NCBI GenBank assembly: GCA_015767405.1
Contig: JADWMG010000011.1
Span: 1 to 39,905 of the forward strand
Source of the DNA: Actinomycetota bacterium
Lineage (GTDB): Bacteria; Actinomycetota; Acidimicrobiia; Acidimicrobiales; Ilumatobacteraceae
Length of the DNA: 39,905 bases
Direction of reading: 5' to 3'
The translations under genes and the position numbers were made by a program. Positions 1 to 39,905 of this stretch are shown here, one piece after another (the stretch's first letter is position 1; every line of letters begins with the position of its first letter). The notes beneath the pieces are model-generated. The model searched no databases. It saw only the letters and a list, made by a program, of their open reading frames with translations, and was not told the DNA's origin.

Positions 1-384
1 GAAGTGCTCGGTGCCGCGGAACTGGACACTCTGTTGGAGGCCTCCGCTTTGCCGACGAGTACGACCACGACCACACTCCCCGAGGTAGTCGTGGAGAAAG
101 AGTTCGGAGCTCTCGAAGGGCGTGGGAGACTTCTTCTTCCGCAGATTCGATTCCTCCAAGACAATCCCTCGTTGGCAGTGCTGCAAGAAGGGGATCTGGT
201 CGAAACGGCAGGGGGCCTGGAGAGTCTCGCGCCTACTGGGATCCCTGTTGGGCGAGTCGCCAATCGCGCCGACCGCCCCGGTTCTGGCGGGCCGTTGCTC
301 GATGTTGAACTCAACGCTGATTTGTCACGGTTGAACTTTGTTCGTGTTGTGCTCTACAAGCCACTGTCCGAAGTCGAGCAGTAG
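1..384 (+). CDS. mreC: Rod shape-determining protein MreC, C-terminal part (truncated by window start)
   Basis: Frame open from base 1; C-terminal MreC-like text (LDVELNADLSRLNFVRVVLYKP) directly upstream of mreD, mrdA, rodA. Confidence 0.8.
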   Translation, partial: EVLGAAELDTLLEASALPTSTTTTTLPEVVVEKEFGALEGRGRLLLPQIRFLQDNPSLAVLQEGDLVETAGGLESLAPTGIPVGRVANRADRPGSGGPLLDVELNADLSRLNFVRVVLYKPLSEVEQ

Positions 385-390
385 TAGCTG

Positions 391-930
391 ATGTTCGCGT
401 CGTTCGTGCAAGGACCACTCATACGCGTGATTCCGTTGGGCATTCTGTTGCTAGCGCTCCAACGAACGATTTTCGTCGAGATCCAGGTAAACGGTGTCAT
501 TCTCCAGGTGATGATGATGATGACCGCTGCTGCCGGAGTGGCCGGCGGAAGCGAACGTGGTGCTGTCGTCGGGTTCATATTCGGAGCGATGTTCGATCTG
601 GCCGAAGGTACGCCGCTCGGTTCCACGGCGATAGCAATGACTATTGCGGGTATTGTCGGCGGCCTTCTTGCCCTGATCGCTGCCGATCCGCACTGGTGGC
701 TTGCGTCGATCTTCACTGCCCTCGGCACAGCCGCTGGCGTGGCTTCGATACCGGCGATCAGGGCCTTCATCGGCGAACCGGACCCTTTCCAGGACCGGCT
801 TGCGATGGTGGTTGCAATCAATGCCGCAGCAGGCGCAATCCTGAGCCCGTTGTTGGTCCCGTTGGCCAGGTGGTGCCTACGGATGAAGAAGGCGGAATGG
901 AAACAACCCGTCGGCGAAGCCACAATCTGA
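391..930 (+). CDS. mreD: Rod shape-determining protein MreD
   Basis: Hydrophobic 179-aa protein between mreC and PBP2. Confidence 0.8.
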   Translation: MFASFVQGPLIRVIPLGILLLALQRTIFVEIQVNGVILQVMMMMTAAAGVAGGSERGAVVGFIFGAMFDLAEGTPLGSTAIAMTIAGIVGGLLALIAADPHWWLASIFTALGTAAGVASIPAIRAFIGEPDPFQDRLAMVVAINAAAGAILSPLLVPLARWCLRMKKAEWKQPVGEATI

Positions 931-1085
931 TGCGCGGCGCGTGGCGGATTCAGCAACGTGTGTCGTCTGACCATGTCGCCCGCGCCCCGTTACACGTTCG
1001 TAATGTGCAAACTGGTAGGTCATGGTGATCGAAAGAGCCAATCGAGGCGCTGACACGCACGCGGTCAGGCGAGGAGTACAACAGC

Positions 1086-3296
1086 ATGGCTGCTGACAAA
1101 CGAACGGCTCGGCTGGGTGTGCTCGCGCTGGTCGCAACACTGTTGTTCGGCTTGGTCGGGGCGCGCCTGTGGTTCTTGCAGACAGTCGAGCAAGAGGCGC
1201 TGCAGGAGAAGGTCAACACCACGAAGCTGCGTACCGTGCCGCTGCTCCCCGAGCGTGGTCGGATCTTCGACGCCGACGGGCGGATCGTTGCAGACAACGA
1301 ACGTGTGCTGACCGTTGCAGTCGACTGGCAGGTCATTCGACGCTCAGATGACCGTGCCGAGATCTTCAGGCGCCTCTCGGGATGGGTGGATGTCCCAGTG
1401 GAGGAGATGGAGGCTCGCTTCGATAGCCAGGTCTACAGTCCGTTCCTGCCGATGCCGATCGCGGAAGACATCGACGAGCGAACTGCGACGGCGCTCAAAG
1501 AACGAGTCGAGGATCTTCCCGGTGTAACAATCATCGAGGAGTCGCGCCGGGTCTATCCATACGCGCCGCTGGCCAGTCACGTTGTCGGCTACATGGGACG
1601 TATAACGGCCGAGACCAAGGATGTCTACCAAGATGCCGGGTACTACCTGAACGAGAGGGTCGGGCAGTTCGGTATTGAATTGAGCATGGAGGAAGAGCTT
1701 CACGGCAACTGGGGCTCGGTTACATACGAGGTCGACAACGCGAGCCGGATCGTTCGAGAGGTGTCGCTGACCCCTCCGATCAACGGCAACGATGTGCAGC
1801 TCACGATCGACCTCGATCAGCAGCAATACGCTGAGCAGGCACTCGAAACACAGCTCAGGCGCCGCAGTCTCGAGTACTCGACCAACCCTTTGGACCCGGA
1901 GACCAAGTTCCAGACGTTGGTGTTCCCCGACTACCCGAGGCAAGTCCCATTCAAGGCGCCGGCTGGCGCTGTTGTCGTCCAGAACCACGACAATGGCCAC
2001 GTCATCGCGCTTGCGAGTTACCCGACGTTTGACAATCGTTGGTTCGAGTCAGACCTCAGCGGAGGCAAGTTCGAGGAGATCTTCCCGTCCGTCGATGAAT
2101 TCGGCGAGCCGATCGACCCTGACGAATCAATTCTCGTCAATCGTGCGATCCAGGGCCGCTACAACCTCGGTTCGACCTTCAAGCCCTTCACCGCGTACGC
2201 GGCTCTCAACACCGGCTTGTTGAGCGTCAACGACTACTACGTCGATCAGGGCAACTACAGGATGACCTCGGTTCCGGATGATCAATGCGACGCCGGACTG
2301 GTCCGCTGCGTCTACAAGAACGCGACATGTAGCGGTACCGGGCGATCCTGCGTGTACGGCGCGGTCGACGTCGAGACGGCTCTTGCCGTGTCGAGCGATG
2401 CGTTCTTTTACCGTGTCGGCGAGCTCTTGATGACCGAGAACGATTACCAGCCCGTCCTTCAGGAACAGGTACGGCTGTTCGGCTTCGGAGCCGACACGGG
2501 CATCGACCTGCCCTTCGAGTTCGATGGCACCGTGCCTGACGCCGAATTGAAGGCGGAATACGCAGAGCTCGGCGTCATCAGCGAAGCGGAAGGCGCTGGT
2601 TACTACACGGGCGACAACGTGCAGTTGGCTATCGGCCAGGGTCTGCTCTCAGCCTCACCGCTTCAACTCGCCGTTGGTTATTCGACGATCGCGAACCACG
2701 GCTTCGTGATGAAGCCTGAAATCATCAAGGCGATCTACGAACCGGGTGTCCCCGATGCGCTCGAGCCAGGATTTGCTGACATCTCGCAGGCACGGCTCGC
2801 AGTGGAGCCAAACATCGACGGTGAGGTTGTCCGTCAGATCTCGATGCCACAGGCGATTCACACCGAGATCAGTGAAGGTCTCCGACGTGTGATCCAGGGC
2901 CCTGGCACTACGAGCGACTTCTACCACTCGACGACAGGCGAGAAGTTGTTCTACTTCTACCCGCGTAGTGCAATTCCAGTTGCCGGCAAGACAGGTACTG
3001 CGCAGGGCGCCGGCAACTATCCATGGAATGACTCTTCGGCTTTTGCCGCATACAGCCGTGACCCGGCGCGGCCGTACACGGTGACGGCCTACCTCGAGAA
3101 GAGTGGCTACGGTTCCCAGGGTGCAGGGCCAGTCGTGAAGTGCATGTTCCTCCAGTTGTCGGGCATTGCACCGACCGATCCAGTTGTTCTCTCCGATCCG
3201 CTCGACGCAGAGTCAGAGGTCGCAGCCGGGCCGAAGCGACTTGCCGACACATCGTGTTATGACGGGCGATTCTCCAACGTGAGAACAACGGAGTAG
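1086..3296 (+). CDS. mrdA: Penicillin-binding protein 2 (peptidoglycan transpeptidase)
   Basis: N-terminal TM, PBP dimerisation domain, STFKPF active-site motif and KTGTAQ motif; followed by rodA. Confidence 0.93.
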   Translation: MAADKRTARLGVLALVATLLFGLVGARLWFLQTVEQEALQEKVNTTKLRTVPLLPERGRIFDADGRIVADNERVLTVAVDWQVIRRSDDRAEIFRRLSGWVDVPVEEMEARFDSQVYSPFLPMPIAEDIDERTATALKERVEDLPGVTIIEESRRVYPYAPLASHVVGYMGRITAETKDVYQDAGYYLNERVGQFGIELSMEEELHGNWGSVTYEVDNASRIVREVSLTPPINGNDVQLTIDLDQQQYAEQALETQLRRRSLEYSTNPLDPETKFQTLVFPDYPRQVPFKAPAGAVVVQNHDNGHVIALASYPTFDNRWFESDLSGGKFEEIFPSVDEFGEPIDPDESILVNRAIQGRYNLGSTFKPFTAYAALNTGLLSVNDYYVDQGNYRMTSVPDDQCDAGLVRCVYKNATCSGTGRSCVYGAVDVETALAVSSDAFFYRVGELLMTENDYQPVLQEQVRLFGFGADTGIDLPFEFDGTVPDAELKAEYAELGVISEAEGAGYYTGDNVQLAIGQGLLSASPLQLAVGYSTIANHGFVMKPEIIKAIYEPGVPDALEPGFADISQARLAVEPNIDGEVVRQISMPQAIHTEISEGLRRVIQGPGTTSDFYHSTTGEKLFYFYPRSAIPVAGKTGTAQGAGNYPWNDSSAFAAYSRDPARPYTVTAYLEKSGYGSQGAGPVVKCMFLQLSGIAPTDPVVLSDPLDAESEVAAGPKRLADTSCYDGRFSNVRTTE

Positions 3297-3303
3297 CTGA
3301 ACG

Positions 3304-4458
3304 TTGGCCACGTCGTTCCTCTCGCGTAAGGCCGACTCCGGCCTGGGCAACATCCGGGCGAGCCCTGCGGACCCCAGCCGCAACATTGACTGGGTACTCA
3401 TGTCGGTTCAGTTCGTCCTGACCGCGATGGGCTTCTTCGTAGTGTTCTCTGCTTCGCGGACACGCATCAGCGATGACCCATATGCGTTTGCCACCCGCCA
3501 AGTGGTGTTCGCGATCATCGCGGTTGTCGTGATGTTCATCGTGATGGCGTTCGATTACGAGTGGTGGAAAGATCGAGCTGCATTTCTGTATGGAGTGACG
3601 CTCGTACTGCTCACGTTGCTGTTCCTGCTCGGCGTTGCTGCTGGCGAAGACAAGATCTCCTTCGATCTGGGTCCGTTCAACTTCCAGCCGGCGGAACTAG
3701 CCAAGTTCACAACGCTGCTGATGCTCGCCGCGTACCTCTCTGAGGAACGCAGCGAAGAGGTGACCTATGCGCGATTCCTCGGCGGGTTGATGATCGTCGG
3801 GGCGCCCGCAGTTCTCGTCATCATCCAGCCCGACCTCGGCTCAGCCTCGGTTCTGGTCTCTATGGCGATGGGCGTTCTCTTGGTCGCGGGGGCCAAAGCC
3901 CGATACATCGCGCTCATCACGTTCCTTTCGATTGCAACGGTGATGGCTGCATTCGTCGGCCGTCTGGTCAACAGCTACCAAGCAGCGCGCATCCGGGCGC
4001 TGATCAACCCGGACGCGGCAAGTGGTGACGACCTGTACCAGGCCGAAAACGCAATGCGTGCGATCGGAACCGGTGGCATCTGGGGTAAGGGCTGGTTGGA
4101 AGGGCCGCTTACGAACGGACGAGACATCCCTGTGATGTGGGCTGACTTCCCGTTTGCGGCGATTGGGGAACAGTTCGGGCTCGTAGGCGCATCTGTTGTG
4201 CTCGGTCTGATCGCGATTGCGCTCGTGCGTATCTGGCGGATAGCTCATCTAGCGCGTGATTTGCTTGGGCTGTATCTCTGTGCCGGCGTGTTCTCGATGT
4301 TGTTGTGGCAGACATTTCAGAACGTCGCGATGACACTGCAGATCATGCCCGTCACCGGTTTGCCGCTGCCCTTCATTTCTTACGGTGGATCCGGACTCAT
4401 TGTCTACTTCGCCATGTTTGGCCTCGTCCAGAGTGTCCACATGCGCCGAATGCGCTGA
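3304..4458 (+). CDS. rodA: Rod shape-determining protein RodA (SEDS glycosyltransferase)
   Basis: Polytopic SEDS protein with GLPLPFISYGGSGL C-terminal motif; TTG start. Confidence 0.93.
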   Translation: MATSFLSRKADSGLGNIRASPADPSRNIDWVLMSVQFVLTAMGFFVVFSASRTRISDDPYAFATRQVVFAIIAVVVMFIVMAFDYEWWKDRAAFLYGVTLVLLTLLFLLGVAAGEDKISFDLGPFNFQPAELAKFTTLLMLAAYLSEERSEEVTYARFLGGLMIVGAPAVLVIIQPDLGSASVLVSMAMGVLLVAGAKARYIALITFLSIATVMAAFVGRLVNSYQAARIRALINPDAASGDDLYQAENAMRAIGTGGIWGKGWLEGPLTNGRDIPVMWADFPFAAIGEQFGLVGASVVLGLIAIALVRIWRIAHLARDLLGLYLCAGVFSMLLWQTFQNVAMTLQIMPVTGLPLPFISYGGSGLIVYFAMFGLVQSVHMRRMR

Positions 4459-4480
4459 CCGCAATCCGGCCGCCAGTTTT

Positions 4481-4531
4481 CGTTTGTAGGTAATTATTTG
4501 GTCGCTGAGGCCCAAAAAATTCCTACAAACG
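4481..4531. repeat. Long intergenic hairpin between rodA and the radical SAM gene
   Basis: CGTTTGTAGG (4481-4490) / CCTACAAACG (4522-4531) perfect; inner AATTATTTGG / CCAAAAAATT pairs with one mismatch. Confidence 0.7.
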
Positions 4532-4566
4532 TTGAGAACAGGGGAGTGAGTAGAATTCGGTGGGTC

Positions 4567-6591
4567 ATGTCGTCGCTTTGGCCGCAGATCGAGCCGCTCC
4601 TTCCCAGGGTTCAGAAGCCGGCGCGGTACATCGGCTGCGAAGATGGCATGGTTTGGCCAGAGCACGGCGGAGGCAAAGTCGCGTGGCTGCTGGCCTATCC
4701 CGATACGTACGAAGTGGGGCTGCCAAATCAGGGCCTCCAGATCTTGTACGAGATCCTCAACGAACGTTCCGACGCAGTCGCCGAACGGACGTATGCTCCG
4801 TGGCCTGACCTCGAATCCGAGCTGCGACGTACCGGTTTGCCGCTCTTCTCGGTTGACACACATCGCTCGGCAGCCGATTTCGACATCTTGGCGTTCAACC
4901 TTTCGGCGGAGCTTGTCTATACGAACGTGTTGAACATGATCGACCTGGCTGGAGCCCCGGTGCGATCCTGCGATCGTGACGACAACGATCCATTCGTCAT
5001 CATGGGCGGTCATGCCGCGTTCAATCCCGAGCCGCTCGCCGACTTCATCGATGTCGCCGTGCTGGGTGAGGGTGAGGAAGTGGTCGGCGAAATCACTGAG
5101 ATTGTGCATGCCTGGATCACCAAGGGCAGAAGCGACCGTCGCGCCCTGCTCCGACGTTTAGCCCGAGTGCCCGGGGTCTATGTGCCCTCGATGTACGAGG
5201 TCACATATGCCGACCGAGCAGACGGTGGCCAACTGTTGGCCGTGAAGCCATTGCACTCTGACATACCGTCAACGGTCGACAAGCGAACTGTCGCCGATCT
5301 CGGAGATTGGCCCTATCCGAAAAGCCCGCTGGCGCCGTTGACCGAAGTGGTGCACGACCGGTTGAGCGTCGAGGTGTTTCGCGGATGCACGCGTGGCTGC
5401 CGCTTCTGCCAAGCCGGAATGATCACGCGCCCCGTGCGCGAACGCCCGGCGGAACAAGTGCGCACCATGGTGGCTGAAGGTTTGAGACAAACCGGATACG
5501 GCGAAGTCAGCCTCACATCGCTGTCGACTGCCGACTTCAGCGAGATCGAGCCGGTGGTGAGGGGCGTGCTGGCTGACCAGGAAGCCGCTGCGCCCCGCGG
5601 GCCAGACGGAGCAGCCATCGGGTGCGGAACAACGATCAACCTGCCGTCGCTGCGCGTTGACGCGTTCACCGTCGGCTTGGCTGGGGAGGTCAATTCGGGT
5701 CGTCGATCCGGTCTGACCTTCGCCCCCGAGGCCGGTACGTGGAGACTGCGAACCGTGATCAATAAGTTGATTGTCGAGGAAGATCTGTACGGCGCAGTCG
5801 AGTCGGCATTCGAACAGGGGTGGACTCGGATGAAGCTGTACTTCCTCATCGGGCTCCCCACGGAAACTGATGCCGACACGCTGGCGATCGCTGAACTTGC
5901 CAAGAACTGCGTCAGGATCGGCAAGAAGTACACGAGCCGAGCATCGGTCACAATCAGCATTGGGGGGTTTGTTCCGAAGGCTCACACACCGTTTCAGTGG
6001 TTTGGTCAGAACACCGAAGCCGAGTTTCGCCGCAAGATCGAACTCCTTCGTGACGCAACTCGGCGTGCGCACGGGGTCAATCTGAAATGGCACGACGCCG
6101 CAGCGAGCACCGCCGAAGGGATTGCCAGTCGTGGTGACCGGCGTGTTGGTCGTGTGATCGAGCGTGTCTGGCATGCCGGTGGCACGTTCCAGGAGTGGGG
6201 TGAGCACTTTGACCTTCGTCTCTGGACCGATGCCTTCGCGGCGGAGGGCCTGTCGCTCGAGTGGTACGCGCACCGTCATCGCGACAGCAACGAGGTGCTG
6301 CCGTGGGCACATCTCACGGCGGGCTTGCACAGCGACTTCCTCTGGGACGATTGGCAGGCGGCCTTGGCTGAGAGCGGGGTCGAAGATTGTCGTTGGACCC
6401 CCTGCTACGACTGCGGAGTCTGCACCGGATATGGCATCGAACATGTAGTCGCATCGCCTGTGGCGCCGGCTGGTGGCAGTCAGGGAACTGGCCAGGATTT
6501 GGCCCGCGGCTCAGAGGTGCCCGTACATCTGACAGTCAAAGCCCTCGACGGAGCTGTGCCGCTGGCCGGGTCTGCCGGTGGATTCTCGTGA
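4567..6591 (+). CDS. TIGR03960-type B12-binding/radical SAM protein
   Basis: Radical SAM CTRGCRFC motif, N-terminal LWPQIEPLLPRVQKPARYIG; followed by DUF2344/TIGR03936 partner. Start uncertain (4498, 4546 or 4567). Confidence 0.88.
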   Translation: MSSLWPQIEPLLPRVQKPARYIGCEDGMVWPEHGGGKVAWLLAYPDTYEVGLPNQGLQILYEILNERSDAVAERTYAPWPDLESELRRTGLPLFSVDTHRSAADFDILAFNLSAELVYTNVLNMIDLAGAPVRSCDRDDNDPFVIMGGHAAFNPEPLADFIDVAVLGEGEEVVGEITEIVHAWITKGRSDRRALLRRLARVPGVYVPSMYEVTYADRADGGQLLAVKPLHSDIPSTVDKRTVADLGDWPYPKSPLAPLTEVVHDRLSVEVFRGCTRGCRFCQAGMITRPVRERPAEQVRTMVAEGLRQTGYGEVSLTSLSTADFSEIEPVVRGVLADQEAAAPRGPDGAAIGCGTTINLPSLRVDAFTVGLAGEVNSGRRSGLTFAPEAGTWRLRTVINKLIVEEDLYGAVESAFEQGWTRMKLYFLIGLPTETDADTLAIAELAKNCVRIGKKYTSRASVTISIGGFVPKAHTPFQWFGQNTEAEFRRKIELLRDATRRAHGVNLKWHDAAASTAEGIASRGDRRVGRVIERVWHAGGTFQEWGEHFDLRLWTDAFAAEGLSLEWYAHRHRDSNEVLPWAHLTAGLHSDFLWDDWQAALAESGVEDCRWTPCYDCGVCTGYGIEHVVASPVAPAGGSQGTGQDLARGSEVPVHLTVKALDGAVPLAGSAGGFS

Positions 6592-7301
6592 AGCTGCGCC
6601 TCCGATACTCGAAACTTGGAAAGGTTAGATTCGTCAGCCATCGTGATGGTGCTCGTCTGTGGGAGCGTGCGCTGCGTAGAGTTAGCTTTCCAGTGGCCTA
6701 CACAGAAGGATTCACCCCCCGTCCCAAGCTGAGTTTTGGTATGGCGCTGCCAACGGGAGCCGAATCTGTGGCCGAGTACATCGATATCGACCTTGTTGTC
6801 GGGGTCTCAATCGACCTCGACGACCCAACTGTCATCGACGGTATTTCGGACGCCCTCCCGGTCGGGATGGACGTTCAAGTGATTGCAGAGCGCGATCCGA
6901 GTCGCGGATCGTTGCAAACCGAAGTCACGTCGACAACATGGGAATTGGCTGGCCCTGGTATCGAGCCTGAATTACTCGAGCCGGCCGCGAAACAGATTCT
7001 CGCTGCCGACGAACTGCTCGTTGAACGCGAACGAAAGGGACAACGTCGAATCGACGATGTCCGACCTCTCATTCGCAACCTTGGCCCGGACTCGTCCGGT
7101 ACTCGATTCGTTGCGGAACTGAATACGGTTGGCCGTGCACTGCGGCCTTCCGAACTGGCGCTTGCAGCATTCCCCGGAATCGACCCGGTCGACGTTCGTG
7201 TGCTTCGCACTCACCAGTGGACAGATCATGATGGCGAACGGCGTGAGGTTCTCTCGCTGCCAGGCGTCGTCACCGCGCCCGACGAAAGTCTGAGCGCATG
7301 A
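6588..7301 (+). CDS. TIGR03936-type (DUF2344) protein, radical SAM partner
   Basis: LRLRYSKLGKVRFVSHRDGARLWERALRR...YTEGFTPRPKLSFGMALPTG; GTG start overlapping the upstream stop. Confidence 0.85.
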   Translation: MKLRLRYSKLGKVRFVSHRDGARLWERALRRVSFPVAYTEGFTPRPKLSFGMALPTGAESVAEYIDIDLVVGVSIDLDDPTVIDGISDALPVGMDVQVIAERDPSRGSLQTEVTSTTWELAGPGIEPELLEPAAKQILAADELLVERERKGQRRIDDVRPLIRNLGPDSSGTRFVAELNTVGRALRPSELALAAFPGIDPVDVRVLRTHQWTDHDGERREVLSLPGVVTAPDESLSA

Positions 7302-7424
7302 ACGGGATCGTCGTCCGGCGACCCCGAAGGTCAAGAGCGACCCGAGCCTGCCGCGATTCGCGCACGGCTGGAGTTGCGGAGAACCGCCGACTGGTAGTTC
7401 TCCCGAGAAGGGAACCCCTCCAAC

Positions 7425-9455
7425 ATGGATCAATCCGAAACCGACAATTCCACCGAGGCGGCGTCAGACAGTTCCGCTGAGCAAACTCAGCGCACGTCCC
7501 CCGCAAGCAGCGACAGTTCAGCCGGTGGTGACAAAAGCACCGACGAGCCAACCGACAGCGAGGACAACTCAGCTCGAACCGCTTCTGGCGGGTCGGGAGG
7601 CGGCGCGAAACGGCGCCGCGGATCGCGTGGTGGTCAAAGCAGGCGAGGCGCGGGGTCCGGCGACGGGCCTTCTGCCTCGGTTGCTGAGGAGTCGTCCGTC
7701 GAAGCTGGGCCAACTGGCGCTGATGACCGCAACGATGTTGAGATGCCCGAGCCACTGAGCGAGGGACGTCCATCAGCAGAGGCCAGTGAGAAGGCCCTCG
7801 TGCGCAGGCCAAAGATCGGCGACACGATGCCCGTTCCCAATGAACCGCCGCCCGGTCCGGCCGTACGCTCGAGCGACGGCGATTCGCAATCAGGTGACTC
7901 CGAGGACGGCTCGCGGTCAAGTGCCCAGAAGCGTCGTCGGCGCCGCGGTAGCGGTGGTAGCGGAAGTGGTGGTGACGGTGGCCAACAGCGGGCTCGGGAG
8001 ACCGACTCCGGCGGGCGTGGCAAGTCAGACGATGGTGGCAGTAAATCCCGTTCATCGAACGGGCAGTCCAAGAAGGGTCGTCGTGGTGGCCGGGGTCGGG
8101 GTCGCGGCAAGAGTGGTGAGCCCGCGACTCAGATGGACGAGGCCATGCTCGAACAGCGGCGTGGTCGCGAACGGAATGGAAAGCCGATCGGGCGTTACTT
8201 CATGGCCGTCCAGGTTCGCCCAGGAATGGCGCAAGTTGGTGTGCTCGAGGGACGGAGTCTCATCGAGCACTATGTGAGTCGGCCCGCTGACGACATCAGC
8301 CAGATTCACGGAAACATTTACGTCGGAAGAGTCCAGAACGTGTTGCCAGGGATGGAAGCAGCATTCGTCGATATCGCGACTCCGAAGAATGCCGTGCTGT
8401 ATCGCGGTGACGTCCAGTACGACCCGGCCGACGTTGACGTCAAGGGTAAGAATCCGCGCATCGAAGACATTCTGAAGAACAGGCAGTTGATCATCTGCCA
8501 GGTCACCAAGAATCCAATCGGCCACAAAGGGGCACGGCTGACCCAGGAAGTGTCGCTCCCGGGCAGATTTGTGGTTCTGATCCCCAACTCGAAGACCTAC
8601 GGAATCTCAAAGCGTCTGACTGACAACGTACGCAAGCGGCTCCGCGGCATCCTCGATCGTGTGAAGCCTGACGAGCACGGCCTGATCGTTCGGACCGCTG
8701 CGGAGACTGCAACTGAAGAGGAACTTCGCGCCGACATGACGATCTTGCTCGACCAGTGGAATGAGATAGCGGCGAAGGCCGCCAATATCCAGAAGCCGAC
8801 CCTTCTCTACCGTGAGCCCGAACTTGCAGTCAGGGTGATTCGCGAGGAGTTCAATGCCGACTACCGCGGGGTGGTCATCGACGATGAGCGCCTACATCAC
8901 GAGGTCAAGAGCTATGTCGCCGCATTCAACCCCGAGCTTGCAAGTCGAATCGAGTACTACGACGTCGAACAGAATGGGTTGTCGCTCTTCGAACGTCAAC
9001 ATATTCACGAACAGGTTCACAAGGCTCTCGACAGGAAAGTCTGGCTCCCGTCGGGCGGCTCGCTGATCATCGAACACACCGAGGCTTTGACTGTGATCGA
9101 CGTCAACACGGGCAAGAACGTGGGCAAGTCGAACTTGGAAGAGACCGTGTTTCACAACAACGTGGAGGCCGCCGAGGAAATCGCCAAGCAACTTCGATTG
9201 CGCGACATTGGCGGAATCATCGTGATCGACTTCATCGACATGGAGATCCGTGACAACCGCGCAAAGGTCGTCGAGGTCTTCCGCAACGCGCTGGCGCGTG
9301 ACAAAACGAGATCGCAGGTGTTCGACATCACCGAGCTCGGCCTGGTCGAGATGACGCGGAAGAGAATCGGCGAAGGGCTTCTGACCGAGTTCTCCGAGCA
9401 ATGTCCCGACTGCGAGGGTCGAGGCGTCCTGGTCGACTACAAACTCCTCGAATGA
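7425..9455 (+). CDS. Rne/Rng family ribonuclease with long low-complexity N-terminal extension
   Basis: GNIYVGRVQNVLPGMEAAFVDI S1-type text, TVIDVNTGKNVG, IIVIDFIDME, CPDCEGRG zinc-link motif. Confidence 0.92.
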   Translation: MDQSETDNSTEAASDSSAEQTQRTSPASSDSSAGGDKSTDEPTDSEDNSARTASGGSGGGAKRRRGSRGGQSRRGAGSGDGPSASVAEESSVEAGPTGADDRNDVEMPEPLSEGRPSAEASEKALVRRPKIGDTMPVPNEPPPGPAVRSSDGDSQSGDSEDGSRSSAQKRRRRRGSGGSGSGGDGGQQRARETDSGGRGKSDDGGSKSRSSNGQSKKGRRGGRGRGRGKSGEPATQMDEAMLEQRRGRERNGKPIGRYFMAVQVRPGMAQVGVLEGRSLIEHYVSRPADDISQIHGNIYVGRVQNVLPGMEAAFVDIATPKNAVLYRGDVQYDPADVDVKGKNPRIEDILKNRQLIICQVTKNPIGHKGARLTQEVSLPGRFVVLIPNSKTYGISKRLTDNVRKRLRGILDRVKPDEHGLIVRTAAETATEEELRADMTILLDQWNEIAAKAANIQKPTLLYREPELAVRVIREEFNADYRGVVIDDERLHHEVKSYVAAFNPELASRIEYYDVEQNGLSLFERQHIHEQVHKALDRKVWLPSGGSLIIEHTEALTVIDVNTGKNVGKSNLEETVFHNNVEAAEEIAKQLRLRDIGGIIVIDFIDMEIRDNRAKVVEVFRNALARDKTRSQVFDITELGLVEMTRKRIGEGLLTEFSEQCPDCEGRGVLVDYKLLE

Positions 9456-9458
9456 TTA

Positions 9459-9481
9459 CGCCAGGGGCCTGACCCCTGGCG
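9459..9481. terminator. Hairpin after rne (terminator-like, no clear T-run)
   Basis: CGCCAGGGG CCTGA CCCCTGGCG, perfect 9-bp stem directly after the stop codon. Confidence 0.55.
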
Positions 9482-9509
9482 TTGCGTTTGGTTCAATAAG
9501 GTGGGCGTA

Positions 9510-9812
9510 ATGAAGATCGAGATCACCGACGAAGCGAGCCGCGTGCTGGAGAAGAAGGGCGGCACGATGTCGATCGACTTCATCCGCCCTACCGGTTGAG
9601 GCAAAGTCGCTGAGGTGTCGGTCGACACCAACGTCAAAGGCAAAAATCTGGCACCGTACCGCAAGCTGCGCCACGAGCGTTTTCAGATTCTCATTACTCC
9701 GCGATTGGTCGGTATGGCTGACTCGATGCGAGTCGTGGCCAAGGGCAAATTGTCCAAGTCGCTGAAGGTCGAGTTCCATGCAGAGGGCTTCGACGACAAC
9801 TGCGCCATCTGA
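9510..9812 (+). CDS. Candidate HesB/'CC-Se motif'-like selenoprotein with in-frame TGA (Sec) at 9597-9599
   Basis: ATG at 9510 after AAGGTGG-like SD; reads MKIEITDEASRVLEKKGGTMSIDFIRPTG-U-GKVAEVSVDTNVKGKNLAPYRKLRHERFQILITPRLVGMADSMRVVAKGKLSKSLKVEFHAEGFDDNCAI. Same frame on both sides of TGA. Confidence 0.8.
9614..9629 (+). promoter_or_regulatory. Candidate bacterial SECIS (bSECIS) stem-loop
   Basis: GGTGTC-GGTC-GACACC, perfect 6-bp stem with G in loop positions 1 and 2, loop starts 20 nt after the UGA. Confidence 0.65.
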
Positions 9813-9845
9813 ATTGTGCGGCGGCAGCAGGTGGAACCCGAAATG

Positions 9846-9888
9846 TGCCTGGATTCATGCGCTGAGAGCATTATCTGAGGCATTTTTT
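9846..9888 (+). terminator. Possible Rho-independent terminator after the selenoprotein candidate
   Basis: TGCCT...ATGC-GCTGAGA-GCAT...AGGCA followed by six Ts; stem interrupted by an internal loop. Confidence 0.4.
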
Positions 9889-9917
9889 GGTCTTGGTTGC
9901 GGAAGTATGGTCACACC

Positions 9918-11198
9918 ATGGCTGACCTACTTGCCCTGTCGACCCGAATCATTGACTCCGGTGTCGCTGATGAACCGGTAAACCGCGTCACGCATACTCT
10001 CTCCGAGGTCGCGGATGGGCTCGCGATGGTCGAGAGTTTCAGTCACAGTGTTGTGCTCGACGGCGGAGATGGCTTGGTGGCATTTGACGCCTCGCATGCG
10101 ATGTTCGGAGCGCAGGTCGTCGAGGCGATTGGCGAGTGGCGATCAACGCCGGTCACGCAGCTTGTCTATACGCATGGTCACACCGATCACGTCGGCGGGA
10201 GTGTCGATTTTGCGGCTGCCTATGGCGAGATGTCGGTCGTCGGCCATCGCAACGTGGACGTCCGTTTCGACCGCTATTACTACACGAACGACTGGAACGT
10301 CCTCATCAACGCGCGGCAGTTCGGGGGAGTCCGCGGTGATGTAGGAATGGGAAACGGCGATCGAGAGTTCATACCGATCGATACTCGTCGGCCCACGCAT
10401 GTGGTCGACGATCACGACACCATCGTCGTCGGCGATCGCACCATCGAACTGCACCACGCCCGTGGTGAAACCGACGATCACCTCTGGGGCTGGATGCCCG
10501 AACAGAAATGGCTGTTCACCGGTGATTTCGTGATCTGGAACTTCCCGAACGCGGGCAATCCACAGAAAGTGCAGCGCTATCCAATCGAGTGGGCCGCCGC
10601 ACTTCGAGCGATGATTGCCCGGCAGCCGGAATTGTTGTTGCCCGCCCATGGCTTGCCGATCGAGGGCCGTGATCGCATCGCCGGCGTGCTGACCGATATT
10701 GCCGATGCGCTGGACGGATTGGTGGATGACGTAGTCGAGATGATGAATGCCGGAGAGGTGCTCGACACGATCATTCACAGCGTCAAACCGGCTGATGGTG
10801 TTCTCGAAAAGCCCTACCTTCGACCATTCTACGACGAGCCCGAATTCGTCGTGCGAAATATCTGGCGGCAGTTCGGCGGTTGGTGGGATGGTGCACCGAG
10901 CCGCCTGAAACCGGCGCCCGACGCCGCACTCGCCACTGAGGTGGCCGACCTGGCTGGCGGTGCGGGCGTTCTGAGCGACCGCGCCGCCGAACTATCAGAG
11001 GCCGGAGATCATCGTTTGGCATGCCATCTGGCCGATCTCGCCGGATGGTCAGCGCCAGACGATCCTGCAATTCACCAGGCTCGAGCGAACATTTATCGGG
11101 CACGTCGAAGGTCTGAGACGTCGCTGATGAGCAAGGGGATCTTCGCTGGCGCCGCCAGAGAGTCGGAGGCGATCGTGAAGGCGGGCGAGTCGGAGTGA
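9918..11198 (+). CDS. Metallo-beta-lactamase fold hydrolase with alkyl-sulfatase-type dimerisation region
   Basis: THGHTDHVGG metal-binding motif, TGDF, LLPAHG; C-terminal QFGGWWDGAPSRLKP resembles the alkyl sulfatase dimerisation domain. Confidence 0.8.
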   Translation: MADLLALSTRIIDSGVADEPVNRVTHTLSEVADGLAMVESFSHSVVLDGGDGLVAFDASHAMFGAQVVEAIGEWRSTPVTQLVYTHGHTDHVGGSVDFAAAYGEMSVVGHRNVDVRFDRYYYTNDWNVLINARQFGGVRGDVGMGNGDREFIPIDTRRPTHVVDDHDTIVVGDRTIELHHARGETDDHLWGWMPEQKWLFTGDFVIWNFPNAGNPQKVQRYPIEWAAALRAMIARQPELLLPAHGLPIEGRDRIAGVLTDIADALDGLVDDVVEMMNAGEVLDTIIHSVKPADGVLEKPYLRPFYDEPEFVVRNIWRQFGGWWDGAPSRLKPAPDAALATEVADLAGGAGVLSDRAAELSEAGDHRLACHLADLAGWSAPDDPAIHQARANIYRARRRSETSLMSKGIFAGAARESEAIVKAGESE

Positions 11199-11229
11199 GC
11201 AACGTCACTCGGGAAAGGCGTCGACAGGG

Positions 11230-11257
11230 TTGAGGCCTCCTGTTTCGCCGCTAGCAT
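11230..11257 (+). promoter_or_regulatory. Candidate promoter for rplU-rpmA
   Basis: TTGAGG (11230-11235), 16-nt spacer, TAGCAT (11252-11257), about 11 nt before the rplU ATG. Confidence 0.4.
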
Positions 11258-11268
11258 CGGGCAACGCT

Positions 11269-11577
11269 ATGTACGCAGTAATCGCCTCAGGCGGCAAGCA
11301 GGAAAAGGTGGCCGAAGGCCAGCAGGTACGCGTGGAGCTACTCGACGCCGATGAGGGCAGCGATGTCTCGCTGACCCCCGTCATGGTGGTCGATGGCGGC
11401 ACTGTGCTCGCTACGCCCGACGAGCTGAAGAGCGCGTCGGTCACCGGCAAGATCATCGGCCAGGTCAAGGGTCCGAAGATCAATGGCTACACCTTCAAAC
11501 GCCGCACCAATAACCATCGCCGCTACGGCCATCGTCAGAATTACCACGTGGTCGAGATCACCTCGATCACGGTCTGA
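11269..11577 (+). CDS. rplU: 50S ribosomal protein L21
   Basis: MYAVIASGGKQEKVAEGQQVRVE...KRRTNNHRRYGHRQNYHVVEI. Confidence 0.96.
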   Translation: MYAVIASGGKQEKVAEGQQVRVELLDADEGSDVSLTPVMVVDGGTVLATPDELKSASVTGKIIGQVKGPKINGYTFKRRTNNHRRYGHRQNYHVVEITSITV

Positions 11578-11632
11578 CCCGAAGCTCTGAACGCGTCGGC
11601 GTTGTTCGACCTTCAGAAGGAGAAGAGCACTC

Positions 11633-11890
11633 ATGTCAAAGACTAAAGGTGGCGGGTCAACCCGCAACGGTCGCGATTCCAATGCCCAGCGCCTCGGCGT
11701 GAAGGTGTTCGGAGGCACGGAGATCACCGCCGGAACGATTCTGGTTCGCCAACGCGGCACCAAGTTCCACCCAGGCAAGAACGTCCGCAAGGGCAAGGAC
11801 GACACCCTGTTCAGCCTCGTCGACGGATCGGTTCAGTTTGGTCAGAGCAAGGGTCGTAAGACGATCAGCGTGCTCGCAGTCGAGGCCTGA
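11633..11890 (+). CDS. rpmA: 50S ribosomal protein L27
   Basis: [28 protein letters not shown]...[15 protein letters not shown]. Confidence 0.97.
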
Positions 11891-11913
11891 CAGCCCACAA
11901 CAACATCTGAAAA

Positions 11914-11949
11914 CGAAAATGGCCGGACCTGAGGGCCCGGCCATTTTCG
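11914..11949. terminator. Terminator hairpin after rpmA
   Basis: CGAAAATGGCCGG / CCGGCCATTTTCG, perfect 13-bp inverted repeat with 10-nt loop. Confidence 0.75.
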
Positions 11950-11983
11950 CGCCCCGCCCTCAGATCCCTCAGCCCGACGCAGG

Positions 11984-12030
11984 TTTGTGTCAGCAGATAC
12001 CGGTGATGTGCACGTATGCGCTGACACAAA
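11984..12030. repeat. 47-nt palindromic repeat, copy 1 (diverged centre)
   Basis: TTTGTGTCAGCAGATACCGGTGATGTGCACGTATGCGCTGACACAAA. Confidence 0.85.
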
Positions 12031-12044
12031 ATCCTTGAGCGAGA

Positions 12045-12091
12045 TTTGTGTCAGCACAAACCGGTGGCGCACCGATAGGTGCTGACACAAA
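12045..12091. repeat. 47-nt palindromic repeat, copy 2
   Basis: TTTGTGTCAGCACAAACCGGTGGCGCACCGATAGGTGCTGACACAAA. Confidence 0.9.
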
Positions 12092-12130
12092 ACTGGGGTG
12101 GGCTGGGGAAGCCCTCTGCCAGGAGTGCTG

Positions 12131-13924
12131 TCAGGAGGCGTTGAGGTTGGCTTCGAGGGTGTCGACAGCGGCATTCAGCGCGTCGGGCAGCTTGTCGCCG
12201 TACACCGCAAAGTGCTCGCGGATCTGGGGGATCGCAGCTTTCCACCCGTCGATGTCGACCGACAGGAGCGTGTCGAGATCGGCTTCGTCGATCTCGAGCC
12301 CGTCGGCGTCGAGGCTGCCCTTCGTGGGCAACTTGCCGATCGGGGTATCGATCGTTTCGCCGTCGCCGTCGACCCTCTCGAATACCCACTTGAGCACCCT
12401 GCTGTTCTCGCCGAATCCGGGCCACAGGAAGCGGCCGTCTTCGTCACGCTGGAACCAGTTGACGAAGAAAATCTTCGGGAGCTTCTCAGGATCTGTCTTG
12501 CCTTCCATCGAGAGCCAATGGGCGAAGTAGTCCGCGTAGTTGTAGCCGCAGAACGGCAGCATCGCCATCGGATCGAAACGCAGGTTGCCGACAGCGCCCT
12601 GCTGGGCCGCCGTGGTCTCCGAAGCCATGATCGAGCCGAGGAACACGCCGTGCTCCCAATCGTTCGCTTCGGTGACGAGTGGCACTGTTGTCCGGCGCCT
12701 GCCACCGAACAAGATCGCTGAAATCGGCACGCCAGCCGGATCTTCCCACTCGGGAGCAATCGACGGGCACTGAGACGCAGGTGCAGTGAATCGGGCGTTC
12801 GGATGGGCGGCAGGGGTCTCAACGTCTGGAGTCCAAGCGTTGCCCTTCCAGTCGGTTGCCCGGGCCGGCGGAGTATCAGACATGCCCTCCCACCACACAT
12901 CGCCGTCGTCGGTGAGCGCCGTGTTGGTGTAAATGCAGTTGCCCCACAGGGTCTTCATCGCGTTGGCGTTGGTGTCGTCACCGGTGCCCGGCGCAACGCC
13001 GAAGAATCCGGCTTCGGGGTTGATCGCCCACAGGCGGCCATCGTCACCGAACTTCATCCAACAGATGTCGTCACCGACTGTCTCGGCTGTCCACCCGGGG
13101 ATTGTGGGTACGAGCATGGCCAGATTGGTCTTGCCACATGCGGAGGGGAATGCTGCGGCGATGTACTTGAACTCGCCCTCAGGATTTGTGAGCTTGAGGA
13201 TCAACATGTGCTCGGCGAGCCAGCCGTTGTCGCGCGCCATCACCGAAGCGATACGCAGTGCGAAGCACTTCTTGCCGAGCAAAGCATTGCCGCCGTAGCC
13301 GGATCCGTATGACCAGATCTCGCGCGTGTCGGGGAAGTGCACGATGTACTTGTTCTCGGCGTCACAGGGCCACGGAACGTCAGGCTCACCATTGAGTGGG
13401 GCGCCGACCGAGTGCAGGCATGGAACCCAATCGTTGTCGCCGAGCACGTCGAGGGTGGCCTGCCCCATACGGGTCATGATGCGCATCGAGGCGGCGACGT
13501 AGGCAGAGTCTGTGAGCTGAACACCGATATGCGCGATCGGTGAACCGAGCGGACCCATCGAAAATGGCACGACATACATCGTGCGGCCCTTCATGCAGCC
13601 GGTATAGAGCTTGATCATGTCGGCGCGCATCTCGCTGGGCTCGCGCCAATTGTTGTTGGGGCCGGCTTCTTCTTCGGTGGCCGCGCAGATGAAGGTGCGA
13701 TCTTCGACGCGAGCAACGTCGCCCGGGTCAGAATGCGCCCAATAGCTGTTTGGCCTCTTGGCGTCGTCGAGTTTCGTGAAGGTGCCTGAGTCAACGAGTT
13801 CTTGGGCGAGACGTTCGTACTCGTCCTCACTCCCGTCGCACCAGTAGATGTCTGCCGGCTGCATGACTGCTGCCCATTCGACAACCCAGTCTTTCAGACG
13901 TTGGTTGGTAGTGGTTCCGCTCAT
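12131..13924 (-). CDS. pckG: Phosphoenolpyruvate carboxykinase (GTP)
   Basis: 597 aa; [14 protein letters not shown]-loop-like motif, [20 protein letters not shown]. Confidence 0.96.
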
Positions 13925-14109
13925 CCGGTGGCTCCTCGTTGAGTACTGGGTTGCATTCAGGGGGTATGAGGATTGCTTCGTAGGTACTGATCCTCACTGT
14001 AAAGCGTACGGCGCGAAGAGGTCAGAACAGAAAAACTGCGTGTCGTTCCTAGCCTGATTTGGCCTGGTGATGGTGGCGCCAGCCGCAATCGAAGCGGTCT
14101 GACGGAGCG

Positions 14110-14331
14110 CTACACCTCGGGCGTGTGCATGTCGACCTCAGAGCCGAGGCGGAGCCGAGTTGCTCGGCCGTCGTCATCGAGATCGAAGATCACACGCTGG
14201 CCAGGGCGCAGCATGCGGAAAATAGAGCCTTCGAGCGCATCTACTGCCATCTCGTAGTCGTTCAGGTCGGTATCGGACATGATAAGTCCGTCGCCTGTCG
14301 AGGGATCGTACGCCTTGATGACACCCTGCAT
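14110..14331 (-). CDS. Small cold-shock-domain-like protein
   Basis: MQGVIKAYDPSTGDGLIMSDTDLNDYEMAVDALEGSIFRMLRPGQRVIFDLDDDGRATRLRLGSEVDMHTPEV; CSD-like start G-x-I-K-x-Y-D. Confidence 0.7.
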   Translation of the reverse strand: MQGVIKAYDPSTGDGLIMSDTDLNDYEMAVDALEGSIFRMLRPGQRVIFDLDDDGRATRLRLGSEVDMHTPEV

Positions 14332-14348
14332 GATCGAAGGCTGTGACC

Positions 14349-14540
14349 TCAGCCGGCCTTGACGACTTTGCCCGACTTGATGCAGCCGGTGCAGACGTTC
14401 ATACGTTTCATCGAGCCGTTGACCTTGGCCCGGACACGCTGAATGTTGGGATTCCAGCGACGCTTTGTACGACGATGCGAGTGCGACACAGACATGCCCC
14501 ACGACGGGCCTTTGCCACACACTTCACATTTCGATGCCAT
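14349..14540 (-). CDS. rpmB: 50S ribosomal protein L28
   Basis: [42 protein letters not shown]...[10 protein letters not shown]. Confidence 0.96.
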
Positions 14541-14762
14541 TGGATTCTCCTGCAGCGGTGCCGGGAGAACCCGGCTCGATCACGTTGTAAGGGCCGAGGA
14601 TCGGCCCCGTCTTTGCTCAAACGAGCGCAAGGCTCGCTGAGACAGCCATGGAATGCTACCAACTGCAATCGCCGGACCCCACGCCGCGCTCAACGGCGGT
14701 TTCGAGGGTCAACGAAGACTGGCGTGCGGCGGGTGGCCGCTGCGCTCCTAGGATGCTTCGTC

Positions 14763-16460
14763 GTGCCGACTCTCGAACGGTTGAACACCGAAGCCCTACG
14801 TGACACTGTCCGTACCTTTCGCGACACCGTGCGGGTGCATTCCGACGCGCTCAACCGACTGAACGTTTACCCCGTGCCTGATGGTGACACCGGAACGAAC
14901 ATGGCGCGCACGCTTGATGCGGTCGTCGCGGAGATGGAGACTGTTGCCGCCGATGACCTAGACGCCACCTGTGATGCCATCAGCCACGGGTCATTGATGG
15001 GCGCCCGCGGGAACAGCGGCGTCATCCTCAGCCAAATATTGCGCGGTTTCACAGCCACGCTCAAGGGGCGCGGCGACATCCAGGGGGCCCTGTACGCCGA
15101 CGCTCTTCAAGAAGCGGCAGCTGGGGCCTATCAGGCGGTGCTGAAGCCAGTGGAGGGCACGATCCTCACGGTCTGTCGTGAAAGCGCCGAGGCGGCCCGG
15201 GACGCCGCCGACGAAGGAGGCTCGCTCGTCGAGGTCGTTCGAGCAGCACGTGACGCCGGACATCTTTCGCTTGCAAACACCCCGGAACTTCTCCCGGTGC
15301 TGAAAGACGCCGGTGTGGTCGACGCAGGCGGCGCCGGATTCCTACTGATGCTCGACTCTGCCATGTATGTCGTTGCGGGTGACCCGCTTCCCGAAGCTGA
15401 ACCTGACGACGGTACCCAGGGTGCAGTCGGGGCAGCTTTTGACGCGGTCGCGAATCGCACCTCCGATGTCGTTGGTGCGCTCGACGTCAGCGAGCAGCGA
15501 TATGAAGTCATGTACTTCCTGGAACTCGCCGATGAGCGAATCGGCGACTTCAAGAACGGTTGGGGCGCGATCGGTGATTCGATCGTGGTCGTTGGTGGCG
15601 ACGGACTCTGGAACTGTCACGTGCATACGAACGACATCGGCGCGGCCATCGAAGTTGCGCTCGGCCTCGAAGGTCGTCCGAAACAGATCCGCGTCAGTGA
15701 TCTATTCGAGGAGGTCGACGAAGAGCACGCCAAGCGCGAGGCCGAGCTCACTGGCGGTTCGAACGCATTGGAAACCCGCGCCGGGGCCGGCCTGCCTCCG
15801 GTAACAACGGCGGTGGTCGCCGTGTGTAGTGGTGACGGGCTCGTCGAACTGTTTGCTCAGCTGGGCGTCCAGGGCGTTGTAACAGGCGGTCAAACGATGA
15901 ATCCATCAACAGCGGAACTGCTCGACACTGTTGCCCACGTGAACGCGGACCACGTCGTGATTCTCCCGAACAACAAAAACATCATTCCGGTGGCCGAGCA
16001 AGTGAATGCGCTGAGCGACAAGACCGTCGTCGTTGTGCCGACCCGATCGATGCCCGAGGCGCTCGCCGCGCTCGTGGTTTACGACCCTGAGGCTCAGGCC
16101 GACGAGAACGCCGTGGAGATGTCCGCCGCGTCGGCATCGGTGGTGACCGGTGAGATCACACAGGCGATCCGAGACACCAGCACCGACGTAGGCAACATTA
16201 CAAAAGGGGACTGGATCGGAATCGTGCGCGGTGACGGCATCGCGTCGATCGGATCCACGGCCACGACAGCGGCGTTCGGACTGCTCGAAGCGATCGTTGG
16301 CGACTCAGCCGAACTGGTGAGCGTCATCACTGGCGAGGAGGCTGATCCTGACACGACAGCGGCGATCGAGGGGTGGCTTCAAGACAACCGTGGTGCCGTA
16401 GCGACCGAGGTTCAGCACGGCGACCAGCCCCTCTACCCGTATCTCTTTGGAGTCGAGTGA
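14763..16460 (+). CDS. DAK2 domain-containing (DhaL/FakA-like) protein
   Basis: LNRLNVYPVPDGDTGTNMARTLDAV...HGSLMGARGNSGVILSQILRGF; GTG start. Confidence 0.9.
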   Translation: MPTLERLNTEALRDTVRTFRDTVRVHSDALNRLNVYPVPDGDTGTNMARTLDAVVAEMETVAADDLDATCDAISHGSLMGARGNSGVILSQILRGFTATLKGRGDIQGALYADALQEAAAGAYQAVLKPVEGTILTVCRESAEAARDAADEGGSLVEVVRAARDAGHLSLANTPELLPVLKDAGVVDAGGAGFLLMLDSAMYVVAGDPLPEAEPDDGTQGAVGAAFDAVANRTSDVVGALDVSEQRYEVMYFLELADERIGDFKNGWGAIGDSIVVVGGDGLWNCHVHTNDIGAAIEVALGLEGRPKQIRVSDLFEEVDEEHAKREAELTGGSNALETRAGAGLPPVTTAVVAVCSGDGLVELFAQLGVQGVVTGGQTMNPSTAELLDTVAHVNADHVVILPNNKNIIPVAEQVNALSDKTVVVVPTRSMPEALAALVVYDPEAQADENAVEMSAASASVVTGEITQAIRDTSTDVGNITKGDWIGIVRGDGIASIGSTATTAAFGLLEAIVGDSAELVSVITGEEADPDTTAAIEGWLQDNRGAVATEVQHGDQPLYPYLFGVE

Positions 16461-18586
16461 CCGCACTCACGCTTCGTGATCTGGCCGACATCGACGTCGC
16501 TCGGTTAAAGGGCGTCGGAGAGAAGAAGCAGGCCTCACTGGCCGCGATCGATGTCAGCAATCTGCTCGATCTCTTGACTACCTACCCACGACGTTGGGTC
16601 GACAGAACAAACGAGGCTCGTCTGGCCGACCTCGTACCCGGCGAGGAAGCGCTCGTTCTCGTCACAGTTCGGTCAGTTTCGAAAAGGATGACCCGCAATC
16701 GGCGCACCATGGTCAACGTGAATGTCGGAGACGGATCCGGCCGAATGGATCTCGTCTTCTTCAATCAACCCTGGCGCGAACGCCAGCTTCGTGTTGGCCT
16801 GCAGATCGCACTCTTCGGCAAGGCAGACATCTACCGCGGCGGCCTCCAGATGTCGAACCCCGTCGTCGACCTCATCGGTGATCGCACCGGTCGGATCGTT
16901 CCCATCTACCCGCAGAGCGAAAAGGCGCAAATCAACACATGGGAGATGGCCGGGTGGATCGAAGAGACGTTACGCAGATGCCGCGAACGTGGAATCACCG
17001 ACTCGGTGCCGTCGTCAGTTCTGCAGCGCCTCGGATTGATGAGTCGCTATGACGCGTTCACGAACATTCACCTCCCCGAGAGCATCAAAGACAAGGAAAA
17101 CGCGCGTCGGCGCCTCGCCTTCGACGAATTGCTCAGGGTGCAACTCGTCCTGGTACTGCGCAAGCGGAAGATGGAGCGCGACGAGCGCGGCTTCGGCCAC
17201 TCGGTTGACGGCGACCTGGTACGACGTTTCTATGAAGCCTTGCCGTTCCCACTGACGGGGGCACAGGAGCGCGTCATCGAGGAGATCAACACTGACCTCG
17301 CGGCTCCGCACCCGATGCACCGTTTGTTGCAGGGTGACGTCGGATCTGGCAAGACAATCGTCGCAGTCGCCACGATGCTCGCCGCGGTTCAGAGCAGCAA
17401 CCAGGCGGCACTGATGGCTCCGACCGAAGTCCTTGCCGAGCAGCACGCGACCGGGGTGAGGGCTCTGCTGGCCGACGTGAGTGTCCCGGACTCCGGGAAT
17501 CTGTTTGGAGATCGCCCACTGCGCATCGAGTTGCTCACCAACCGGGTTACCGGTGCCGACCGCAAGGAGGTACTCCTTGGGTTGGGCGATGGTTCCGTCG
17601 ACATCGTCATCGGAACGCACGCTCTGATCCAGGAGGCCGTTGATTTCTCGAGCCTCGGAGCCGTTGTTGTAGATGAACAACACCGATTCGGGGTCGAGCA
17701 GCGTGCTGCGCTGCGGGCCAAGACCGTCGATAGTGCGGTGCCAGACATGTTGGTGATGACCGCGACGCCGATCCCACGAACCGCGGCAATGACCGTGTAC
17801 GGCGACCTCGACGTCAGCGTGCTTGATGAGTTGCCACCCGGGAGAACGCCGATCAAGACGCATTGGGCCAATGGGCCGCTGATGGAAACTGGTGTGTGGG
17901 CCGAGGTTCGCGACCAGGCGAGCGAGGGTCGTCAGGCCTATGTCGTTTGTCCGCTCATCGGTGAGAGCGAGAAGCTCGAGGTTGCCTCCGCTGAGGAAAC
18001 CCTGGAGCGGCTGGCCCACGACGAACTCTCGGGTCTTCGTCTCGGCCTTCTGCACGGCAGGCTTTCAGCGTCGGACAAGGAGGCCACGATGGAGTCGTTC
18101 AGGTCAGGTGATCTTGACGTTCTCGTAGCAACAACCGTCATCGAGGTCGGCGTCGATGTGCCGAATGCGACTGTGATGGTGATCCTCGATGCCGATCGCT
18201 TCGGCATCGCCCAGCTCCACCAACTCCGGGGGCGTGTCGGTCGCGGAGAACACGAGTCGACGTGCTGGCTCGTGACTCAGCAGCACGAGGATGGAGATGG
18301 AAACACGCGAATCGAGGCGTTGGTAGCTACGACGGATGGCTTCGAGCTCGCTGAAGTTGATCTCGACCTGCGCGGTGAGGGCACGCTGATGTCGACATCG
18401 CAGAAGGGACGCAGCGATCTGAAATTGGCTTCGCTCCGCCGAGATCGCAAGCTGGTCGAGTTGGCACGGCAGGCGGCGTTCGAGATTGTCGATTCGGATC
18501 CCGATCTCGCGGGTCATCTTGACCTGGGCGACGAACTCCAGTTGATCTTCAGCGAAAGCGACGAAGAGTTCCTCTCCAAGAGTTGA
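16457..18586 (+). CDS. recG: ATP-dependent DNA helicase RecG
   Basis: LLQGDVGSGKTIVA Walker A, VVDEQHRFGV, MTATPIPRT, QLRGRVGRGEH; GTG start overlapping the upstream stop. Confidence 0.95.
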   Translation: MTALTLRDLADIDVARLKGVGEKKQASLAAIDVSNLLDLLTTYPRRWVDRTNEARLADLVPGEEALVLVTVRSVSKRMTRNRRTMVNVNVGDGSGRMDLVFFNQPWRERQLRVGLQIALFGKADIYRGGLQMSNPVVDLIGDRTGRIVPIYPQSEKAQINTWEMAGWIEETLRRCRERGITDSVPSSVLQRLGLMSRYDAFTNIHLPESIKDKENARRRLAFDELLRVQLVLVLRKRKMERDERGFGHSVDGDLVRRFYEALPFPLTGAQERVIEEINTDLAAPHPMHRLLQGDVGSGKTIVAVATMLAAVQSSNQAALMAPTEVLAEQHATGVRALLADVSVPDSGNLFGDRPLRIELLTNRVTGADRKEVLLGLGDGSVDIVIGTHALIQEAVDFSSLGAVVVDEQHRFGVEQRAALRAKTVDSAVPDMLVMTATPIPRTAAMTVYGDLDVSVLDELPPGRTPIKTHWANGPLMETGVWAEVRDQASEGRQAYVVCPLIGESEKLEVASAEETLERLAHDELSGLRLGLLHGRLSASDKEATMESFRSGDLDVLVATTVIEVGVDVPNATVMVILDADRFGIAQLHQLRGRVGRGEHESTCWLVTQQHEDGDGNTRIEALVATTDGFELAEVDLDLRGEGTLMSTSQKGRSDLKLASLRRDRKLVELARQAAFEIVDSDPDLAGHLDLGDELQLIFSESDEEFLSKS

Positions 18587-18618
18587 GCCTCGCGGGCGGT
18601 GGAGCGTTGCAGGTGAGG

Positions 18619-18813
18619 TCAGTTACCCCGCGCGACGCTGTCGTCATCGTCTTCGGAGATCACCAGATCCCATCGGTCGAGACAGTCCTCACATCGATAG
18701 GCGACAAAATCACCCGGTTCCCAGATTCCGTCCTCGGGCGGGTGCGTCAACAAAAAGCAGCGGCCTCCGCAATCGATACAAGTGATTTGAGGCATCGGTA
18801 CCAGCACACCCAT
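18619..18813 (-). CDS. Small zinc-ribbon-like hypothetical protein
   Basis: Paired CIDC...CEDC; 64 aa ORF in the recG-rsmD gap. Start could be internal Met at 18795. Confidence 0.55.
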   Translation of the reverse strand: MGVLVPMPQITCIDCGGRCFLLTHPPEDGIWEPGDFVAYRCEDCLDRWDLVISEDDDDSVARGN

Positions 18814-18874
18814 ATTCTGCCACTCGAGCGCGGCTTGTCACGACCTGCTGAATCCACCCCGTATCCTTCGCCAG

Positions 18875-19423
18875 ATGCGTGTCGTTGCAGGTGAACTCGG
18901 GGGGCGGCGGCTTGTGGCGCCGGATGGAACATCGACGAGACCAACCACCGATCGAGTTCGTGAGGCGATCTTCAACTCGCTCGGAAGCGCCGGCGTTCTC
19001 GAAGATGCACTGGTTGCCGATCTATTCGCAGGGAGCGGTTCCATCGGTATCGAGGCGTTGTCCCGTGGTGCCGAGCACTGCGTGTTCGTCGAGCGTGACC
19101 GGCGGGCATTGCGGGCGCTCGAGGAGAACATCGACTCGCTGGACCTGAACTCCCGAGTCAAGGTGCTGGCCGCCGATGCCAATTCTGTTGCAGGCCGACT
19201 CGATGTCGACATCGTGTTCGCTGACCCGCCGTACGACTTCGATGGGTGGGACAGGTTGCTTGGTGCCCTGCGTGCTGGTCTCGTCGTCGCCGAGTCCGGC
19301 GCTGAAATTGAAGCTCCAGATGGCTGGGCGACCATCCGAACCAGGAAGTACGGGCGAACGCGTGTGACATTCCTCGAACGCATCGTGCCTGACGAACAGC
19401 CCACCTCCCCAGCCGACAGCTAG
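18875..19423 (+). CDS. rsmD: 16S rRNA (guanine(966)-N(2))-methyltransferase RsmD
   Basis: MRVVAGELGGRRL, PTTDRVREAIFNSLGS, DLFAGSGSIGIEALSRGA, ADPPY. Confidence 0.94.
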   Translation: MRVVAGELGGRRLVAPDGTSTRPTTDRVREAIFNSLGSAGVLEDALVADLFAGSGSIGIEALSRGAEHCVFVERDRRALRALEENIDSLDLNSRVKVLAADANSVAGRLDVDIVFADPPYDFDGWDRLLGALRAGLVVAESGAEIEAPDGWATIRTRKYGRTRVTFLERIVPDEQPTSPADS

Positions 19424-19436
19424 GATTCAGGATCCA

Positions 19437-19943
19437 ATGACGACCGACGGAACACTGCTGCGAGCGCTCTACCCGGGCAGCTTCGACCCGATCCACTTCG
19501 GGCACATCGACGTCATCGAGCAGGCTCACGAACTCTTTGGGTCGGTCGTTGTCGCAGTAATGCACAATTTGGCAAAGCCATCTGGCCTCTTCACAGTCGA
19601 CGAACGAGTCGAAATGGCCGAGTCGGCGTTGGCCCACCTCGACCATGTGACAGTTGAGCCGCATACCGGCCTCGCGGTTCAGGCGGCCGACCGGGCGGGA
19701 GCTGATTTTATAGTCAAGGGTCTGCGAACAGCCGGAGATTTCGAGATCGAACAGCAGATGGCTCACAACAACTACGCGGTAACCGGCATTCGTACCGTGT
19801 ATCTTCCATGCGGCCCTGATCTGGGCTACATAAGCAGCCGCTTCGTGCGCGAAATCGCGAAGTACGGTGGAGATATCAATCACCTCGTGCCGGTACCAAT
19901 CGCCGGTGCACTCCGCCAAAGGTTCAACGGCGATCAGAAGTGA
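19437..19943 (+). CDS. coaD: Pantetheine-phosphate adenylyltransferase
   Basis: ALYPGSFDPIHFGHIDVIEQA, IVKGLRTAGDFEIEQQMAHNN, ISSRFVREIAKYGGD. Confidence 0.96.
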   Translation: MTTDGTLLRALYPGSFDPIHFGHIDVIEQAHELFGSVVVAVMHNLAKPSGLFTVDERVEMAESALAHLDHVTVEPHTGLAVQAADRAGADFIVKGLRTAGDFEIEQQMAHNNYAVTGIRTVYLPCGPDLGYISSRFVREIAKYGGDINHLVPVPIAGALRQRFNGDQK

Positions 19944-19950
19944 GTCATTC

Positions 19951-20556
19951 ATGAGCTACGACGACCTCGATAGCGATCAACACGACGAATACGCAGAAAT
20001 CGACGACGAGTACCCTGAGCCGTCCTCACCGGGCGGGTATGTGGGCGATGCGGAGACTCTCCTGCGGCGTGCCATCGATATCGTCGCAACAGCGCCGACT
20101 ATGCCGCTGTCATCTTCACCTCGCATCGACCGCGACGAAATCATCGAACTGCTCGAAGAGTCCCTGCATCGCCTACCCGACGAACTCCGCCAAGCACGGT
20201 GGATGCTCAAGGAACGTCAGGATTTCGTAGCCAAAACGCGTCGCGAGGCCGACGAGCTGCTCGAAGCAGCGCGCGTCAGGGCAGAACGTATGGTGCAACG
20301 CACCGAAGTGGTCCGAGCTGCCGAGCAGCGCGCCCGCCAGGTCATGGAAACGTCCGAAGCCGACTCCCGGCGGTTGAAGCACGAGACTGAAGACTTCCTC
20401 GATCAACGGCTCGGTTCGTTCGAAATCCTCCTCGACAAGCTTCAGAAGACGGTCGGGGCGGGCCGTCGACGGTTGTCGATCGGTGAAGCGCCAGACGATG
20501 TCGACATCGTCGAGGAAGAAGACCCGAACATGGGCTTCTTCGATCAAGATCACTGA
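19951..20556 (+). CDS. Coiled-coil hypothetical protein (DivIVA/SepIVA-like character)
   Basis: Acidic N-terminus then long charged coiled-coil; located between coaD and yceD. Confidence 0.7.
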   Translation: MSYDDLDSDQHDEYAEIDDEYPEPSSPGGYVGDAETLLRRAIDIVATAPTMPLSSSPRIDRDEIIELLEESLHRLPDELRQARWMLKERQDFVAKTRREADELLEAARVRAERMVQRTEVVRAAEQRARQVMETSEADSRRLKHETEDFLDQRLGSFEILLDKLQKTVGAGRRRLSIGEAPDDVDIVEEEDPNMGFFDQDH

Positions 20557-20596
20557 CTCGCGAGCGGCTCGAGTGTGCCGCGGTAGCGTCAAGTCC

Positions 20597-21106
20597 ATGT
20601 CTGATCCATTGCGGCCGCTTCGCGTCAATGCCGTTGAGCTGCTGCGCCAGCCCGGCGCGACACAAGAGCTCACCCTCGCGTTTGAGGCCGAACCGCTCGG
20701 TGTCGATCACGAACGTCTGAGCGGTGATGTCGATGTCGATCTGAGTTTGGAGGCACTGAACGACGGCATCAGAGTCACCGGTACTGTCAGCGCCCCGTGG
20801 TCGACTGAGTGCCGACGGTGCCTGGCCAACATTTCGGGTATCGCAGTTGCCGAGATCGTTGAGCTCTATCAGCGTGAAGTTGTAGATCCCGATGCATTTC
20901 TGCTCGAGGCGAGCCAACTCGACTTGTCCTCGATGGTTCGTGAAGCGATCTTGCTCGAACTTGATCTGGAGCGTGTTTGCCGAGACGAGTGCGCCGGGCT
21001 GTGCCCAGCGTGTGGGATTGATCGCAACGAAGCAGAGTGTTCCTGTGACACAACCGTGACCGACAATCGATGGTCGGCCCTCGACGGCCTGGTCCTCGAC
21101 GATTGA
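20597..21106 (+). CDS. yceD: YceD/DUF177 family protein
   Basis: WSTECRRCLANI...CRDECAGLCPACGIDRNEAEC; immediately upstream of rpmF. Confidence 0.9.
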   Translation: MSDPLRPLRVNAVELLRQPGATQELTLAFEAEPLGVDHERLSGDVDVDLSLEALNDGIRVTGTVSAPWSTECRRCLANISGIAVAEIVELYQREVVDPDAFLLEASQLDLSSMVREAILLELDLERVCRDECAGLCPACGIDRNEAECSCDTTVTDNRWSALDGLVLDD

Positions 21107-21285
21107 ATCGTCAGGTCTGAACTATCAGCTCTGATCGTCACGTCGACCGATGGCATTGGCGGATGCCGCCGATAACGTGATGCAGCCCTTGAGGCATGGG
21201 TGCGCCATCTGGCAAACCCGCAACATCGCCGACCATCAGCCGGTAGCAACACCGGCCGAGAGTCCACCAACGAGGAAAGCGAACG

Positions 21286-21465
21286 ATGGCCGTTCCCAAG
21301 AAGAAAACATCTAAGTCGAAAACGCGTAGCCGCCGTGCGAGCGCGTGGCAGCTCAACGCTCCCGCCCGCAGCCTCTGTCCCCGTTGTGGCAACGCCAAGG
21401 TTCCACACACGGTCTGCCCGTCATGTGGCTGGTACAAAGACCGCGTCGTCGTCGACGTCGGCTGA
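21286..21465 (+). CDS. rpmF: 50S ribosomal protein L32 (59 aa, absent from the supplied ORF track)
   Basis: [59 protein letters not shown]. Confidence 0.96.
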
Positions 21466-21484
21466 TCCGGAATAAACCTTGGAA

Positions 21485-22474
21485 ATGCTTCCAGTCGCCG
21501 TCGATGCAATGGGCGGCGACGATGCTCCAGGGCCAATACTTGCCGGATCTCACGAGGCGGCCGCGGCCGGAGTACCAATCGTTCTCGTTGGCCCTTCCGA
21601 TCTTGCCGGGCGAGACACGGCTGACGGTGGGCAGCTTGCGTTGATCGAGGCTTCCGAGGTGATCGGAATGCACGACGATCCAGCTCAGGGTGTTCGCCGC
21701 AAGAAAGACTCCACTCTCGTACGCGCCGCCGAGGCAGTGCGCGATGGCCAAGCAAGCGCCATGATCTCAGCGGGCAATACGGGCGCCACCATGGCCGCCG
21801 CTCTTCTTCGGATGGGTCGGATCAAGGGCGTCAAACGTCCTGCAATCGCGACCCCCATCCCGGTCCCCGGATCCACTCCGACGGTGCTGCTGGATGCCGG
21901 CGCCAACGCCGAAGTCCAAGCCGAGTGGCTGGTGCAGTTCGGCCTCATGGGGTCGGTCTACGCGCGGCATCGATTCGGAATGGACAAGCCTCGGGTCGGA
22001 TTGCTGAACATCGGTGAGGAGCCTGGGAAGGGTGACACGCTGCGGAAAGAAGCATTTGAGTTGCTCGCGGCATCGCCCAGCCTGAACTTCATCGGCAACG
22101 TCGAGGGTCGCGACGTCATGAGCGACAACGTCGATGTATGCGTGACCGATGGATTTACGGGCAACGTCGTTCTGAAAACCCTGGAAGGGGCGATGAAGAG
22201 GGTCATTGGCGCACTGATGGACGCTTTTGTTGCCGAGGATCACTACAAGCCACACGCCGAGGCGTTGATGCCGTCGCTTGTGCCGTTGTATGAGTCGCTG
22301 AGCCCTGACACCTACGGAGGAGCGACTCTCCTCGGCGTCGATGGTGTGTGCATCATTGCCCACGGCTCCTCGAGCCCGACTGCCATTGTCAATGGCATCG
22401 ATGTGGCTCGGGCCATGGTTGATCAAGAGATGGTTGCGGAAATCAGCGACGCTATTGCCGCAGCAGCGATCTGA
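21485..22474 (+). CDS. plsX: Phosphate acyltransferase PlsX
   Basis: LPVAVDAMGGDDAPGPILAG...SAGNTGATMAAALLRMGRI...LLNIGEEPGKG. Start ATG 21485 or TTG 21479. Confidence 0.95.
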   Translation: MLPVAVDAMGGDDAPGPILAGSHEAAAAGVPIVLVGPSDLAGRDTADGGQLALIEASEVIGMHDDPAQGVRRKKDSTLVRAAEAVRDGQASAMISAGNTGATMAAALLRMGRIKGVKRPAIATPIPVPGSTPTVLLDAGANAEVQAEWLVQFGLMGSVYARHRFGMDKPRVGLLNIGEEPGKGDTLRKEAFELLAASPSLNFIGNVEGRDVMSDNVDVCVTDGFTGNVVLKTLEGAMKRVIGALMDAFVAEDHYKPHAEALMPSLVPLYESLSPDTYGGATLLGVDGVCIIAHGSSSPTAIVNGIDVARAMVDQEMVAEISDAIAAAAI

Positions 22475-22544
22475 GAGCTTCCCGCACCGGATACATCAGC
22501 CTCGGGCCGTCATCGAGTTCGCTGAGCAACTACACTCTCGCACC

Positions 22545-22841
22545 GTGCCAGCAGAGACCCACGTGGAACAAGGACCGATCGGCCGCGGCGAGATATTTGA
22601 GATCGTCCGCGACCGACTCGCCGACATTCTCGAAATCGAGCCGTCGACCATCAGCGAAGGTCAATCATTCGTTGACGACCTCGACGCCGACTCGCTCGCG
22701 TTGATCGAGTTGGTCGACGGATTGGAAGAGGAGTTGAGCGAACGGGCCGTCGGGTTCCGTATCGACGACGAAGATCTCGAAGATCTGAAGACCGTGCGCG
22801 ACGCGGTCGACTACGTTTACGACCGCTCCAAGGCGGACTGA
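22545..22841 (+). CDS. acpP: Acyl carrier protein
   Basis: DDLDADSLALIELVDGLEEE phosphopantetheine site; between plsX and rnc; GTG start. Confidence 0.9.
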   Translation: MPAETHVEQGPIGRGEIFEIVRDRLADILEIEPSTISEGQSFVDDLDADSLALIELVDGLEEELSERAVGFRIDDEDLEDLKTVRDAVDYVYDRSKAD

Positions 22842-22848
22842 ATACCGG

Positions 22849-23541
22849 ATGCAGCTCGATTCTGATGAGCTGGACGGCATAGCGGCAACTATCGGCTACT
22901 CGTTCACCGACGGCGGCCTGTTGCGGCGGGCCCTTGCTCATCGATCGTGGTGCTCGGAAAATTCCGGAGCCGAAAGTAACGAGCGGCTCGAATTCCTCGG
23001 CGATGCAGTGCTCGGATGGGCAGTTGCTGACATCGTGTATCAACGCTTCGACGAGTTGCCGGAAGGACATTTGACCGACCTCCGCAAGAGCGTGGTCAAC
23101 GCAACAGCGCTCGCTGAGGTGGCGCGTGAGATAGATCTCGGCCACCACATTCTCCTCGGACGAGGGGAAGCAGCAGCTGATGGTGCTGACAAGGCATCAA
23201 TTCTGTCCGACGCATTCGAAGCTGTACTCGGAGCCGTCTATCTCGACGGTGGAGCAGACGCCGCTTACCAGATGGTCGAGCGGTTGATCGAACCGCGAAT
23301 ACCCGACACGTTCGGTGCGCTGAGCCAGCTCGACTACAAGACTCGGCTGCAGGAGTTGAGTGCGCGGTCCGGCCGCAGCGTGCCGGTGTACCAGGTGTCA
23401 TCAACCGGACCGGACCATGCGAAGTCGTTTCGTGCGCTGGCGCTGATCGATGGCGAGGTACTCGGCGAAGGTGAGGGTCGATCGAAGAAGGCAGCCGAGC
23501 AGGGAGCGGCCACGCAGGCCTGTCTTGCGCTGTCCTCATGA
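22849..23541 (+). CDS. rnc: Ribonuclease III
   Basis: NERLEFLGDAVLGWAVADIVY signature; C-terminal dsRBD. Confidence 0.96.
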   Translation: MQLDSDELDGIAATIGYSFTDGGLLRRALAHRSWCSENSGAESNERLEFLGDAVLGWAVADIVYQRFDELPEGHLTDLRKSVVNATALAEVAREIDLGHHILLGRGEAAADGADKASILSDAFEAVLGAVYLDGGADAAYQMVERLIEPRIPDTFGALSQLDYKTRLQELSARSGRSVPVYQVSSTGPDHAKSFRALALIDGEVLGEGEGRSKKAAEQGAATQACLALSS

Positions 23542-23588
23542 GTCTCGTCGTGATAACTGTTCTCATGGCGAGCCGGCGGCACTAGCCG

Positions 23589-24425
23589 GTGCCTGAACTC
23601 CCAGAAGTCGAGACTGTTCGACGAGGACTGCAACGTCATCTTGCCGGTAGGAGAATCGTTGATGTCGAAGTCGGACGTGAACGCGTCGTTCGCCGAACCT
23701 CCCGAGCTGAATTGATCGCAGGTCTCACCGACACGGTCGTCGAACGAGTGGATCGGCGCGGTAAGTACCTGCTTCTCCCGCTCGATTCCGGTGACTCGAT
23801 GATGATTCACCTGAGAATGAGTGGCCAGGTGCTGCTCGCGGCGAAGGGAGCCGAGCGTCCTGCTCATACGCACGTCGTGATGCATCTGGACGACGGGAAC
23901 GAAGCCTGGTTCGTGGACCCAAGAACGTTTGGCGAAGTCGTCGTCTTCGATCCGGACCACGTCGACGTCGAACTTCCCGAACTCACGCGGCTCGGTGTCG
24001 ATCCGATCGCCGAACCGTTCGAGTTGTCAGAACTGCGCCTAGCGATCGGACCCTCGAAGAGAGCGCTAAAACCGCTGCTGCTCGATCAGCACGTGATTGC
24101 CGGTGTCGGCAATATCTACGCCGACGAGATTTTGCATGACGCCCGTCTTCGGCCCGATCGAATGGCATCGGGCCTCGATGCCCGTCAGCTCAAGCGCCTC
24201 CATCGCTCGATTGTCACCATCCTGAATGCGGCGATCGGAGCCGGTGGATCCACACTCAGCGACTCGCAATACGTTGATCTGATGGGAGCTGGCGGCTCGT
24301 ATCAAGATGAGCACAAGGTGTACGCGAGGGAAGGTCTGCGTTGTGTTACTTGCGGTCGCGGTTGGGTGCGACGGATCGTCTCCGGTGGCCGCAGCACTCA
24401 CTACTGTCCGGTCTGTCAACGATGA
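23589..24425 (+). CDS. mutM: Formamidopyrimidine-DNA glycosylase
   Basis: (M)PELPEVETVRRGL N-terminus and C-terminal zinc finger CVTCG...CPVCQR; GTG start. Confidence 0.95.
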   Translation: MPELPEVETVRRGLQRHLAGRRIVDVEVGRERVVRRTSRAELIAGLTDTVVERVDRRGKYLLLPLDSGDSMMIHLRMSGQVLLAAKGAERPAHTHVVMHLDDGNEAWFVDPRTFGEVVVFDPDHVDVELPELTRLGVDPIAEPFELSELRLAIGPSKRALKPLLLDQHVIAGVGNIYADEILHDARLRPDRMASGLDARQLKRLHRSIVTILNAAIGAGGSTLSDSQYVDLMGAGGSYQDEHKVYAREGLRCVTCGRGWVRRIVSGGRSTHYCPVCQR

Positions 24426-24522
24426 GCGGTCGGTGGGTGGCCCATCGATCTCTCACTAGACGGTTCTCATCCTGGCGGGGATTCAAGAGAGAGACGTACC
24501 GAGCAGGTAGTTTCGAGATGCT

Positions 24523-27500
24523 GTGTTTCTGAAAAGTCTCACCCTCAAGGGGTTCAAGTCGTTTGCCGACAGCACAACGCTCGTTCTCGAGCCCGGGGTG
24601 ACTGTCGTTGTCGGACCAAACGGATCGGGCAAATCGAACGTCGTCGACGCTGTTGCATGGGTGCTCGGAGCCCAGGCACCGAAGGCCGTGCGTAGTCAGA
24701 AGATGGACGACGTAATCTTTGCTGTTTCGGTCGGGTGACTCGGAGTACGCAATCAACGGTGTGGCATGTCGTCTGCTCGACGTACAAGAGCTTCTTTCAG
24801 ATGCTGGGGTCGGGCGCCAGCAGCATGTGATCGTCAGCCAGGGGCAAATTGATGCCGTGCTGAACGCTCGACCAGAAGAGCGCAGGGCGATCATTGAAGA
24901 AGCTGCGGGCGTTCTGAAGTTCCGCAAGCGTAAGGAGAAGGCGGAGCGTCGCCTCGATGCGACCGAGGCGAACCTCCTCCGGGTGCAGGATCTACTGCGC
25001 GAAGTCCGTCGCCAGTTGCGACCGCTCGATCGGCAAGCGAAAGCTGCTGAACGCCACGGAGCATTGATCGAAGAGCTGAGCGAGGTGAAGACCTTCGTAG
25101 CCGGTCGTGAGATCTCAACATGGAGAACGAAGCTGGAGGCGCTTGCGGTCACGAGGATCGAGAGTGCCTCGGCTGAGGCCGAACTGAAGACCGCGCTGGC
25201 CTCACTGGACACGCAGGTGATGTCGATCGAGGCGCAACTGTCTGCACGCGGTGAGAGCGACGTGAGCGACCGTTTGGTGCATGTCGAGCAATTACGCGAG
25301 CGCGCCAGGGGGCTGGCAGCGGTGCTGACCGAGAGGCGTCGGTCTCTGGAACGCGACAGGGGGCAACTCCTCGACGCCGGTGTGATCGCCAATCTCGAGG
25401 CAGACGCCGCGCGATTCAGCCAAGAACTCGTCGATGTTTCGAGTGAACTAGCCGAAATCGAACCCTCGGCACAGGAACTCAAGTCCGACGAACAGTCCTT
25501 CTTCGCCGAGCGGAACAATGTGTTGGAGGCGGTTGATTCCGACCAGTCGAGTGCCAAGGCGGCAAGTGCCGCGGCCGAAGTGCGCGGCGAATTGCGTTCG
25601 GTGAAATCGACGCGCGAGCGAGCACAGGCCGAGCTGCTCCGATTCATCGCGAGGAACGAATCGCTGCTTGAGAAGCTGGCCACCTGCGCCGCGGACGCGG
25701 TCCGTTTCAGGGCTGACTGCGAAGAAGCTGGTTCCGTTGAGGAACCATTGGTCAACGAAGTTGCGGCCTCCGAGCACACACATCTCGAAGCGATCGCCAG
25801 CCTGGAGGTCCGTCGAACTCGCCGGAACGAGGCCGCCGAGGAGGCTTCGCGCTGGTCGGCGCGAGTAGAAGCGCTGCAGATGGCGCTCGACGCCGCCCGC
25901 GCCCGGGCCGGCGCCGAACGTCTCGCCGGAGTCGACGGAGTACTCGGAACTCTGCTCGACCTCATTGAGATCGACGACGGATGGGCCCCGGCGGTCGAGG
26001 CCGCTCTCGGCGAGTCGCTAACAGCGGTTGTCGTCGATGACCCATCGGCTGGACGACGTGCATTGGAGGCGCTCCGCAGTTCCGCGACCAGCGGAGCTGT
26101 GATTGCGCTGGGCGTCTCGCCATCGCTGCCGCTCACCACGATCGATGGTGACAGCGTGCGGCCGCACACTCGGTCGACGCGACCGGGGGTCGAAGTGCTC
26201 CTCGATGGGCTTCTCGGAACGGCCGTTCGGATCGACGACGTCGGCGATGCAGTCGATGCTGCTCTGCTTCACCCAGAGGCGGTTGTTGTCACCGGTGATG
26301 GCGACCGGTTCGGGTTGAGCGGCTGGCGTGTCGGTTCTGCCGGGAGCGGGGCGACGGCGGCCGCGCTCGACGATGCGATCGAGCAGTCGGAGACTGCTAC
26401 CGCTGATCTGAACCAAGCCACCGACTCAGTAGTTGCCGGCGAGGCAGAGGTAGAGGCTGCTAGCACCCTCGAACAAGAGCTCACTCGTAAACTCGACGCT
26501 AACGATGCCCGATTCACGGCAGCTTCCGAGGGCTTGGCTCGAACGCAGGGTGAGCAGCGTGAACTACGCACGGAGATCGAGACACTTGATCGGTCGATCG
26601 TGGATTCAGAGTCCAATATCGGGCGTGAAGACCAACGGATCAACGAGCTCGAGGCCCTGCTTCCGGCCCTCGAATCTGATGAGCAGGCCGAGTTCGACGC
26701 CGCGAAGGCCCGCGGCGAACTGCGTGCTGAGCTGGAAGCCAGAGCGGCTCAGCTTTCGTCGCGACGCAAGGATCTTGAAGTTCGCGGTGCCGGATTGCAT
26801 GAGCGCCAGCAACTGTTGGAGCGACGACTGGAAGAAACAGAGAAACGGCTCGCGGCTGATGCCGATGCTCGTGTCGCGGCCGAGGGGCAACGCGTCCAGA
26901 TCGAGTCGCAAATCGGGGCGATCGACCGGCTTACCGAGTTCGTAGCTACGCATCGCGGCGTCGTGGAGACGCTTCACATGGAGTTGGTCGAGCAGCGCCG
27001 CCGACAGAGCGATGAGGTCCGCGGGCTCACCAGCGAACTTGATCAGCTACGTCGATCGCGCAGCGACAAAGAGCAAACGCTCGAAGTGTCGCGAGAGCGG
27101 TCACGGCAAGCCGAACTCGGAGAGGCCGAGGCCAAACTTCGCCTCGAAACCGCGATCGAGACTCTCCGACGCGACCTCGACATCGAGCCTGCAGTTGCTG
27201 AAGCTGCTCCGATGCCTGAGATGCCCGAAGGTGCGACTCCTGCTGGGCGGGTGCGTGAACTCGAGCGAGAGCTCAGGTTGCTCGGCCCGATCAACCCACT
27301 CGCGCTCGAGGAATTCAACGAACTCCAGACCCGCCACAAATTCCTCGAAGAGCAGCTCGAAGATGTGCGCACAACGCGTCGAGACCTGGCGCGGGTAATT
27401 GCTGCGGTAGATGCCGAGATCCAAAACGTCTTCGCGACGGCCTTCTCAGATGTGAGTGAGAACTTCACACTGCTGTTTGGCCTGCTGTTCCCAGGGGGCG

Positions 27501-27889
27501 TCGGCAAGCTGCAGCTCACGACTCCCGACGACATGTTGAACACCGGAATCGAGATCGAGGCGAAACCGAGCGGTAAGAACGTCAAAAAGCTTTCGCTGCT
27601 CTCCGGTGGGGAACGCAGCCTGACAGCTCTCGCCTACCTGTTCGCCGTATTCCGCTCGCGGCCGTCGCCGTTCTATGTGATGGACGAAGTCGAGGCTGCC
27701 CTCGATGACGTCAACCTCCACCGGTTCCTCGGGCTGATAGCGGAGTTCCGCAAAGATGCGCAGTTGATCGTCGTATCGCACCAGAAGCGCACCATGGAGG
27801 CTGGTGACTGCCTGCTTGGCGTCAGCATGCAGCCAGGCGGCTCCAGCAAAGTGGTCACCGAACGCATCACCTCGGCAACCACGGCCTGA
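24523..27889 (+). pseudogene. smc: Chromosome segregation protein SMC, disrupted by an internal deletion/frameshift near 24720
   Basis: 24523-24738 encodes [15 protein letters not shown]...[13 protein letters not shown]...MDDVIFA then hits TGA; 24719-27889 resumes at [36 protein letters not shown]... in another frame. The usual intervening ~35-40 residues are missing. Confidence 0.85.
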
Positions 27890-27922
27890 GCGTCGCCCCG
27901 ATTTCCCCCGGCGTCTGCACTC

Positions 27923-27932
27923 TTTGTGTCAG
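27923..27932. repeat. Isolated half-arm of the 47-nt repeat
   Basis: TTTGTGTCAG without matching right arm, 23 nt before copy 3. Confidence 0.4.
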
Positions 27933-27945
27933 ATCACCCGCAGAG

Positions 27946-27992
27946 TTTGTGTCAGCAGAAATCGGTGGCGCACCGGTAAGTGCTGACACAAA
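27946..27992. repeat. 47-nt palindromic repeat, copy 3
   Basis: TTTGTGTCAGCAGAAATCGGTGGCGCACCGGTAAGTGCTGACACAAA. Confidence 0.9.
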
Positions 27993-28016
27993 TCCGGGAG
28001 TTGGCGATCCCCGAAG

Positions 28017-28063
28017 TTTGTGTCAGCAGAAACCGGTGGCGCACCGGTAAGTGCTGACACGAA
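28017..28063. repeat. 47-nt palindromic repeat, copy 4
   Basis: TTTGTGTCAGCAGAAACCGGTGGCGCACCGGTAAGTGCTGACACGAA. Confidence 0.9.
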
Positions 28064-28107
28064 TCTGGGGCGATTGGGACTCGGATTGGCAGATAGCGTC
28101 GCCGACA

Positions 28108-29217
28108 ATGGGTATTGAAATTGTATTTCTGATCCTGGCCGTCCTTGTTGTCGTCTTCGGTATCGGCGTTGTTGTTGTCAGCCGGCGCAACCAGGCGAAG
28201 TCAGCAGCAGCCGCGAGGCGACCCGACGCACCGGCAGCACCGCCCCCCAGGGTCACCGCGGTCGAAGAGTCCGACACGCTCGTCGAGGAAGTTGTCGAGC
28301 CGGAAGCTCCGGCGTCACTTCGTGATCGATTGGCCAAGGCTCGCTCGACTTTTACAGGAGCATTTGTCGGGATCCTCGGCCGGGGAGACATCACCGGAGA
28401 GACATTCGACGAACTGGAGGAGGCGCTTCTCAGGGCCGACGTCGGAATCGGGGTGACGACTGAGTTGCTGGACGGATTGCGCGCGAAGCTCGAGGCGAAA
28501 GAGATCGCCGACCCGACCGAATTGCTGGTGGCCCTGCGAGATGAGATGAACGCCCGCCTTGCTGGGGCCGATCGTTCCCTGACCTTTGAGCCTGGTGCGG
28601 CCGATAGCCCGAACGTCTGGATGTTCGTCGGAGTCAACGGCGTGGGCAAGACCACCACAATCGGCAAGCTTGCGAACCAACAGATCATGGATGGCCGGTC
28701 GGTGCTCTTGGCCGCTGGCGACACGTTCCGCGCCGCCGCGGCCGAGCAGCTCACCACGTGGGCCGAACGATCGGGAGCGGAGATCGTTCGGGGAGCTGAA
28801 GGTGGAGACCCGAGTGCGGTGATATACGACGGCGTCGAACGCGCTGCTGCACGTGACATCGATTTGGTCATGGCGGATACGGCGGGGCGCCTTCACACGA
28901 AGTCGAATCTGATGGAAGAGCTGCGCAAGGTTCGCCGAGTTGCCGAGAAAGGCGCAGGCCGTGTGACGGAGACGCTGCTTGTGATCGATGCCACAACGGG
29001 CCAGAACGGTCTGATTCAAGCACGTGAATTCAGTGAGGCGACCAACGTCACCGGTGTCGTTCTCACAAAGCTTGATGGTTCGGCTAAGGGCGGCATCGTG
29101 TTCGCGATCGAAACCGAACTCGGGATCCCGATCAAGCTGGTCGGTCTCGGTGAAACGATCGACGACCTCACGCCGTTTGATCCCGAAGAATTCGTTTCCG
29201 CCCTCTTCGATCTGTAA
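28108..29217 (+). CDS. ftsY: Signal recognition particle receptor FtsY
   Basis: N-terminal TM, GVNGVGKTTTIGKLA, DTAGRLHTKSNLMEEL, TKLDGSAKGG, GLGETIDDLTPFDPEEF. Confidence 0.96.
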   Translation: MGIEIVFLILAVLVVVFGIGVVVVSRRNQAKSAAAARRPDAPAAPPPRVTAVEESDTLVEEVVEPEAPASLRDRLAKARSTFTGAFVGILGRGDITGETFDELEEALLRADVGIGVTTELLDGLRAKLEAKEIADPTELLVALRDEMNARLAGADRSLTFEPGAADSPNVWMFVGVNGVGKTTTIGKLANQQIMDGRSVLLAAGDTFRAAAAEQLTTWAERSGAEIVRGAEGGDPSAVIYDGVERAAARDIDLVMADTAGRLHTKSNLMEELRKVRRVAEKGAGRVTETLLVIDATTGQNGLIQAREFSEATNVTGVVLTKLDGSAKGGIVFAIETELGIPIKLVGLGETIDDLTPFDPEEFVSALFDL

Positions 29218-29221
29218 CCCA

Positions 29222-29268
29222 AAATCTTGCGGAAATCGCACGCTGTGAGTTCGATTTCCGCAAGATTT
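29222..29268. repeat. Long hairpin between ftsY and the acyl-CoA dehydrogenase gene
   Basis: AAATCTTGCGGAAATCG (29222-29238) / CGATTTCCGCAAGATTT (29252-29268), perfect 17-bp, 13-nt loop. Confidence 0.85.
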
Positions 29269-29358
29269 CGGAATTGGGGCTGAGATTCGGCCGGGATCGG
29301 GGCCGAGGATTGGACCCTGGGCTGGTAGGTCGAGGGCGTGGTCTGGCACACTTCTCGG

Positions 29359-30591
29359 ATGACCGCAACCGAGGCTCAGCCAGCCGCAAACTCCACCGAT
29401 CCGGAAACCATACGTGTCAGTGAAGCGATCGATGCGCTGCTTGCCGAGCACGATCCGAAGACCACCGACAACGTCGCCTTTCGCGGCGCGCGCTACGACG
29501 CCGGACTGGCCTGGGTGCACTTTCCTGAAGGCTCAGGAGGCCTCGGGGTGCGCCCCGAATTGAACCAGCTTGTCGAGCGCCGGCTGCGCGAGGCGGGTTC
29601 GCTCCCGACCGACCCCAGCACATTTTTCATGGCACTGGCTGGGCCAACCATCGCAACACACGGCAGCGAAGAGGTCAAAGAGCGATTCCTCCGACCGATG
29701 TACACAGGTGAAGAGGTTTGGTGTCAGCTGTTCTCCGAACCAGGGGCTGGTTCTGATTTTGCCGGTCTCGCTGCTCGAGCCGTGCGTGACGGCGACGAGT
29801 GGGTCGTCAACGGCCAAAAGGTGTGGAACACGCTTGCACACCTTGCTGATTTCGGGATGCTTGTCACTCGCACAGACCCTGAGGCCCCGAAGCACAAGGG
29901 GATGACCTACTTCGCCCTTGACATGCATGCCGACGGCGTGGAAGTTCGACCGCTGCGCCAGATCACTGGCGAGGCCGAGTTCAACGAGGTCTACATGACC
30001 GACGTGAGAGTGCCAGATGCCCATCGCGTCGGCGACGTCGGCGAGGGTTGGAGGGCGAGCCTCACCACTCTGATGAACGAGCGCAGTGCTATCGGCGGTG
30101 GTGGGGGAGGCGCCGGCAAGAAGGGTGCAGGTGCCAACGAAATAGTGAGTATCTGGAACGACCTCGATCCGTCTGCGCAGACCGGCGCCCGCAAAGATCG
30201 AATGATGCAGCTGTGGGTGAAGGCCGAGGTCGGCCGTCTTACAAATCGCCGAGCAGGCGAGAATGCGAAGGCCGGCAACCCCGGCCCTGAAATGTCGATC
30301 GCGAAGCTTGCACACTCCGAACTCAACAAGGAGATATTCGAGTTCTGTATCGATTTGCTCGGGCCCGAGGGTCTTGTCGGTTACGACTACACATTCCGTC
30401 GGCCCGAGGATCTCGACGTCGATGGCAGCAGCCGTGGCCCGCGCTACGCATTCCTACGTGTGCGCGCCAACACGATCGAGGGTGGCACGTCGGAGATCAT
30501 GCGCAACATCCTCGGTGAGCAGGTCCTCGGTCTGCCAGGGGAGCCCCGCGTCGACAAGGCAGGCCCCTGGAACGAGGTCCCCAGAAACTGA
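29359..30591 (+). CDS. Acyl-CoA dehydrogenase family protein
   Basis: QLFSEPGAGSDFAGLAARAVRDGDEWVVNGQKVWNTLAH and C-terminal TIEGGTSEIMRNILGEQVLGLP. Confidence 0.93.
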   Translation: MTATEAQPAANSTDPETIRVSEAIDALLAEHDPKTTDNVAFRGARYDAGLAWVHFPEGSGGLGVRPELNQLVERRLREAGSLPTDPSTFFMALAGPTIATHGSEEVKERFLRPMYTGEEVWCQLFSEPGAGSDFAGLAARAVRDGDEWVVNGQKVWNTLAHLADFGMLVTRTDPEAPKHKGMTYFALDMHADGVEVRPLRQITGEAEFNEVYMTDVRVPDAHRVGDVGEGWRASLTTLMNERSAIGGGGGGAGKKGAGANEIVSIWNDLDPSAQTGARKDRMMQLWVKAEVGRLTNRRAGENAKAGNPGPEMSIAKLAHSELNKEIFEFCIDLLGPEGLVGYDYTFRRPEDLDVDGSSRGPRYAFLRVRANTIEGGTSEIMRNILGEQVLGLPGEPRVDKAGPWNEVPRN

Positions 30592-30651
30592 CCAAATAGC
30601 ACGATTGGGGTCTGACCCCTTTCGTGTCATTTAGATAGCCTGGGTGGTCTC

Positions 30652-32121
30652 ATGTTCGACAATCTGTCCAACCGGCTCGAGGGGATCGTCAAGAAGATCC
30701 GCGGTAAGGGTCGACTCACCGAAGCCGATATCGACGAGGTGATGAAGGAGATCCGTACGGCTCTCCTCGAAGCTGACGTCAACGTTGCGGTCGTTCGCAC
30801 GATCACAAATCGCATTCGCGAAGCAGCGATTGGAGCGGCGAGGTCGTCCGCGCTCGACCCCGCTCAACAGGTGGTCAAGGCCGTCAACGACGAGTTGACG
30901 CGAGCCCTCGGTGGCGAGACGCTCTCGATCACGTACGCCTCTAAGCCCCCAACCGTCGTTTTGATGGCTGGCCTCCAAGGTTCGGGTAAAACCACTGCTT
31001 CGGCCAAGCTCGCCTCTTGGTTCAAGACCCAAGGGCGCCAGCCACTCCTCGTCGGCGCAGACTTGCAACGTCCGGCCGCTGTTGAGCAGCTGAGGACCCT
31101 CGGCGGACAGATCGATGTTCCTGTTTTCTCTGACCCCTCTGATCCGATCCAAGCATCCGCGGCTGGTCTCGAAGAGGCCAAGCGGTTAGGGCGCGACATT
31201 GTCATCGTCGACACCGCCGGCCGCCTGTCGATCGACGCCGAGATGATGGAGCAGGTCCGCCAGATATCGGGAGCCGTCGACCCTGACTACACGTTCCTCG
31301 TCATCGACGCGATGACCGGTCAGGACGCTGTTCAAACGGCCGACGCATTTCACACCACGCTACAAATCGACGGCGTCATCATGTCGAAGATGGACGGTGA
31401 CGCTCGCGGTGGTGCGGCACTCTCCGTGAAGGAAGTGATTGGCCGCCCGATTGCCTTCGCATCGACGGGCGAGAAGCTCAACGAGTTCGAGCAGTTCCAC
31501 CCAGATCGCATGGCCAGCCGGATCCTCGGGATGGGCGACATGCTCACACTGATCGAGCAGGCCGAGCAGGCATTCGAGGCCGACGAGGCCGAAGAAGCGG
31601 CCGCCAAGCTCATGGGTGGCCAATTCACCCTCGACGACTTTCTCGACCAGATGCAGCAACTCAAGAAGATGGGCCCACTCGGCAACCTGATGGGCATGAT
31701 GCCCGGTGTCCCGAAGGAGATGAAGGGCGCCAAGATCGACGACGATGATCTCAAGCCGATAGAGGCGATCATCCGCTCGATGACACTCGAGGAACGAGCA
31801 CAACCGGTCATCATCAACGGCAGCCGACGCAGTCGTATTGCTGCCGGTTCGGGAACGCAGGTCGGAGATGTGAACCGCCTCGTCAAGCAGTTCGGCGAGA
31901 TGCAGAAGATGATGAAGAAGATGGGCATGGCCGGAAAGCCCGGAGGTAAGGGCAAGAAGGGCAAGAAGGGCAAGGGCCGGAAGGGCAAGAAGGGCCCCGC
32001 CAACCGTGGCCTTCCCCCAGGTGCCGGATTCGATCCGACCAACCCTGGCCAGGGCATGGACCTGCCAGGCTTGCCGGGAATGCCCAACATGCCGGGAGTG
32101 CCCGGTATCCACAATCCATAA
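30652..32121 (+). CDS. ffh: Signal recognition particle protein Ffh
   Basis: MAGLQGSGKTTASAKLA, DTAGRLSIDAEMM, TKMDGDARGG-type G4, Met-rich M domain. Confidence 0.96.
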   Translation: MFDNLSNRLEGIVKKIRGKGRLTEADIDEVMKEIRTALLEADVNVAVVRTITNRIREAAIGAARSSALDPAQQVVKAVNDELTRALGGETLSITYASKPPTVVLMAGLQGSGKTTASAKLASWFKTQGRQPLLVGADLQRPAAVEQLRTLGGQIDVPVFSDPSDPIQASAAGLEEAKRLGRDIVIVDTAGRLSIDAEMMEQVRQISGAVDPDYTFLVIDAMTGQDAVQTADAFHTTLQIDGVIMSKMDGDARGGAALSVKEVIGRPIAFASTGEKLNEFEQFHPDRMASRILGMGDMLTLIEQAEQAFEADEAEEAAAKLMGGQFTLDDFLDQMQQLKKMGPLGNLMGMMPGVPKEMKGAKIDDDDLKPIEAIIRSMTLEERAQPVIINGSRRSRIAAGSGTQVGDVNRLVKQFGEMQKMMKKMGMAGKPGGKGKKGKKGKGRKGKKGPANRGLPPGAGFDPTNPGQGMDLPGLPGMPNMPGVPGIHNP

Positions 32122-32149
32122 CCAGAGAACCAATCCATAACCAGAGAAC
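32112..32149 (+). repeat. 19-nt exact tandem duplication spanning the ffh stop codon
   Basis: CAATCCATAACCAGAGAAC twice in tandem (32112-32130, 32131-32149). Confidence 0.9.
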
Positions 32150-32236
32150 TGCAAACGGCGAAACGCGGGAGGGGATCAGACCTCACGCCGCTACCCTTGC
32201 GACGTTCTCATTTGCACCCAGGAGTAACGATTTCAG

Positions 32237-32509
32237 ATGGCAGTCAAGCTGCGACTCACACGTGTCGGCAAGAAAAAGCAACCGCAATACCGCATTGTTG
32301 CGGCTGATTCGCGTTCACCGCGCGACGGCCGTTTCATCGAGATTCTTGGTCACTACGACCCACGTCAGGATCCGTCGGCGCTCACTGTCGACAACGACAA
32401 AGCGGTCAAGTGGCTCGGAGAGGGCGCGCAACCGTCCGAACGGGTCCGCAAGTTGCTCGAGATTTCTGGTGCCATGGAGCAGTTCGAGTCAGCGAAGGCG
32501 GCGAAGTGA
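32237..32509 (+). CDS. rpsP: 30S ribosomal protein S16
   Basis: MAVKLRLTRVGKKKQPQYRIVAADSRSPRDGRFIEILGHYDP. Confidence 0.97.
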   Translation: MAVKLRLTRVGKKKQPQYRIVAADSRSPRDGRFIEILGHYDPRQDPSALTVDNDKAVKWLGEGAQPSERVRKLLEISGAMEQFESAKAAK

Positions 32510-32793
32510 CTGACACAGCAGATTCCGACATCGTCGAATCCGACGAGATTGCGCCAACCGCTGTGGCGGTACTAAGCCACATCGTCAAGTCCATCGTCGA
32601 CGATCCCGAAGCAGTAACCGTCGAGGTTGACGAGTCCGGCCGCCGTCCCACGCTCAATGTTCGTGTTGGTGATGGCGATCTCGGTCGCGTCATCGGTCGC
32701 AGAGGCCGTACTGCGTCGAGTATCCGTACTGTTACTCGCGCCGCAGCGAGCAAAGACGATGTCGAGATCGACATCGAATTCCTCGACGACTGA
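32506..32793 (+). CDS. khpA: KH-domain RNA-binding protein (KhpA-like)
   Basis: GRVIGRRGRTASSIRTV KH motif, between rpsP and rimM; GTG start overlapping the rpsP stop. Confidence 0.9.
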   Translation: MTDTADSDIVESDEIAPTAVAVLSHIVKSIVDDPEAVTVEVDESGRRPTLNVRVGDGDLGRVIGRRGRTASSIRTVTRAAASKDDVEIDIEFLDD

Positions 32794-32836
32794 ATCGCAC
32801 CGCCGCTCACGGCCCGACATTGTTCGGAAGGCTGAG

Positions 32837-33346
32837 ATGGAACCATCTGCATCAGATTCGCCAGAACGGTCTGCCCCCGATCTGCTTGAGGTCGGTCACA
32901 TACGTCGCCCCCACGGACTGCGCGGCGAGGTGTTCGTCCAGCTCACCGGTGACGCCGATGCACGGGTTGCCGCGGGTGCCGAGGTTCTCGCCGGTGACGA
33001 GACACTTGTGGTCGAAAGGTCGAGACTCGCATCCAACGGCCGCCGTGTTGTCAAATTCGCGCAGATCGCCGACCGGACGGCTGCGGAGAAGTACACGAAC
33101 GTGTTGCTCCGAGGGGCGCCAATCGACGAAGCCGACGCTTTGTGGGTGCATGAGCTGATTGGTGCTCGAGTGGTTGAGCTCGATGGGACGCCTCGGGGAA
33201 TCTGTACGGGCGTGCTCGCCAATCCTGCTGCAGACGTTCTCGAGCTCGATTCGGGACACCTTGTTCCCTCGAATTTCGTGGTCAGCAACATCGACGGTGT
33301 TGTCACGGTGGACACGCCAGATGGCCTGTTCGATCTCGATTCATGA
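32837..33346 (+). CDS. rimM: Ribosome maturation factor RimM
   Basis: LLEVGHIRRPHGLRGEVFVQL; followed by trmD. Confidence 0.92.
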   Translation: MEPSASDSPERSAPDLLEVGHIRRPHGLRGEVFVQLTGDADARVAAGAEVLAGDETLVVERSRLASNGRRVVKFAQIADRTAAEKYTNVLLRGAPIDEADALWVHELIGARVVELDGTPRGICTGVLANPAADVLELDSGHLVPSNFVVSNIDGVVTVDTPDGLFDLDS

Positions 33347-33359
33347 AAGCTCTTGACCC

Positions 33360-34103
33360 ATGACGGCGCTCCGAATCGATGTCTTCTCGCTGTTTCCGGG
33401 CCTCGTCGACGGTTTCTGCTCCGAAAGCCTGCTCGGAAAAGCTCGGCAGGGCGGTCTGCTCGACCTCCGCTGCCACGACATTCGCGATCAGGCGCCCGAC
33501 ATCCACCGCACCGTCGACGATTCGCCATTCGGAGGAGGAGCAGGAATGGTCATGCAGGCTCAGCCGATCTTCGAGGCCGTCGAAGCCGCAAATCCCGTGC
33601 GTCCGCTCTTCCTGCTCGGGCCGGGCGGGAAACCCTTCGATCAGGCGATGGCCGATGAGCTTGCGGGAACTGACGGATTCAGCCTGCTTTGTGGGCGTTA
33701 CGAGGGAGTCGACCACCGAGTTCGACAGCACCTTGTGGACGGTGAGATCAGCATTGGCGACGTCGTCCTCAGCGGGGGAGAGGTCGCCGCCTGTGCGGTA
33801 ATCGAGGCGGTTACGCGCCTTCGGGAAGGCGCAATGGGCAACGCGGCCAGCCCGGTTGCGGAGAGCTTCGGTACGTCTGGCCTTCTCGAAGAACCGCAAT
33901 TTACTCGGCCGGCAGAGTTTCGCGGTTGGGGGGTTCCCGAGATTCTGCGCAGTGGAGATCATGCGCGTATCGAACGTTGGCGCCATGCGCAACGCCTACA
34001 TCGCACGCTTCGGGACCGGCCGGATCTGATCGAGACAGCCGGTGGGCTCACAACGGATGATCAAGCACTGTTGGAAGAGTTCCCTGCAGTCCCGTATCAT
34101 TGA
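33360..34103 (+). CDS. trmD: tRNA (guanine(37)-N(1))-methyltransferase
   Basis: [59 protein letters not shown]. Confidence 0.96.
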
Positions 34104-34203
34104 GAGGCCCCGTCGGCGCGGTTTGCGCGCTGATGATGAGCTTCACCCATACAATGCTTCGGCCACTCGGCCCAGTTCGCCCTCAACAACGCAGGTAGAC
34201 GCT

Positions 34204-34551
34204 ATGAAAGCCACCGACATCATCGACAACGACTCGCTTCGTAGCGATATCCCCGAGTTTCAAGCGGGCGACGAACTGAAGGTCCACGTACGCGTGGTCG
34301 AAGGCGGCAAAGAGCGCATCCAGGTATTCCAGGGTGACGTCATCGGTCGCCAGGGTGGAGGCTTGCAGGAGACCTACACCGTTCGCAAGCTGAGCTACGG
34401 CGTCGGAGTCGAGCGCACCTTCCCGGTGCATACTCCGACTGTGCAGAAGATCGAAGTCGTCAAGCACGGCGATGTCCGCAGGGCGAAGCTGTACTACTTG
34501 CGTGATCGCAAGGGCAAGGCTGCCCGCATCCGCGAGAAGCGCGACTTCTAG
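34204..34551 (+). CDS. rplS: 50S ribosomal protein L19
   Basis: [31 protein letters not shown]...KVEVVKHG-type text, [19 protein letters not shown]. Confidence 0.96.
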
Positions 34552-34649
34552 ATTTCCCTGGCGGTTCTTTCCGCCACGTAACACATTGGCGCCGCGCAGG
34601 CGTCCTGATCGGGCAAGCAGCCCCTCCCGCCACTTTGTCGGAGGTTCTG

Positions 34650-35036
34650 ATGACTCACGCCCGTTCCCGCACCAACCGTCATGTACCCGCAGGCAACCAA
34701 GCGAATCGATCGCGCGGTCGCTGGGGTGAAGACCTGGCCGCCTCGATGTATCTACGACATGGCTACGAACTGCTCGACCGGAACTGGCGCTCGAAGACGG
34801 GAGAGCTCGATCTGATTCTCAGATCGGGTGAGATCTTTGTGTTCAGTGAGGTGAAGGCCCGACGCAATGACGACTTTGGCCCGGCCTCGGCTGCGGTTGG
34901 AGTCGCCAAGCAGCGCCGTATTCGTCAGCTGGCGGTGGAGTGGCTGCGCGCACACGACATCGCAGCGGAGTTGATCCGATTCGACGTTGTGGCGATCACC
35001 GGAGTCGAGATCGAACTAATCGAGGACGCGTTCTGA
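34650..35036 (+). CDS. yraN: YraN/UPF0102 family nuclease-like protein
   Basis: RGRWGEDLAASMYLRHGYELLDRNWRSKTGELDLILRSGEIFVFSEVKAR; GGAGG upstream of ATG 34650. Confidence 0.9.
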   Translation: MTHARSRTNRHVPAGNQANRSRGRWGEDLAASMYLRHGYELLDRNWRSKTGELDLILRSGEIFVFSEVKARRNDDFGPASAAVGVAKQRRIRQLAVEWLRAHDIAAELIRFDVVAITGVEIELIEDAF

Positions 35037-35057
35037 ACTATGAGCGGATCTGCCCTG

Positions 35058-35168
35058 TCAGCCGACGATCGCCCATGCCACTAGAAGGGCTGTCACAAGG
35101 ATTGCCGAGGCGACCAGAACGTAGTCGGACGGCTTGGCTTTGAACTTCTGGTAAGGGTTGAATCCCAC
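35058..35168 (-). CDS. Candidate 36-aa membrane microprotein
   Basis: GTG start; (M)GFNPYQKFKAKPSDYVLVASAILVTALLVAWAIVG*; basic N-terminus and one hydrophobic helix; fills the gap between yraN and the divergent enoyl-CoA hydratase. Confidence 0.6.
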   Translation of the reverse strand: MGFNPYQKFKAKPSDYVLVASAILVTALLVAWAIVG

Positions 35169-35191
35169 GTAGGCCAGTATTGTCGCCGTTC

Positions 35192-35989
35192 ATGGCCACC
35201 GAAAAGCGCGAACTCCAATCGATCACTGTCGAACGTTGTGATGGCGTGGTCACGATCACGCTCCGGCGGCCTGAGAAGAAGAACGCCATCGACGGACCGA
35301 TGTGGGACGAGTTGCTCGCCGAGTTTCGAACGATCGGTGAAAGCTCGACCGACAGAGCGGTGATCTTGACGGGAGCGGGCGGCAACTTCTGCTCGGGGGC
35401 AGATCTCTGGGCGGCGGCGGATGATCAGGATCCGAAGCATCAGCTGGCAGCCATGCGCACAATCAGCGGGATCTGCATGAGTCTGCACCGATTGCCTCAG
35501 CCGACGGTGGCGAAAGTGAGCGGTGTTGCCGTGGGGGCCGGGCTCAATATGGCTCTCGGATGCGATCTGATCGTTGCCGATGAGACCGCTCGTTTTTCCG
35601 AGATCTTCGCCCGCCGCGGTCTGAGTATCGATTTTGGCGGTTCGTGGGTACTTCCACGTTTGGTCGGAATGCATCGGGCCAAGGAGCTGTCGCTACTTGC
35701 AGACATCATCGGTGCCGAGCAAGCAGCAGCCATGGGTTTGGTGAATCGGGTTTTGCCTGCTGATGAACTCGACGCTTTCGTAGACGATTGGGCTCGTCAA
35801 CTCGCCGGTGGGCCACCCATCGCTCTCGCCATGACCAAGCGGCTTCTCAATAACTCGTTCAACGTCACGCTCGAAGAGGCGCTCGACGACGAGGGGCTCT
35901 CGCAGTCGGTGAACTTCGCCACAAGTGATACTTCTGAAGCAATATCGGCATTCATGGAGAAGCGCGAACCGGTCTTCAAGGGTCGCTGA
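35192..35989 (+). CDS. Enoyl-CoA hydratase/isomerase family protein
   Basis: ITLRRPEKKNAIDGPMWDEL, LTGAGGNFCSGADL, KVSGVAVGAGLNMALGCDLIVAD. Confidence 0.93.
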   Translation: MATEKRELQSITVERCDGVVTITLRRPEKKNAIDGPMWDELLAEFRTIGESSTDRAVILTGAGGNFCSGADLWAAADDQDPKHQLAAMRTISGICMSLHRLPQPTVAKVSGVAVGAGLNMALGCDLIVADETARFSEIFARRGLSIDFGGSWVLPRLVGMHRAKELSLLADIIGAEQAAAMGLVNRVLPADELDAFVDDWARQLAGGPPIALAMTKRLLNNSFNVTLEEALDDEGLSQSVNFATSDTSEAISAFMEKREPVFKGR

Positions 35990-36112
35990 TAGCCGGACCT
36001 CAGCACCGGTTGGCGTGACGCACAAGACACGCCGAGTCGACAATATGGCCCTACACTGGGCCTCGAAACGTCCGGTTGAAGTCGGCGTTACCCGCTAACT
36101 CCCGAGGTGTTC

Positions 36113-37639
36113 ATGACAACCAAACTCGCTGCAACTTCGCGCGCGCTCCCAATTCCTGGTCGCCGTAGCGAATGGTTGACCGACCCGAAGACCAACTTGC
36201 TTTCTGGCATTGTCGTCGCTCTCGCCCTGATCCCAGAGGCGATCTCCTTTTCGATCATTGCCGGAGTCGACCCGAAGGTTGGGCTCTACGCGTCGTTCTC
36301 GATCGCCATCATCATCTCCATTGCCGGTGGGCGTCCTGGAATGATCTCCGCCGCGACCGGAGCGATGGCGCTTGTCATCGTGCCGCTGGTCGCTGAATAC
36401 GGAACGGGGTACCTCTTTGCTGCGACCGTGCTGGCGGGTCTCCTCCAGGTCGGGTTCGGCTACTTGGGTGTTGGCAGCCTGATGCGCTTCATCCCCCGGA
36501 CAGTCATGGTCGGCTTCGTCAACGCGTTGGCGATACTGATTCTCCTCGCGCAGATTCCACACATCCTGCTGACCGGTGACGATGCCGACTCCAGCCAGTT
36601 GCAGCTGAACCTCCTCTTCATCGCGATGGGATTGGGCATCATCTACGGGCTGCCACGCATCACGAAGGCCATCCCCTCGCCGCTGGTTGCAATCGTCGCC
36701 CTCGCGGTTGCCGCAATTGTGTTCGACCTGCAACTTCCAACCGTTGGCGACATGGGCTCACTGCCTGGATCACTGCCAGTGCCCGGACTTCCTGAGGTGC
36801 CATTCAACTTCGAGACATTGCAGATCATCTTTCCGTTTGCGGTAACGCTTGCGCTGGTCGGGCTCCTCGAGTCGCTCCTCACTGCTCAACTTCTCGATGA
36901 CCTCACGGACACGGAATCAGACAAGAATGTCGAGTCGCGGGGCCAGGGGATTGCCAACGTCGCTACAGGATTCCTCGGCGGAATGGCGGGTTGTGCCATG
37001 ATCGGCCAGTCGATGATCAACTACCGCACCGGCGGTAGGACCCGCCTGTCGACGCTCGCATCGGGCGTCTTTTTGATCATCCTGGTCTTGGTGCTCGGTG
37101 ATTTCGTGGCTCAGATTCCGATGGGAGCTCTCGTCGCCGTAATGATCATGGTCTCGATCAGCACATTCAATTGGACCAGCATGAGGCCCGAGACACTCCG
37201 CACGATGCCACGCCCCGAGACCATCGTGATGCTCGTAACTGTTGGAGTCACCGTTCTGACCGAGAATCTCGCCTATGGAGTCGGTGCGGGCGTCACGCTT
37301 TCGGCTGTCCTCTTCGTTCGGCATGTGTCCCATGTCGTTAGCGTCACCAGCGTCGTCGATCCGGACAACGTCGAGCGACTCTACGACGTCAGCGGCGAGC
37401 TGTTCTTTGCATCGACCACCGACCTCGTGCACTCTTTCGACTACGACGCCGTTCGGGTGAAACGAGTTGAAATCGACCTGAGTAACGCCCGTATCTGGGA
37501 CACCTCTGCAGTCGTCGCTCTCGATGCCGTCGTCGACAAGTTTGCAGAACGTGGAATCTCAGCGCATTTGGTTGGTCTCAACCGGCACGCCGAACGGCTG
37601 CACAAGAGTACGACGGGCCGTGTGAAGCCGGGTCACTGA
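36113..37639 (+). CDS. SulP family inorganic anion transporter with C-terminal STAS domain
   Basis: [34 protein letters not shown]; multiple TM; STAS-like [21 protein letters not shown]. Confidence 0.92.
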
Positions 37640-37680
37640 CCTGCCATTCTGGCGCCGCGTAGATTCGTTAGCCTGATCGG

Positions 37681-38394
37681 GTGATCCGCAACGTCGTGCG
37701 AGGTGGTCTGATTGGCCTGTTGTTGTCGGTCGCATTTGCCATGTCGTCGAATGCTGCTCCGCCGCCCGACGATCCGGCGGGTCCGGTTCCACTTGTTCCA
37801 GTCCCGGCAGGATGCCCTGCGCCACAGGCGGCCGACGTTGTCTTTGTCGGAACAATGACCGGAAAGGACGACATCACGCAGACCGTTCGTTTCCGGATCG
37901 ATCAACTCCGTGCAGGATCAGCAGGTCCATGGGCGATGGACGGCCAGATCGACATTCGCTATGGAGAGGACTACAGGTTCCTCGTCGAGGGCGATCAATA
38001 CCTCGTCGGCGCGGGCCTCGATCCTGCATATGGAGCCTTGTCGTCAACGGTAAGGCCAGCCGAGCCAACTTTCGGCGGGAACGACGTGATCGGGGTCGAT
38101 GACACAGCTGTCGTGTGCCCCGTCATTGACGATCCGATCAGAACCCTCAACGTCGATGGGACGAGTGTTGATTCCGGAGTGCTGAGCCTTCTGTTCGATG
38201 ATCGTCGCCTGCTTCTAGCCACCATTGCGGTGCCGACCGCGTTGGCGTTGGCCGCTCTGCTCGCACTTGTCGTGCTCCGAGTCTTCGGAAACCTTGCCGC
38301 ACGGGGTGTTTTCGATCTTGGCCGGGCCGCTGTGACTCCGGTGCCTGATCATCGAGCCGTGCGAGTCCGCCGTCACCGCCCCGACCCGGAATGA
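37681..38394 (+). CDS. Hypothetical exported/membrane-anchored protein
   Basis: Signal peptide (GLIGLLLSVAFAMSSNA), extracellular region, one TM (LLLATIAVPTALALAALLALVVLRVF), basic tail. Confidence 0.75.
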   Translation: MIRNVVRGGLIGLLLSVAFAMSSNAAPPPDDPAGPVPLVPVPAGCPAPQAADVVFVGTMTGKDDITQTVRFRIDQLRAGSAGPWAMDGQIDIRYGEDYRFLVEGDQYLVGAGLDPAYGALSSTVRPAEPTFGGNDVIGVDDTAVVCPVIDDPIRTLNVDGTSVDSGVLSLLFDDRRLLLATIAVPTALALAALLALVVLRVFGNLAARGVFDLGRAAVTPVPDHRAVRVRRHRPDPE

Positions 38395-38409
38395 CCCGTC
38401 TCTCCAGCG

Positions 38410-38460
38410 CGTTCTCGTGATCTATTACCGACGAGACGTCGGTAATAGATCACGAGAACG
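38410..38460. terminator. Perfect 24-bp hairpin between convergent genes (bidirectional terminator or palindromic element)
   Basis: CGTTCTCGTGATCTATTACCGACG - AGA - CGTCGGTAATAGATCACGAGAACG. Confidence 0.75.
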
Positions 38461-38489
38461 GATTTGGGGTTAGGCGAGGATGCGGCGGA

Positions 38490-39101
38490 TCAGCAATTGA
38501 GAGCGTCCAACGAAACGTCGACATGCGCTTTTGCGTGGTCCGCGTATTCGTGCGCGTCGCCAAGCGAGTCGGTCTCGAGCGTGAACGTCGCCCATCCGAC
38601 AATACGCATCAGGTGGCTGTCGAGAGTTGGCATCGTGTTGTTGTCGGGCTGCCACTCATCGATCGCTACGATCATCTTGTCCCATTCCGCCGCCGGGTCA
38701 GTCCATGATCCGCCCAGCACATCGCGGTCGATGCACTCGTTGGGCTCAAGTGTCTCCGCGATTCCGACCGGTGTGCCGTCAAGACCCGACAATATCCCGG
38801 CCTCGGTCTCACCATCGATCGTTCCATCGCCGTTGCGGTCGCCATAGTCAGGCCCGTTTGGTCCGACAATCAGATTCGCGGCGGTCTCGGCTTCGACGTA
38901 CGCGTCGTCGATGAATAGAGAATTTCGCCAAGCCGCAACTGCATCGTCAATCGTGGTCATCTGTTCGCGGTACGCGATTTCTGACTGCTCTTGGATGTCT
39001 TCATCGTCGGAAGACGAGTCGCTGCCGCATGCAGCGAGGACCAGGATCGCCGCGGCCATGGCGGCAGACGTCAGGTGGAAAGAGCGCAGGTATGACCTCA
39101 T
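38490..39101 (-). CDS. Hypothetical lipoprotein with EF-hand/dockerin-like motif
   Basis: Signal peptide with lipobox LVLAAC-GSDSSSDDED; internal DRNGDGTIDGE. Confidence 0.75.
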   Translation of the reverse strand: MRSYLRSFHLTSAAMAAAILVLAACGSDSSSDDEDIQEQSEIAYREQMTTIDDAVAAWRNSLFIDDAYVEAETAANLIVGPNGPDYGDRNGDGTIDGETEAGILSGLDGTPVGIAETLEPNECIDRDVLGGSWTDPAAEWDKMIVAIDEWQPDNNTMPTLDSHLMRIVGWATFTLETDSLGDAHEYADHAKAHVDVSLDALNC

Positions 39102-39257
39102 ATATACAGTCTGCGCCGGGCGATTGCCGATTGCTCAATAAGGGCGACCAGCCCGTCAATTTCCACAATTCTTTCGGTTCGCGAAACAACCCGAAACGAG
39201 TACGCAACTCCGCAAAGGTGCTCGACTGAACTGAGATAGGCCCGTACGGTCTGGGCC

Positions 39258-39905
39258 ATGTCAGAAGAAGTAGCAGCGATCGACACGCAGCCGTTCGCCA
39301 GGCTCATCCATCCTCGGGCCATCAGGTGGTTGCACTGGATCAACTTCCCACTGCTCGCAGTGATGATCTGGAGCGGCCTGCGGATCTACTGGGCCGAGGA
39401 CATTTATGCGTTGGGGATCGGCGACTGGCAGTGGTTCGCGTTCTTTCCCGAGGTTGTCTACGAAAAGCTCGACCTGAACCGTCACCTCGCTAGGGGGATG
39501 GCGTTCCACTTCGCTTTTGGCTGGTTGTTCGTCATCAACGGCGTGATCTACGCGACATATCTGGCCGTTACCCGCGAGTGGCGCCACATCTTGCCCGACC
39601 GGAGGTGTATGGGTGAGGCCAAGCGCGTCGTGTTGCACGATCTGCACCTCGCTGACGAGTGCCCACCGCAGGGTCGCTACAACGCTGCACAACGGATCTC
39701 GTACACGATCGTGTTGGTGATGGCGGCGATCATCGTGGTGACCGGGTTCGCCATCTACAAGCCCAGTCAGCTGTATCCGCTTCCTTTGCTGTTTGGCGGC
39801 TACCAGGGTGCTCGTTTCATCCACTTCTCGATGACGATCGGGTTGATGCTGTTCTTCCTCGTCCATGTACTTCAAGTTGTACGTGCCGGTTGGAGCAACT
39901 TCATG
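39258..39905 (+). CDS. Cytochrome b561/b6-type integral membrane protein (partial, runs off window)
   Basis: Open from ATG 39258 to the end: MSEEVAAIDTQPFARLIHPRAIRWLHWINFPLLAVMIWSGLRIYWAEDIY...HLARGMAFHFAFGWLFVINGVIYATYL...ARFIHFSMTIGLMLFFLVHVLQVVRAG; regularly spaced His in TM helices. Confidence 0.8.
   Translation, partial: MSEEVAAIDTQPFARLIHPRAIRWLHWINFPLLAVMIWSGLRIYWAEDIYALGIGDWQWFAFFPEVVYEKLDLNRHLARGMAFHFAFGWLFVINGVIYATYLAVTREWRHILPDRRCMGEAKRVVLHDLHLADECPPQGRYNAAQRISYTIVLVMAAIIVVTGFAIYKPSQLYPLPLLFGGYQGARFIHFSMTIGLMLFFLVHVLQVVRAGWSNFM

Follow-up and report, generated by a model that had tools for sequence, protein, structure and literature searches.

What are the 47-nt palindromes that occur in two pairs on a 39,905-nt stretch of DNA (contig JADWMG010000011.1, referred to here as the window) from an actinomycetote of the family Ilumatobacteraceae, and what could have spread them? 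Many short palindromic repeats of bacteria have no known enzyme, which has been stated explicitly for the CGTC class (PMC3733652). Here we describe a nuclease gene family that is associated with the palindromes and consider whether it could account for their spread.

Four palindromic elements in the window

We found that the four copies described in a first-pass annotation of the window are all present and are each exactly 47 nt long (Table 1). Two of them match the full arm pattern exactly, while a shuffled window gave no matches, and all four fold into hairpins with DNA folding parameters (z -4.2 to -6.8). The annotation had laid out each unit as outer 12-nt arms, a 3x3 internal loop and an inner 7-bp stem. 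The 47-nt unit and its outer arms held up while the inner stem did not, since its pairing is perfect in just two copies, those near 28,000, and it shows no covariation across the copies of the source genome. Because a pairing signal is absent in either direction, we do not refer to the inner stem as conserved. The first pair was correctly placed between rpmA and the 3′ end of the convergent pckG; the order at this site is rpmA, a GC-rich hairpin, copies 1 and 2, and pckG.

Table 1. Positions of the palindromic elements, their neighbouring genes and the partner nuclease gene
Feature	Sequence	Positions	Strand	Remarks
rpmA, ribosomal protein L27	window	11633..11890	+	Pfam Ribosomal_L27; upstream of copies 1-2
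47-nt palindromic element, copy 1	window	11984..12030	+	centre divergent
Linker between copies 1 and 2, 14 nt	window	12031..12044	none	pitch 61
47-nt palindromic element, copy 2	window	12045..12091	+	exact arms
pckG, GTP-dependent PEP carboxykinase (PEPCK)	window	12131..13924	-	convergent; stop 39 nt from copy 2
smc, chromosome segregation ATPase	window	24719..27889	+	upstream of copies 3-4; stop 56 nt from copy 3; start codon putative
Degenerate half-site TTTGTGTCAGAT	window	27923..27934	+	
47-nt palindromic element, copy 3	window	27946..27992	+	exact arms
Linker between copies 3 and 4, 24 nt	window	27993..28016	none	pitch 71
47-nt palindromic element, copy 4	window	28017..28063	+	
ftsY, SRP receptor GTPase	window	28108..29217	+	downstream of copies 3-4
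Nuclease gene, 306 aa	contig C50, locus L062	1336..2256		bracketed by two 47-mer pairs

The elements are dispersed at the 3′ ends of genes

Genome-wide statistics for the source genome (G000; 3.35 Mb in 438 contigs, 89.5% complete) were drawn from searches and selected stretches. The arm pattern occurs there in 25 exact copies and in 73 copies with three or fewer mismatches, while a reversed-pattern control gave 0, and a covariance model derived from 34 copies recovers at least 74 places, a number that is itself a floor. The elements are therefore far from limited to the four copies in the window, and the outcome named in the first-pass annotation as refuting its reading (no further copies and none in relatives) clearly does not apply. 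At least 73 copies fall into 41 sites with flanks unrelated to one another, and 30 of these sites contain pairs (27) or triples (3) while the remaining 11 contain single copies. A scan of named genomes with the exact pattern matched a single Ilumatobacteraceae MAG, and other genera of the family contain palindromes of the same 47-nt length whose arms have other sequences and are complementary to each other.

Gene context was called with a home-made codon-usage gene finder. Among 35 classifiable sites, 15 lie between convergent genes, 17 between tandem genes and 3 between divergent genes; a further 3 sites lie within called genes (at least one being an apparent miscall) and 2 at contig edges. 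Most elements start 20-60 nt past a stop codon, and nearly all copies are intergenic. An open reading frame that runs through the repeat raised the possibility that the palindrome is encoded within proteins, as in Rickettsia elements, which we dropped because of this intergenic placement.

A predicted AbiEi-Vsr nuclease gene lies between element groups

Comparison of gene neighbours across eight genomes revealed one orthologous gene positioned between element groups in the source genome, in G014 (complete, and from a different genus), in G159 and in G170. The encoded protein consists of an AbiEi-type winged-helix DNA-binding domain (approximately residues 1-170) followed by a Vsr/EDxHD-type PD-(D/E)XK domain (approximately residues 200-302). 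The N-terminal half was identified as AbiEi by PADLOC (E 9e-20), and the C-terminal part matched DUF559 at E <= 0.01 in 26 of 34 homologues, although members taken singly fall below the Pfam cut-offs. An AlphaFold2 model of the protein (pLDDT 89.5) was matched by Foldseek to the AbiEi antitoxin 6y8q (E 3.4e-6) and to Rv2827c of M. tuberculosis, while the nuclease domain was matched to the catalytic domain of I-Bth0305I (E 3.5e-4, TM 0.76). In 34 homologues, with identity as low as 30%, E206, D238, E249 and G252 are invariant and H256 and D265 are nearly invariant. We found no relatives of the nuclease in plasmids or viral contigs.

The AbiEi domain and the Vsr-type nuclease fold are both already known. 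The protein resembles AbiE type IV toxin-antitoxin systems in the fold of its N-terminal domain and in its profile match to the AbiEi antitoxin; it differs from them in its C-terminal nuclease domain. At the source-genome locus no AbiEii-like neighbour was recognised, the neighbouring genes appearing oxygenase-like and methylmalonyl-CoA-mutase-like when their translations were read by eye. A sub-threshold Rfam match to a CRISPR repeat was also seen at this locus.

The fold of the catalytic domain and the E/D/H/D residues are shared with EDxHD/Vsr-fold homing endonucleases such as I-Bth0305I. The gene could thus be a homing-type selfish gene that cleaves the palindromes and is copied in by double-strand-break repair, with the dispersed palindromes being empty or relic targets. 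We consider this quite unlikely even though a homing endonuclease is the closest fold to the nuclease domain and the site brackets the gene on both sides, since about 73 copies of the site face one close copy of the gene in the source genome and homing alone leaves the spread of short palindromes unexplained. The nuclease also differs from the I-Bth0305I type in being fused to AbiEi, in lying outside an intron or intein and in having on both sides palindromes that occur dispersed in many copies.

Nuclease homologues and palindromes are paired across relatives

We found that a palindrome arm recurs on the opposite side of the gene (a match of at least 12/14) at 37 of 47 homologue loci compared to 2 of 61 control genes, a difference whose Fisher p = 3e-17 overstates independence because the loci were not chosen at random and several genomes are closely related. 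The 47 loci combine the best-scoring matches with a hand-picked set, several from close relatives, and the control genes were taken from loci retrieved for unrelated purposes. Among members of the order or class that lie outside the family, 9 of 13 loci showed the same recurrence (p = 3e-7); in the rest of the phylum the association is weaker (11 of 48). The G044 locus was missed by this method as a contig end cuts its upstream palindrome. Homologues at E <= 1e-20 are present in 48 of 201 genomes of the family, and a homologue is present in 121 of 397 sampled Actinomycetota genomes.

The arms are private to one nuclease copy or to close relatives, and G170 contains two nuclease copies and two arm types. 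Genome-wide dispersal was counted in G000, G001, G002, G014, G148, G159 and G170; for most other homologues the counts cover the flanking copies only. Some genomes contain elements without a close nuclease, namely G035, G148 and G001 (73% complete), the best homologue in G001 being 34% identical and accompanied by other palindromes. Draft assemblies or relic elements may account for this. G001 belongs to the same genus as the source genome. The two have two element sites in common, so a large number of the copies may be ancient and static.

Another congener, G002, lacks the TTTGTG family and has in its place an unrelated palindrome, AAATTCGGAGC-N25-GCTCCGAATTT, in at least 54 copies (e.g., L156-L170). 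The length of 47 given for this palindrome was set by the search window, and its arms extend outward. One nuclease homologue of G002 lies 47 nt from a AAATTCGG element, and this pairing is only suggestive because the 3′ flank of the gene falls at an assembly gap. One palindrome copy of G002 lies downstream of rpmA. The occurrence of unrelated families at one site was considered as proof of a site-bound function and was not used, as only this rpmA site stood out.

Spacing and internal loop of the palindromes

The start-to-start pitch of neighbouring elements in the source genome is 61-62 in 11 of 32 intervals and 71-72 in 17 of 32, with linkers of approximately 14 or 25 nt that are not conserved in sequence. 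Genera with other arms show the same values, G014 having pitches of 61-62 and 72 and G170, G148 and G159 a pitch of about 61, and a pitch of 61, 62 or 70-72 accounts for 35 of 46 intervals in the flanks of nuclease homologues, where the two sides of one locus mostly agree. The two pitch values differ by about one helical turn. Neighbours within a cluster have the same orientation in 27 of 32 cases.

The earlier observation that the outer arms are almost invariant and the centre variable extends to the whole source genome, in which the 12-nt arms are nearly constant while positions 13-15 and 33-35 vary, the same few triplets being used in both halves. We compared the frequency of a fully complementary 3x3 loop with that expected if the halves were freely combined. 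Only 1 of 72 source-genome copies has such a loop against 10.4 expected (p = 5e-5 with orientation kept), and at the same positions in G014, whose arms are TTTGTGTGACCG, it was found in 0 of 28 copies against 6.8 expected (p = 4e-4). These data provide evidence that a perfect hairpin at the 3x3 loop is disfavoured by selection or by a strong mutational bias. The unpaired loop is not universal, since G002 has several elements that form perfect hairpins. Both the loop and the pitch statistics take the copies to be independent, while some copies share descent.

AbiEi antitoxins are DNA-binding regulators, and both the strong AbiEi match of the N-terminal half and a helically phased pitch, as expected for proteins bound to one face of the DNA, would suit a regulator or a protein that organises the chromosome. 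Its operators would then be the flanking palindromes, and the dispersed copies would be a regulon or structural sites, with nothing mobile now. Several observations make this reading unlikely: the copies lie 3′ of genes, with only 3 of 35 sites divergent; palindromes are present also 3′ of the nuclease gene itself; the active-site residues of the nuclease are retained; and a loop selected to stay unpaired is relevant mainly if a strand folds.

The same 3′ placement, with 15 of 35 sites convergent, raises the question of whether the elements act in RNA, as bidirectional terminators or as hairpins that stabilise mRNA 3′ ends and are under selection at gene ends. Whatever the gene orientation, the 5′ flanks are rich in C and the 3′ flanks rich in G (in G000, G002 and G014; e.g., L062, L070 and L156), a pattern that is compatible with such a role and that is not accounted for by pairing between the two flanks of a site. 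Copies at tandem sites also show an orientation bias relative to the gene (25 versus 9 copies, paired copies being non-independent). We nevertheless regard an RNA-level role as very unlikely, as the elements have no U-tract, there are 0 terminator-like sites at 11600-12400 around the first pair, Rfam has no match in the window, the inner stem does not covary, and the bracketing of one nuclease family with copy-specific arms would be left unexplained.

Comparison with REP elements and RAYT transposases

The first-pass annotation likened the elements to REP/BIME or miniature mobile elements of a family that it did not recognise. Copy number, 3′ placement, pairing and the mismatched hairpin bore out this likeness, while a Y1 partner did not. 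The single Y1 gene of the source genome, which is RAYT-like (L021 on contig C4, 1003-1902, minus strand), is flanked by a different palindrome, GGGGTCAGACCCC, and the arms of the host 47-mer are absent from all 12 Y1 loci examined in carrier genomes. In several carrier genomes no Y1 gene was detected. The GGGGTCAGACCCC motif also adjoins a 47-mer pair at C138 (L070).

Of 71 copies, 1 has a GTAG tag close to an end and 3 have CGTC there. The element ends in G000, G002 and G014 showed no excess of 2-9 nt repeats indicative of target-site duplication, which would be expected of a MITE or other IS-derived element. Given these data, the reading in which ordinary REP/BIME elements are moved by a RAYT (Y1, HUH) transposase, which has in its favour the general appearance of the elements and the presence of one Y1 gene in the source genome, is hardly tenable, and we hold it to be refuted by the present data. 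We also considered whether elements insert at the tip of a hairpin that is already present, which was unsupported (flank complementarity versus shuffled flank pairs, p = 0.04, 0.46 and 0.93 in three genomes).

Our comparison with RAYT and REP systems is based on two studies (PMC3733652, PMC8266576). As in REP/BIME/REPIN systems with RAYT (TnpA_REP), the elements described here are dispersed, intergenic, imperfect palindromes that are often paired and located 3′ of genes, and a dedicated single-gene enzyme is bracketed by the same palindromes, which are specific to the enzyme copy. E. coli REPs contain a conserved stem mismatch (PMC8266576), and a hairpin with a conserved mismatch, as in group 2 REPs, is found in G000 and G014 but not in G002. 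Unlike RAYT, the enzyme here is an AbiEi and Vsr-like PD-(D/E)XK protein and not an HUH protein, and the unit is 47-60 nt long compared to 20-40 nt in REPs. Since an HUH transposase and the GTAG tag are absent, we do not class the system as a member of REP/RAYT despite the similar layout. CGTC-tagged REPs and other untagged palindromes have no known transposase (PMC3733652); the elements here likewise lack a RAYT partner, but they are longer, CGTC is rare among them and a partner gene was identified.

A proposed role for the nuclease

Our data demonstrate the architecture, a pairing of nuclease and palindrome with copy-specific arms, the copy number of the palindromes, an internal loop selected to stay unpaired and a quantised pitch. 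From these we infer binding, cleavage, mobility and insertion geometry, and we think it probable that the 47-mers are REP-like, likely non-autonomous palindromes that are recognised and spread by a cognate AbiEi-Vsr nuclease encoded elsewhere in the genome. The nuclease would recognise the invariant outer arms, with the unpaired internal loop flagging the folded hairpin as substrate. It may then nick or cut at the element, and a new copy would be laid down near the 3′ ends of genes, often 61 or 72 bp from an existing copy. No mobility or insertion event was observed among the sequences compared. Also weighing against this proposal are the lack of target-site duplications, the element-bearing genomes without a close nuclease, the weaker flank association outside the order, the perfect hairpins of G002 and the two sites common to the source genome and G001.

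These data suggest that the 47-mers are one of many actinobacterial repeat families, each tied to its own predicted nuclease gene, which would constitute an unrecognised route of small-repeat spread. A broader proposal, to which we give about an even chance, is that mobile palindromes of this kind form a novel class of system that is widespread among Actinomycetota. In it, a fused AbiEi-Vsr nuclease with no relationship to HUH transposases would recognise the palindrome in its folded form and copy it around the genome at distances in phase with the DNA helix. The two partners would co-diversify into many private pairs, so that the whole set of dispersed repeats may be exchanged from one congener to the next.

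Our searches of the open-access literature turned up no earlier account of a nuclease and a palindrome paired in this way. Since neither the palindrome nor the enzyme has recognisable homology to REP/RAYT, we count the system as apparently new in kind; the resemblance is one of layout only. Position, sequence-specific pairing and shared geometry all link the repeats to a nuclease family outside the HUH group, and if the enzyme moves the repeats, the problem that RAYTs solve would have been solved a second time and independently. The origin of palindromes without RAYT becomes testable, and ready-made nuclease-target pairs may be on offer for the study of how DNA specificity evolves.

Divergent and clustered copies at individual loci

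Two stretches, L082 (2479-3322) and L086 (1-844), are paralogous or allelic loci with one element pair each. The pairs have approximately 12 differences inside the 47-mers, mainly in the loops and centre, while they hardly differ in the linker and the near flanks. At L077 (contig C284 of the source genome), short tandem units TTTGTGTCAGCAATGA, possibly degenerate half-elements, lie just 5′ of a full element. In G038, eleven palindromes with GTGTCGCGA arms surround a distant nuclease homologue (L260), with spacings of approximately 61, 72 and 100.
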